From NCBI GenBank assembly GCA_003194525.1, contig NBIV01000157.1, positions 115,715-179,714 on the forward strand: DNA of 64,000 bases, read 5' to 3'. The notes under the pieces were generated by a model. That model did no database searches and was not told the origin of the DNA. It was given only the letters and a program-made list of their open reading frames with translations. Made by a program: the position numbers and the translations under genes. Source of the DNA: Gracilariopsis chorda (Eukaryota > Rhodophyta > Florideophyceae > Gracilariales > Gracilariaceae). Positions 1 to 64,000 of this stretch are shown here, in pieces; the first letter of the stretch is position 1, and each line of letters starts with the position of its first letter.

Positions 1-539
1 CCATTGGACCGATGCGCTGACCTCTAATGACGTCAGCGCACCGGCACGCAAAATTAAAAAAAGAGAAATCTGATGCGCATGGCCCCACTTTTGAGATTTT
101 GGACTTGGAAACATGGCCAACGGGGCTATCTTTGATCTATAAGTAGTTGTAGAGGACGACCATTGAGTCAAAACAGCAAGTTGGTGGTCGTCAGGTCACA
201 TGCGAGCAACAAAACATGTGTTCGAACCTCAATGAGTTCATTTAAACTCCATAAAGCTTTTTTGGGAGCTCGAATAACTCTAAATATATTTAAACTCTCA
301 ACCCGTTTTAAACACGCACTTGAAAAGCAGAAAGAATACAGTGGCATCTGCTTAAGGGGCAGTGTTTTCATAAAATTTAGATTATCTAGCAGTTTTAAAA
401 AAAATGGATTGAATTAGTAGGGGGCGTAAGGTAAAAGTAACTTATGGTCAACTTTTGTATTCAAACATAGATTTTTGCTAAAAACATCGAATTTTGACAA
501 TGCTTTTGACATCTTATCAGCTTCTGACCGTCATTCTAC
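1..539. other. AT-rich stretch without a recognisable gene
   Basis: Only short unsupported open frames occur here and none carries a motif I recognise. It may include the downstream (3') flank of the decayed piggyBac-type element that follows on the minus strand. I looked for a TTAA-CCC terminus matching the better preserved piggyBac element at 29154 and did not find one. Confidence 0.4.
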
Positions 540-2160
540 CGTGACAATCTTCAGTGTGGTTGATAAAACAATCTCTATTAGTACTAATGTGACATAAAAA
601 AACTTCTTTTTCCTTCCGGATATAGCATCCAGAACATAAAGACTGGGACTTTGTGTTACCTTTGCAAAAATTGCATCATCCTTAATATCAAGAAAAGCTT
701 GCTTTTGTAACCCTGTCATTCTTAGTTTTTCTCCGTCTATTCTTTTGCATTAAATGCAGATCAGTTCCTGCGAACATTGGCTTCTCATGAACATTTTCAC
801 ATTCTTGCTCATTTCTATTCATTAAACATAAGGTATCCCATATACTATCAATTAGTTCATCAGTCAATTAGCAATGGAATTGGTGCGGACGCTTCACTTT
901 TCTGGTTCCATGTGCAGCTTCGTACAACTTCAACGCGTCCACAATACAAATCACTAAAAGAGAGCAATTCACTCCAAATGACAACTAATTCACTTCAATT
1001 TTCTTTTCCAGATTCAGATCATCTTGTATGCATCTGTTACGGCGATCGACCATTGAACAGTTCTTGTAACACTCGTCATACACTTCGGGGATTGTGACCG
1101 CCAGTTCCACTTTCTTAGAAATATTCCCTCCCGTCTCCACCTTTCTCGAATAATAGGAGAACCAGGATTGAACGTGCCAGAGGTTGATACGAAATACCTT
1201 CTTTCTCTGTCAATCCACATTATAGCCATTATATACTTATTGATAATGCTTACTCTTAATAGCATAAATACAAAATCTCCCCTGTCTGATAGAGTAGTTT
1301 TGGAGACATGTTTCATAGATATTCACGAGTAGCATTTTTGACAACTCCAGTAAACCTTAAACCTTTCTCGAGTAATGCTTTCGCGGTACTGAAAGACGCA
1401 AGAAAGGAATCCGCACATACCAACCTTTCTGATCCAAACCATGGTTGCACTAAGCGAAGTAAGACTACCGTTACATGGGGGTTATCAGAATCAAAAACTT
1501 GTTCCGGAATATTAGCACCCATATGGAGCTCAGTTTTCAGCATCATGCCATTTCGTGTACAATATACGGCCTTCATTTTAAGACCATTTTCCGGCTTTCT
1601 ATCTAATGCCTTATAGTGTGGAAGCCCGACATCAATCCAATTACCGCCTAATCCGTACCATCGTGACATTTCTTCGTCAACACATAAGGCATGTGATGGC
1701 GTGACAAAAGACCGACGAAGTTCATTGATTGCTTTCAAAAAATCTGCTACGAAGGACCAACGTGCGAGTCCTTGCTCTTCAATGACACCATTTCCGCTCA
1801 AGCATATTGACCTTCTAAGCATTTCAAATATGTTCCGTGACATCGCGAGACCAATATTTGGCTGAGGAATGAACTAAGAAAAAGGCTCGAGGCTCCAAAG
1901 ATCCCGTCTGTTAGAGGAATCAATGTGAGTCATTAGGATAAGAACTCCAAAGAGTTTGAGCAGTTCTCCTCTTGAAGTCCTCCGAGTGTCTTTGCTCTCT
2001 AACCGAACATTTGTTATGTCTATTATGAACTGCAAATGCTGCTTAGGAAAGATCCAGAAGAACGAATCTAATGTGCTCGTTTGGAGGAACGTGACTGCGT
2101 GAGATAAAACCTCCGGCTGGGCCAACCACTTTTCACTGATGCATTTGCATACAACCATTC
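540..2160 (-). pseudogene. Decayed piggyBac-type (DDE_Tnp_1_7) transposase
   Basis: A cut-and-paste DNA transposase relic read right to left in several frames. The N-terminal helical block (2158-1874) ends in RRDLW. The central block (1843-1313) has the first acidic motif CVDEEMSRWYG, then DRKPENGLK and the segment FDSDNPHVTVVLL. The next block (1316-1014) has DRERRYFVST, then shifts frame near 1075 into DRRNRCIQDDL, which corresponds to the family's IDrhNr..DDL motif. A Cys-rich tail around 640-690 (CNFC...CSGC) fits the C-terminal zinc finger of piggyBac proteins. At least two frameshifts and several stops make it inactive. It is not a copy of the piggyBac element at 29154, whose motifs differ. 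Family assignment is confident; element ends were not found. Confidence 0.75.
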
Positions 2161-3334
2161 AGAGGACTCAACGCCGTACCAGTTTCCCACAAGCGACCAT
2201 GAATCACAGTTGATTGTACAGGTGCATTTTCGCTTAATATACCTGTTTGCGGCTGCAAAACTTGCATCTGAGATGGTATCACAAGAGCATCTTCGTCGAT
2301 ATTTTGTGTATTAGTGGGTTCAACACTGGTAATGTTTTCTTCTGCAGCATTTACGGCTTCGTCAACACCAGTAACTAGTTTGATACTGGACGGAAGTAGG
2401 GTTACTTCTTTTTCTCGGTTCGGTGGACTAAACTTCGCAGTCAGAAAAGTGAGATTTCAATTCTTGGCTTCTCGGATGTCAACATTGAGAACGGAACCAT
2501 GTACCGTTGTTTATTTCCAGAGAGATACATGATATACTTTGCATTCAGCGTCATTTGTAATCAGAGGAGCACGGCTGTTGACAGTTGTTCCAACAGTTCT
2601 GCGAAGATCTGTGGACGGGGCCGTAGTTTGTAAATGTTGTTGACAATAGTGCTTGATTCGACATCTACGAATGTTGGTGATGTGTTTTGGACATGATTCA
2701 GCGCTGCAAACGTAGAAAACAGGATGAGAAGATCAAAGCGAAAACAATTTTGGAAAAGTTTTACGGTTTTCATAAAGTTCCAGAGTACTTAAGTTGACCT
2801 CATATGAGGTCGCTGGTCAGATAGACACTAGGTGGGGGGTCCAGAGTCGCTGTAGTAGCGGAGGCAGATTCGAATAGCCTGGGTTTTGTGCACGCACGCA
2901 TTCGGTGTCGGTGTAGATGCAATGGGCTGCGGCTACTGCAAGCAACAACGCGGTGAAGAAGCCGTGAAGGATCACGTTGCGGAACACAAACATCTCTCGT
3001 TTACGAACACGTATACTTTGTGTGTGTGTTTACGAGCATGTGCCTCTAATTCCATGGCAACGGTATTCACTTTCTACAAGTAGAAAGCTAATTATCTATT
3101 CGACGGCAAAATTCCCCTAATAGACCCAAGCGCATCTCCATTTCGCTTCCTCTTCCGGCGTGACTTTATAGTGTTTTATAGCCTTCTCGGAAAGGTCCGC
3201 ACACCTCGACGGGCGAAACTGCATGTGTCCTGCGCGGGACTCGCTACTGCAATAACTTACAGTGGTCTCTCAGCACAACGGTATCCAGTGCAAAGTGACT
3301 TAGCATCGTGATTCCAGATGGGCTACGGCAACTT
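2161..3334. other. Intergenic or element-flank sequence, no gene recognised
   Basis: About 1.2 kb without a supported gene. The first few hundred bases may still hold the divergent acidic N-terminus of the piggyBac-type transposase: a weak minus-strand frame gives a Trp-rich stretch just upstream of 2160. From 2780 to 3330 the sequence looks like unique spacer. Confidence 0.35.
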
Positions 3335-3490
3335 TGTAGCGGGGTTGTATTTCACTTCCTGTCCCCCCTCTCACCTTGTGGGGAGGGCAGATCAGGGAGG
3401 TCATTAATTTATTGCCTCCAGTTGGAACGAGAGGTTCGTATTCCACGTTCCAACGGATGGCTAGGGTAGCTCGATTTACACCGTTCCTTA
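3335..3490 (+). repeat. Short non-autonomous repeat related to both ends of the 10076-12870 element
   Basis: The left half (about 3336-3405, GTAGCGGGGTTG through GGGCAGATCAGG) resembles 10076-10160. The right half (about 3408-3485, ATTGCCTCCAGTTGGAACGA onward) resembles 12793-12868. The two similarities meet near the sequence TTATT at 3410, as expected of an internally deleted copy of the larger element. A 9-bp inverted repeat (GTTGGAACG / CGTTCCAAC) brackets GGTTCGTATTCC, which also resembles a tRNA-type B box, so a SINE is an alternative reading. Confidence 0.5.
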
Positions 3491-3744
3491 CGATCAAGTC
3501 TTCAGCGCAGATTGTGACTTCTACGATTTGTAACCACTGTAAAAAACCTATACCAAAGCAAAACCTTATGGAGAACTCTTCAGTCTAGGAAACCTTGTGA
3601 TAAGCTTACTACGTACAATAATTATCACAATTAAACCCATACATCTATTTTGAAAACAGAGTTGATATAAATAAAGCAAGGTTCGTGATACGTTAATGCA
3701 TTCCGATACTACTTACAAGGTACTGATGATTTTAAATCAACCCA

Positions 3745-4400
3745 CAAAGCAACGTCAGTCTTTTGAGAGTGTCAAAGAGCACAGGCTTAGTAAATATGCC
3801 AGCAGCTTACACTTCAGTCCTTATTGAGTTCACTTCTATTAAATTGGTCTCCATCAGCTCTTTCATGTGGTGATATTTCAGAGCAACATGCTTGTCCCTT
3901 TGCGAGACCTCTGGACTCTTCACGATCCACATACCAGTCCAACTATCCGTAGCTATTGAGATGGGGTACATTTGAAGTTTATCGTCCAGACCTGTTTCGT
4001 TGCATATTTCTCAGGATATTATACGCAACCAAGTTACAATTTTTCCACAATACGATAGTGCAATATATTCTGCCTCTCCAGACGACATTGCAGCAAGTGT
4101 TTGCTTTTTTGCCGTCCACATCACAGGTGCTTTGTTCACCTTTATTAATAATCCAGTCGTCGACTTCCTCGTTTCGCGATAACCAGCCGAGTATGCGTCA
4201 CAGAACGCTTCCATTGCTGCTGTATGATTAGCGGGAAAGAAAAAGCAAAGACCCTTTGTACCCTTCAAGTATCTCAGCACTGTTTTCGCTAGCCCAACAT
4301 GACTCATGCATGGGTCATGGACCTGGCTTGCCAGCATTGAAGCGGCAAACATGATGTCTGGCCTCGATAAGAACGCCAAGTACATCAAAAGTCCTACCAA
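3745..4400 (-). pseudogene. Copia RNase H and polyprotein C-terminus remnant
   Basis: The frame at 4400-4011 starts with GLLMYLAFLSRPDIMFA, runs through LRYLKGTKGLCFF and FCDAYSAGYRETRKSTTG, and reaches MSSGEAEYIALS. These are the canonical copia RNase H blocks (the Asp in CDADWAG is kept as CDAYSAG, and Glu in EAEY). Beyond 4011 a shifted frame gives a C-terminal KHVALKYHHMKELME stretch, equal to the usual KHIDIKYHFVRE ending, down to about 3745. Confidence 0.8.
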
Positions 4401-4654
4401 GTTTCAGTAGTGGCCATTTATTTCAGATGGAATATGCCGTTCGTCCTCTCGACGTGCTGTGATGTCACATAGGGACAGTAATGTAGTCCGTGCAACTTTG
4501 AAGATTGCAAGACCATTTCTAGCAGTATCTTGCCGATTTATCTGCTTTGTTGTACCTTTATTCCGTTCTTGTCTCTCATTATGTCGTAACACAAAAAAGG
4601 TTATGCCTTTCCAAGAACCTTAATTTTAAAGAGCTTTTTCATTTCTGACGTGAA

Positions 4655-5551
4655 TTATTCCAGAAAAGATCGGGATTTGAAAGATGTCAGAAGGTCATCA
4701 ACGACCAATACAAGGGTCAAGGTTCCGCTATTGGACTTGTATCCATAGATTCGGCTATCTGTGATAAACTGCTTGAATCTCAATTTCAATAGCTCTTTCT
4801 GTATCAGCGATCCATATATTTTTCCGGCCTGTTTTGCGCCGTACATGGACTGTACTAGCAAGCATACCTTCCCACGAAGAAATAATGATCCAGAACCGTT
4901 TTGGGGTTGTTCCATGATTTGAGGCTCGTCTAGATACCTGTACCAGTATGAATTGCTAATATTCATCTTCTCTAGTAGTAGGCCTTGAACTGCACCCTTT
5001 GTCAACAAAACGCCAATGGTTTCAATTCGGGCAACCAGGGTCTACAAGTTGTCTGAGTCGTAATCCAATTACGGACGCTGCACGTCGCCCGGTGCTACGC
5101 AACGTGACTTTGGAAGAATGCGCAGAGTGTCGGAGCTTCATGATTTTCCTACTTACCTCCATAAGAATGGCAAGGGTTTCATGCCTGGTTTTCTATCCAG
5201 CAGCTTCCAAGTGTCTCTCTCTACCAGCGCATCGTACTCCCTGTCGATGGCTTCTGCTTATCCTGCCATCACTCTAGCTTCTTGAAAGCTCTTGGGCGCT
5301 CTGCCATCATCGCCAAGGTCTTTGAATGATGAGTGTGAGACAAGGCAATGAGCAAGAGAAGCATCTAGATGATTTTTATCATCCTGACCCATGGTTTTAT
5401 CGGCTTTGTATCGTCTGATAGACGAGAAGTCCATAAGGTGTTGGATTGAAGGGGGGGAGTCCTTCGTATCCTTAACATCTACCTCACAGCACTTTATTGC
5501 TTTTCCCGTGGATGGGAAGTATATCCAGTACAGTGTCCATGGGCTCTGCAT
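4655..5551 (-). pseudogene. Copia reverse transcriptase remnant
   Basis: The block at 5008-4655 reads QSMYGAKQAGKIYGSLIQKE and then LTLVLVVDDLL. These correspond to copia RT motifs (LYGLKQAxxxW and the YVDDxL active site, with the Tyr replaced by Val here). The block at 5551-5258 is the linker region before RT. Loss of the Tyr of YVDD plus frameshifts show it is dead. Confidence 0.8.
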
Positions 5552-5763
5552 CCCTACAAAGTGTCCACGAATAGTGCGTGGTAGGAACTTCTTATTTGTG
5601 GCGGCTTCAGACCTGTGTATTAATGAGTGGCCTTCTTTTACGAACTTCAGTTAGTTTTTGAAGTCCGTTTTTATCCGAACCATAATTTGTAAAGAACCTT
5701 CATTCCTGCTCGATAATATGGTAGGCGATTTCTTAAGTAGTTTGCGTGACAGATGGCGTTCTC

Positions 5764-6522
5764 TCAAATTTCATGCAGTAGCTTGCAGTCGAACAGAAAT
5801 GTTCTGGCCATCTTCCACAAGATTTTGATGACTTTCTCTGCTACGCTGTTCAATTGGTGTGCGTACGGTGGGGTGAACTCGAGTACCATACTATACTCCA
5901 TCTCGCAAGACAAAGTTCCTGGACCTATTCTCACCCACTTTGTCAAGGCGAATGCGGTACATCAGGTTAGAACGTTGTTCGGTTTCCGCGCAAGCCTTTT
6001 AACAGCTGATAGATTCAAAGAACTGCGTCTTTTTACTTAAAAAGTATACTGAGCTTGCTGTCGTGTTGTCATCAATGAGGACTAGCATATACTTGGAGCT
6101 TTGTCAAGAGGTCGGGTTAGTGGGTCTGGTTAGATCGGTTTGTGTTAGCTCCAATGGTCTCTGCACCACGGAGTGTGATTGCCGAAGAGGAGCATGGTTG
6201 GAACCTGCGTCAATGAACGGAGTGCATATGACATGTTGACGTCGCCTGGGGAGATTTGGGGTACGCCTGGAAGCAAGTCAATTCATGTCAAGAGTTTATC
6301 TAGGCCAGGGTGTTCGAGTTTCTCGTGCCAATTCTTGGCTCTATTGCCCAGTAGATGTGCCGCGGCTTGTACCTGTGGTGGTGGTACGAGGCTCGGTAGG
6401 GGATAGAGTCCGTCTCTCGAAGTAAATTGTTCTATGACTTTGCCCGTTGTGCGGTCTCTACTTATGAAGCCGTTTAAGAATTGTACCTCGAAATACGTTG
6501 CGGGGACGGATAAGAATACCAA
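5764..6522 (-). pseudogene. Copia GAG-pre-integrase and integrase remnant
   Basis: At 6283-6522 the frame ends in NWHEKLEHPGLDKLLT, the HH part of the copia GAG-pre-integrase zinc domain. At 5764-5946 there is FTPPYAHQLNSVAEKVIKIL, corresponding to the end of the integrase core where the catalytic Glu sits in NGxxER. Here it reads NSVAEK, so the Glu is kept. The sequence between is out of frame. This is the strand-transfer enzyme of the element and is certainly non-functional. Confidence 0.75.
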
Positions 6523-6665
6523 GTTAGAGTCGAAGGTTGGGTATGTTTGGCCGTTAACATAAGTCCAGTTTTGAAAAGTAGCTTGATTGTTTTACACCAT
6601 ACGATCTCTGACTGGTGGTCGCAAGTTTTTACTGTTTGCGAAGGTGTTTGGTGATAATCCCAGAA

Positions 6666-7654
6666 CTACAGCTTATCCTTGATGAAAATGTGAGTAGCCC
6701 CATATTTTAGCAATGTTGGAGTTTTGTTGTCCTGATGGGGATTGGCATTATCTAATGCTATGAATTCACGGTGGTGATTCCTGTTTCTGTCGTCATGGTT
6801 GCGGCTAGCGTTTCGTCGCCCTTGGTTATTGGCGTCAAGAAAACTCTTCGAATCCCAAGCTCGATTGTTGTTACGCCCTTCCCCTTCGCTATATGTATTA
6901 GTGGAGCTTTTATTGTTGGGATGTTGTTGATTATTGTTCTTCTTGCATCTACATTTGGCCGTGATGTGGCCACTGCTTCTACGATTCCGACAACCGACTT
7001 CCTTCTCATTCACTGTTGCACTCTGCTTGCGTCGGGTTGTAGATTTCTTCGCAGCGGGATAAGGGTGACTGCAATCTTTCTTGGCCTCTGTGATCTTTCT
7101 TGTAGATGTAGAACCCCGATTAATACGTCGATCCATTTAACATGGCACAAGCGAAACAACTTGATCGTATTCCCTGTTGGTTGCGCCTGCCAACAGTGTG
7201 ATTGCCATTAATGAGTCCGGCAAAGTGCAAAACAAAGTTGCAGTTCGCTCATTGTCCGTGAGTGGGTCACCGAGTCTAGCCAGTTCTGAATAGGTTGTCT
7301 CCAGCTCTAACAAATGTCTCTGTATGTCGTTACCATCCTTGAATATCAAGGAGCTTAGCTTTTGGCGAGGATTCAATTTGGATTGTATAATATCCTTCTT
7401 GTAGGTAAACTCCAGTTTATTCCATAGCTTCAAAGCATAGCAGTGTGCTCGTTCGAGTAGTTCCAAGACTGTGACGATGCATTGCGTGCCAAAATTCTGG
7501 ACGATGGCCGATCATGCCTTACGATCTGCTTCGTCCCATCTCTTTCGAGCTGCATCGGAACCCTCAGTTGGACGAGGTTCCGTCTGAACGAATAACGATT
7601 ATAGGGAGTGTATGAGATCCCTAATGTGTATGCCCTAAGTTCAATAATCAGCAC
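6666..7654 (-). pseudogene. Copia gag remnant (UBN2-like, with broken basic region)
   Basis: The best block (7466-7137) contains a copia capsid-like segment: LWNKLEFTYKKD, a middle reading IQRHLLELETTYSELARLG, then LTDNERTATLFCTLPDS. This matches the UBN2/gag_pre family, in which the short helix around LxxLPxSL closes the domain. The Lys/Arg/Asn-rich stretch at 7136-6666 corresponds to the region that normally carries the zinc knuckle, but no intact CCHC is visible and two frames compete. Upstream sequence to 7654 is in another frame. Confidence 0.7.
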
Positions 7655-7655
7655 C

Positions 7656-9259
7656 CACTTTTAGAAGGGGTATACGTTTATTTTCATTGTGAGTCTCAGA
7701 GTCCATTGCGGAGTAGCACTCAACGCGAGACTAAAGTAGACTGGTAGAAAAATATTTTCACCGGTCCCCTACCGTTTGAGGGATCCTTCTACTAATTTTT
7801 CGTAGCCGGGTCTACTGGCAGGAAATGCTATCTCCGGTTCTGTAAATATCAGACCTCTTGCTCCGAGAAAGACTCTCTCGGTGAGATGCCATTTCAGCGG
7901 CCTGTACAACTTCTGCGCAATCCAGAACGAGGGGGCGTGTAACTTACGGAATTTCCTGGAGAGGTTACTTACAGCAGGATATGTGTTCACCAGGTTGCCT
8001 CCTATAATTACTTACGGCTACTTGGGCGGCAATCTGGCTCCATAAGACGCCTTTGTCCTCACTAAGGTATAGGTCAAACGACGAAACACCCTGTCCCCGT
8101 ACGAGCAGGAACACTCAATCCAGCTGAGCCGGTTATACGGCGAGTGGGCTACACGCAGGTTTAATTCAAGTCCACAGTCGATTCTTAACCGGTATCCGAC
8201 TTGCGAGCCTTAGTTCAGCCAATTGCTAACTTCACTAAAGGGCTAATTGGGGCGGAGACCTTATTCAGGAATTATAAATTCCCAGTTCGCCTTCAGTACT
8301 CTTCTTGCAAGGTTGAAGGCCACGATGCCGAGCGCGCAGTAACTGCAATTGTTGTGCCATACCCTTCAAAGAGAAAGACACGCAAAGGCGTTCGGATCCT
8401 TCGCTGTCAAGGGTAGCAACAATAACCAGAGCCACCTGCGGTGGGCGCGCTATTCGGTTGTAAGTCCGAGGCTCACCGTAACGACGGGCCTGCAGGTGTA
8501 AGGTATAACTGGAAAGGAAGCACGGGAAAAGCGAGAAAGAAATAAGGAATCACCGGCGAACACGGGGGTGCTGCCTGTATCAGGGAAAATGTAGATGGGA
8601 TAACGGAATACGCAGAGCGGATTATAATGCGGCGCAGAACCCAGTTGGAGATGCTACGAGGTGGGCTAACTATTCCTGCACCAGGCGTTGGCTCTCCAAT
8701 GGAGTTTAACAAAGACCAGTGGTTCCTGAGTCAGAGCCAAACACTCGGTTATTGTGTTTACTTCACAGCAGTGGGGTCACAGTCGCCTGCCTAAGCATAG
8801 GTGGTGCCGGCCCATTGTCAAGCAGCTATATTAAATTAGCTAAGTACAATATAGCTATTCCTAATTAATAGGTTCAAACATTACTACACCTGTGCTAAAT
8901 GTGCCAAAGTGGCAAGTAAGCTAATTTCCATTAAAATGTGCAGTTAACCTTGGCGTCGAGTAATTCACCTCCGATTCATCTATCGAACGCTTCCGCCGCG
9001 ATGCGGCAACTCCGTATATATGAGTCACAATATGCAGTGAACCTCCGCAAACGCCTTGCACTACAGCAATGAGTTGTCACTAGAAGCATCAGGTGTTCGG
9101 TCCAGACCACAAGACAGGAGCAAGGGTTGTTGAACGACATGGTGGCTTTCAAGAAGCTTCTAGTTCGAATGCTCTAACGCAGAGCCGGATGTGGGGGTGG
9201 ATACGACGCAACAACCGAGTAGTCTGCAGGTGGGGAGGGGGGAAGGAACGGTGGCGAAA
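7656..9259. other. No gene recognised; probably old element debris
   Basis: About 1.6 kb where no open frame carries a motif I can support. Two similar short phrases (GTAACTTACGGAAT near 7940 and GGTTACTTACAG near 7965) hint at local repetition. The 5' LTR of the copia element would be expected in the first few hundred bases, but no matching sequence was found at its other end. Confidence 0.35.
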
Positions 9260-9720
9260 ACATGGCAGCCAAGTAGTATGTGCGCCGGGGAGAGGGGCGG
9301 CAGCAACAACAGAGCAGCCAAGTAGTATGTACCCTGAGGGGAGGGCGCGGCGGCGACAACACCGCAGCCAAGTAGTATGTGTGCCGGAGGGTGGGGGGAG
9401 GCGGTGGTGACAACATGGCAACCAAGTATTATGTGCGCCGAAAGTGGGGGAGGTGGGGTGTGGCAGCCACAACACAGCAGCCAAGTAATATGTGACCCGA
9501 AGGCGGGGGTTTGTTGGCAAAAACACGGCAGCTAAGTAGAATGTGCCCCGGAAGCGGGGTAAGTGGCGGCGACAACGCGGCAAATTATTATGTGCACCGG
9601 AGATGGGGGGAATGACAGCAACAACACGGCAGCCAAGTAGTACGTGCGCTGGGATGGGGGCGGCAACAACAACACGGGAGCCGAGTAGTATGTTCGCCGG
9701 GGGAGAGAGGGAACGGCGGC
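9260..9720 (+). repeat. GC-rich minisatellite, about 9 degenerate units of about 50 bp
   Basis: A core close to GGCAGCCAAGTAGTATGTGCG recurs with the AAGTAG word at about 9271, 9320, 9370, 9423, 9483, 9534, 9582, 9633 and 9684, a spacing of 48-60. Between cores lies a variable G-rich and GGCGGCGACAACA-type segment. The long frames that cross it on both strands are by-products of the repetition. Similar G-rich sequence continues less regularly to about 10060. Confidence 0.8.
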
Positions 9721-10075
9721 GGCGACACGATGAGAGGGTGGGGTCTGGCGGCGCGACAGCCGGTTTTCAGAGGGGTGGCTTGCAGTGCCAAGATACTCAA
9801 ACAAGGTCCTCACAAGGGAGGGTAGAAGGGCAAGGAAACCAACCAAGGTTCTAAGACGGGGCGTTTCTGCGGCCGCGCGCGGAGGCGGTGGGTGTGTGGC
9901 CATGCAGGCGGAGGGGTGGGTGTGCGACAGCGTGCCGGTGGAGGAGTGTGGTTGTGCGGCCGCGTTGATGGAGAAGGTTACTGTGCCGCTGCGCAGGCGT
10001 AGGGCGGGGTGTGCAGCCACGCGAGTGAGAGGAAGCACGGAAGGTGTGGTCGGGGGTGGTTTGGCGGTGATGCTA
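9721..10075. other. GC-rich sequence, no gene supported
   Basis: G-rich on the plus strand and compositionally like the minisatellite before it, but without a clear period. Open frames on both strands are low complexity (Gly/Arg or Pro/His rich). Confidence 0.4.
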
Positions 10076-10412
10076 CCTTGTAACGGGGTTGGATTTCACT
10101 CCCCTTTTCCTCCTCCCACTTTGCGCGAAGGGCAGATTAGGTATTTCATTTTCTTATTAGTGAGCATACGCACCCCGAATTGTGCACAGTACGAAGCAGT
10201 ATTCTGCCAAAATCATTTCATTGAAATTTAGATTTCACCATTCTCTGGCGAAGAATTCACGAATAATGCTGAATAGTGCGTCGTTATGGAAGTGGCTTGA
10301 GTAAAGCTAGGAGTACCACGTGTAATACGTTTTCCAGATTTCGCGGTAGAGAGCTAACCTTACATGCACCACTGCGAGCAGCATACGGCCCGACAACCCC
10401 GACGCAACCACG

Positions 10413-11208
10413 ATGGCAGAGGTTTGTGACGTCAAAGCTGTGCCCCTCACCCCTGGGAAGAAGTTGCGTTTCACAGCGGCGCAGGAACTTGTCAATTCTC
10501 GTGAACTTGCAGCTGCAAGAGCGCATACGCCTCCATATGGCGAGACGAGGAAGCGGTTTGAAGAGGCAGCCACAAATGTCAATGCAAACCCTACTTTTGC
10601 TGGTCAACCTATAGCGTGAAAGCCTCTTCACAACCACTACAAGCGTATGAAACAGCAGTATTGCAAGCTTGACGATGGTAATCAGCGACTGTCAGGAATT
10701 GTGGGAGGGAGATGAAGAGCTTGCAGACTTGCTCATTAAAATGCGGGAGGCATAAGACGATTACGACTCATAAAGAAAGGCACTAAAAACGGCTGAGGGC
10801 AAGAAAGAAGAAGATAAGAAACGCATGGGTGCCACTCTCGTGTCTGCCGTTACAAAGCGTAAGACCGCAAATTATGCCGGAAGTAGCAGTTTGTCAGTGA
10901 ATGGGGAGGTGGTAGACGGTGAGAAGGACAATGGGAGCAGTAGTGCAAACAGAGCCAAGACGTACAGCCCCGGTCCACCAGTTTTTGCAATTTAGATGAA
11001 TTGCTTCGGCTCTCATCTCAAAGAAGCTGGTCTTGTGCGCGTAGAACTCGAACGTGAACTCCTGGCCTTTGAGGAGGAACGAGCGACTGCCAACAGTATG
11101 GATCGCAAGAGGAAGCGCGAGAAGCATAGAGAAGAACGCCACTTAGAGCGACATGAGCGACGTGAGGAGCGTCTCCAGCATAGTGGACTCGAGATGGAGA
11201 AGCACTAA
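10413..11208 (+). pseudogene. SANT/Myb-like accessory protein of Harbinger element (broken)
   Basis: Harbinger elements encode a second, DNA-binding protein that helps the transposase reach the nucleus and the terminal repeats. The first frame (10413-10619) gives a short helical region with PPYGETRKRFEEAA, as in the SANT-like proteins of protist Harbinger elements. After a stop at 10617 the same protein continues in shifted frames (DEELADLLIKMREA near 10710) and ends in a charged coiled-coil tail (10996-11208, rich in Arg, Glu and His). At least two stops and one shift interrupt it. Confidence 0.6.
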
Positions 11209-11465
11209 GCGCTACTTGAACTACTGTCTAAGCATAAGTAAAAGTAACCTTTTGCCCTCCATTGGCCGTTTTGGAGTAGCGACTGGCATCTATTATCATC
11301 AAATCGCGCTAAGTTATCCTCGCTGAGAGCTCCCTGCAGGACTCCGCTCGCTTCGCACCCTCAGCCCTCTCGGGACTGGGATTTTTTCCTTGCTCCTAGA
11401 TACTCACCGCGGGTCATTTATTTGCGCAATACATAACTCTCAAGAGAGGGAGGGGGCACACCGAA

Positions 11466-12225
11466 CTATTTTGATATCTGGTTAGGATAGCAACAGATGC
11501 AGAAGTTCGACGACAGCATCGATGCTTTGTATAGCATACCGATAGATGAACTTAGAATATTCATTTTGTGCTTGAAATCCCCAGCAGCAAAGTGCATTTT
11601 GAGCTCGGTAAAGAACCTCTCTACGCTGATACGCACACCTGCTATAGTGCAGTTGAAAGCCTTCTGTGCTGTTGATAAAGTTGCACCTTGAAAAAGGACC
11701 ACCATAAAACACTTTGCGTTGTAACCCGAGTCTCCATATATACAGTAAAATACGCCTTGATGGGACAGCACTTATGGCAATTCGCCTTCCACTCCGTAGC
11801 GAATGTATAACGTCCATTTGTGTTCACGCCCTTCGAGTGGACCATGTACGTGCATGATAATCCAATCGGGAGTATTGGAGGCTTGGTACTTAAGTGTAGG
11901 CTTGCGTTTGTGTCCTTTGTAGACGAAACGCTGCGCAAGATTACCCTTTGGCCGTGCTATTCCAAGCACAGTCCCGTCTATAAAACCGACGCAGATCAGC
12001 AACGTATTTGACCTTCTATTTATCGCTTCCGCGTACAAGGGAAGTCTTCTACTCAGAATTTTGGCGCTGATGGGACCGTTGAGCAAATCATATCTTGCAT
12101 CCGTTAGTAGCTCTTTTGTTTCCCAAAAGAGCTCGCAGAGCAATGACGAGTGCTTTAAAAATACCTCTAAAAAGTCTACCCAACGTGCTGCGGTACCAAG
12201 TGGACGCAGTACGACGTAAGTGGCT
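11466..12225 (-). pseudogene. PIF/Harbinger transposase (DDE_Tnp_4), broken
   Basis: Reading right to left, the frame from about 12225 gives VDFLEVFLKHSSLLCELFWE, then the first catalytic region CVGFIDGTVLGIARP (Asp in FIDGT) and YKGHKRKPTLKYQ, then GPLEGREHKWTL. After shifts near 11800 it resumes with YCIYGDSGYNA (second Asp, GDSGY) and the conserved C-terminal VRISVERFFTELK, where the Glu of xRxxVE is the third catalytic acid. All three acids survive, but frame changes near 11820 and 11770 break the gene. Confidence 0.85.
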
Positions 12226-12870
12226 ACGACAGGTGTGCAGGAGTGGCGATTTTGAGTACTTGAAGTGTTGACAGAGGGCTAAGCCATAACAGGAATGAGC
12301 TTAGTAAAATAGTCTTTAAAAAACGAAAATTGGTTCGACACTCTAAATTGCTAAGCGAGTTGAATTTAAAGGAGACGTTAGTGAGAGATACACGGTTTCG
12401 ACGGTGGAGATTGTTTGTATAGTAATCACGATGGGAGATGTAGTATAGCGCAAGTTGCAATAACGCCTGGTCCCAGAAAAGGGAGAGGCTTGGTGAAAAT
12501 TACGCTTGCAAACAACAGCGCGTAACGCGAAAGTAGAAATGAGGGATTTAGTTGCAATTGGAACTAAGCTGTGGTCTTTTTGCTAATGACCGGACATGGT
12601 GGCTGCTTTCAGAGTCCCGGAGGATGACAAGTGCTAAGGCTTCACTGCATAGTACTCAAGAGTCAACTTGTGCGTGCTTGCGTAACCCCCCCGACAATAG
12701 AATTCTATATCAATTTTACTTTACACATGGCCATGCAAATGTGCCGGTATTTTTTGAGTGGATCGCAGAAGTCTGCGCAGTCGTAAGCTCTCTATTGCTT
12801 CCAATTGGAACGAGAGTTCTGTATCCCACTTTCGAACTGGTGGCCAGGGTATCTCCATTCACAAACTTTG

Positions 12871-13083
12871 ACCCCCCTACGCATACTATAAATCCTCGGA
12901 ACGCGGGGGTTTGACAAGAACCCCGACAATCTATTACAGGAGGAAGTGGCCTTCGGCCGAAGATGGCGCTGCAAGCCACGGTAAAGGATTGATAAACAGC
13001 GGTAAGAAGAAAAAATGGTAGAGAAAGCAAAAGCAGAAAAGCAAAGACTTTAATTCAATGAATGAAGAACGCAAGAAAAATGA
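12871..13083. other. Spacer between Harbinger relic and Helitron coding end
   Basis: Contains the inverted repeat GGGGTT...AACCCC at about 12905-12933 and the palindrome CTTCGGCCGAAG near 12953. Either could belong to the 3' end of the minus-strand Helitron. Sequence like GTGGCCTTCGGCC...GGCGCTGC recurs near 19520 and 20030 in the repeat cluster. Confidence 0.35.
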
Positions 13084-14488
13084 TTACCTGTGTGAAGGGA
13101 TATAGAACTGAATGGCTTCAGCCAGCACTAAGTTGGTGATGGGCACAGGCATAAGATGAAATTTGTGCGCACTCGTGGATGTGAGCTGTGGGTCATGCAG
13201 AAGCAGCACATGGTCGTTCCCTGGAACGCGTGACAATCCAACATACAACTGACCGGCGCAGAAGAAGTTGCATCGCACATCCACAACCAAGCCATCCAAG
13301 CTCTTTCCCTGTCCTTTTTGAACGATGGCTGCAAACGCAAGACGAATGATGAACTGCCTTCAGATTATGCGAATTTCTTCGAGAGAAAACTCGAAGTCGA
13401 TACGATGTAGGAGCTGTGGTTCCAAAACCTGTACGTTTCCGTCGAATCGAGCTACGTGCATCGTAAACTGATGAAAACGCACGACTAAGAACAGCTTTCC
13501 GTTGACCACAGCTGGATACAGCATGTTCCGAATTACCATAAATGGCACATCGATCTTCAAGTCCAAGTTATTAAATGGTACTCCAGTAGGCACATACTGA
13601 TATGCAAGCTCGGGATCAGTATTAATGCCGACGTCAGACTCTGGGTTCTGTCCACTATTCCGTTGCCCGGTTGTCTCTGACAGAAGAGTGAAGCACTCAC
13701 CAGGAAACAGATCGAGCACTGCCGCATTATGTTCGTCTGCCAAGTGTTTTGTGGACGCAATGAGCATTTTACTGAGATCCACATCCTCCTTGCGTTGTGT
13801 TGTGAGCCATGGCCACAGGAATTTGTAGGCAGTTTGCATGCTATCGGTAGATCCGAGAGATAGTGGAGCGTTGTTGGATATTTTTGTTCCGTGCAATGAA
13901 ACGCGACAGCGACGCAAATGCCAGATCATCGGCTCGGTGTACTTGTTCGGTGAGTTAGAGCATTTGAACTGAGCACAATGTTCACAGATAACTCTTCAAC
14001 GGCAATTCGTTGAGAATGTTTGTGTACACTCGTCTCAAAATTTCACTTGGCTTGGCCTCTATGCACACCGAAGGCACCAGTGGAAGCAGCTGGGAGTAGT
14101 CGCCAGATAGAACGATGATCAAGCCACCAAATGAAGGTGAATTTTCCATTCCACTGCAGCGAAGATTTTTGAGCAACTCATCCATGAGTTTAGACAGAGT
14201 TTGTGATAGCATGAACGCCTCATCCAAGAGGAGTAGTTATATGTCGCGTAGAAGTTCTGCACTTTGAGATTGGTGACCTTACTTTGACAAAGTGGCTGTA
14301 ATGCTGCTTGTACTGTCCTTGTGAGCTCCAGCCAGTCCAAGACGCCTATGTAAAGTCCGGCGACCTTCGTACAACGATGCTTTGAGGCCTTTTGTGGCAG
14401 TAATTTCGGCAAGCAATTCTTTTGACTCAGTGATATCACGAAGGAGGCTGATCACGTATGTCTTTCCGGTTCCTGCGGATCTTTGCAC
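13084..14488 (-). pseudogene. Helitron PIF1-like SF1 helicase domain, broken
   Basis: Walker A is SAGTGKTYVISLL near 14475. Walker B is MDEAFMLSQ at 14227 and is followed by VLSGDYSQLLPLVP (motif III, normally GDFRQ.LPV). The 13929-13360 block runs through the central helicase region with LNSxxxHxLADEHNA-like sequence and NLDLKIDVPFMVIRN. The 13299-13084 block has AGQLYVGLSRVPGNDHVLLL, the C-terminal motif VI region. Frames change between the blocks. The helicase normally unwinds the donor strand during rolling-circle transposition. Confidence 0.85.
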
Positions 14489-15549
14489 AAAGAAAACCCT
14501 TCCATGAGTGCTTCCTCGCTCCTACAGCACTTGCCATGGTAACAATGCACCAATGACGGTGTCAATGACTTGTCTTTGGCGATGGTTTAGAGTAGCGTAC
14601 CTTGACTGCAAAGTGGACGAATTTCGCACCACTTGCGAGTCTTGAGTTGCGAGTCTTGAGTTGTCGTAGCTTGATTCACCTCAGTCAATACTGCTTGATC
14701 CTGCTGTAGTTGTTGAGAGACGAAATTGTGATCGCCAAGCAGTCCTCAACCGTGCCAGTCTGAGATTTCCACCACACGCCCATATATTCTTGCTTTTGTT
14801 GCTGCTCATCTTCTGTATGTCGCTACATAGTGCCTACCAGTTTTTGATGACCATTTGCTCTGGTTCTGTGCCTTGTTGGTATAGTGTGACAACCAAACGT
14901 CGTAGCTCAGAGAGCATGCTGTAGATCTGCACTGCCTCTTCGAAGGCAATATCAAACTCGGATCCGTCCACGAGCAGTCCGCGTACAATCACCATTTCAC
15001 GATACGTTCCATACTGCTATCCGTTGAAAGTCCTTGCGTCTTTATAAGAGCTGGAGCTGTGATTCATAAGCAGCAAGTGCAGAGCAAAGAGCTCAATGTC
15101 CCACGGTGAAAACCCTCTGTTACGTGCAACGCACTGCTCGTCTTCCGTGCGGTCTAATACCTACATGGGAGGACTGCAGTCGTCTGTGGGCACCTGAGTG
15201 CTGCCTCCTTCGTATGGGTTAAGCACGCGAGCTGGGAGCGTGCGATACAATCGCACTTTTTCAAAGTGCGAAAGGTAGTCGAGGTTTGCATATGCTTCGG
15301 GTCTTGCTAAGTATCTCCCCAACGTATTAGGTGACGATGCGAAATGGATTTGATTTGGACCTCTGAGCGAAACCTTCGCTCCCCTTCAAATAGAATGGCC
15401 AGTAGTTCTAAGTGTGGTACAATGTGAACATGTCGAAACTCAAAAATTCTCCAAGCTGCATTAATGTCACCCGCCACAAGCGCTAGCATGTAAGCGCGAA
15501 TGTCATTCTGCGCCTGAGGCTCTTGTTACTGCTCGTTCTGTGTGCCTAT
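14489..15549 (-). pseudogene. Helitron region between Rep and helicase, heavily decayed
   Basis: Short minus-strand frames (15489-15307 and 14988-14806) in the correct position for the Rep-helicase linker. The frame at 14988 includes a Trp-containing segment like the part of Helitron proteins that precedes the helicase Walker A site. No single frame is open over more than 60 codons. A 15-bp direct duplication (GCGAGTCTTGAGTT) occurs at about 14635-14665. Confidence 0.5.
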
Positions 15550-16457
15550 CTAATTAGACCCACTCACATTGAGCACCACCTCTTGAGCTTTGGGCTGGTT
15601 AAACGCGTACTTCATCAGATAAGCCACTGCGCCCTCTCCTTGCGTGCGTTCTACGTTGATATGAGAGCGGTACTTTTTGGTCATACTTGGGTTGTATAGA
15701 ACAATGCTGAGGTCTTTTTGCCTTCTGCTGTAGACCACGCGACTCGTGCCTTCTTCAAAGTACGTCTCTGGCACAATCATGTTTCTGTCGTATCCAAACA
15801 TTCACTGCCCCGTGCGATTCTGGCAATAGGGGGAGTGGCGGTCCCTGTGCATGGAACAAATGAGGGCTCATAACGCGTCCTCTTCACCGGGAAGGCGAAG
15901 TTCTGCACGAGTCAGCTCTTTGATTACATCAACTTCTTCAATCAAGCTTCCTCCGAGCCACACGAGCATGTGGTGATGAGGCACATTGCGATATTTAAAC
16001 CCGGGCTTTGATGCAAGCACTAGGAACTTCATTTCAAAGATGTGCTCCGAGGTCTTCTCCAAGTCCTTCATGAATTTGTTTGCGTACTGTTTGTATACTC
16101 TTGCAATCAGATCGGGTCGGTCAAACGGTTGAGGGCGGTTACTCTGTGCCTTAAATGCGCTCCCATTGCTCGTATCCATACTAAGGCGCTGGATGTCCTC
16201 TCGCCAGATTTTCATGGTGATTGTAATGAAAAGAGAAGGCGGTCCTCTCCGCGTTACGATCGCCTGTACATCCATGCGCTTGTTCTTTCAGTACGGGGCT
16301 GAGTTGACCGACTCATCGGGCAGAAATACGCATCACATTTTTGCGAACTGTGACGGTGACACATGACCGGTTTGCTGTTGTGATTTCTGGATGCTTTTCT
16401 ATTGTACAATAAGTGCCTGTTATTATCTCTCCAGGAAAAGTAGTCCAATATCCTCAT
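15550..16457 (-). pseudogene. Helitron Rep (HUH endonuclease) domain, broken
   Basis: The block at 16275-15868 has the Helitron_like_N sequence: VTRRGPPSLFITITMKIW, then RPDLIARVYKQYANKFMKDL, and the HUH-type NVPHHHMLVWLGG metal-binding motif. After a stop, the block at 15801-15550 gives YNPSMTKKYRSHINVER and AVAYLMKYAFNQPK, the pair of tyrosines that nick and rejoin DNA in rolling-circle transposition (family form KYIYKY). Catalytic features are kept, while internal stops and the split between blocks show it is a relic. Confidence 0.85.
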
Positions 16458-18519
16458 TGTTTTTTGGCATGCGAAGCATCCACATCGGCATCAATGGTTC
16501 AATGTTTAGGAGGTAGTTATCTTAGTATAGGCTTCGCTTCGCATTCACAGCCCAGGTGAGTTTTTGGAGCTTCCATTCGTTGATCCTGAGACCTGAGCTT
16601 TCCTGTGTCGAGTTCCTTGAATCCAGAAACAGGCAGATGTCATACGGTTCGTGCTGGGCACCGTATGGGTAGGAAAGAAAGAAATTCCCCTTCCCTGCAA
16701 GCCTTGATGCGGGTTTCAGAAGTCGGTACTGCACTTGAGCATTGTTTGCAGCACTCAAAATCGCCCCTGCTCCAACAGCAATAGCAGTTGTCACTGCAAC
16801 GTGGTCTTTGGTAACGGTTTCTTCTACCAAGCGTGGTATTTGAGACCCCACTCAGTACAGGGCAGTCAGATCAACCACGAGCGTTCTCATCATGGTTGGA
16901 CTCCCACCAGGAACATGTTTAGGGAGAGAGCCAGCAGCTGCATAAGGAGCACTGACTGTAGCACTTCGGGTTCCTTAGCATCCACGTACGAATAATCCTT
17001 GTTCCGCTACTTGCACTTGCATATCCACGCGGTCTCCGCATTTTGTTGTTGTTGTTGTGTTGCGTGCTAAGCATGGATCGGTAACGTTCGTTCAAAACGT
17101 CTGGCTCGGCCTTGATGACATCGTACAACTTGGGTATGATGTACCTTACGTTGATGTACTGAATTAACGCACGCAGGCTGGCACGCGCATAGTGAGATGG
17201 GTGCAAGGAACGCGGATCGGTACTCTACAGAAAGATGTATCGCGTAATGTTCTGGTTCTTCATGGGCAGAGCGAGAGCTGCGTTGCCCTTAGGTCTGAAG
17301 TAGGAGGGAGCGCCTCCCGTCACATACGAAATGTCCATGAACGCTTGCGCTGTCGCAAAGAGCGTATTAAAGTTGAGGAAATAGCTGTGAAAGGCTCTCA
17401 GGCTATAAAAAATGCGAACCTACTCGCTTCTATGCCTTCTGCGGAACGTGATGATCCATCCTGACATTCTTTACATTTCACATCACACGACAATGGTCTC
17501 TTTGCCATACAAAACGCATCGGCAGTACTTGCAGCTATGAATTCTCAATGTCCATTCAGGATACGTGCAGGAGTGGAGCGTGTATGTGAGCTTGCTGCAT
17601 TTTCCGCATTGCCTTTGACCGACCCTGAAAAGCGTCTCAAACTCTGGAACGCTGGCACGGACTGCTGAATCATTCCAAGTTTCATCTGCCAAGGTATCCC
17701 ACGCAAAGTATACGCGATAGAGTCCTCGATCCGGACGTCTCACGCACTGCATTATCGTCGTATCAAGCTGCTGCTGTGAGTGCTCTGTGGCGAGTGTAAA
17801 GGGGAAGTAGTGATACCATCCTTTTCAAATTCCATGGGAACTGGATTCTGCTCTTCATGTTGTTCAGTTTTTGGCAGAGCAGGTTGAGGTTGCTGTGGCG
17901 GCTGTAAGGAGGCAGGAGTGATCTCATCTCCTTCCACATCCATCAGAATGGGCATCTGTCGTTCTTCTTCAACCTGCGGCAGAGAAGGCTGCTGTGGTAG
18001 CTGTGAGGGAGCAGAATTGATCTAGACCTCTTCTACTTCCATCGGAACGGGCATCTGTTGTTCTTGTTCAACATGCGGCAGACGACGCGCATCTGTCGCT
18101 ACGATTGTGTTGCCCTAATCAACGACAGCAGACGCAGGCATTGGTGAGAGAGATGTAGGCATAAGAGTGGAAGCTGGTCGTGATTTGAGCATGGAACCAC
18201 TTGGCCCAGTGACGCACATAGATGCAGGATTAATTTCGTCCTCTTCCATGGCTGGACCAATGGTTCCTTGCACGTGCGCTCCGCTCCCGTTTACCGGCAT
18301 CTCATCTAGAGTGGGAGGAACAGGTACTCGTCGAGGTCGTCCAGCTTCTGGCCTTGCGCCGCCTAAGTTCACCCTGGCCCCTGCCAAATTCCCTCTTGTG
18401 CCTCCAGAATTCCCCTTGGCACCTCCTGAATACGCCCTGGCACCTCCAGAATTCGTTTTGGCACCTCCAGAATTCGCTCTGGCCCCAGCAGAGTTCGGGC
18501 GTGCACCTCTTCTCGCCAT
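16458..18519 (-). pseudogene. Helitron RepHel N-terminal region (repeat-rich, broken)
   Basis: Starts at 18519 with MARRGARPNSAG followed by a run of Ser/Gly/Ala 8-residue repeats, then Pro/Gln/Glu-rich linkers (17955-17752). A Cys-rich block at 17752-17483 has CGKC and CKYC pairs (possible zinc ribbon, as at the start of many Helitron proteins). Next come shifted pieces with FATAQAFMDISYVTGGAP and SLRALIQYINVRYIIPKLYD (17400-17080), and a block at 16851-16522. These precede the Rep domain in the usual order. Several frames are used and no intact copy remains. Confidence 0.6.
18385..18505 (-). repeat. 24-bp coding tandem repeat in Helitron N-terminus
   Basis: About five imperfect 24-bp units (plus strand like GCACCTCCAGAATTCGNTNT) encode a Gly-Gly-Ala-Arg/Lys-x-Asn/Tyr-Ser-Gly type 8-residue repeat on the minus strand. 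The phase of 24 keeps the frame, so copy number could change without breaking the protein. Confidence 0.7.
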
Positions 18520-19229
18520 AGCAATTCTACTTTTTTAAACGCAGAAAACATTTGCCAGATTTCCAGAATAATTTTCAGCATAACAAAACTTTGACAGTGA
18601 ACAACTAGTTGCATTTTGTTGCTTTGCCCCCACCGGGCCTAGTTGCATGAGCAATTGAAAATAATTTCTGCAAGACTTATACTTACTCGATGCAGTCGTG
18701 CGCAGCACAGGGACTCGAAACACTCTTCTTGGATTATGACGGGCGGAGTGTGCCTAGCCAGTTTTCAAGCTGTTTGATATTTAACCCGCGCCCGGTTGAA
18801 AGGATCGGTCTGCCTTTATTCACACACCCAAATGTGCTTTCCGTCCCCAGGAGGTACGACACGGTGGCCACCCCGGATTCTGCACAGGAAGCTGATATTA
18901 GGTCCTGGAAACCCTCAGACTTCCTGGATCGCCATCAAATGACCAGTATACCAAAGATGAGCACCTGAACTTTCCCAGATCCGTGGTTCTCAGTGTATTT
19001 CTCTTTTGGCGACCTGCACACGAGCTTGGCCTTGCCTAGGTCCCACGCCAGCCACATTGCCCAAAGTAGCAAAAGGTTACGACACTGCGCTATTTGCAGA
19101 CGTAAATGGGATGTAAAGTAGTGGTTGGGGTCAGCAAGGGAGATGGCTTTTGCACTGCACCAGTGCAGTATATATGCTCTGTGAATTATTCTGCACTGGC
19201 GCAGTCCAAAATGCCAGCGACGTGTCGTG
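18520..19229. other. No gene recognised
   Basis: Unassigned sequence between the Helitron and the repeat cluster. The 5' end of the Helitron should lie in the first part. Short inverted words around 19150-19210 (TGCACTGC / GTGCAGT) already belong to the repeat family that follows. Confidence 0.35.
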
Positions 19230-20835
19230 CTAGCCAGCTCCTGCTGAGCGGCTGGCAGTGCACTCATTTAATGTAGTGCCAGCCACTCAGCAGCAGTGGC
19301 AATCAACATACAACAGCAGTCAATGAGCTTGGAGCTTTGCTACTGCTCCTGCTGCTCCTGCTGAAATTTTTGATTGGAAGGGAGGCGTTGCGCCAAGACA
19401 GGTTTTTGCACGCGCGTACGGGGGCCTGCGCGCGTGTTTATTTACGCAACGCGTCCGTTCGATCCACATTTACCCCCTCATACGCTTGTAAATGTATAGT
19501 ATAGAGAGACAAGTAGAGGTGGCCTTCGACTGCGGGCGGCGCTGCGCACCGCTGAATAGGAATGAATTTGGAGGAATCTGCAAATCACTTTTGTTCGCCA
19601 ATGCTCGCAAACAGCCTGCAGACCAATGAGGGCTGCGGTGCCAAGAAAAAATATAGAATAGAGTTGCAATTGAGCACTCACCCGTTTGTGATTGGTGGGC
19701 ACTGCATTTGTGGATGGAGAGTGCAGTAGATTGTACTTGGCTGTGACTGCCAAAATGACTGCAGCACCAGCCATTGTGCAGCGGGGCGGCCGGCACTGCT
19801 GCAGTGCCAGCCACTGAGTAGCATCGGCAGTCAACTTAAATCAGCAGCCAATGAGCTTTGAGCTTTGCTGCTGCTGCTGCTGCTGAATGTTTTGAATGGA
19901 ACGGAGGGGTTGCGGAGCGCCTCTATTCCATAACGGAGCAGGGAAGGGGAGTTTTTTCGAAACCACCCTCATCAATGAACAACCTCCTCCTTTTTTCTTG
20001 TACATCATCAGAGTGTAGAGACAAGTAGAGGCGGCCTTCAGCCATGGGCGGCGCTGCGCGCCGCTCAATAGGGGTGACTTTTGGAGATCTGCAGGCCGCC
20101 TTTGCTCGCTACCGCTCGCAAACGGCCTGCAAATCAAGGAGGGCTGCGACAACGAGATTGGATATCGAATACAGTTGGGACTGAATGCCCACTCGTTGGT
20201 CAGTGGCTGGCACTGCAGTTCTGTTTGTAGAGTAAAGTAATTTGTAATGGGCTGTGACTGCCAAAATGACTGCAGTGCCACCCACTTAGCAGCAGCGGCA
20301 GTCAACATGCAGCAGCAGCCAATGAGATCGGAGCTTTGCTGCTGCTGCTGCGGCGACTGCTGCTGAAGTTCCGAACTCGTGGGGATGCGTTGCGCCAAAA
20401 TGGAAATTGCATGCAGTGAACGGGGCGTGCAAGGGAAGGTTTTGGAGCAACATCTCCTGCTGTCAAAGAACAACACTCCCCCTCATATATGAGCAAATAA
20501 TTAAGAGTGGGGGGTGTTGAGATTACCGTAGCCTCGAACTACAAACCAATACCCGTGCTACACTCAGAACGCTATATGATAAGAAGAAAGCATTAGGTCC
20601 CGTAAGTGTCTCCAACCGCTAAAGCGTTTCGTTTCCGATGACTATTGCCCTCTTCGCCGCACCTCTTCATCTCAACACCCCCCGTACTATAATGATTTTT
20701 TCATGTATGAGGGAGGTGTTGTTCATTGGCAGGAGGCGTTGCACCAAAAAATCCCATTGCACCGCTTCTTTAGGGGAATGCAATTTCCACTTTGACGCAA
20801 TCCCTCCACGCCAATTAAAACGTTCAACAGCAGCG

Positions 20836-20866
<31 letters not shown>

Positions 20867-21230
20867 CAAAGCATAAAGCTCATTGGCTGCTGCTCAGGGG
20901 CTGTCAGTACAACAGTGCTACCCATCCCAATGCGCAGTGGTTGGCGTTTCGGTCATTTTTGGCAGTGCCAGCCAATCAAAATCGATTATAATCTGCATGC
21001 ACAACTGCAGTGCCTGCCAATTACAATCCGGCGGGCGCTCAATTTCCACTCTATTACATAGTCTCTCTCGGCGTCGCGGCCTTCATTGGTTTGCAGGCCG
21101 TTTGCGAGCGATAACGAGCAGAAACAGCCGGCAAATTCAATCTCACCCTTATTCAGCGGCGCGCAGCACCTCCCTTGGCCGAAGGCTGCTTTTACTTGTT
21201 GACCCTCTGGAGATCGTGGTTTTTGGGGCC
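19230..21230. repeat. Cluster of direct and inverted copies of a 0.5-kb repeat
   Basis: A unit beginning AGTGCCAGCCACTCAGCAGC and continuing through GAGCTTTGCTGCTGCT occurs at about 19274, 19806 and 20274 in direct orientation (spacing 532 and 468). A further copy is inverted at about 20740-21190. Copies share GGCGTTGCGCCAA, GTAGAGGNGGCCTTC and GCTCGCAAACNGCCTGCA. At 19236-19296 two unit ends face each other as an imperfect inverted repeat around CATTTAAT. No transposase is encoded. Long minus-strand frames through the units are low-complexity Gln/Ser sequence and not genes. Confidence 0.75.
20826..20873 (+). repeat. CAG/GCA trinucleotide microsatellite
   Basis: A run of about a dozen CAG triplets with single interruptions (CGG, TAG) inside the inverted repeat copy. 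The direct copies carry shorter complementary CTG runs at about 19346, 19867 and 20337, so the microsatellite is part of the unit and has grown in this copy. Confidence 0.85.
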
Positions 21231-22149
21231 GACCATGACAAAGCGTTTCACATGAACGACGCTGGCCACCATAGAAACCATTGACGACGTCATTTCGCCA
21301 AATCCTCATATCATCCACGAGACCAGACAAGAGAACCGCGCGTAGCCTGCCACATCATCCTACGCAAGCGTAAATATGCGAAGAAACCCGGGAAATCCCC
21401 GTCCAGAGGGTCCTTTGGAGCACTTCCTTCGAGGGAAAAAATTCAGGGAAACTGCCGTTGGATCTTGCTCCAATGACAGGCTCGTGACCTACTGCGTGGA
21501 TGCAGCTAGATGGGGACATCAAAGCGAGATGTCACTCAGATCGGTGAGGGCGATCGGCAAGCTAACCGATGGGTTGGACGAGTTCAATGACCTCCCGGGT
21601 CGTTAAATGATTTCCAACTTTAACTGGGAAAACAACCAGCCTTCCACCTTTAAGCACTCGATAATGCTTTACTATCATCAAATGCTCTCAAGAAAGTCAG
21701 CCTCGCTCCTTGGAGTTTTCGAAAGCATTGCTTGGCAGAAACGCGCTTGAGCTTTGAGCGCATCATCGACAAACGAATGTACTCACATCTTGGGTGCTGT
21801 AAAGTATCCAGCCTTGCTCAAGAGCTCTGAGCCACACTTATTTGAATATCTTGGAATGAGTGAACAAGTTTCCTCATTTGAATGCGCTGTGATGCTGCTG
21901 GTGTCCTACTCAATCAATTTCATTCGAACTGACTCACCAGATCGTAACATCGGCTGTGATCTCTGTCCAGACCTCACCTTCGTGCCCAGGCGAGTTGATG
22001 CCGCTCTTTTACAAAAACGTCGAGAGATAAAAGCATGTCACCCTTTTTGGAAACCCAGGAATGAGGAAACGCATGTTCCAGCATTACTATCTGGCACATA
22101 TCTTCAATGAAAAGCTGCATGGGCCTTTTACCAGCAGATTAATTTGGGA
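21231..22149 (+). other. Unassigned sequence with possible upstream exon of the NTPase relic
   Basis: Two plus-strand frames look coding-like (21376-21606, and 21754-22110 with EYLGMSEQVSSFECAVMLL) but carry no motif I can name. They lie just upstream, on the same strand as the Crinkler/RHS-type NTPase relic, and could be its decayed N-terminal part. No Walker A (GxxGxGKS) is visible. Confidence 0.3.
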
Positions 22150-23089
22150 ACAATACCCCGCCTGAAGCCGTGGTGCGACAGATCGGTGCGAATCTTACCG
22201 AGGTTCACTTCGTGCCGGAGTGCAAATTGGCGGTCCTGCATTCTAATCCTGAAGTTTAACTTCGCACTTTTGAACCACAGCCCACAATTTTCCTTTTTGA
22301 GCCCGGTGAGGGCATATGCGAACCCGCATGGTATCCGGAAATTCCAACACCCGCATTTGTCTCCCCTAATATCTCGAGGTATATGTAATTCGTGAAATAG
22401 GGGCTCGAAAGCTCTACAACCCGGTATAGGATCTTGATGAAATCCTCAATACGGCTGGGGTGATGCGATCCGAGCCATCTTTTCAGGAGAAAATGAAAAG
22501 TTTATATGAAGACACACAGGTGGAGAAGCGCTTCAACGAGTTTGGCGGCATATTACGGTATTGCCTTCCACAGTGTCCTGAAGTTCTGTTGGATGCGAGG
22601 GAAAACCGAAACGCCGCGCTGCAAGAGGCCGGAAGAACCAATCTTATTCGATTTCAGACGAACAAATATCCAGAGGTCAGTGACAATTTTGCACATTTCA
22701 AGGTAGAACTCAGTGAGCCAGAACCATTTACGAAAGCAACAATCGACCTTCTGAACAATCACGTTGAGAATGAGCTCCAACGTGAATGGTTGTCTGTTTC
22801 CCTTCTTGACAAAATTCGCACTCTCATGCGCAAAGACGAGACGGTCTATATGGACAAGGCATGTCAGGGCATTTTCGACGATATTGTTGCTGAAAACCTG
22901 ATGCGCAAGGTGTCGTGGCATCAAAGGTTTGTAGCCGGTGAAATTAGAGATGAGGAAGACAAAGAGTCATTTTCCACATGGTCGGAATTAAGACGGGTGG
23001 ATGGCGTTGTGCCCAAGTTCAGAAAAATGAAAGAAGGAGTTTTGTATGTACCGCTTAAAGTGAATTTCCCATTGGGGGATATGGTGTGA
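22150..23089 (+). pseudogene. Crinkler/RHS-type P-loop NTPase relic (C-terminal half)
   Basis: The frame around 22290-22440 gives FLFEPGEGICEPAW, then SPNISRYM, FVK and ARKLYNPV-stop-DLDEIL. This parallels the RHS/Crinkler NTPase segment with SSP-R-xx--FxK and YMPVWSLEEL, with a TAG where Trp is expected. The open part (22460-23089) begins with RFNEFGGILRYCLPQ, equal to the family's F..FGGIPRyvl motif, and ends with PKFRKMKEGVLYVPLKVNFP, like its late LYxP--NFP motif. In-frame stops at RYM-stop and FVK-stop plus the lost Trp codon show decay. These proteins occur as effector or NTP-hydrolysing modules in oomycetes, trypanosomes and many protists. Assignment rests on motif order only. Confidence 0.55.
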
Positions 23090-24992
23090 AAGTGTGATAA
23101 AGTTTGTATTACAGAGTAAAAACGAAGGTAATAGTATTTCTGAGTGGAGTATCCTGTTATGCTATGACTACTGCTGACGTAAATCTGAGTCCCGACCTCA
23201 ACCTTGGTATCGGCGGGGCAGCAAAAAGCTGTACAAAGGGGCAAAGAGAGAAGGACAGGCTTCTCTGATCGAAGGGCCAGGATGCAAGTGCGTTCCGTGT
23301 ATGGATCTCCGCAACGGTGAGCCTGTGTTGCACCCAACTTAGGCTAAGACTGATGTTGGATGAGTTCTTTTTCTTTCAATTGAAGTTTCAGAAATCAGGG
23401 GAGCCTCAAGGCATAGGTTCGACGCAACGCCTAAGGATATAAGCTCCAGCGGTGGAAGTCCTCATTTTTTGGGGAGGATCGCGCTATACAGCTAGGCAGT
23501 AGACCAGAAAACAGTATATGGGGGTCCTTAATTGTGATGTCAGCGGATCTCCTTGTGAGCCGCCGCTGTCTAGTTTCGCCGCAGTGCGTGCTTCGGGTCC
23601 TTCAAATCGCCGTACTGGCGTGGCCTGAGACGTGTTTTTCATCAGTGGCGTCGGTGACCCTAGAATGGCGAGAATACAATAGAGAGTTAGAGAGAGGGTC
23701 AGCAGGCGTAGGTGTAGCGTCTGTGCCGCCATCTCTAAGGAAGCTGATTTTGGTAAGAGGGCATGGTGATGCAAAGCCCGAGCAGTAGTAACTGAGACGT
23801 GGTGGCGCTCGTCTCAGGTACCTGTCGGGTAAGAGGCCTAACAAATGTCTAAAGAAGCGCCATGTGAGGAATGGCCTTATTTTAGGCAGCGCGCAGTCGG
23901 TAGCAGCCCTTTTAAAAGGCAAAAACCTGTGCCACGGGACGAAAGGGCCCTCACAGCAACCTGGGTTAGCTGCTCGACGAAATTAGGGACCTGCTACAAC
24001 AAAAACACAGACCGTTTGTTCGCAACTGTGTGCTCGACTCAAATTCAGTTGCGGACAAACCCGGAACTATTCAAGGCAGAGTTTGGGCAGCGGGCGGCTG
24101 AGTACCTTGGGGAGGGCAAGCGAAGCGAAGTCGCTCTGCGTAACGCTTGCAGAAGGAGGTTGACGGAATCCCCGATTGGGAGGACGTTGATGCTATCCTG
24201 CTGCAAGCAAAGACGAGACCTATCCTTTAGTAGGCAAGGAGAAGACCCCTGAGAAAGGAAGGACTGTGGACGAAACTGAAGAGGAATCCTCTTCCGAGTG
24301 CAGTAGCGATGTCGGAGGCCAGGCGGAATCATTCCGTACACCACGCCATCTTGAAAACACTGAATTGGCGTCAGTAATGCAGTCTCTAGCGAAGATGCAA
24401 CGCGACCGTAAAAAGGAGCGTGATACACTACGCAAAGAGCAGGCTTCTATTCTAAAGTCAAATGTTGTCAAAAAGTATAATGTGCAAACCTTGCCTTTAG
24501 CTGCCTTACGAAATAGCGTGTAGCCTAAGTCCTGAACGAACGTAGTGAGCTGTGGAAGGTCTTCAAGTAGGAAATCTTCTTTATGTGGCGAATGCTATGC
24601 GCCAAAACAGCGGCTCAAAACGGGTTGCAGGCATGAAGGCGTTTTTGAAGCAGATGTGTGTCCCTTCAGACTGTGAAGTGCGTCTGTGAATCGTGCCCAA
24701 ACACGATACCCCTACTGTTCTCTTTTAATGACTTCTATAGTTCACACAACTTTGAACTTCTCGAAACTCTTAGTGAAGTGCAATCGACAAGAAATGTTTT
24801 GTACCAATAAGCGCACTTAAGTAATCAGAAGCATCAAGCGCACTTTAAGCAGAGTATTATTCACTTTAAGTACATAATTGACAGGAAAACACTTTGAAGT
24901 CTGGAAATTGTTTGTGAATTCAAAACTTTGCTTATGACCTATCTACTTATCATTAGCCTTTAACCACAGTTACTGCATTTCCTATGTCATCT
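23090..24992. other. No recognised gene; two weak plus-strand frames
   Basis: A plus-strand frame at 23845-24252 and another at 24266-24523 (acidic start EESSSECSSD, then a Lys/Arg/Glu coiled-coil-like helix) might be remnants of one accessory protein, but no motif identifies them. The rest (23090-23480 and 24530-24990) shows nothing. The 3' end of the transposon encoding the 24993-28121 gene should lie near 24600-24990. Confidence 0.3.
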
Positions 24993-27900
24993 TCACTCGT
25001 TTACAAGTCGTCTCTTAGCCACTCGATAGACAATATTCTCTACATTTCCTTGCTTTTCTTTTACCAACTCTAGATCACTCTGTTCTGGGTCTTTTCCTCC
25101 GATACCCTTGTCCCCCTTTGAATCTTTCTTCTTTTCCTCTAGCGTACTATCCACTTCTTCCCTTCCATTTACAACCAATGAAGGAGGTGTACTACTTATG
25201 GTTAGCACTTTGGCAAAATGCCAAATCCCCCAGCAACGTTTCCGAAGCCCAGTGTAAGTTCGAATGCAAAGTGGAAGACAACACACCGAACATGAATAGG
25301 AAGACTTATGTCTCCGAAATCCAGTTCTATGTTGACCAAAGATAGCACAGTATAGCAGCCCAAGACCTTGTTTTGGTAAATGCGTTTGAAGGGAAAAACG
25401 AATTGCAACGCCATCTGCGCTATTGTAGAAATTCAAACGATACCGCCTTCTACGTGGCGCAAGTTCAATCAAACGACCCGTTTCTCCTTTCTTTATAACG
25501 ATCGGGCTCTCTTCAATGTCTGTTTGTTTCCATTCTTTTTGAAGATTGTCAGCGTACGCCAAGAGTTCCTGGGAGGCGGCAAGAATAGTATCGGCAAAGG
25601 ACTGTACCTGATTAAGTGCGTTGCGGTAGCTCTCAACGCTAAACGAGTCCATAATTTCGAGTATGTCTTGTCTTTCAAAGATTCTCCATGCGATAAATGC
25701 ATTTGATGCTAGAGTCTTGAGTACTTGGCATACGAGCTTTTTCTCCCATTTTTGGTGCGATTTACAAGAACGAAGAACTTCCCGTTGCTGAGTGGCCGCG
25801 TCTACCCCTCCCTTGGTTCTCGAGTAGAACCTTTGGCACCCATGTTTAAATAGTTTCAGTGGCTTGAACGGCCTGTTTTGTTCAACTTAGGCCATAAATA
25901 CCATCCAGCACTTGTGCTTACTCTTCAAAATCTACCGGTCTGCTTTCTCCAAAAATGCGGGAGGTGATCCGTGCTCATTGTATGACCATGTGATTAGTTC
26001 CGTAAATTGGTTTTGAATTTCTTCAGAACAATAGGAAAGAAAAGATTTGTTGGAATGAACAAGAACTGTGCACAAAATGCTTGTTTCCGATGAACAAACG
26101 TACATGGCGAAAGATATCTTCAGAACCATCATTTGGTAAACAAGTTGACTGCGATGCTCAGAAGGTATGCAATTTCTGAAATCTGCATCTCGAACATCGC
26201 AGCAGATTATGTCACCAGGGCAGAGCAGCATGGCGTCTCCCAAGCAAGAAGCGGCAACTCGTGTCTTTATTTCCAAAGTGGAAAGCGCATACATAACGCC
26301 ATCGACCTGTATCACATCATTGTCTTCTAAGACGTCTCTGTTTAAGATTTGCAGTTCCAGCAGTGGAATATCGTCTGGAGAACATGCCAAATAACTGGGC
26401 TTCTTTATTCCGAGCATTACAACCTCAAAAACGCCTTTGACCACCGGAAAAGATTGGAGAGTGTTCAAAACGGCGCCTTCATTAACTATACCTCTCATCA
26501 TGCATTCGGTAGAAACAGCAGTGCTGAAACAACTCTTTTGCAGAACTTCGAACAATTCTTTCGGACTCCAACCTGCACTGTCTCCCGCAACCGACAAAAA
26601 GGCTTCGTGAAACGACTTGCAACTGTTTAGTACTCGGCCTGCGGATGTCGCTGTTAATCTGAACTGCCTGACTATAAACCAGTCAGCACACATCTGTCCT
26701 ATTGTCAGTATAACGCACTTTTTCCTCATTCTCTTTTCTACGGAGTCTTTCAAAGTCTGCGAGGGTGTATCGGAAAACTAAAGACCGGAAAAAAGTACAT
26801 TAGAGCTCAGAACAGCCGTTTTTGGTACGAGAATCCAAGTGTGCAGCGCTTTCTGCAGCGGATTTGGTATAATGTAAACAAACCTGAGGACCTTTGCGTA
26901 CTTTTCGGTTCCATGTTCTCTAACTGCAATGGCCATCATCCTGTCTGTCCTTACTTTCTTTGCCATTCCAGCGACAAGTTTTGTAGCACAATAGTACTCG
27001 TTTCCGAGACCGGGGCTTTCGTCTACTACAAACACCCCAGGACAATATCGCAATCTGCTGTCATTAACATTGCATTCGTCAAATGTATTCCGCTTGGGTA
27101 GGGTGCTATTCTGTTCATTGACAGAATCACTTCCTCTTGGCAAGATATTTTCGGTGGGGGCAACTGTGGAAGCAAGGCCATCATGCCCACTAATTGTTTC
27201 TTCTCCGCATTCTTCATCAGTCAGTTCGTACTCCTTACAAGGAAGGAGGAAGGATTTGGCTACAGAAGGGTGACACTCGATAAGATGCTCCGCCATGAAC
27301 ATGACGCACGAAAGCCCATGGCGTGGAATTATTTCTTGGAAGCTCCACTTTCCATAGCCTCTATCGGCAGTAACATGGCATGCGTTCAGCGCTTCCTCAC
27401 TTCGGCCATCCAACAAAGATCCTAACATATTGTTCACTGAGTCTGTGTTCTTTTCCCCTTGCCTCCAAAATCTTAAAGTCAGTAGTACCCTAAAGAGAGC
27501 ATCAGCAACAGTGTCAGCTGAATGTCCTTCTTTGTCGCCTTTTCTGGCGCTCAAGGTTTTAACTTGATTGTCGCACGCGCGAGTGCCAAATAGATCATCA
27601 TCTAGTGTTACCAAAAGGTTAGACGTCAAGAAAAAGATCTTTTGTGTCGTGCGAAAAGCAAGCAGTTCAAACTCTGAATATTGCTGCGTCTGATCTCGCT
27701 GACGGTTCCAGCCCAAAGTGTCGTCTCTTCCCCTTGATGTCGGAGCGAACGCCAGAATATTGCTTGAAATGAAACGCACCGTTTCGAGCGACGGAGTGGT
27801 TGCCCCAAAGTTTCGGAGAAGTTCCATAGTGTTACTGTAGCTAAAGCCTGTGCAATGAGAAATTAATAAAACGGATAGAAACCGGTATGAGTCAGATTTT

Positions 27901-28121
27901 GTTACCGTGTGTGTTGCAGTTCCGTGCATTCGTGTGTTCTCTTTCAACCATTCGCTGACCTTTTCAAGTACGTCGTGTACGAGAAGAACAATAAACCCTG
28001 CTCTTTTCGGGGCCAAGCTTTTTGCCCTGAACTGTGGCTTTATCTGATCTACAGCTGCTATGCAAAACTGCCGTGGCCGATCGTCTACAATCGTGTGCAG
28101 GAATTGTTTCTCTAATACCAT
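24993..28121 (-). pseudogene. DDE transposase with embedded YqaJ-like nuclease domain
   Basis: One frame runs from 28121 to 24993 and is broken only by stops at 26778 (TAG), 25932 (TAG) and 25887 (TAA). The first third has LVTLDDDLFGTRACDNQVK (catalytic Asp region) and CHVTADRGYGKWSFQEII (second Asp), as in a transposase type I know from oomycetes. The middle (about 26690-26000) has FRLTATSAGRVL, an EGAVLNTLQSFPVVKG segment, YLACSPDDIPLLE, STLEIKTRV and a late HRSQLVYQMMVL, the order of the YqaJ PD-(D/E)XK nuclease. The last part (about 25850-25560) has FYSRTKGGVDAATQQREVLR and LKTLASNAFIAWRIFE, equal to the GGVDxxDQ and NAfI region at the end of piggyBac-like transposases. The tail is Lys/Glu rich. 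The order suggests a nuclease inserted inside the transposase fold. Element ends were not found. Confidence 0.7.
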
Positions 28122-29149
28122 CGTAGAAGCATGCGATTTTCATATCTTCCATTCAGCTGTTGGAAGCTCGCTGCTTTTGAACTTGTTCACATTCAAAGAC
28201 TATCGTGGTTTCAAACGACCACGTGCTCTCCTTCAGTCTCGGCGCCCACGACCATGGTCTCTTCGCGAGCGTGTTGTTTGCTGCCTTTAATTCTGAGCGA
28301 CTTGCTCTCTTGCTGGTACAGAGGCAAATCGTGCTCCATGGGTGACGTTAGAAACGTCATCATTGTTGCCGTTGCTTTCGTGTAAGTCGATATTTGGCCG
28401 CAGCGGAGTGCATGTATCATTGTTCATAGCTTCTTGCATGATGCTCACATAGAACCAAAGAGCAAGGAAGAGACAAGCACTGATTCACAAAGACATGTGT
28501 GGCGTCAGTTGTAGATGATTTGCTGTCAAAGAACGGCATGGTGGGGTGGTGAAATGCGAATCTGTTTTCTTGATTTTGAACATCACAGTGTTTCTTTGGC
28601 AGGTGATACTTGGCCCCCAATGTCAAATTTGAAAATTCCGAATTGCTCTTTGACCATTGAGAAGCAACTTGAAGACATCTGTTGAAGCTTTCGTGTCCTC
28701 CACAGAGAGCTCACTAGCGGAAAAACTGGAAACAGTGTATTTTGCCTTATGTCCTTTATACTTATCATCAAAAACACTAGGGATATGTACAATAAGTTCA
28801 CGGTAGAGGTGTCGTTGACGGGCAAGGAGCCAGTCAAATTGACCGTGGGAGTTTTGGGAATGCCGAAGGACTACGGTGCAAGGGAGTTCGGATATTGAAC
28901 AAAAAAATCGTATGGTGGGGGTCCAGGGATTTTGTGCATTCTGCAGATACGGTCCACTTGTCTTGAATTGGCAGTCGCAGCACCCTGCGCCGCGTTTCAG
29001 GTTAAACATTGCAACAGGTCTTGATCATATTCCCCTCCAACAGACACATTCTACGACCTTGTCCGTCGCTTTCTTTCACGAGCCGCTCTGCAGTGCGTCA
29101 AAGTCATAGCCATTTCCACACTGGTTCGGGGCGTACTACAGTACCTCGT
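28122..29149. other. Unassigned region with a weak minus-strand frame
   Basis: A minus-strand frame at 29009-28623 (containing LLARQRHLYRELIVHIPSVF) looks coding-like but is not recognisable. It lies upstream of the DDE transposase on the same strand and could be an N-terminal part or a second gene of that element. The left boundary of the piggyBac element follows at 29150. Confidence 0.3.
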
Positions 29150-29168
29150 TTAACCCTTTAGAACCTAA

Positions 29169-29204
29169 AACTTCTTATCGCTACTATAGTAGCGATAAGA
29201 AGTT
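29169..29204. repeat. 36-bp perfect palindrome in left piggyBac terminus
   Basis: The arms are 18 bp (AACTTCTTATCGCTACTA and its exact complement) with no spacer. It sits 15 bases inside the left end. The right terminus has only a weaker version (TCGCTA...TAGCGA around 32887-32904). A palindromic subterminal site would suit binding of a transposase dimer. Confidence 0.95.
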
Positions 29205-29763
29205 GGCCAAGTAATAGCAAACACTTGTAACTTCTCTTCTCAATCAAAATGTTTCACGTGTACATCATGCACCGAAGACATATTCTTGGGCATAATATCA
29301 TACCGAGAGCTTTTGGTGCTCGAAAAGCAAGCCCCCAGGACGCCGAGATCTTGGAGGGTTTACAGTTCTGCGCCAGTTTGCCCCTGTCGACATAGCCATT
29401 TTTTGCTACCTAAGCGATTTGAATCCTCGGCACCGCCATTCCATGCACTAACACAAAAAGCGCAATCCTGTACGGCAAAGGATTACAACTTCTGACGATC
29501 AATGGCTTTCCTTTTGCCTCATTTACGCTGCCAAGCAATTCCATTGATGCTGAAATCTAGCTATGGCCGCGTGCAATACAAACAATCTCGAAGACCAGCA
29601 CATAAGTGAACACCTCCAGCCCAAAGTAATAGAAAAGAAATGCAAGACAGAGATCACGATTTAATTTCCGGGGTATTCTACATCTACCTCGTCACGCGCA
29701 GAAGAGAATAGGTCACTCCCAAGAGAGCACACCTCTCCAATACCACCACAGAATGTCAGTAAC

Positions 29764-30558
29764 GTGCCACAGTCACATCATCCGAACATCAGTCCGTTCT
29801 CTTCAACGGCTCTTCCACCGCCTGCCACCATTCACGCTACAAATTCTACCTCTGGTAATGTATCAGACGCTTTCATATTCGATGGGATTGAAGAATCGTT
29901 CGAGAGCAATACCCAGGCACAAGAGTTGGAGCGCATTATTTTCAAAATTGGCAACTCCAGAGCTTCAAACGCTTCGTTAGCACCATCTTACGACCCGTCT
30001 TCTGCCCTACTGGATAGGAAAGCATATGATTTAGCCACAAGCATTGTGCCGTTGGAGTCCAGATCACCCCATCTTCTGCCTGACCCCGCCTCAGATCATG
30101 GAAATGCACCTGCATGTGGTAATGCTGCAATTATCCAAAGTCATGAAGAACCTTCTGCAGAAACAGAGCACATAGACTGCATCAGGAAAGGGCAGTGACA
30201 GAACCACAAGTCAGAAGGGCGGAATGTTGTGAAATCGTCACGGATATCTACCTTCATTCCGGAGATCACTGAACACAATGAGGATGTGGCATGCAGAAAG
30301 TGCGGAGGTACACCATGCCATTGGATGCAGGTTGGCCTTAGTATGGTGGAATCAGTAGCTGTTCGGTCCCCTGCATTGGGTGTGATCACGCCCCATAACA
30401 ACGAAGCGCGGAAAACAAGGTACAGGATCTTTACTTATGAAAAGTACGGGTATCTCGGGAAAGGAAACCGAGTACAACTACCTCGTTGTGCACTGGAAGG
30501 GATTCGATCGATTTGGCCGGACAGTTCTAGTGCTTACATGGGGTTCAAAATGCAGTAG
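29764..30558 (+). pseudogene. PiggyBac accessory protein with CxxC zinc-like site (one stop)
   Basis: One frame of 265 codons interrupted only by a TGA at 30196-30198. The N-terminal half is Ser/Pro-rich and disordered in appearance. The C-terminal half has a probable metal-binding cluster ACRKCGGTPCHW, then RYRIFTYEKYGYLGKGNRV, LPRCALEGIRSIWPD and YMGFKM. I recall similar small proteins with C-x-C-type clusters and a GxLGxGNR-IPRC-LxGVR pattern beside transposases in oomycetes, but I have no function for them. It converges with the transposase gene, so both could share a terminator region near 30560-31020. Confidence 0.55.
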
Positions 30559-31026
30559 ATTTAGGTCTCTTTGTGTATCAATTTTGCAGTCTTCAAGATT
30601 GCTGTGACTTGGTTCATTCTGTTTCGATGGGCTTGTGATTTTGACACTTTTTTTGACTGTTTTCACTGCGTCAAATATATTGGAGCGGATAGAATCAAAT
30701 GCTTCTTGGTGGTGGAAAAAGAAAAAGCAGTTAACGCGAAACCCGCGTCTTCATTCTTTACATGAATAGATTGTGTATACCGAACTTTCGTTCTTTCCTA
30801 GGCATCTGCACATCATACAACGTACACTACGTTTCCCTTCAATCTGCCAGAGCAAGTGAGATTAAGGTACTTCAGAATGTCGAACGCTCTCGGTGGCTGG
30901 AACGCGGCGTAGTGATGCTCCCTGGTGTTGATAGAGGACCTAATATGCTACAATTTGTCTGATTGTTCTCTGCTTCATAATACTAATATCGATGATTTTC
31001 TTCCCTGGTTCGCGGATTGCGTTGAG

Positions 31027-32410
31027 TTAGGCATGCGCGTTGATGATAAATGCGTCCAAGATAAACGTAAGAAGAATCATTGAAACTCGGCGTTCTTTTC
31101 GAAGTGTAGCGCAGGTAGAGCGATATTGATCAAATCGATCCACAGCATTCATGAATAAATTGTATGCCACAACGATCGCTGGTCCTTTCAAAGTCGTGCG
31201 TCGCATCAATTCACTACCTAACCAGCGCTGCAGAGGTGCTAGCACATGTACAAACACAACGGGGTGTTCGTCTGGATAATGGATGCGCTGTGATATTGTA
31301 GCCGCCAAGTCGTTTGTATAAAAGGAGGAAACGGAGCGGTCTTTGAAAACAACAAAAACTTGCATTCTCCGCAACCACAACAGGTTCGTTTCGGGTGCCC
31401 TCTCGCTGGTACCACTGTACTAGACGCCAAACTCCTCGAGGTGCATGACGTATACTCTCGATCGCTTGTTATAGCACTGGGCGGTTGAGAACGTCAATTT
31501 TATTGTATTTAATGGTGCCATGTGCCTTGCATTTGCCGTCACTCAACTTCCACAATTGTCGCGCCAACAAATAGCGTGTGTAGAAGTTATCCATTACCAT
31601 AAACCGTCCTTCTGCAGGTTTCGGATGCATTGGTCTAATGTCCCATCTGGGTACACCACAATGCAGTAGGCGTAGATTTCGCAACTAATGACCCATCCAA
31701 TTTGCATTCCACTGGACCATGCAGGTTTCTGAACAGATATGTGTAGCGCTGCACCGGAGTTCGGCCTGACTTATTACCTCTCCATTATCTTGTATGCTAT
31801 GGAGATAGGCATGCGAGCATCCCACAACCGCATAGAATCGTATTCCAAACTTCACCGATTTCGATTTCATATATGATCGAGCTGTTGTACGAACCTTACA
31901 GCGCACAGTATTCTCGTCAAGAGAACTAACTCCCACAGGAACGGCTAAAGTTGCCGCATTTCTTGAGAAATGGTCAGGAAGATTTCGACTGTGCCAAAGG
32001 AGATCTGTCGCGGCCACATCAGCATCATAAGAATGATTTACAAACGTAAAGTGGCTCTGATGGCCAAAAACTTGTCTCGACCCATTTTGTTTCGAAGAAA
32101 CGGTATTTCTAAGATTTCTCATGTAGCCCAGTAGTCCTGCAGATGATTTAATCGATGAACAGATGTTGTTAGCTCTAATTATAGTATGCCAATAATTCGT
32201 GCATTCGTAGTGCATTCGTGCTACCACGCTTCACCATTTCATGCAAAGTCCAGTCCCAGACACATTTCAGGAAAGAGCCATTCAGCAAAAGCTGGAACAG
32301 TCCGACTTCCTGCTGGTGTGCGAAAGCTCGATGGATGAGTTCTGGTTTGGCCAAGTGAAGGCCGCTGTGGTTCTTCCATTGTGCACAGTAGGGAACGTTC
32401 TCATATAATA
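31027..32410 (-). pseudogene. PiggyBac transposase, broken into several frames
   Basis: Upstream frame at about 32410-32230 holds the N-terminal helices (NVPYCAQWKNHSGLHLAKPE). The 32227-31685 block has the first acidic site VSSLDENTVRCKVRTTARS with SYMKSKSVKFGIRFYAV, the family's DE---GRS---YMPxKPxKxG motif. The 31684-31469 block has MVMDNFYTRYLLARQLW (second Asp, DNFFTS) and HGTIKYNK (GTxRxNR). The 31380-31027 block has VVAYNLFMNAVDRFDQYRST (the YNxxMGGVDxxDQ motif with third Asp) and LLTFILDAFIINAHA. All three catalytic Asp positions can be seen. Frame changes near 31470 and 31390, plus a stop, silence it. Confidence 0.88.
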
Positions 32411-33002
32411 CGTTTTGTTCGAAGCTTCCTAAAGCCGTGATTACAATTCGTCGTTTTCATCATCTTCTAAAGCAATTTATGCTGCCTGTGTGTATTGTTA
32501 TTCTAGTGTATGGGTGGAAATTTTTGGCTTTCTTTTAAGGGATGAAAGTGTTTCGTGGCGTTATTGTCGCTCATTTTGAAGACTTCCGTTGCATTGAGGG
32601 CAAGCCAGAATTCCTGTCCACGGTTTTTCGCTGTTTATGTCTTGTTTCCTTGAGCATTGTAGCTTTCGTATTGCAAAGGAATGATGATGCAGTGAGGAAG
32701 GGATGCAAATTATGGTTTCGCCCTTTTGTTTCAAGCACTTCAATTGGTCAACACGCTATCACGAATCAAGATTGCGCCAATAACTGTACTCGACTTAACG
32801 GTAGTATTCTAGCGTAAAGCCGAGTATCCACATGGCAGACTGACTACCAATCATTTTTGGTTTTGTCCAATGAAGCCTGCACTTTCTCGCTATTAAAGTA
32901 GCGATAAGCGAACTAGGTCCAAAAGGGTTAATCCCTTAGGGGGTTTCTACACCAAGACATCTCATAACGCATTTTGTCCAAAACCCCATAGTCCTGCGTA
33001 AA

Positions 33003-34255
33003 GTGCTTCCCAACACGACACGGAGCATCTGTCTCTTTTGCCCGCCAAATCATCAAAATTTTGGGTACGCTTTGGAAGCGTACCAACGTTGTGGACAGTT
33101 GACTGCATCATCATGTGCGATCTTCATGGCATCTATAACAAAAAAGAAGTTGTTATTAGGACTTCTACAAGTTGCTGAGGACTTGGACGATACTTTGCAA
33201 TACATTACGGCCATCAATGGCCTTCAAAACATGGTTCTTGCAATTGCTGATACAGACAGCAACAAACAAGGTTCTATCATTCACCGCGAATGCACTCACA
33301 GCCGCAATGCCGAACATTGGTTTAAATCATACGCTCTGCAGCCTAGTTTCATTGCTTGTGGCGCGCGGAAAGCTTTGTTCCGAGTGGCCCTTACCGTGTT
33401 TGAAGAGCTGCGTCTACAATTATCAGCCGATCTTACAAAAAGCGTGACCAAATTCCGCGCTCCTATTCCTCCCAACCTGCAAATTGCATCGTTTCTTATA
33501 TACGTCGGGGTGGAAAATGCGACGCAGTAGCAGCAAAGCTTGGCATTGGCAGAAGCTCGGTCAACAGAGACGTTAAATGCGTTAGTCTTGCCATTATAAA
33601 GCACATGGATCACAAAGTATGCCTGCCACGAAGCGAATTGGAAATTGCAAACGTTATGGAAGCGTTTCAAAAGATAAGAGGACTATTGTACTGCATTGGT
33701 GCCGTTGACGGAACACATATTCCGTGGTTGATGTGCCCTGAAGAGCAGTACTACGAGTACCGTAACTATAAGGGATTCCCAAGTATTGTGCTTTTTGCCG
33801 TTGTGGATGCCAACAGACGCTTTTTGTTTACAGATATTGGTCACCCAGGAGTGTATGGGGATTCCAATATCTTTCAAAGTTGCACCATCAAAGAACATTT
33901 AGATGAATGGACGTGGTTAGGTACAGACATTCTGGATCTTGATATTTTTGGTGTGCCAGTTAGACCGTACCTTATTGGTGACTGCGCTTTTCGTTTGGAT
34001 TTGAACATGATGAAGAGCTCTAGCAAGGCAGAGATTGCCGCCAATCCAGTTCTGAAGGTATGGGATTCGATTGCCTCACAAACTCGAAAGCCAGTTGAGT
34101 GTGCTTTTGGCATGTTGAAGCACAGGTTTTCAGTTTTGAAGACAGGCTTTCGTCTGCATCATAAAGATGACATGGTGTTCGTGGCATCTGCTTGTGTTAT
34201 ACTTCAAAATATATGTATGGAATACGAAGACGATGATAATTTATATCTACCTTAA
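33003..34255 (+). pseudogene. PIF/Harbinger transposase (one frameshift)
   Basis: The second frame (33605-34255) is intact for the catalytic half: IGAVDGTHIPW (Asp 1), YYEYRNYKGFPSIVLFAVVD, DIGHPGVYGDSNIFQ, LIGDCAFRLD (Asp 2) and RKPVECAFGMLKHRFSVLK (Glu). The N-terminal half (33003-33530) is in another frame. Near 33508 the frame must shift by one base to continue from FLIYVG into GKCDAVAAKLGIGRSSVNRD, a helix-turn-helix typical of the family. Apart from that shift the gene looks complete, so it died recently. The protein would cut at the 17-bp termini. Confidence 0.9.
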
Positions 34256-34359
34256 GACGAAGATGGTGATCCCAATGAGGTCACCGCGGAAACCACTAGA
34301 GGAAAAAAACAAAGGGATGCACTGCTTTGTTTTGTTATGCAAAAGCTAGCACAGTAGAT

Positions 34360-35030
34360 TCAGAACTTGTCTACAAGGCGTTCCATTAGAGCCCTCATCT
34401 TTGCTTTCTTTTCGTTGCTTGTCTTCAATTCCTGTAGCAGACCTTGCTGACATTCTTTTGCATCTTGACCAAAGGACTCGACAACAGATGCGTGCGTCTC
34501 TCGTTTGCGTTTACGTGAACTGGTAGGAGTAGTTTCAATTTTGCTGCTACGCGATTCGGTATCTAACACACCCGGTGAATTGTGCCGAGCTTTGCCATGC
34601 TCAAGCTCGTGAATTTCCTCAAAGAATCCGGTTTCTCGAAGAGGTTCGGATCATCTCCGTCTCGTCCAGATTCACTTATTTGGGCGATACATGCAGAATA
34701 GTCTTGTTTGATGAGGGTAAACTTCTTTTGCCAGGCTTTAGCAGACCTTGTTATATCGTGCTGTTCTTTGGCTAGATCGGTGGCTAACTTGAAGACTTCT
34801 TTTAACGACTTCTTTTGTTTCTTGCGATTGCCGTAGCCAGCATCTTTCATCATTTCAAGCAACATAATGACAGTCTCTGAACTGTAGTGCTGACTGTCGT
34901 TTGATGCGGCAATTGATTGTGGTAAATGGGGTGGTTCGGTGATATCATCTGCAGCGGTTGGTGACGGTGTTGTATTTGGTAAGGATACAGTGTTCCGATC
35001 GTTCAGAAGAGAGGGTGACACAACCGGCGA
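34360..35030 (-). pseudogene. Harbinger SANT/Myb-like accessory gene, split by the MULE
   Basis: Runs from an ATG at 43766-43764 on the far side of the MULE. Eight codons (MTSPPSPV) lead to 43743, and the frame resumes at 35021 with VSPSLLND after the MULE and its 9-bp duplication are removed. The main block (35021-34563) has a Thr/Pro/Ser-rich start and a helical YGNRKKQKKSLKEVFKLATD and AWQKKFTLIKQDY region. One shift near 34567 leads into SRKRKRETHASVVESFGQ and a C-terminal helix to 34360. Size, position and convergence with the transposase fit the Harbinger second ORF. Confidence 0.75.
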
Positions 35031-35270
35031 GGGAAAGGGCTAAAATACACGACGTAGATAGTGTAGGCGAGTCAACGCGCATTTGCACCTATAAAAAGAG
35101 AGAGTCAGCGGGCACGTGCCACGGCGAGCTGCACGAGTGCCCGTGCCACTTCAGATCTTACTGTAGCCAATAATACGCCCCTATTTTGGATTTCAACCAG
35201 TAGATCCGCAGAGTCAGGGCATTCCCTCTATCCCTGCTCTCTCCGGCCACCAGGTCAGCACAACGTGAAT
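35031..35270 (+). repeat. MULE copy 1 left terminal inverted repeat
   Basis: About 240 bp, more than 90 percent alike by eye to 49111-49350 and to the inverse of 43287-43516 plus 43733-43742. It contains the quasi-palindrome GGGCACGTGCC...GTGCCC around 35108-35144. Similarity between TIRs stops after CAACGTNAAT at 35270. A possible TATA-like TATAAAAAG at 35090-35098 could serve a promoter driving the ULP1-transposase frame. Confidence 0.92.
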
Positions 35271-35425
35271 GAGATTTAGATACAGTCGAGGCTACCGCGC
35301 GGCGTCGTCAAAATGTGTGGAAATGACAGATACGTCAGGTACTACGTCCTCCTTCACATATTCGACGACCCTTTCAAAGACTGCTGACTCTCTCTACGTC
35401 CCAATCTCCTTCCCGGACCGCTCTC

Positions 35426-36484
35426 GTGTACTGTTCTATTGATTTGAGCAATGGAGCAAAAAAAGGGTCTGATTACCTAGATATTCTCCCAGAACATGAA
35501 ATATATGAAACCTTTACGTCGGTCTGGGAGAATCGTGAAAAGCGTACGAAAATGTGCATCAGTGATGGCTCTGCGAGTTCCGAAGTCCTTTTTGAGGTTG
35601 TGAAGGATCATGTAGCCAGAATCCTGATCGCAGAAGGCAAAGAAAAATCACTGGTTTCTTTGGTACACAGTTCAGAACCTGCCTCGGAAATGTGTAGCGA
35701 TTTGATCTCAAAAGCTGTTTTGAACATGGTACCTTCTGTTGGTGTGGCTTTTGCCTCATGTTCTATTGGAGTGATGCTGACAAGATTATCGAAGTCATTC
35801 AAGAGAAAGAAGGGAAACATACCGGAAGAGGATTTGGAAGTGTTCAAGAAGTTGTTCACCTTTAAAGGTAATGGTAATACAGAGATAAACACCGTTGTTG
35901 TCCCATTGAACATGTCTAACAGCCACTGGGGTGTTTTGGTAGGGAAGCAAATTGTCAATGCGGCGCGAGGAACGCAACGATGGACGGTTTGGTTTGGAGA
36001 CAGTCTTGGAATGTCTTTTGATCGAAGGATTCTGAAACTGTTCTCTTTCTTGTTTCCCTTTTGCCTCACAGGAGATGAAGCGCTACGTGCGGTGATATCG
36101 GAGCTGAACTACATGCTACAGGTAAAAGGTTTTAAGCGACAAAAGGACTCGCACAGCTGTGGTTGCTATGTTTTTTCCCTTTTCACCATGTTAAGTGTGG
36201 ACCACGGCTGTATCCCAAAGCGAACCTACGCCTCTAGGTACAACCGAGAGTTGACTGAGAAAATTCGATGGATTTCCATTAGAATCCGGATTCTACACAT
36301 ACTCATGGCAAAAGAGTTCTTTCAAACCAACATTGTTACTGAAACAATGGTCGTACGGCTCCGGTCGGAGCATCGTTTAGAACTCCTTCGTATGAGGAAG
36401 GAAGGTAAACAATGGCAGCGTACAAAACGAAGCGTGGAGCGGAGCATTGGGATGCAGACTGGAAAGAAAGAAGCTGGAAAATAA
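35426..36484 (+). CDS. ULP1/SENP-like (C48) cysteine protease domain of MULE
   Basis: A 352-residue frame. The catalytic set of C48 peptidases is present in order: His in MSNSHWGVLVG (about residue 171), Asp in WTVWFGDSLGMS (about 194), Gln in GFKRQKDSHS (about 238) and Cys in DSHSCGCYVFSLF (about 244). These enzymes cut SUMO or similar modifiers from proteins in the nucleus. ULP1-like genes are known cargo of some plant MULEs (the Kaonashi group). The frame ends in TAA at 36482, but the same frame then stays open through further stops into the FAR1-like region, so it may once have been the front of a polyprotein. A short N-terminus could begin upstream of the ATG chosen. Confidence 0.88.
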   Translation: MYCSIDLSNGAKKGSDYLDILPEHEIYETFTSVWENREKRTKMCISDGSASSEVLFEVVKDHVARILIAEGKEKSLVSLVHSSEPASEMCSDLISKAVLNMVPSVGVAFASCSIGVMLTRLSKSFKRKKGNIPEEDLEVFKKLFTFKGNGNTEINTVVVPLNMSNSHWGVLVGKQIVNAARGTQRWTVWFGDSLGMSFDRRILKLFSFLFPFCLTGDEALRAVISELNYMLQVKGFKRQKDSHSCGCYVFSLFTMLSVDHGCIPKRTYASRYNRELTEKIRWISIRIRILHILMAKEFFQTNIVTETMVVRLRSEHRLELLRMRKEGKQWQRTKRSVERSIGMQTGKKEAGK

Positions 36485-36541
36485 GAGGGAAAGGATGTGA
36501 ATACAGTTCTGGGAGAACGATAAGCAGGAGAAGTAAAGGTC

Positions 36542-38187
36542 GTGGATGTTTTAAACGACCCCTGTAGAGAGAGGAATCTTCAGCCAATGCCGTTGGGTAC
36601 GCGCGACTCTGAGGCGCGTGCTATACGGAAAAGCCAGCGAACAAAGCGTGTTCATGAGCTGAACCAAAGTTCTGTTCAGAGCAGTGGGATGTGTCTACCC
36701 TTGAAGATTCGCATGAAGCGACGAGTGCGGTTTTCTGATTCTGCTCCGATTGTAGCGGAAATTTTGAACACATGGATTGCGATATGTGTATCATAGCGCT
36801 CAGAGGTGGTGCACAAAGCGCTAGATGAGAAAACTGGAAGAAGTTCTGAAGTAGGTGGAGTATCAGGTGTAGAAGAGGAGCAGAAAAGGATTCAGAATGG
36901 AGAAGGTAGTGAAGTAGAAATGGAAATTGAAGGAAATTCACCAGCAAAGACGCTTAGTTCGACATAGGCACAGGTAGAAGTTGAAGCTGAAGAAGGAGCG
37001 AAGGATACCGCAGCGCCTTCCGAGCTGAAGGCACAAACTGAAAAACATATTGAAGAGAAGAAGTAGGCTTCTGAGAATGGTGGTCAAGCTCCAGAGCTCA
37101 ATGAAGAGCTGGCAGCCTGTTCTGACGCTCATATACAGGAGAAGCCGCACATGGAGCTACCATTAATGACTATGTGTGAAGGACGCACTACGAAGACCGG
37201 GTCATGCACTGAGGATCAGGCAGACGTCCAAGAGACATTTGAAAACAATGGAAGGCGTTTATGGGTTGATGTGAAACTTCAGGACGGTGGTGAATGTAAG
37301 ACAGAACTTGCGGTGTCAAACGAGAGGCTTTTCTCAGCTCTGAAAGGTGTAAAGGAGGTCTTTAACCTCCCTGCACTGGTTGCCTACATCGCTAAGAACT
37401 TTGGCTACCTTTATGGTGTACAATACTTCTCATTGTTGCAGACCAGGAAGTCGAGGTCGTCGGCGCTGCTCACCGGAAAATTGCGGTGTCTGCGGCACAA
37501 GTCGCAGTGCCGCTCCAACATTCGGGCAAAATTCTATCCCATTGCGAGATTTTGGGTAATTGAACAGGACCTAATACACACGCACAACCCCCAACAACTT
37601 CCATGCCCCGATGATGTTGTAAGAAGGAGGTTTGAGGGCATTCGCTCCTCTTTAGACTCCCATGTACGAGAATGGGAAGAGCACGTACGGAAAACTGGAG
37701 AATATGTACGTCTGTCATGCACATTTCGAACCATACCTCCCTTCCAGGGAGCCGAGTTCTACAACAGCTCATCATGCTACCTCCTAGAGCATTCACATGG
37801 TCCTTTATCTCAAAGCGATGCAGAAACAGGAAGCGAAGACGATATGGCTTATGGCGACTCCATTGGGGCTGAGGACTTTTATCCCTTCTATTGCGTGTTG
37901 CATAGGACGAAATGCCCCGAGAGGGGAGGTGCTTTTGATGGCCGTGCTTCGCAAAGAGCAGTTCACGAACCCAAACCCGAGCTTTGGAAGCAAAACTCTT
38001 CGGTTTCACAGGAAGGAAGTAGGCCGGTTTCCAATCTACCGAAGAGGCCGCAGCAAGGACCTATCTCAGGGGAAGGCATCGGGAAAGGTAGCGTAAACGA
38101 TGTAAAATGCTCGTATGGACTTCTGGATAACGCGTTTAACGTCGAGAGTGGCATAAGAGGCGATTTTGGCATTAGCTCTTTTGAAGC
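36542..38187 (+). pseudogene. FAR1/zinc-finger DNA-binding region of MULE protein
   Basis: In the same frame as the ULP1 region. The front part (36542-37150) is acidic and Lys/Glu-rich with in-frame stops near 36794, 36965 and 37063. From 37151 the frame is open for about 346 codons and contains a Cys/His segment at 37485-37590, KLRCLRHKSQCRSNIRAKF followed by IHTHNPQQ, the pattern of FAR1/WRKY-GCM1-type zinc fingers in Mutator transposases. It is cut at 38188 by the solo LTR. When the LTR and one GAAGC are removed, the frame runs on as FEADPPAAS into the transposase part, with a TAA at 39066. Confidence 0.65.
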
Positions 38188-39020
38188 TGTAGTGCAACGC
38201 CCTCAGGGAGGGATTCTTGGTACTTGAATGCTTTCCCGATATTATCGGTTGTGTAGTGTGTATATGAACTACGCCCCACAATGGTGGATATGGACACGTG
38301 GCACACGGTTTTGGGTCAATTGGCGGTTGGCCACAGTAGTGGATGTTGCCACGAAATGTGGAGTATTTTAGTTGATTTTATTTATTATTTTCACACCCAT
38401 TTCTGGGAAGCTAATACTTAGTGCGACCGCACACTGCCGTCGCACCAGTAAACCTTCTCCAACAAGGGACCCCAACCTGGGAAATTGGCTCTAGTTGTTA
38501 CCGCTTGCGCGCGTGCTCTACTCCTCCTCGGAGAGAAACGCCGTGAACCGCGGGACATCTAACAACCTTGCACATCTAAAGAGGCCCATCCTTTGGAATA
38601 TAATTGTTCCAATCACATTGGTGTTTCGCCCTGTATAGGGAGTCCTGTCCACCGGCATTGCCGTATTCGTTCGTCACTCTCGCGACTCACCCTCGCCCAC
38701 TCTTCCTCCTTTTCCTTTCACTCTTCTCCTGTCCCCCTTTCAGGGTAGTACATCCCGCTACCCGCGGCCCTCGTGTGCGCGTCTGCTCACACACCCCCAC
38801 TTACGTGGAAACATACCTCTACTGAGGATCACACCCCGCTCACGCTGATACCGATTCTTCGCCTTCACCTCCCTGCGAAAGTCGCGACAGGTGTCCCTGG
38901 TCTTACAAACCGGCTTCGCCGTGACACCTCTGGGAGGGCTCTACCCCACTGGGTTCACCTCGTGAGAGGAAGATCCCGAACGTCTTTCGGTGTTTTTCCC
39001 ATTTGGGGCATTGCATCACA
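38188..39020 (+). mobile_element. Solo LTR of the gypsy family found at 50515
   Basis: An 833-bp sequence closely similar to the two LTRs at 50515 and 61250, starting TGTAGTGCAACGCCC and ending GGGGCATTGCATCACA (imperfect inverted ends, TG..CA). It is flanked by a perfect 5-bp duplication GAAGC at 38183-38187 and 39021-39025. No internal sequence remains, so the element was lost by LTR-LTR recombination. It interrupts the MULE coding frame. It differs from the 50515 LTRs at many single sites, so it is not a product of the same insertion. Confidence 0.95.
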
Positions 39021-42000
39021 GAAGCGGACCCCCCTGCTGCTTCTCCGAACTGCTCAACACAAACAGTGTAAGCGAAATGTGAGCGTGCACGCCACAGCGC
39101 TGTGGGCGCCAAATTAGGCTCAAAAATGATTGAAGAGAGTGAAAATCTCAACGCAAACGTTGCATATGCGCAGCAGGTTTCAGATGAGCAATCCGTTGAA
39201 GAAGAGGAGGCGCTGCTCGTTGATCGATTCTTAGATGACGAAGAGGAGGTTCTTTCATGCTTCTTCGAAGACTCTGATGGTGGCATCCTGAATGAAGAAG
39301 AATCAGAATCAAAGGACAAGGATGGCCTTGGAGAGAAGGACGAAAAGTACTGGACAGAAGATGGTGATGAAGAACTGGGCTAGGAATCCGTATAGAACAC
39401 GATACCGAATGAGAGAATTGAGGAGTGTTTTAAAGCAACTGTCTTAGCCTATCTGGAAACCCTTCCTCTCAATGCTCCTGGTGTAACGGTTCTGAAGGAA
39501 GTTCAATTTATTGCGGACTGCTTCGGGTACAGCATATTCGTAAGGACTTCTATATACTTTGGAGAACGAAAGCGATCTCCGGATAAGGCAAAGTCTCCGA
39601 AGAGTCGTGGTGCTGAACGTGGGAATAGAAGGGTGCTGAAGAAGGGAATCTTGAAGTGCGATCAATGCAATAACAAGATAAGGCGATGCCTCTTCTCGAT
39701 AACGATTAAGATGGAAGGTTCTGGGCAGGAGGAAGATGGTGGAATGATCTACGTGGCTAATTTAAATGGTTGTAAACATGGACATGGTCCCTATGGGAGC
39801 TTTGGTATTAGACATCTCAAGCCGCAGATGCGTTCTGAAGCGATACATATGACGAACGATTTGCATATGAGCTTTAGAGATACGATATGATACCTGGAAG
39901 ACAAGTACAATCAAAAGATAAATCCGGTGTCGGCGAGGAAGAAGTTGAGGTATGCTTCCTCCACAAGCAATCCCCGCGATTTGGAATGTGTAAGGTTATG
40001 TGACCTGCTCTTTTCGTTGAGACAGGAGGATGCAGGGAATAAGAGATTCTTCGCTGCGGATGATTCGGGTAGGATGAAGTACGCTTGTTGGTCGTTTCGA
40101 GAGTTGATAGAAGACTAACAGAAGTTCGGCATTGTTCCGGGGGTATCTATTGATTGTAAAGCCATAGCCAATAGATACGGTTTCCCTCTGGTCACCATTA
40201 ATGGAAGAGCCAATGATGGTCATGTGTTGACGTTTTTCATGGGGTACATGTGCTCCGAAACAGAAGAGGACTTCGTACGAATTCTGTCCTACTTCAAGTC
40301 TATAGTCGCGGTCTCACCGGCGATGGTAGTGATGGACCAGAACACTGCGTGTATAAATGCAGCTGAGAAGGTGTTCAATTCGTCCCATATAAGCCTCGAA
40401 GAATGGCATCTGAACGAGAATCAGAAGAAGAATGTGGCCAATTGGTGTAGAAAGATTGGTAAGATGGAGTGGATGCACGATATGAAGAAAGACCTGTTCA
40501 ACCTCAGAAAGTCATATACGTCAGAAACGTTTTTCGAAAGGAGAAGAATGCTAGAATCCAAGTACTTTGATGCTTTTGACGATCGTCGCCCTGTGTGGTA
40601 TAAGTAATTGTACCACTATAAGTCGCATATGCTGGTGTCTTGCTTCCGAAATGCGGCTATACCTACCCGTTACATGTTCCAAGGAACTGGCTACACCGAA
40701 TCTTCTAACTCTGCATACAAGAAGATCATTATATCGAAGAAGATTCCCTTGTGCATGGTTCCTTTGGAGGTTCGGCGTATATCCCAAGAACGGGCTGATA
40801 CCCGGAACTTGGAGCTTGTACGAACCTTATCTTCTCAAAGTGGGAGATATCGGAAGACAAGAGAGCTTGAGCACTTTCTACCTGTAGAAGTTGTAGACAG
40901 CCTGGTGGCTGAGTACACGAACTACGCCTTGGCGCACTTCGTAGATTTGAGCTTTAAGCCCTCGAAGAACTACATTCTTTCCAGCACAGAGGTTGTGGAT
41001 TATTCACAGGAAGCGTGGCCGGAAGCAATCAGAAACCTGGGAAGTAGTTCAACCCCAGCAATTGGACCTGTAGCTCGCTTTAAGTTGAAATGGGGAAGCC
41101 ATCTGAGTCAGAGCCGGAATGCGTCGGTGGATGAAGAGCGCTCATCACAGGAGACTGTTGTGCAATTCTCAAAAAGGTATACGGGGTCGGGGGATGACGT
41201 TAAGGCAGAGTTTATTGGTGTCTGTTCCTGTGGGCAGCCCTGGTCCGTTGGTGTTGCTTGCCGTCACATGGTTCGATGTGCTGTGGTTTATCAGGAAGAA
41301 CGTCTGCGGTTCCCTGAACTACGAAACATACTAGAATTCTTCATACTTCTTGAAGCGCTTTTCTCTACATACTGGAGAAAAGATGCTTCTGCTATGACAG
41401 TCCCATACTTGGCGAAACTCAGGTGAAAGACCCGATACTTCAAAATCGAGGAGATGGATTACCGACTACGCCGTTTTGATGAGTCGACGGAGAAAGAGTT
41501 TATCCCCATTGACTCAGATATACTTAGAACCAGTAGAGAAGACTCGGAAGTAGATGGGTACAATACGTACATGGAAGGAAAAAACCTCTACGATGCTTTA
41601 CATCGACAAGCTACTGGAATTGGACGTGTTGCGGTGAGTGGTGTTCTACGTCTTTTAAGGGATTCCATCACGGACATTTCTCAAGGAAAAGTGACACACT
41701 TCGAAGCTATACGTACCTTTAAAACAAGGCTGGCTTCATTAACAGAACACGCGGAAGAAACAGAGAATACTGTCACTTTACTGCATCCATCTTCTTCTAC
41801 AAAAGATTTCAGTTCATCAGGGATCCGTCCGCCAAACAATGGACGCCACAGGGCAGAACGGAGAAAGAAAAGCTCCTTGGAGCGCACGAGAAAGCGAGTG
41901 AGGACAAGCCCACATTCATTCCAGGATGCGTCTCAGAAAGACTGTCACCCACCTTCAACATCCTCAGAACCAGCTGTGGCACCCTCAACTTCCATAGCCC

Positions 42001-42035
42001 AAGACGTGCAAGACAAAGCACTTCGAATTAGGTAA
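39021..42035 (+). pseudogene. MULE transposase with FAR1-like and SWIM zinc fingers
   Basis: One frame throughout, broken only by stops (39066 TAA, 39381 TAG, 39393 TAG, 39888 TGA, 40116 TAA, 40605 TAA, 41424 TGA). An acidic linker leads to a CDQCNNKIRRC...CKHGHG cluster (39655-39785). The MULE core follows: SIDCKAIANRYGFPLVTING, then MVVMDQNTACINAAEKVFN (Asp) and the EEWHLNENQKKNV segment. The SWIM finger is VCSCGQPWSVGVACRHMVRC at 41215-41275. Copy 2 reads through at two of the stops with Tyr. The TGA at 41424 is shared with copy 2 and may be the true end; 41454-42035 would then be a separate Ser/Arg-rich ORF. The enzyme moves the element by cut and paste. Confidence 0.85.
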
Positions 42036-42192
42036 AAGTCTCCCGGACACATCCAATAGCTGTAGCATTGACCACAGACGTTTGATCCCTTTCTCTCTTT
42101 CATAATTTCTTTGAGCTCTTTCTGTTCTTCGTAAAAGCCTTGAGTTCTTGCTTCTTTCGCCTTCTGCTTCACTTTACTTCTTTATTCAACTT

Positions 42193-43279
42193 CTAGATAT
42201 CGTCGAGTATTCTAAAACCCCGTCCAAGAACGCGTGAACAGTCTTCCTTGCATCTGATAACCCCGAAATGGAAGCCCAGTTGGAGTGTACTATACAACTT
42301 CATCACTGTAGAGCCAACGTATCTCCTAAAAGACTCAACTATAGAATCAGCTAAACGCATGAACAAACAGTCCAATTCCACTTGAACTATAAGCCACATC
42401 AAACGCGTATCCGCAGTCTCAGGCTTTGGCCAACTGTCGTACCATGTCTTCTCTCTCCTTTTCATTTGGTACCGAATCCGTTAGGCTTCCGGAAAGCTCG
42501 GCAAAGGTATGTAGAGGCAAGTTTTCCCGGCGCTTTGGGTCTTTAATCTCTTGGAGATCACGTCCCTAGAACGTCAACCCAAAGTCTTCCCTAGAACTCG
42601 GATCTAGCTTGCCAGTAGCGGCTGCAGCGCCGAAAAATCTCCCCAGAAACTCACAACAGCGTGACTTGCCAGTCTCCATATCAGAAATATTACGAATAAC
42701 GTTGAGAAGTTATCTCTAGAAAATATTCCCCTCAATTGGTGAGTCCACTAGACCTCCAAGTAGCTCGATACTCTTGTCCTGGTGTATGATCTTCGAACTG
42801 AATGTCTCCATTAGTGCCTCACGCAGAACCTCTTTGTAGTTGGGAGCTTTCAATTCGTGTGCAACAATTTCCTGGACCTCACATACTGACGGATTAGTCC
42901 AAAACTTCTCCATCGCTCTATTTGCCTTCTTCTTTAAAAACTGTGGGTTCATTAAGGCTGAGGTAGGTGTACGGGCCTTCTGAGTTAGTTAATATTGTGG
43001 TGTCAAAGATACTGGTAAACAGGAGGTAGATTGAACCCGCGTCAGATCAAAAGCCTACCTAGATTCACTGACCTTTTTGTTTGAGAGCACTGCACGATAA
43101 GCGGATGTCTCAGGCTGAAGGCTTACAAAAAAGCCGTCAATAATACCGGGGAGAGCCTGGATCGGTGATGGCGTAATCGTAAGGGGAATCAATGTTGAGG
43201 GAGCACGATCGAGACTCTCTATGCCTCTTCTCCCTCGGCTACGCTCACCCGTTTGCACAAATATGGCGCCAAATGGCAA
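42193..43279 (-). pseudogene. Unknown minus-strand gene of the MULE, decayed
   Basis: Coding-like blocks on the strand opposite to the transposase: 43279-43055, 42952-42716 (VQEIVAHELKAPNYKEVLRE, then SIELLGGLVDSP) and 42465-42193 (RLADSIVESFRRYVGS). A shifted frame between them gives FLGRFFGAAAATGKLDP and DPKRRENLPLHTFAE. Copy 2 keeps the same protein at 49552-50280, where DPKRRANLAVNTFAEFLGRL is open. The alternating helix pattern recalls MA3/MIF4G domains of eIF4G-type proteins, but the match is weak. Conservation between two copies supports a real gene. Its function in the transposon is unknown. Confidence 0.45.
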
Positions 43280-43286
43280 TTATGAT

Positions 43287-43742
43287 ATTTACGTTGTGCT
43301 GAATTGGCGGCCGGAGAGAGCAGGGATAGAGGGAATGCTTTGACTCTGCGGATCTACTTGTTGAAATCCAAAATAGGGGCGTATTATTGGCTACAGTAAG
43401 ATCTCAAGTGGCACGGGCACTTGTGCAGCTCGCCGTGGCACGTGCCCGCTGACTCTCTCTTTTTATTGGTGCAAATGCGCGCTGACTCGCCTACACTATC
43501 TACGTCTTGTAGTGTAGGCCCGTTCTACATATGGACATGGACATGCGTTTTTGGCACTGTACTCAGAAAAGAATTAAAACTAATTCATATTTAGCAAGTG
43601 AAAAAATAAAAATAAATCTGATAGAACGATTTCAAAGTGTGTCTTCCGTGGGGTCGCTCAAGAGCGACCCCAAAATCTTGGACAATGGACAAGTTGGATT
43701 TTTGTCCATGTCCATATGTAGACAGGGCCTTAGCCCTTTCCT
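43287..43742 (-). repeat. MULE copy 1 right terminal inverted repeat (contains MITE)
   Basis: Inverse counterpart of the left TIR, interrupted by the MITE at 43517-43729. The last ten bases (TAGCCCTTTCCT region, 43731-43742) lie beyond the MITE and end directly at the AACCGGCGA duplication. Confidence 0.92.
43517..43729. mobile_element. Tourist-like MITE (213 bp)
   Basis: Ends in inverted repeats GGCCCGTTCTACATATGGAC and its complement (about 26 bp with few mismatches). The GGCCC start and flanking triplets GTA and TTA fit PIF/Harbinger-type MITEs with 3-bp TWA target sites. It has no coding capacity. An internal 10-bp stem with a 2-base loop (GGGGTCGCTC / GAGCGACCCC) sits at about 43650-43671. 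Its ends differ from those of the Harbinger element around it, so another autonomous element must have moved it. It lies precisely inside the right TIR of MULE copy 1. Confidence 0.9.
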
Positions 43743-44012
43743 AACCGGCGACGGAGGACTGGTCATCTTGGCAAGTGGATTGCTTTCAAAGAAAACAGAG
43801 TGGTAATACTAGATGAATTCAAGGCTTCGGCAAGCGATTTGTGTTATGAGAGATTGCGGTTTTGCCGCGTAAACGCTTGTCTACGGTTTGGGGCGCTTTT
43901 GTTTCTACATGGGCCACGCAGACAGCGAATTTGGTTGGGATACGTTTTGGTGTCTAGGGGCAAAGCTCCGTGTCTCACCCTTTTGCTGTCCAATTTTGGT
44001 GTAGAAACCCCC

Positions 44013-45148
44013 TTCACAATGCGGTCAAACATATTACGCACTTGCTGCCCACCTAGCGCATTGGCCTGGGCAGACATGCTCAATGGAAGGACAGGGATGA
44101 CGACGAATGCAATGAGCATACGTCTGCGCGAGGCAATTGGGCAACTTACGCATTAGGCTTGTTCGCATTGCAACAACGTCCACGGAAGGATACATATCGG
44201 CATCTCGGGTTTGCCATCAGTGACGTGAGATACGGCCATCTGGTATCTAGCATAAGTGTACGGGGGGAGGTTCGATGACCTTTCCCTGTTGGAGAATAGG
44301 CACATGATTCTCGTATCCCACGAGGATAGCAAAAGCGTTAGACAACGATGTGGGCGTCACGCAGTTCCGTGAGCATTCCACTTACGATAAGCTATGCTTT
44401 GATGATAAACGCCTTCTGCGCGCGTCGTTCTTCATTCGAATTACCAAGGGTACGACGAAGCGGCATCCGATTACAAAGCAAATGAACCTGGCCTTGACCT
44501 CTTTGTGGTATCTACTGAAAGACGATTATCAAAGGTCCAATCTCCTTCACTTTCGCCTCACAGCGGGAAGAACATGCCAAAGTAGGTTTCGTACAAGTGC
44601 CAATGAACTCCTCAGGTTTCTTGTGCCAAATAGACACTCACGAAGAACGAATACGCTGTGTGCGGTTAGCTAAAATGTTTCCCTCCCACGATAAAGAAGA
44701 AAAATGACACTGAATCGTTGGATTACATACCACCACTGTCTGGTGAGCACGACCTTGAACTGCTGGAGGGGTCAGTGCGACCGGTGAGGATATCTGTGCT
44801 AGCCTATTGGGCATACTCTCGACTAATGTGCTATGCTGTAGTCCAGATTCCACTGTAACGCCGTTCCTCGGCATCTGTAGCAGATGTCGATTTATACCGT
44901 TGAAGGTAACTCTTGAACTCTTACTCTTTGTCACCAAACCAAGCACTTCTAGTCATTGGACCCTTTCTACCCATTGGCCTAAACCACATGTTCTTGACAG
45001 CGATTCCCACGCCCTGCTTTCCTTCAACCAACCTCAATCCGGAAGCGTACATGACGATCTCGTGAGAATTGGTCTCGCATAGGAGAGTGAGGCAGCTTTC
45101 CAAACAGTTGCTCCAGCTTCAGTATCAAAATATTGGCCGCGAAGTCGT
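44013..45148. other. Unassigned sequence beside the SDR gene
   Basis: No motif-bearing gene. A plus-strand frame at 44350-44673 (RASFFIRITKGTTKRHPITK) looks faintly coding-like but cannot be named. The last part should contain the 3' untranslated region of the minus-strand SDR gene. I see no clear AATAAA-type signal on that strand. Confidence 0.35.
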
Positions 45149-46264
45149 TCAAAACGGAATGGGTTGTCTGTCATACGCAAAGAATCCGCCTGTGTCTTCC
45201 ATCTCGAGAGAATCTATTACGTCTAACAACCAGCCCGCTGCATCGTCCACTGCGAACAATTTCTCCGGCTTGACATTCTTTCGAAATGGCGCGGATAAGT
45301 CAGTGGCAACAGTGCCAGGATGCAAGGCGGCACAGATGACCCCCCTTCGCGCAAGTTCAATGCTAATTGTCTTCATGGCCTGGTTTTGACCTGCCTTTGA
45401 GGCACGATAGGATAACCAACCACCCAAGGAGTTGTCAGAAATACTACCAACTCGAGCTGAAAATGTTGCCCAAACCGATGGAACGCGCCCTTCTTTCCTA
45501 GCTGTTGTCATCATCGGTGCGAAGTGCTTCGCAACCAAAACTGGGCCTACTAGGTTCACTGTCAGGTTCTTCTGCAACCAATCGGCACGCACACGTGACA
45601 AAGACGTCTCCGGCATATTCTGCCCTTCGTGGAGCACGCCAGCAGTGTGCAAGAGCAAGTCCACGCGAGATTCTTCGACCCATTCCTTCACTTGCTTCGC
45701 AGCATCCTGAATCTACGTATAGATTCGAGAGGAGGTCAGGTTTGTGCATAGAGGCGAACAGCGTGATGGATGGGTTGGCAAACTTACAGAAGTCTCATCC
45801 TCAACGTCTAGCTGAATCACACTGAAACGATCTGGCATAAACTGCCACAGGGCGGAAAGTGCGCCGGCCTCATTTGGATCTCTGCATGTAGCAACAATGC
45901 GTCCCTTCCATCGAGTCACCAACTTCTGGGTAATTGCTAGCCCAATGCCCCTACTGGCACCGATAACCACAGCCACCGCGTTTGGGTCCGAATTTCTGCT
46001 ACGTGCATCTGCGCTGGATCGGGGTGTGGTGTGTATCAGTCTCGTGGCTTTTGCTCTCCGTCCCGGATATAATTGCTTTTCCGAAAGGCTTCGCTGGCTG
46101 AGTAAGTGATGGGAAGGGAAGGAGTGGGATCTTTTTAGTGTATTGTTGAGGATCGAGGGGTTGGTGAAGCCTAAAGCACGCCATACAGCAATGCTCTTCG
46201 CTGGTAGGTGCCTGCTCGCCGTTGCAAGAGCCAGTAGCTGGGCTCGCGGAATCCGGAGAGCCAT
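45149..46264 (-). CDS. Short-chain dehydrogenase/reductase with one intron, probable transit peptide
   Basis: Two exons (46264-45788 and 45712-45149) give 346 residues. After a basic, Ser/Arg/Leu-rich N-terminus of about 85 residues without acidic residues, typical of a mitochondrial or plastid targeting peptide, the Rossmann fold starts with VAVVIGASRGIGLAI (cofactor loop GxxxGxG). It continues with LLLHTAGVLHE (NNAG position) and the catalytic Ser in VWATFSARVGSIS with YRASK (Tyr, Lys). PGTVATDLSAPF is the usual post-catalytic segment. It resembles CsgA/C-factor-like NAD(P)-dependent SDRs; the substrate cannot be told. The start at 46264 is chosen because the longer frame to 46528 crosses a palindrome and an A-run. 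It is the only apparently intact host gene here. Confidence 0.9.
45713..45787 (-). other. Spliceosomal intron of the SDR gene (75 bp)
   Basis: Donor GTAAGTTTG after codon TCT (45788) and acceptor CGTAG before ATTCAGGATGC. It is in phase 0; removal joins DVEDETS to IQDAAKQVKE, which is the expected helix of an SDR. A second possible acceptor six bases on (TTCAG) would delete two residues. Confidence 0.9.
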
Positions 46265-46366
46265 AGATGAACAGTTACACAAATACACCGGATGTACAAG
46301 AATGTCTGCCTCGTACTTGATGCCGCCCTGCTTCTGTCTGCAACGTTGCGCCGTACCCTTCTGGTC

Positions 46367-46425
46367 TGCACGATCGCATTCTATACCGCTGCAGACTCTG
46401 CAGCGGTATAGAATGCGATCGTGCA
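46367..46425. repeat. 59-bp near-perfect palindrome upstream of the SDR gene
   Basis: Two 29-bp arms (starting TGCACGATCGCATTCTATAC) that are exact complements around a single central C at 46396. It lies 103 bases upstream of the SDR start codon and just before an A13 run (46450-46462, plus strand), in the probable promoter or 5' leader. No neighbouring element shares it. Confidence 0.95.
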
Positions 46426-46760
46426 TCGAGGACAAAGCACTGCGAGCTTGAAAAAAAAAAAAACCCGTTACGTCCTGTGTACAGTAGACTTTTTTGTGCG
46501 GATTAAACTGCGGACTGATGGATAGCAAGGGGGTCCATTATTTTGTCACACGTAGCCAGCGCACGCCTTAGCCACCGCCGCCCAGTACACTTGAATCCAG
46601 AGCTTCGCGATTATGGAGCGTAGCAGCGAGTGACCGGCCTGCAGAGGCTGAGCTGAGCTGTCTGGGAGGAACCCGCCTGCATCGCATTTTGCTCGGGTTA
46701 CTCTTGATCGAGCTCCCCTTCTTCACTACTCCAAGTTCCAAGACGACAGTCACTACCACA
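46426..46760. other. Intergenic region between divergent SDR and GH45-like genes
   Basis: The two genes point away from each other, so this stretch should contain both promoters. It has an A-rich run at 46450 and becomes GC-richer toward the GH45-like start. No TATA box is obvious. Confidence 0.4.
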
Positions 46761-47669
46761 ATGTCTTCGCTCACCACCCTCATGCTTACCGCGCTTGTCG
46801 CCGCCGCGCTGGCCGTTGCCGCCGACGCGGTAACTGCCTGCGTCGGTGGCACTGATTACATGTGCATGGATTGGACCTTCGGCTCGCAGAAGATGAATTG
46901 CCAACAGTTCGTTTATCGCGCGAGGCTTGGTCTCTAGGAGAATACTTTCTTCGGCATGTCAGCTACGAAAGCGGCACCGGCAACCTGGGAAAGTGCTTCA
47001 AGTTCTACTTCGACACCCTCGGTTCATCTACCGCTGTGGTATTTCAGGTAACCAACGAGGGCGTTGACATCCGCAACAGCCAGGTCGATATGCAGATGGG
47101 CGCCGGCGGCTTTGGAATTTTCAACGTCTGCGCTGGGCCGACTAATAAGAACAACGGGGACGCGTGCGCCAGGGATGTTGTAACCGACAATATCGTCGCC
47201 TACCCGCAATTCGACGGCACCCCGCACGATGCCTTTGGCGAGCGCTGCGGTGGGCAGAAGACCAGGGAGCAATGCTCGTATGTTCCCGAGCAGCCCAGCC
47301 AGATCGGGCAGCCTGGCGAGATCCAGCAGCGCCCAGTCTTCCAAAACGTGATGGAGCCTAGCCTGGTTACTATGTGCCAGCGCCCGTTCCACTGGCAGGT
47401 GCGTAAACCGAACGGGAACGCGCGGATCACCAGAGGCGAGAGGATTCCCTGCCCGAATGAGATGGTCGAGATCACTAACCTCCGGGCGCACGGATGACAA
47501 TGCAAAGGAAACCATGAATTTCGGCGGGGGCGCTGGCGAGCTTACATCCGCAATGGATTGCTATGCCCCTTCGGCGATTGTGTTTGGAAACATCAACTTT
47601 CCAGACCCGAAACATCCCAGGGTCATTCTTTGCAAGCGAGATGGGTATACGCGCGTCGCGATCATCTAG
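46761..47669 (+). pseudogene. GH45 endoglucanase-like gene, broken
   Basis: Starts with a clear secretion signal (MSSLTTLMLTALVAAALAVA, then ADA). It continues with TDYMCMDWTFG in frame 1, a stop at 46935, and then frame 2 (open to 47497). Frame 2 has LGKCFKFYFDT, VVFQVTNEGVDI and VDMQMGAGGFGIFNVCAG, then ERCGGQKTREQC and FHW...IPCPNEMVEITNL. This is the order of glycoside hydrolase family 45: C-ACY-LxF, VVQxTNTGxD, FDxxMPGGGVGIFNGC, RYGGxxxxxxC, WRFxW and CPAEL. The Asp of FDxQMPGG is kept as VDMQM. The N-terminal YWDCCK block with the other catalytic Asp is missing. A second shift near 47490 continues the C-terminus to 47669. GH45 enzymes cut beta-1,4-glucans outside the cell. Confidence 0.75.
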
Positions 47670-47697
47670 GTATTTCACCTACTACTGCAGCTGCTAT

Positions 47698-47722
47698 CTA
47701 CCCTTAGGTACCCTAAGGGTAG
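47698..47722. repeat. Hairpin 30 bases after the GH45-like stop
   Basis: 10-bp arms (CTACCCTTAG / CTAAGGGTAG) around GTACC. It lies in the expected 3' untranslated region, and whether it has a role cannot be told. Confidence 0.7.
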
Positions 47723-47989
47723 TAGGTGCAGTCGTGTTTCGTGAGCGAGTAGTGAGAAGACTTTCACATCTCGTAGAAGTCTAGAAATAGCTGACGTTTC
47801 AATTGCTCATACTACGTCGCCCAATTGCTGTGCACCAAGCTTTGTCTTTGTAATTCAGCGCAAATTTGGTTCTGTCACCTTTCCCGGCGTACTACGAACT
47901 ACTATACACAGGAGCCAAGACAAAGAATACGACACGGTCATGAACCTGAGTCTGACCTCACGACACGACAACAAGACCACGACTCTGAA
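47723..47989. other. Spacer, no gene seen
   Basis: No motif-bearing frame. It lies between the GH45-like pseudogene and the RT-element fragment. Confidence 0.4.
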
Positions 47990-48975
47990 ACTGACCACGT
48001 GAAACGATAATGCTCATCCAGTCGGATCGATATCCCTTCGAACACTGATAAGAACTTGACCCCCTCGATAGTAACGGTAGCGGTGGAACGCACGTTAAGG
48101 CGCCTCGATGTCCCATATTGGTTACGGGTGACCGAACGCAGTCACAAGGCTGTTATAGGTGATCTGCATTTTGACGCCGCGTTACCGTAAGGGTGCGGGC
48201 TTCCTTTCGAGCAGTATTGGGCCTACGCAGCAAAGGAGCTAACTAGTGCTTTCTTGACCGCTCGAGCACGCCTGAATCCCAGCGACTCCAAACGACAGCC
48301 GCAACTTTTTCATTTATGGCAGGTCATGCTCCAACGCTATATGGGCGTCCAAGTATACCCAGAGACCCTGCCGTGTATGACGTGCGCAGCTGAGAACACT
48401 GACCGATTTGGCGAATATGCCAATGTGCGCGGCGCCAGACACGGAGTTGTGCAGAGGCAGAACAACCTGCGCGATGGTGTTTTCTATCGCATGTTTCGGG
48501 ACTCGGAGCTGGTAGTGAACAAAGACGTTGCGAACTTGATGCCAAGTTCCGATTATCGCCCTGCAGGTCTACTGGTACGACATGCGTTTATCTTGCTGCC
48601 ACCTGCATCACCCACTGCTCCCGTGATTGTCGAACCCCCGGACACCGCGTTTGACGTCACCGTGCGGCAGTTCTACTGGGAGTAGGGCCCGCTTATTCGC
48701 ACGCACAACACGCACGAGTCCGGCGCTGCAGACTTGTACTCCGATGACAAGCTTCGTGAATTCGTGCGCAGGGTCAAGGACGTCCGCAACACGGATGGAC
48801 GCGCTGATTGGACCCCGACATTCCAGTTCGTACCGCTCGCCTTTGACACACTGGAAGCCTGGAGCACTCGAGCCCTTGACGTACTGGAGAAGTGTGCACA
48901 ACTCAGGTACGACATACGCGGCAAGCCCACGGCCCCCTTTGTGCACCAAGTATTGGTGCATACAAGCTTTTGAAT
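47990..48975 (+). pseudogene. Retroelement C-terminal zinc and nuclease-like domain fragment
   Basis: One plus-strand frame with stops at about 48188 and 48683. It has a CMTCAAENTDRFGEYANVRG segment followed by HGVVQRQNNLRDGVFYRMF, equal to the C-x2-C...H-x-C plus H-NxLRD block that follows reverse transcriptase in many protist and algal non-LTR-like elements. Next comes RPAGLLVR...TAFDVTVR, the PD-(D/E)XK-like RPADILV...DVTV pair (first Asp replaced by Gly). It ends with FQFVPLAFDTLEAW, the usual F-PLA-ET-G closing motif. No reverse transcriptase is left. MULE copy 2 starts soon after, at 49111, in or near its 3' end. Confidence 0.6.
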
Positions 48976-49110
48976 CCACGCCAGCACTGCGCAAGCAATT
49001 GCTAGGCATGATCCCCGTCTACTTGAACAACCACCCTGATCGCGGTGGGTATGCTGTAGTTACAAACTGTAGGCGGAAGACTGCACTCGAAAAGCTGGGT
49101 AACGCATGAC

Positions 49111-49350
49111 GGGAAAGGGCTTAACTACACGACGTAGATAGTGTAGGCGAGTCAGCGCGCATTTGCACCAATAAAAAGAGAGAGTCAGCGGGCACGTGCC
49201 ACGGCGAGCTGCACAAGTGCCCGTGCCACTTGAGATCTTACTGTAGCCAATAATACGCCCCTATTTTGGATTTCAACAAGTAGATCCGCAGAGTCAGAGC
49301 ATTCCCTCTATCCCTGCTCTCTCCGGCCGCCAAGTCAGCACAACGTAAAT
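49111..49350 (+). repeat. MULE copy 2 terminal inverted repeat
   Basis: Same 240-bp sequence as 35031-35270 with scattered single differences. It keeps the intact site GGGCTTAACTACACG, which shows what the right TIR of copy 1 looked like before the MITE entered at the TTA. Confidence 0.93.
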
Positions 49351-49429
49351 ATCATAGTTTCCATTTGGCGCCATCTTTGTGCAAACGGGTGAGCGTAGCC
49401 GAGGGAGAAGAGGCATAGAGAATCTTGAT

Positions 49430-50514
49430 CGTGCTCCGCAAGCTTGACCTACGCCTGTTCAAAATCGAATGGAGAGAACTCTACAAAAACATCTCAGCCG
49501 GCTTCTCTCTGATATGTTTGGCAGCTTTTCGGTGAGCCTTCCGTCTGCGACATGATCTTCTCACGTACGATCTCTGAAATTAGTAGCCTCTTCACTGGAC
49601 CGTTCCAGAAAGGCTTTGTGTATGAGGGACTAATGGCGAATTTCAGTTCGAAGATCGGTCAAACACCAGGAAAGAAGTATCGAGTAATTTGCATGTCTAG
49701 TAGAGTCACCAAACGAATGAACTATTTTCTGCGAATGATCTTACTAACTTGTTCGTAACCTTTACGATATTTAGATTGACAACGCACGCTCTGGTTAGTT
49801 TGTGGGGCGATTTATTGGCGCTACAACCGCCAATACCAAGCTAGATCCGAGTGATAGGAACGAATTTTGGTTGCAGTTCTTAAAATGTGATCTGCAGGAA
49901 GTTAAAGACCCTAAGCGGCGGGCAAACTTGGCTGTAAATACGTTTGCCGAGTTCCTCGGAAGACTAACTGCTTCGGTACCAGATGAAAAGAAGAGGGAAA
50001 ATATGGTGAGAAGATTGAGAACCTTCTTCAGTCCAAGTCTAAGACTGCGGATACGCGTTTGATGCGGCTTATGGTGCGCGTGAGATTGGATTGTTTGTTC
50101 ATGAGTTCAGGTGATACTATTGTTTAGTTTTTTCAGAGATACGTTGGCTCTGCAGTGATCGAGGTGCATGGAACACTTCCAACTGGGCTTCCATTTTGGG
50201 GTTCTCAGATGCAAGGAAGAGTGTTCAGGCGTTCTTGGACGAAGTTTTAGAATACGCGACGATATCTAGAAGTTGAATAAACAATTAAAGTGAAGCAGAA
50301 GGCGAAAGAAGCAAGAACTCAAGGCTATTACGAAGAACAGAAAGAGCTCAAAGAAATTATGAAAGGGAGAAAGGGATCAAACGTCTGTGGTCAATGCTAC
50401 AGCTATTGGATGTGTCCGGGAGACTTTTACCTAATTCGAAGTGCTTTGTCTTGCACGTCTTGGGCTATGGAAGTTGAGGGTGCCACAGCTGGTTCTAAGG
50501 ATGTTGAAGGTGGG
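49430..50514 (+). pseudogene. Unknown MULE gene (copy 2 version), decayed
   Basis: Counterpart of the minus-strand gene at 42193-43279. Open blocks are at 49552-49758 and 49802-50062 (KLDPSDRNEFWLQFLKCDLQ, then NLAVNTFAEFLGRLTASV, and PDEKKRENMVRRLR). A C-terminal block at 50290-50514 (RTQGYYEEQKELKEIMKGRK, then VCGQCYSYWMCPGD) overlaps, on the opposite strand, the 3' end of the transposase frame. It is better preserved than copy 1 in the central part. The gypsy insertion ends it. Confidence 0.45.
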
Positions 50515-51321
50515 TGAAGTGCAACGCCCTCAGGGAGGGATTCTTGGTACTTGATTGTTTTCCCGATATTATCGGTTGTGTAGTGTGTATATGAACTACG
50601 CCCCACTACGGTGGGTATGGACACGTGGGACACGGTTTTGGGTCAATTGGCGGTTGGCCACAGTAGTGGATGTTGCCACGGAATGTGGAGTACTTTAGTT
50701 AATTTTATTTATTATTTTCACAGCCATTTCTGGGAAGCTAGTACTTAGTGCGACGGCGCACTGCCGTCGCACCAGTAAACCTTCCCCAACAAGGGACCCC
50801 AACCTGGGGAATTGGCTCTGAGCTTTACCGCCTCCGCGTGTTCTCAACTCCTCCTTGGAGGGAAGCACCGTAGTGTACGGAAGTTCACCCCCCTTGCACA
50901 TCTAAAGGAGACCCATCATTGGGAGTACTAATTGTTCCAATCATATTGGTGTTTCGCCCTGTATAGGGAGTCCTGTCCACCGGCATCGCCGTATCTACTC
51001 GTCGCTCTCGCGACCCACTCGTCCTTCCTCTTTCCCCTTTTTAGGGTAGCACCTCCCGCTATCCGCGGCCCTCGTGTGCGCATCCGCTCACACACCCCCA
51101 CTTACGTGGAAACATACCTCTACTGAGGACCACACCCCGCTCACGCGGATACCGATTCTTCGCCTTCACCTCCCTGCGCGAGTCGCGACAGGTGTCCCTG
51201 GTCTTACAAACCGGCTTCGCCGTGACACCTCTGGGAGGGCTCTACCCAACTGGGTTCACCTCGTGAGAGGAAGATCCCGGACGTCTTTCGGTGTTTTTCC
51301 CCTTTGGGGCATTGCACCACA
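50515..51321 (+). repeat. 5' LTR of the chromovirus
   Basis: Begins TGAAGTGCAACGCCC and ends GGGGCATTGCACCACA. It contains stem-loops such as CCGAT-ATT-ATCGG (50553-50565), CCCAC-TACG-GTGGG (50602-50615) and a 9-bp stem GTGCGACGG/CCGTCGCAC (50748-50772). A TATTTATTATTTT stretch at about 50707 may be the promoter region. Confidence 0.96.
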
Positions 51322-51324
51322 AAG

Positions 51325-51337
51325 TGGTCTCCCGACC
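51325..51337 (+). other. Primer-binding site
   Basis: TGGTCTCCCGACC starts three bases after the LTR and has the TGG expected opposite a tRNA 3' CCA. I cannot say which tRNA primes. Confidence 0.6.
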
Positions 51338-51426
51338 TAGAATCAGTTTTTGTTTTCCCTCTTACGAGGTTTGTTTTCATTCACCGGAAGTTCCGTGATC
51401 GTTTCCCGTCGTAACGGTATTTTCTC

Positions 51427-53601
51427 ATGTCGAGAAATCCCTCCGACGCGGAGCCAGTGGTTACGCGTAGTCGCTCCCGCGACAACGCGGACTCTTCCGA
51501 AGTTCGGTTCGTACCCCGTATCCCTATACGGACAAGTTCCAGCCGTGCTGGCGCCGCTTCATCGCGGAATGATACCCCCGACCGGGAACCCCGGAACCTC
51601 CTTTTGCCCTCGTTATCACCCCCGCAGGGGAATGCAGCATCGACTCCGGCTGTTGCCGCAGTGCCCCAGGCACCCCGGCCTGCTCCCGCTGTCGCGGCTT
51701 CAAGCCCCCATGGAACGGGCGATAACACCCCCCAGGGGACTTCCCTGGAATCCCAGGTCCGCGCTCTGTGGACCGCCCATGACACCCTTGTAGGGGAACT
51801 AAAATCCCTCCAAGAGGTGGTCTCGGCAACCCCCGTAAAGGAGGTCGCCGAGGAGCTCCGTATTTTACGGTCTGACGTCAACTCCGTGTTGGAGAGTTTG
51901 GGGCAACCCGCCGCCTTCATCGAAGGAGTTGAAGCCCGATTTGATCGGATTGGTGCCCGCCTGGAGACGCTGGAGCAGTTCGTCCTCATGGACAAACCAT
52001 CCCCGGGTGATCCGGTCAACGAGGCATCGCACAACGACCAGCTTGCTGGGAAGAAGAAACGCCGTCATCGACGGAAACACCACCGAAAATATTCGGACTC
52101 CGATTCTTCGACATCGTCGGACTCACCCCGAAACCATTCGGTTAGCTCGAGCTCCTCGGACTCCGACTCGGAGGACGAGAAGCGAGGCTACTCCTCCCGC
52201 TCGAAGCGGTCATCGGCCACTGAAGGTGTGGTCCGAACCCGCCAGAAGGGGAGAAGACACCCCGGTCTCCGGGAATTGAAACCGACAAACCCGGATTACC
52301 GGAAGCTTTTATCATACCGGTACTACCGGCTTGAAGATTCGTCACTTGGACGTACGCCCCGTGGTACGGGAAAAGTGCGAGAATGCATTAAGCGAATGCA
52401 GCTCTCGCTCCGCAACCAGTATTTTACTGGAGAGGACCCAGTCCTAGTACTGGATTTCCTATCCCGCTTTGTAGCGGAGGCCCATATCCTCGGTATGAAT
52501 GAGGGACAAGCCTATTTGGCTTTACCGTATTTCTTACGGGGAGTGGCGGAGGACCAATACACCTCTGTCAGAGGATCTTCTCGCGCCTCCGAGGGAGGAG
52601 TTACTTGCTGGCCGGAGGCTGTGCAGTATCTTCTGCGCTCCTACGCCACCAACACCGCTATTCAGCAGGCTATCCTCGCTTTGCGAGATACACGCCAGCG
52701 TGCTGGAGAGACCGAGACCGATTACTCGGTGCGCCTTAACAAGGCTTTCCACAGATGTGGTAACGTATACCCCGCTGGGGAGCGCAGTACCATGTTCATT
52801 GATGGTCTTGACCCGGCAATCCGGAGTTTAGTTACCCGTTATCGGGAGGACAAGCGAAGGATCACCTACCTCGAGCTGGTCCAACACGCTCGAGCGGAAG
52901 GGGATGCACTTCGTGCAAGAACTCCGAACAATCGGTCTAAATCCGCCAAGGCGTTGTTGCTGGAAAGCGAAGCTTCCTCTCTCCCGCTCACCGCGGATGG
53001 GAACCCTGGACAGGGATTTGATACCGTGCATTTAGCGCAGGGGGATGGTGTGTCGATACCCACCAGTGAGTTACCGTTAACGACGGAGATGACCCATGAT
53101 ACGGGAACAGAAGATCCCGTTCTATACGGTGGTAACAGTCGGGTTCAACCCCAACGACTCCCGTTTTCAAACGGTCAATCCCGTTATCAACGGCCTGGAT
53201 GGACTGACACCCGCCCTGCGGTTCGCTTCTCCGATACTCGGAATAATCATCCGCGTGTCGCGGTGCTGGCTCTCATTTGCCACCTGTGCTATGCCCATGG
53301 CCATACCTCTCCTCAGTGTATTTGTTCACTGAAGGATATGGCCAAGGTGGTGGCAAATTATGAGGCCCTCACTCCAGAGGAGAAACGTTCCGTCCCGACG
53401 GCTTCCTACCTCCGTGCTAAAACGGACTTTTCTCACGCCCTACCACAGACCCCGCGTGCGCGGCCAGCTTCATACACCCCGATTCGGGAGATCACGCAAC
53501 CATCCGTTGCAACCCCCGCTTATGCGGATAGAAACCCCCGTCAACGGGATGAAGCACTCGTTGTCGAGGAAACCAACCCACCGCCGAAGGCGGAAAACTA
53601 A
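51427..53601 (+). CDS. Gag polyprotein (capsid and CCHC nucleocapsid)
   Basis: An intact frame of 724 residues. Residues 1-110 are Ser/Pro/Arg-rich. A short helical segment follows (about 120-190), then a Ser/Asp-rich basic linker with KKKRRHRRKHHRK (about 210). The Retrotrans_gag capsid domain is at about 310-495 (with YFTGEDPVLVLDFLSRFVAE, later QQAILALRDTRQRAGETETD and MFIDGLDPAIRSLV). A zinc knuckle CHLCYAHGHTSPQC (C-x2-C-x4-H-x4-C) sits at about 618-631. It ends in TAA at 53599, while the pol frame (-1) is open from 53553, so pol would need a -1 shift within the 48-base overlap, which includes GGAAAAC. Confidence 0.95.
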   Translation: MSRNPSDAEPVVTRSRSRDNADSSEVRFVPRIPIRTSSSRAGAASSRNDTPDREPRNLLLPSLSPPQGNAASTPAVAAVPQAPRPAPAVAASSPHGTGDNTPQGTSLESQVRALWTAHDTLVGELKSLQEVVSATPVKEVAEELRILRSDVNSVLESLGQPAAFIEGVEARFDRIGARLETLEQFVLMDKPSPGDPVNEASHNDQLAGKKKRRHRRKHHRKYSDSDSSTSSDSPRNHSVSSSSSDSDSEDEKRGYSSRSKRSSATEGVVRTRQKGRRHPGLRELKPTNPDYRKLLSYRYYRLEDSSLGRTPRGTGKVRECIKRMQLSLRNQYFTGEDPVLVLDFLSRFVAEAHILGMNEGQAYLALPYFLRGVAEDQYTSVRGSSRASEGGVTCWPEAVQYLLRSYATNTAIQQAILALRDTRQRAGETETDYSVRLNKAFHRCGNVYPAGERSTMFIDGLDPAIRSLVTRYREDKRRITYLELVQHARAEGDALRARTPNNRSKSAKALLLESEASSLPLTADGNPGQGFDTVHLAQGDGVSIPTSELPLTTEMTHDTGTEDPVLYGGNSRVQPQRLPFSNGQSRYQRPGWTDTRPAVRFSDTRNNHPRVAVLALICHLCYAHGHTSPQCICSLKDMAKVVANYEALTPEEKRSVPTASYLRAKTDFSHALPQTPRARPASYTPIREITQPSVATPAYADRNPRQRDEALVVEETNPPPKAEN

Positions 53602-56561
53602 CTGAGGGAGTCTCCCCTTTGGGAGAGGCGTCCTCAGACAAGAGGCTGTTGGCGCCCGAGGCGTCCCTGCCTCGCTCCCCGGTGAAAATCCTCTCGAGGA
53701 AAGACACCGCTGACGCGGACTCTGCGCACCTCGGTGTGTTGCGTCGCCCGTGGATACGGAGTAAAAATCCCCGGATTCCCGGTAGAGTCTTGATCATGGC
53801 CAAGCGCAACTATAAGGTCTATGCCGACCTTGGCCTTGATCCCCAGTTTATGGTGAGGTTTCTCACCGTCCTGGATACAGGTGCAGGCCCCAACTTCGTT
53901 GTGGAATCATTGTTACCCCCGCTTGTGCGGTCTCGTATCCGCTCTGACGCGGTCCCCGACATTTCGGATGCGAATAACAACCCGTTACAAACGGTGGGCA
54001 CGGTGGACCTCGTCGTGAGACTTGGTACCTCTGTGGTGAAGTTGGACTTCATCGTTTGCCGTTCATTGGCAGCACCAGTTATACTGGGATGTGATTACTG
54101 CGACAGATTTGTCGACGCAATCAGGCCCCGCCTCAGGCGTGTAGAACTTGACGACGGATCGTCGGTTCCGATTGTTCGCCGCCCGCTAAAGCGGTCCTCT
54201 CGGAAACAAGTTCCGCTCCCTGCTGCGCAGGAACCACCGCCCGCGTCCCGCGAGTCCACCAAGCTCCGCGTCGCTGCCTCGGTTTCTATACCGGCTGAGT
54301 CCCAAGTCTGGGTACAGGTAAATTCCCGTCAACACGGTCTTCGGGTTATACAACCCCTCGCCTCGTTGTACGAGAAATCCCAGCTGGCGCTGGCTAATGG
54401 AATTGTCTCCATTTCCCCGGATGTTCCTTTCCGGATATTGGTTGCCAACCTTGGCAAACACCCCCAGTATCTGGTCAAACACCAAGTAATTGGGAGTGTA
54501 ACCCCCCATCCTATGGGAATGCTGCCAACGAAGATGACAGCCGCCGATGTACTCGGAGTTACCACCTCTTCTGAGGAGTTCACCCCGCCGTCCGAAGACG
54601 TCAAGTCTAAGGAGGGGGAGGAAACCGCTACTTCAGCGTCGAACATACCGAGTAACTCGGAATTGCGAACCACACCTGTTCCACAGGACAATGCTCCATC
54701 GAGCAATGACCGGATTGATCCGGAAAAAGCACTTGAAGCGCTGGACTTCAGCCACGTGCCAGAGTCGCACCGCGACAAACTCCGTACTATGTTACGGGAA
54801 TTCACCACAATGTGGGATGGCTCGCTTGGCGAGATTGATGCAACGGAACACCGGATCGATTTAATCCCCGGTGCGCGACCGGTTGCACAACCCCCTTACA
54901 GGGCAGTTCCGAAAGCTCGGGAAGAGGAGCAGTCCCAGGTGGACAAGATGCTCCGCGCAGGTGTGATTGAGCCCGCTCAATCGCCCTGGGCATCCCCAGT
55001 TGTACTGGCTTTAAAGGCTGACGGAACCTGGAGGTTCTGTGTCGACTACCGCCGGCTCAATGCCGTGACTGTTAGGGACACGTACCCCATCCCTCGTATG
55101 GACGAGTGCATTGACTCACTTGGAGATGCCACCGTGTTCACGGCCCTTGATGCCAATTGGGGATATTGGCAAGTACCTGTCAGACAGGAGGATCGCGACA
55201 AAACCGCATTCACCTGCCATGCAGGAACGTACCGCTTCAAGCGGATGCCATTTGGGTTAACCAACGCCCCCGCCACCTTTCAGCGTGCAGTAGATATTCT
55301 ACTCAACCGCTTTAAGTGGCGGAGTTGTCTGGTCTACCTTGATGATATTATCATCTTCTCCAACTCGTTGGACGACCATCTCACTCACGTCCGAGACGTG
55401 CTGACCGTACTCCGCGATGCGGGAATTACCCTCAAGTTGAGGAAATGCGAGTTTTTCACAGATACTGTGAATTATCTGGGTCACATTATCCGTCCTGGAC
55501 GGTTAGCGATCGAGAAAGCTCGAGTCAAATCCCTCGTTGAGGCGAAAGAACCCCGTACTCAAACGGAACTGCGCTCCTTTCTGGGGCTGTTCAACGTCTA
55601 TCGACGGTTTATCCCGAACTTTTCGGATACTGCAGCGCCCCTGAACGCGTTGTTGCGAAAGGGGAACCCCCCAAAACTGGGAACATTTACGCCCGAGCAA
55701 TCGGAAGCCTTTAACTCCTTGAAGGAGGCTGTCACATCAGCACCAATCCTACATCTCCCAAAACTTGGGTTGCCATACTCCGTAGATACGGACTCGAGCG
55801 ACTACCAAGTCGGGTGTGCTCTTTTTCAAACCACCCCCGAGGGGGAAGGACACCCAATTGGTTATTGGTCGCGCTCGCTCAATGTCCATGAGCGGAACTA
55901 CTCCGTATCGGAGAAAGAGTGCCTCGCCGTCGTATGGGCGATGACCACTCTGCGCCCCTACCTTATGGGAGTCCATTTCACCGTGTACACGGATCATTCC
56001 TCACTGAGGTGGTTAATGAATATCTCCGACCCGTCGGGACGCCTCATGCGCTGGAGACTCCGCCTCGCGGAATATGACTTCCAAGTCATTTATAAAAAGG
56101 GCGCGCAGAACACCCAAGCCGACGCTCTGTCGCGTTTACCCACAAGTGGGGAGGCACTCCCAACGGAGGATGATGAAGTCCCATGTTTCATGGCAATGGA
56201 CCCGGATGATCCGGAATGGGCCGTCGAGGCTGAGCCAGAAAACTGGGACGAAGATGCTGACTTCGACTACCTACTCGCATCGCGAGATGATTCTGAGAAA
56301 CCCATACCGGGAAATTATGTACCGGTTGAGACCGAGGAAATGATCCGAGAACAATTCGGGGACCCCTTCTGTACAAGGATACGTGCACGCCTCAACGGCG
56401 GAGAGAACCTCCCCTTCGGGGTGAACGACATTGGTTACCTCGTGAGGACCGTCGAGGCTACCCCACAAGTTGTGGTACCGCACACGCTACAGAAGCGGAT
56501 ATTGCACCTTTCGCATTACCCGAAACTCGGGGACACTCCGGTGGGAGGAAGCTTTATCTAA
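53553..56561 (+). CDS. Pol part 1: protease, reverse transcriptase, RNase H, start of integrase
   Basis: A frame open from 53553 (no ATG needed if made by frameshift). The aspartic protease has TVLDTGAGPNFV near 53870. RT has FCVDYRRLNAVT (about 55040), FKRMPFGLTNAPATFQRA and the YLDDIIIFS active site (about 55340). RNase H has VDTDSSDYQVGCALFQ, then SVSEKECLAVVWA and YTDHSSLRWLM, with AQNTQADALSRLP. The frame ends at 56561 just inside the integrase HHCC zinc domain (LHLSHYPKLGDTP) because of a one-base shift near 56545. Copies the RNA into DNA in virus-like particles. Confidence 0.96.
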   Translation, partial: STRCRGNQPTAEGGKLTEGVSPLGEASSDKRLLAPEASLPRSPVKILSRKDTADADSAHLGVLRRPWIRSKNPRIPGRVLIMAKRNYKVYADLGLDPQFMVRFLTVLDTGAGPNFVVESLLPPLVRSRIRSDAVPDISDANNNPLQTVGTVDLVVRLGTSVVKLDFIVCRSLAAPVILGCDYCDRFVDAIRPRLRRVELDDGSSVPIVRRPLKRSSRKQVPLPAAQEPPPASRESTKLRVAASVSIPAESQVWVQVNSRQHGLRVIQPLASLYEKSQLALANGIVSISPDVPFRILVANLGKHPQYLVKHQVIGSVTPHPMGMLPTKMTAADVLGVTTSSEEFTPPSEDVKSKEGEETATSASNIPSNSELRTTPVPQDNAPSSNDRIDPEKALEALDFSHVPESHRDKLRTMLREFTTMWDGSLGEIDATEHRIDLIPGARPVAQPPYRAVPKAREEEQSQVDKMLRAGVIEPAQSPWASPVVLALKADGTWRFCVDYRRLNAVTVRDTYPIPRMDECIDSLGDATVFTALDANWGYWQVPVRQEDRDKTAFTCHAGTYRFKRMPFGLTNAPATFQRAVDILLNRFKWRSCLVYLDDIIIFSNSLDDHLTHVRDVLTVLRDAGITLKLRKCEFFTDTVNYLGHIIRPGRLAIEKARVKSLVEAKEPRTQTELRSFLGLFNVYRRFIPNFSDTAAPLNALLRKGNPPKLGTFTPEQSEAFNSLKEAVTSAPILHLPKLGLPYSVDTDSSDYQVGCALFQTTPEGEGHPIGYWSRSLNVHERNYSVSEKECLAVVWAMTTLRPYLMGVHFTVYTDHSSLRWLMNISDPSGRLMRWRLRLAEYDFQVIYKKGAQNTQADALSRLPTSGEALPTEDDEVPCFMAMDPDDPEWAVEAEPENWDEDADFDYLLASRDDSEKPIPGNYVPVETEEMIREQFGDPFCTRIRARLNGGENLPFGVNDIGYLVRTVEATPQVVVPHTLQKRILHLSHYPKLGDTPVGGSFI

Positions 56562-56562
56562 C

Positions 56563-58438
56563 CCTTCGCAGGGATTTCTACTGGCCCGCCATGGCGGTTG
56601 ATTGCTACGCTACGGTGCGGTTTTGCACGCAATGCGCGAAGAACCGGGTCAAACTCCGGAAGCACTCCAAACGGATGAAGCTATTCCCCACCAGGGCGCC
56701 GCTCGAGTTTGTCGCAATTGACATTCTCGGACCATTGCTCTCTACCAGGAGAGGCAACAAGTTCCTACTCGTTATTACGGACAGGTTCTCGAAATTAGTT
56801 CGGACAGTCCCTCTAAAGAGGATTACCGCCTACACGGTCGCTCACGCCTTTGTGCGGCATTGGGTGTTTGCCTACGGACCTCCTTTGGAGCTACTTTCCG
56901 ACAACGGGAAACAGTTCGCATCGCGATTTTTCCAGGACGTCTGTCGGATACTGGACGTGAAGAATCTCTTCACGACCACGTATCATCCCCAGTCTAATGG
57001 GCAGGTCGAGCGTTTCAACCGGACAATGCTCGCAGCTCTCCGTGCTTACACGGCTGACCACCCCAGGACTTGGGATATCTACACGGATGCCGTGACCTTT
57101 GCGTACAATACGCAGGTACACCGGACTACCGGAATATCCCCTTTCGAGTTGGTCCTTTCACGGACACCCCCGCCAATGGCGTTGGAATCCCAACCTACGT
57201 TGGACGCGTTCCCTTCTGTGAAGGATTACCGCCAGAAGTGGAAAGCATGGCTGACCAAGCTGGTACCCGCAGCGCGGAAGGCGATGGACCACGCCCAAGC
57301 CGTCTACAAACGGAATTTCGATGCTCGCTTGCGAGGAGGCAAACCGGAACAGATCAACTCCGGGGACTTCGTATTCGTCCGCAAGGAGTACTACAACCCT
57401 GAAAGGGAGAAGCACCATAAGCTCTCGCCTGTGGCGGATGGTCCTTTCAAGGTTATCTCCGTCACGACGGACACAGTGGTTGTGGAAATGGGTGACGCGC
57501 ATGAGCGGTTATCTCGCGATCGCATCGTGCTAGCTCCGCCACCCTCGACTGAGGCTGCACCAGCTACGCTGGACCCTACGCTGGAATATGGCTCTGCATC
57601 CGATACATCGGTGGTGAGACGGCCTACCGTGTTACCACACCCCTCCCGGGGACTCTCAGACGTACCGACCCTGTCGGACTCACCGGCTCAGCCGGGTAAT
57701 TCGGGCCTCTCTGTGCCCGCCCCTATGGCGCGAGTCTACACCCGCCAGGCGGGGCATGTTATCCCTTATGCCGCCGCTCCGTCTCAGGAGGGGGAGGAGA
57801 ACGCTCGTTTTCGAGGAATGAGATCGCCGTCGCAACGGGAAACACGCCGTACCATACGGACAACTGACCGTGGAGCACGGAGTATCTCACGCGACACTAA
57901 TCCCCCGTCCTCGGGCAGCGCTGTGCAACAGGAACCAGACGCGCAGGTCCCGCAAAGGCGGCAAATACACCGTGTTACACGGGAAGCTGAAACGCAGCTA
58001 CCGCACACCCCTGTCAGGGAAGGATCCCCGATACGGGAGTACGGCGACAATCGCCCTCAATCCCCTGAGCAGGGAGATGCCTCAAAGCCGCCATTGGCGG
58101 AAGTCCCGCGGAAGCGGTTCAATCAGGTCGCTCAGACCCGCGCCCCGCGGAGAAGAGGCGCCCAGATACACCAGCGCCGCTGGGAAATACCCACACCCCT
58201 ATCGGGGAAAAGGGTAGCCAAGCCGCATCCGAAGCTTCAGGCCCTGGCGCGCAGCGCTCGGAAACGCTCCCCGTCGCAGACGGAATCGAAGCCCCCGTTC
58301 CGGGGAATAATTTGCGCCAACCACCGCAACGCTGCGGCGAAGAACCGAGGAACTCGGGAAAAACGCGCGCCATCGCACGCTCGAAACCGGTCGTACCGGA
58401 CGCTGCTCCTCCTCATGGAGACGGTGCACCGCACTTAG
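56563..58438 (+). pseudogene. Pol part 2: integrase (separated by one-base shift)
   Basis: Continues the integrase in the -1 frame: DFYWPAMAVDCYATVRFC completes the HHCC zinc domain (CTQC). The core then has FVAIDILGPL (Asp), ELLSDNGKQFASRFF (Asp) and TYHPQSNGQVERFNRTM (Glu), with IYTDAVTFAYNTQVHRTTG and the GPFKVI segment of the C-terminal domain. From about residue 310 the protein is a long Pro/Arg/Ser-rich tail. The integrase joins the cDNA to the chromosome. The shift at its start has no obvious slippery site, so I treat it as a disabling mutation. Confidence 0.9.
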
Positions 58439-59208
58439 CGGCCAGGCCCCTGAAAAGGGTGTCATCGGCACCTGCCCGGCACCCCCCAAAGGGGAATTTT
58501 GACCAAAATACCGGTGTACCGGAGTTAGCCTTAGGCAACCCCCCAGTAGCCGGGGACACCACGGCGTCGCCGGAACGTACGGTGCAGAGCGCTCGTGCGC
58601 CTGGCAGGGAGGCGGTTTGCCATCCAACCACCGTGTCGCACGGGACCCCCCAGGGGATCGTGGAAACGCCGATTCCGCAGGAGCGGTCATCTTCCCGCAA
58701 ACTCGCGGTTCGTGAGTTCAACCGCGAATGCGGAGTTCAAGTCCCCCGCCGGTTGGCGGTTCGCCTGGCCTACCGTGAAGACGGGAACAACGACACCCCA
58801 ATGGGGAATGACTTGCCGGGGAAAACCGTGACACCACATACCCTCTTGAGGGATATTTTCCCGCATGAGCAGCGGCCACTAGGACAGCGCACGGCAACGT
58901 CGGAGTTATCGCCGAACACCCTGCTAAGGGACATTATACCGCACCGCGGACAACCCTCGCAAGGGAGTACAACCACCACCCGGCACGCCCGGCAGGTCTA
59001 CGAACGAGAGTTCGTAGTAGACCGACTTGTCGGACACACCTGGGACCAGGATGGTATTCTACAATACCGCGTCCGCTGGTACGGGTACGACCCCAGTGGG
59101 GATACGTGGGAGCCAATTGAACATCTCCCACGGTCGCAGATCGTGCGATACCACCGTCAAACGGGAACTGCAGCCCCAGCCACGCTGGTTAATGCCCAAG
59201 TTGGGTAA
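58312..59208 (+). CDS. Pol C-terminal extension with chromodomain
   Basis: A 298-residue frame overlapping the end of the integrase tail, again -1 relative to it. The first 230 residues are low complexity. The chromodomain is at about 235-285: YEREFVVDRLVGH, then ILQYRVRWYGYDPSGDTWEP and HLPRSQIVRYHRQ, with the aromatic cage residues (Y/F at the start, W and Y of RWYGY, W of DTWEP) present. Chromodomains at the end of integrase direct chromoviruses to histone-marked chromatin. It is probably translated as the end of pol in an intact copy. Confidence 0.85.
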   Translation: MRQPPQRCGEEPRNSGKTRAIARSKPVVPDAAPPHGDGAPHLAARPLKRVSSAPARHPPKGNFDQNTGVPELALGNPPVAGDTTASPERTVQSARAPGREAVCHPTTVSHGTPQGIVETPIPQERSSSRKLAVREFNRECGVQVPRRLAVRLAYREDGNNDTPMGNDLPGKTVTPHTLLRDIFPHEQRPLGQRTATSELSPNTLLRDIIPHRGQPSQGSTTTTRHARQVYEREFVVDRLVGHTWDQDGILQYRVRWYGYDPSGDTWEPIEHLPRSQIVRYHRQTGTAAPATLVNAQVG

Positions 59209-59401
59209 CGTTGCCGCGCGAGCGGAGGGCAATGAGAAAGGATAGCAAGGGAAAGTCCGCCTAAGACGGGGAATGCTAATTGGAAATCACCGTTCTAAAC
59301 GGGAAAGTTTATTCAGGGGAGCAGCTAGCTCCTCACGATACTACACTACACTAACTGGCATAGCCAGGGAAAGAATACCAGGAAAACTGGACAAAAGGAG
59401 C

Positions 59402-61193
59402 TCACTCTTCGCCGTTGCCCGGGGCGTAACCCCCAGCAAGGCGGTAGGCCAACGCGTCCGCCATGGTGGTGACATCCCCCGATACCTTGGCAGCGCTAAG
59501 ACCGGCACCCCGGAGGAAACGTGCGATGATTTCGTTTTCATTCGCCGTCACCCCGCTGGGGATAGAAGGTCCGGCACTTGCCGTTGAAGGGTCAGCAGCC
59601 GGCTCGGCCGGAGATACCCCCTCTGGGAAAGCTTCCGCGCTAGCGCCGGTTTCCTCTACGTCCATCTCCCCGGGTTCTTCCGGTTCGTTATCGACCATTG
59701 GGTCATCCCCGCCGTATGCGTGGTAGTAGTCGTCAGAATCGACGTACCCCACCGGGTGGTCTTCCGGCACGTGCCGGGGCGCATCGCGAAGTTCGCGCGC
59801 CTCCTCGGAGGAAATTTCCCGGAACTCCCAGGGGTCGAAGTAGATAAAATCACCCGCAAGGGCGGTGTTTCTACCCAGTCCCGGGCCACCGGTGTTACCG
59901 CTGCCGCCATCCAGACGAACCGCTTTGCTCCAGCGGGACCTCACTCCAGCTAACGCTGTCGATGTACCCAAGTAATTGGAGGACCTCTTCATTGTTGGCC
60001 TGGCCCCCAAGGGGGATGCGAAGATCCAGGTTTCGGATCGCTGCCCGCACACGCGGTTGAAGGAACCAGAGACGATACTGGTCGTACGCCTCGTTGAGGA
60101 TATAAGCCGCATTGCGGGCCGCCCACTCCGTAACCACTACGGACCACAACCCCGACCGGGGATCCTGCATGAGCAGCGAACCGAGGTACGTAAGTACCGG
60201 CGGAAGTTCTACGTAGCACCCCCGGCAGGCTTCATGGAAGCGCCACCACTCGGGGAGTGCTACGTACCGACCCAGTCGGTGAGGCGGCGCAATCCGCTCT
60301 ATCTCCACGTTCTGATACGGGATGAAATACCCGAATCGGGATCGCCAAACGCCGCTCATAGCGGATGAAGTTCTGGAGGAAGTTTGACCGGTATTGCCGG
60401 GAAAGATACCTGAACTCCGCCCGAATGATCGGTCGCTCCCAACAAAGGGCCTCTTGCCGCGCTGCGGGGAAATTCCTCCAAGCGAGGGTCTCGAGGCGGG
60501 ACAGGTTCTCGCCGTATCCAATCTCCCCGCGAGTGCGGAAGTGGCTAATGTCGAAGCCAAACTCCGGTGGGACCGGTACATCGAACGGAGCCCGGCTCTG
60601 CCGTTGGTACGCCATGCGCGTCAGCGCGGTCTGCGCCGCAGCGACGGTCTCGCCCGAATTCCTTCGGAGGTGGTGACGCGGAATCGCGATCCGGTGACGC
60701 CAATCCCACGATGTGGTAACTGCTCTGGGGCAGATCCCCCGGAAGGGTGTCTGAGCCATCCGCATAAGCGGTGACCAATCCCTCATTGAGGACGGCGACC
60801 GGGTGAAACCACGGGGCAAGGCGCAGGCGCGACGCGTGATTCCGATTCATCGGGTTGAGCCCCACCAGGGTGTTGTAAGTTGGCCAGTTGGACACCGGAG
60901 TGGTCCCGGAGGACACCACCGAAGGTGGTAGTGCGAAGGGATGGTCGGCTTCAGCAGCCGTATTTCCCGGTTGTACCGGATTTCGATCGCCCTGAGGCAG
61001 GGGAACTGAACCGGAAACCGGTGGTGTATCGCCCGAGAAGTCTCGGAGGTTGGCTGTGGTTGTTGATGTTGTTGTCGTCGTTCATTTCTCCCTTGTCGAG
61101 GGTGGCTGTTGTTGTCGTTTGTGCACTTGAGGACTCTGGTGCAGAGGAATTTACCGGAGAACCGGAGACAAAGCACTTGCTTTTATCACCCAT
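59402..61193 (-). pseudogene. Antisense gene between pol and 3' LTR, about 600 codons, unknown
   Basis: Read right to left from an ATG at 61193 (MGDKSKCFVSGSPVNSSAPE), protein-like sequence continues to a stop at 59402 through several frames. It has an Asn/Gln/Ser-rich start, NPMNRNHASRLRLAPWFHPV and VLNEGLVTAYADGSDTL (about 60865-60740). Then come PPEFGFDISHFRTRGEIGYG and SRLETLAWRNFPAARQEALC (about 60570-60420), YVALPEWWRFHEACRGCYVE with WAARNAAYILNEAYDQYRLW (about 60265-60050), and an acidic Pro/Glu tail ending GNGEE. Trp/Tyr-rich balanced composition and no competing sense gene support a real protein. I recognise no domain, signal or membrane segment. Frame changes lie near 60975, 60870, 60700, 60355 and 59935. 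It might be a capsid-like or regulatory protein made from an antisense transcript. Confidence 0.55.
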
Positions 61194-61239
61194 TTTTCGT
61201 CTGGGAATCCTCCGCGTCCGCGGTCGTTTTCCCGTCTTA

Positions 61240-61249
61240 GGGGGGGATA
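61240..61249 (+). other. Polypurine tract
   Basis: GGGGGGGATA directly before the 3' LTR start (TGAAGTGCAAC), the usual primer site for plus-strand DNA synthesis. Confidence 0.8.
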
Positions 61250-62059
61250 TGAAGTGCAACGCCCTCAGGAGGGATTCTTGGTACTTGATTGTTTTCCCGA
61301 TATTATCGGTTGTGTAGTGTGTATATGAAATACGCCCCACTACGGTGGGTATGGACACGTGGGACACGGTTTTTGGGTCAATTGGCGGTTGGCCACAGTA
61401 GTGGATGTTGCCACGGAATGTGGAGTACTTTAGTTAATTTTATTTATTATTTTCACAGCCATTTCTGGGAAGCTAGTACTTAGTGCGACGGCGCACTGCC
61501 GTCGCACCAGTAAACCTTCCCCAACAAGGGACCCCAACCTGGGGAATTGGCTCTGAGCTTTACCGCCTCCGCGTGTTCTCAACTCCTCCTTGGAGGGAAG
61601 CACCGTAGTGTACGGAAGTTCACCCCCCTTGCACATCTAAAGGAGACCCATCATTGGGAGTACTAATTGTTCCAATCATATTTGGTGTTTCGCCCTGTAT
61701 AGGGAGTCCTGTCCACCGGCATCGCCGTATCTACTCGTCGCTCTCGCGACCCACTCGTCCTTCCTCTTTCCCCTTTTTAGGGTAGCACCTCCCGCTATCC
61801 GCGGCCCTCGTGTGCGCATCCGCTCACACACCCCCACTTACGTGGAAACATACCTCTACTGAGGACCACACCCCGCTCACGCGGATACCGATTCTTCGCC
61901 TTCACCTCCCTGCGCGAGTCGCGACAGGTGTCCCTGGTCTTACAAACCGGCTTCGCCGTGACACCTCTGGGAGGGCCTCTACCCAACTGGGTTCACCTCG
62001 TGAGAGGAAGATCCCGGACGTCTTTCGGTGTTTTTTCCCCTTTGGGGCATTGCACCACA
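61250..62059 (+). repeat. 3' LTR of the chromovirus
   Basis: 810 bp, nearly identical to the 5' LTR by eye. It ends GCACCACA and is followed by GTGCG. Confidence 0.96.
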
Positions 62060-63998
62060 GTGCGGTGACAGTCTTTCTGAGACGCATCCTGGAATGAATG
62101 TGGGCTTGTCCTCACTCGCTTTCTCGTGCGCTCCAAGGAGCTTTTCTTTTCTCCCGTTCTTGCCCTGTGGCGTCCATTGTTTGGCGGACGGATCCCTGAT
62201 GAACTGAAATCTTTTGTAGAAGAAGATGGATGCAGTAAAGTGACAGTATTCTCTGTGTTTCTTCCGCGTGTTCTGTTAATGAAGCCAGCCTTGTTTTAAA
62301 GGTACGTATTAGCTTCGAAGTGTGTCACTTTTCCTTGAGAAATGTCCGTGATGGAATCCCTTAAAAGACGTAGAACACCACTCACCGCAACACGTCCAAT
62401 TCCAGTAGCTTGTTCGATGTAAAGCATCGTAGAGGTTTTTTTCCTTCCATGTACGTATTGTACCCATCTACTTCCGAGTCTTCTCTACTGGTTCTAAAGT
62501 ATATCTGAGTCAATGGGGATAAACTCTTTCTCCGTCGACTCATCAAAACGGCCGTAGTCGGTAATCCATCTCCTCGATTTTTGAAGTATCGGGTCTTTCA
62601 CCTGAGTTTCGCCAAGTATGGGACTGTCATAGCAGAAGTATCTTTTCTTCAGTATGTAGAGAAAAGCGCTTCAAGAAGTATGAAGAATTCTAGTATGTTT
62701 CGTAGTTCAGGGAACCGCAGACGTTCTTCCTGATAAACCACGGCACATCGAACCATGTGACGACAAGCAAAGCCAACGGACCAGGGCTGCCCACAGGAAC
62801 AGACACCAATAAACTCTGCCTTAACGTCATACCCCGTATACCTTTTTGAGTATTGTACAACAGTCTTCTGTTATGAGCGTTCTTCATCAACCGACGCATT
62901 CCGGCTCTGACTCAGATGGCTTCCCCATTTCAACTTAAAACGAGCTACAGGTCCAATTGCTGGGGTTGAACTACTATCCAGGTTCTAATTGCTTCCAGAC
63001 ACGCTTCCTGTGAATAATCCACAAACTCTGTGCTGAAAAGAATGTAATTCTTCGAGGGCTTAAAGCTCAAATCTACGAAGTGCGCCAAGGTAGTTCGTGT
63101 ACTCAGCCAGCAGGCTGTCTACAACTTCTACAAGTAGAAAGTACTCAAGCTCTCTTGTCTTCCGATATCTCCCACTTTGAGAAGATAAGGTTCGTACAAG
63201 CTCCAAGTTCCGGATATCAACCCGTTCTTGGGATATACGCCGAACCTCCAAAGGAACCTTGCACAAGGGAATCTTCTTCGATATAATGATCTTCTTGTAT
63301 GCAGAGTTAGAAGATTCGGGTGTAGCCAGTTCCTTGGAACATGTAACGGGTAGGCATAGCCGCATTTCGGAAGCAAGCACCAGAATATGCGGCTTGTAGT
63401 GGTACAAGTACTTATACCACACAGGGAGACGATCCTCAAAAGCATCAAAGTACTTGGATTCTAGCATTCTTCTCCTTTCGAAAAACGTTTCCGACGTATA
63501 TGACTTTCTGAGGTTGAACAGGTCATTCTTCATATCGTGCATCCACTCCATCTTACCAATCTTTCTACACCAATTGGCCACATTCTCCTTCTGATTCTCG
63601 TTCAGATGCCATTCGTCGAGGTTTATATAGGACGAATTGAACACCTTCTCAGCTGCATTTATACAAGCAGTGTTCTGGTCCATCACTACCATCGCCGGTG
63701 AGACGGCGACTATAGACTTGAAGTAGGACAGAATTTCGTACGAAGTCCTCTTCTGTTTCGGAGCACATGTACCCCATGAAAAATGTAAAAATGTCAACAC
63801 ATGACCATCATTGGCTCTTCCATTATTGGTGACCAGAGGTAAACCGTATCTATTGGCTCTGGCTTTACAATCAATAGATACCCCCTGAACAATGCCGAAC
63901 TTCTGATAGTCTTCCATCCACTCTCGAAACGACCAACAAGCGTACTTCATCCTACCCGAATCATCCGCAGCGAAGAATCCCTTATTCCCTGCATCTTC
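62060..63998 (-). pseudogene. MULE copy 2 transposase, partial
   Basis: Right to left: the block at 63950-63060 is open and holds SIDCKARANRYGLPLVTNNG, MVVMDQNTACINAAEKVFN (Asp) and DEWHLNENQKENVANWC, with Tyr at the two places where copy 1 has TAA. A shift near 63330 is bridged within the block, and the frame is lost at 63060. The SWIM zinc finger remains readable at about 62840-62730. The TGA found at 41424 in copy 1 is also present (about 62600). The N-terminal part and the ULP1 region lie beyond the window edge. Confidence 0.88.
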
Positions 63999-64000
63999 CT

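Follow-up and report, generated by a model that had tools for sequence, protein, structure and literature searches.

The 64,000-nt stretch of DNA analysed here (the window) carries a Ty3/Gypsy chromovirus filled with short hairpins (Table 1). Between its LTRs, and on one strand, lie PF00078, PF17917, PF17919 and then PF00665; reverse transcriptase (RT) and RNase H thus precede the integrase, and a chromodomain follows it, the arrangement of a Ty3/Gypsy chromovirus. A search with 4227 Rfam families gave no match at the gathering score in 50515-62059.

Table 1 Features of the hairpin-bearing element (window coordinates).
Feature	Coordinates	Strand	Basis
Ty3/Gypsy chromovirus with hairpin array	50515..62059	+	LTR pair, domains, hairpin counts
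5' LTR	50515..51321	+	Ends read from sequence
gag ORF	51427..53601	+	Basic stretch, one CCHC knuckle (residues 618-631)
ORF with RT and RNase H	53619..56561	+	Domain matches
RT stretch of the original prediction	55024..55502	+	13 perfect hairpins, stem at least 5, loop 1-5
ORF with integrase core	56591..58438	+	Domain match
ORF with chromodomain	58312..59208	+	PF00385, E 5.5e-11
Stretch from chromodomain ORF to 3' LTR	59209..61249		Hairpin-rich
3' LTR	61250..62059	+	Ends read from sequence

The original prediction had listed twelve perfect hairpins in the RT stretch. All twelve exist, with stems of 5-7 bp; nine have the ends first reported, three are one pair longer (55359-55372, 55430-55442 and 55455-55471), and a thirteenth, at 55289-55303, had been missed. 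The gag hairpin CCGTAT-CCCT-ATACGG was found at 51516-51531, and the 9-bp LTR stem was confirmed at 50748-50772. Counting stems of at least 5 bp with loops of 1-6 nt against 40 dinucleotide shuffles per 1-kb bin, we obtained 237 hairpins in the 12 bins of 50-62 kb, at 2.43-5.46 times the shuffled expectation, although the first half of the first bin lies outside the element. The remaining 52 bins reached at most 1.90 each and pooled to 270 hairpins against 271.6 expected (0.99), in keeping with the impression, gained by eye, that the texture was not evident in stretches of the SDR gene and the MULE; the edges of the excess are the edges of the LTR element. The texture had also been noticed in gag, the LTRs and the region before the 3' LTR, and all ten segments (LTRs, leader, gag, PR, RT-RNH, IN, IN tail, chromodomain ORF and 3' part) proved to be enriched, by 3.3-8-fold. 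Synonymous-codon shuffling of three ORFs, 300 times each, never produced the observed counts; together with the dinucleotide shuffles, this rules out an artefact of composition or coding. Mirror repeats with loops of 1-6 nt stood at 0.7-1.5 times expectation. The hairpin observation is confirmed, and is stronger than first reported.

The class as first described (stems of 5-6 bp, loops of 1-5 nt) held real hairpins, but was too broad, as the excess is that of one motif of 12-13 nt with a stem of 5 and a loop of 3 (5/3) or a stem of 4 and a loop of 4 (4/4), and with CC/GG at the stem base. CCnnn-nnn-nnnGG occurred 65 times against 1.6 expected and CCnn-nnnn-nnGG 100 times against 7.3, the strict motif overall being about 13 to 41 times more frequent than expected. 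At the base of 5/3 stems, CC reached 41 times expectation and GG only 1.2 times. The 165 strict CC/GG hairpins of both kinds lie in 50534-62046, and strict hairpins number about 190 per RNA length (10.7 kb), or about one per 57 nt. In the 5' LTR (50534-51309), 14 strict hairpins are accompanied by 4 others of the 5/3 or 4/4 type; the gag ORF has 55 hairpins (11.8 expected), the RT/RNase H ORF 81 of these two types, where synonymous shuffles average about 20, and 59209-61267 another 43 (12.2 expected).

Inner pairs are Watson-Crick, without G.U, and A-T serves as well as G-C. At the third pair we counted 9 G.T and 13 A.C mismatches, against 9.1 expected for each, while C.A was in excess at the fourth pair (23 versus 5.3), the one that adjoins the loop of 4/4 hairpins. 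An excess of A.C over G.T, which would imply the minus strand, was dropped as a reading because it lies mainly at the outer end and beside the loop, where an unpaired A is favoured; a plus-strand mutation bias behind the mismatch asymmetry was likewise rejected (private changes G>A 20, C>T 23). Loop bases are almost free, the strongest bias being A at the third of four (43% of 193 hairpins), and the first base 3' of the stem is A in 46% of 320 strict hairpins from five sequences, two of which (L026 and L052) are one family. Of 137 strict hairpins (5/3 and 4/4), 6 had a stem extended outward, against about a quarter by our own arithmetic from flank frequencies, and gaps of less than 5 nt between hairpins occurred 4 times versus 18 expected. 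Stems of 7 bp were not enriched (4 versus 3.6), and three 8-bp and two 10-bp stems are present. DNA palindromes were rejected as the underlying unit, since a loop of 0 was under expectation (8 versus 12.2).

A genome-wide texture was also rejected. In 20 random 10-kb pieces, cut into 80 bins of 2.5 kb, strict counts for the two kinds were at most 1 and 3 in 75 bins, and the other five, in L025 and L026, contain related elements. One of the 75, the start bin of L016, had a single strict motif and 20 hairpins of the 4/4 kind against 7.6, an unexplained figure; the last bin of L027, which contains 220 bp of a related LTR, had three strict motifs. In the 50 kb upstream of the element, where chance predicts about 1.4 and 7.5 strict motifs of the two kinds, there are 5 and 20, and 10 of these 25 fall in 38200-38969 and match LTR hairpins; this interval is evidently another LTR copy.

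Comparison with other elements of the same genome, a check proposed with the original prediction, revealed that related families are hairpin-rich too. The motif occurs in at least four families of this genome, and the stem base is family-specific: CC is found in 137 of 246 hairpins in family F1, whereas F3 has CC in 16 of 108, TC in 20 and AC in 17 (F1 versus F3, chi-square P ~2e-16). The hairpins of relatives mostly lie at other places than in the window element, and more distant elements have little or no excess. A scan of genome contigs returned three loci, of which only L051, from another record, is close and hairpin-rich, again with a different stem-base preference; other hits within the genome of L051 are remote (29-37%), and a scan of viral contigs found no relative. 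Gag of the window element, F2, F3, F4 and L051 has one CCHC knuckle with differing variable residues; the same pattern found none in the L015 piece.

Among close copies, strict stems changed more slowly than their surroundings (stratified stem/outside rate ratio 0.55, bootstrap 0.32-0.83), also in the non-coding LTR alone (0.40); in F2 and F3 the strict ratio exceeded 1, on about one changed column each. With hairpin columns taken as the union over aligned copies, the odds ratio was 0.58 (P 0.036) for strict and 0.84 (P 0.36) for all hairpins, so that constraint at short divergence is modest. Between families, stems were not better conserved (strict 0.335 versus 0.297, all 0.313 versus 0.301), and hairpin positions turn over at long divergence. 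Ten hairpins vary within F2, F3 or F4, each one base away from a non-hairpin allele. Compensatory change had been put forward as a check, and double changes of stem pairs were restored to Watson-Crick in 44 of 77 cases versus 39.5% of 1445 elsewhere; both-side changes amounted to 74 versus 36 cells. Private changes, mostly made after insertion, hit stems (24 of 252 columns) and surroundings (63 of 659) alike, and constraint, where seen, therefore operates on the lineage that replicates rather than on resident DNA.

We suggest, at slightly less than an even chance, that the hairpins are putative recognition sites, dispersed and replaceable, under selection for a protein that the element encodes, most likely Gag, which would act on RNA or single-stranded cDNA. 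The many mini-hairpins would each be replaceable sites for one reader, and the shape recognised would be a Watson-Crick stem of 4-5 bp, an almost free loop of 3-4 nt and, in the family of the window element, a CC/GG end, seldom extended and seldom less than 5 nt from the next. The reader would be a protein, and probably the element's own, because co-resident families differ in preference, which one host factor does not explain; Gag or its nucleocapsid may bind the genome repeatedly as particles assemble. As a tentative possibility, we extend this proposal to the clade: these chromoviruses may write a second code genome-wide, with the stem base spelling the family and the own Gag reading it on RNA or single-stranded cDNA; co-resident families could thereby sort and condense their own genomes, density being kept while sites turn over. 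A host protein of silencing, chromatin or RNA processing that the hairpins engage or evade is highly improbable as the cause, given the different stem-base preferences of co-resident families, the decay of resident copies at stems as elsewhere, and the random genome pieces without the motif.

Selection on genomic RNA structure, one of the causes originally proposed, holds in part: stems are constrained at short divergence and show a compensatory excess, but plain RNA stability is not selected and the flanks are not tuned for hairpin formation (predicted hairpin probability with real versus shuffled flanks, F1 0.457/0.435, F2 0.351/0.398, F4 0.430/0.432). It is very unlikely that general structure or stability (nuclease or silencing resistance, compaction) is favoured without specific recognition. 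Enrichment does drop for hairpins of weak predicted stability; however, within the same predicted-stability bins, 5/3 hairpins with one G.U stood at 0.9-2.0 times expectation versus 4.2-10.1 for Watson-Crick ones, thermodynamically equal GG...CC bases and 7-bp stems are not enriched, and the stem base differs among families. Missing G.U is out of the ordinary for an RNA hairpin bound by protein, and appears to point to DNA or to a reader strict about geometry. At the third pair there is no clear tolerance of either G.T or A.C, as DNA pairing predicts, and the whole length is covered, LTRs included, which would suit hairpins acting in single-stranded cDNA in the particle (protection, compaction, strand transfer), where nucleocapsid or another protein of the element would bind them. 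We regard this as distinctly unlikely, since C.A is enriched at the fourth pair, loops known to be stable in DNA are not clearly enriched by eye, and the A after the stem has no evident meaning in minus-strand DNA; this strand-asymmetric A, on the plus strand, would rather speak for the sense strand.

The other cause originally proposed, reverse-transcriptase template switching, did not hold up, its expected traces being at background. In its broader form, with a host polymerase as an alternative to reverse transcriptase, switching would copy one arm into the other, making hairpins and keeping them perfect, with CC/GG as the return micro-homology. Watson-Crick pairing without G.U and the lack of a clear G-C over A-T preference in the stem fit such copying, for which precedents are described in rRNA hairpins (PMC8794818) and coding inverted repeats (PMC8604942). 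It is nevertheless unlikely. In counts pooled across seven overlapping family comparisons, only one arm had changed in 23 of the 161 altered hairpins whose arms showed 2 to 6 differences, near or under the share in non-hairpin windows: 16/38 (0.42) versus 0.39 at 2 differences, 7/71 (0.10) versus 0.14 at 3, 0/30 versus 0.05 at 4, 0/19 versus 0.01 at 5 and 0/3 at 6. Loop inversion was seen in 1 of 42 conserved hairpins with at least 2 loop changes, stems evolve more slowly than their surroundings at short divergence and not in concert, and switching would not predict the avoidance of longer stems or close spacing.

To our knowledge, the means by which LTR retrotransposons tell their RNA apart from cellular RNA and from that of sister families have been worked out in only a minority of clades, and in RNA viruses dispersed packaging signals are usually inferred from weak statistics. 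Here a strict motif is enriched about 13- to 41-fold, can be spotted by eye, and recurs in at least four families of one genome with differing preferences, and a genome-wide code is therefore directly testable. It looks as if a second message, for self-recognition, were overlaid on the protein code of the element. Should the cause be mutational after all, copying that is anchored at a specific sequence and confined to a narrow length would be equally unexpected.

Full-text searches of open-access literature, in which subscription journals are mostly not included, listed no paper describing hairpins of this kind, either for LTR retrotransposons or for red algae. Genomic RNAs of Ty3, Ty1 and HIV-1 are described as mosaics of structured and dynamic regions (PMC11381356) and, like the element, have structured regions distributed along the RNA, whereas a uniform repeated hairpin is not mentioned in the portions of that source considered here. 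Coding palindromes of up to 284 bp in Nematomorpha mitochondria (PMC6649704) are likewise perfect inverted repeats in protein genes, gained and lost between species, but that account, as far as it was available, describes no fixed small geometry such as the 4-5 bp stems and preferred base seen here. Sirevirus repeated motifs with a CGG-CCG signature (PMC2829016) are palindromic and belong to an LTR retrotransposon, as here; they are reported as fixed palindromes in the LTR and other non-coding parts of Copia elements, whereas our hairpins occupy all segments, coding and non-coding alike, with a free stem interior. Template-switch or quasi-palindrome hairpins, as presented in PMC8794818, are similarly perfect, short, and gained and lost in many places, and the hairpins of the element share their perfect pairing, but exceed background neither in one-arm changes nor in loop inversions, and show a narrow stem length and a preferred base. 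Dispersed packaging signals of single-stranded RNA viruses (MS2 and others) and of the HBV pregenome are scattered short stem-loops of one kind (PMC6281560), and the element shares with them many stem-loops of one kind, variable around a common feature. That feature is mainly a loop motif in the descriptions of MS2 (PMC6281560) and HBV (PMC7612645), whereas the element combines free loops with a preferred stem base, dispenses with G.U, carries about one hairpin per 57 nt, and is itself an LTR retrotransposon.

All twelve perfect hairpins that the original prediction had placed in the reverse transcriptase (RT) stretch 55024–55502 were present, together with a thirteenth that it had overlooked. 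Hairpins reached 2.43–5.46 times the dinucleotide-shuffled number in the 12 1-kb bins at 50–62 kb, and none of the other 52 bins in the window exceeded 1.90 times (pooled, 270 vs 271.6 expected). Most counts were run on 50534–62046, a range set before the exact element ends were known.

Scanning loop lengths, with arms of 5 or more, revealed 3.6–7.7 times expectation for loops 1 to 4, 1.8 and 1.6 times for loops 5 and 6, 0.66 times for loop 0, and 0.4–1.7 times for loops of 7 and more; loops of 1 and 2 represent 3- and 4-nt loops whose inner pair can close. The exact classes stem 5/loop 3 (5/3) and stem 4/loop 4 (4/4) numbered 89 (11.3 expected) and 136 (36.9 expected), and stem 6/loop 3 just 8 (3.0 expected). 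The outer two pairs were mainly CC/GG (C 0.82 and 0.74 among 99 hairpins that had loop 3 and a stem of 5 or more), CC at the stem base being 41 times expectation and GG...CC 1.2 times. Strict motifs, with CC/GG at the base, occurred 65 times as CCnnn-nnn-nnnGG and 100 times as CCnn-nnnn-nnGG, vs 1.6 and 7.3 expected (10 shuffles). The 50 kb preceding the element held 5 strict 5/3 and 20 strict 4/4 motifs (~1.4 and 7.5 expected), 10 of these 25 within 38200–38969. With stem 4/loop 3 (4/3) included, ~190 non-overlapping strict hairpins were counted per 10,735 nt. Outward extension of the strict stem was found in 2/58 (5/3), 4/79 (4/4) and 13/51 (4/3); gaps below 5 nt between hairpins were rare (4 vs 18 expected), the remaining spacing being near random.

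The element, in a genome of 91.3 Mb and 1,081 contigs, is a Ty3/Gypsy chromovirus with RT, RNase H, integrase core, chromodomain and a nearly identical LTR pair. Its RT and gag have their nearest named proteins in Agarophyton chilense, which makes a gracilarialean red alga the probable host; gag carries a basic stretch and one CCHC knuckle, and PF03732 is present in its distant relatives. Close copies are numerous (at least 119 matches scored, RT at 96–100% protein identity), and the pol frame, broken after 56561 in the window, is open for longer in others. A single substitution and five one-base length differences separate the two LTRs; most lie in short runs, and they could reflect assembly errors. 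The flanks resemble a 5-bp target duplication that is imperfect. The ten hairpins at 38200–38969 match those in the element LTRs and follow their order, so that this is evidently one more LTR, from the same family or a close one, and perhaps solo. An antisense gene downstream of the chromodomain ORF, before the 3′ LTR, is possible, because the 236-aa ORF is related to three metagenome proteins (65, 42 and 67% identity).

Features of the element and its neighbourhood
Feature	Position	Strand	Remark
Chromovirus	50515–62059	+	family F1
5′ LTR	50515–51321	+
3′ LTR	61250–62059	+
5′ flank	50510–50514		GTGGG
3′ flank	62060–62064		GTGCG
Stretch with ten strict hairpins	38200–38969
Antisense ORF, 236 aa	59402–60112	−	between chromodomain ORF and 3′ LTR
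Antisense ORF, 228 aa	59895–60581	−	same interval; overlaps the 236-aa ORF

We then considered other elements. When 20 random 10-kb pieces were divided into 80 bins, five bins proved rich in strict motifs, all of them in L025 and L026, two pieces that hold relatives. RT fragments of 16 further loci (76–82% protein identity; families F2–F4) were all enriched more than twofold, as were 15/15 bins of 1.3 kb in longer F2, F3 and F4 pieces; F1–F4, all from one genome, represent few independent lineages. No enrichment was observed in three gypsy fragments at 36–40%, one Copia fragment, or two bacterial metagenome-assembled genome (MAG) loci at 38–42%. A gypsy of a neighbouring lineage (L015:5001–10000, RT 56%) was weakly enriched (41 vs 24.5), which may mark a stage at which the enrichment is just arising or being lost, and the more distant L010 gypsy totalled 19 vs 18.7 (5/3 up, 9 vs 3.7; 4/4 down, 10 vs 15.0). 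L051, a eukaryotic chromovirus sequence that sits within a bacterial MAG (Robiginitomaculum sp.; RT 73%, gag 36% identity), is probably a contaminant, and probably DNA of another red alga; it held 27 5/3 (~4.7 expected) and 32 4/4 hairpins (~17 expected) without CC preference, TC being commonest among 5/3 (7/27), and its loops tended to start with G or A and to end in C. Locus L016:1–2500 showed excess 4/4 hairpins (20 vs 7.6) without the strict motif. An RT tree of 17 rows grouped all five hairpin-rich rows, with one label change and on weak support (67/37).

Stem-base dinucleotides by family (hairpin counts)
Family	CC	TC	AC	Other
F1	137	6	7	96
F2	52	8	7	40
F3	16	20	17	55
F4	40	22	0	55
L051	3	8	6	42

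Pairing was analysed over six sequences taken together (window element, L026, L052, L053, L054 and the integrase part of L003; L026 and L052 are one family). The third pair, Watson-Crick in 328 hairpins, was enriched 23.6 (G-C), 16.6 (A-T), 15.4 (T-A) and 8.1 (C-G) times, with G.T plus T.G at 9 vs 9.1 expected and each mismatch type at 0.4 to 2.0 times. At the fourth pair, which adjoins the loop in the 4/4 kind, G.T and T.G were 1.0 and 1.5 times expectation, and C.A and A.C 4.3 and 2.6 times. Many mismatch kinds were enriched at the fifth and outermost pairs, a pattern that hairpins of adjacent loop size or shorter stem would produce. Within predicted RNA stability bins of −6 to −2 kcal/mol, 5/3 hairpins with only Watson-Crick pairs were 4.2–10.1 times expectation, whereas those with one G.U were 0.9–2.0 times; DNA parameters gave a similar picture. 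Enrichment was 13, 37, 39 and 23 times for 13-mers with 0, 1, 2 and 3 inner G-C pairs, and 7.5, 16 and 11 times for 12-mers with 0, 1 and 2.

Compensatory change, for which the original prediction had proposed a test, exceeded the controls in some counts and not in others. Using window hairpins as the structure for 17 RT sequences, cells changed on both sides numbered 74 (36.2 shuffled, 10–30 slid), and double-changed pairs returned to Watson-Crick in 44/77 cells vs 39.5% of 1445 background, these pairwise counts being non-independent; pairs with both-side change (17 vs 17.6) and further pair types (44 vs 53.6) did not exceed shuffles. Against L026 (66–69% identity, four aligned blocks), 16/89 window hairpins were hairpins at the same columns, several kept via double changes. 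The cleanest constraint test defined hairpins by one sequence and counted variation among others, stratified by data set; the stem/outside ratio was 0.55 (bootstrap 0.32–0.83) for strict and 0.68 (0.50–0.85) for all hairpins. Strict ratios were 0.40 (LTR), 0.33 (F1 before integrase), 0.72 (F1 integrase), 1.78 (F2), 1.21 (F3) and 0.32 (F4). Unstratified, one-reference and majority-rule versions had the same direction, several being non-significant alone, and a union definition of hairpin columns, whose bias runs the other way, gave OR 0.58 (P 0.036) when restricted to strict hairpins and 0.84 (P 0.36) with all included. The constraint at short divergence is modest and depends in part on small counts. 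Stem conservation was not found between families, and private changes, scored across 25 distinct F1 copies, were alike in stems (24/252) and elsewhere (63/659; union definition, 35/315 vs 49/593). Together, these results suggest that the replicating lineage keeps its hairpins, that they decay once a copy has inserted, and that they are replaced over time at steady density.

Template switching, also proposed originally, would copy one arm into the other, so that changes clustered on one arm and inverted loops are to be expected; neither exceeded background, and stems evolved without concert at short divergence, which argues against it. Selection on RNA structure, the other proposed cause, is consistent with the strict stem/outside ratio, but stability alone fails to explain the missing excess of G.U hairpins and GG...CC bases, the avoidance of outward extension, and the family-specific stem base. 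A host factor engaged by the hairpins is difficult to reconcile with preferences that differ among families of one genome. With copying, mere stability and a host factor failing, recognition by a putative element-encoded factor remains; judged from sequence, such a factor would read the hairpins as many equivalent sites. Three F1 copies, L003, L004 and L006, are ~96–99% identical to the window up to integrase, and L003, the one measured beyond it, is only ~75% there; from these alignments we regard them as recombinants between subfamilies, suited to testing which gene the hairpin preference follows.

The absence of G.U favours DNA or else a strict reader, and the A that 46% of 320 hairpins carry 3′ of the stem, read on the sense strand, points to that strand as the bound molecule; in predicted folding, flanks gave no sign of favouring hairpins. 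The novelty of the hairpin array rests on searches of open-access literature and, beyond that, on our judgement. For the element-encoded factor we would favour Gag on the grounds that each particle contains hundreds of Gag copies, which ~190 sites per RNA would suit. The Ty3 capsid has 540 CA (PMC6525542); assuming two RNAs per Ty3 particle, the fit between Gag copies and hairpin sites is suggestive only.
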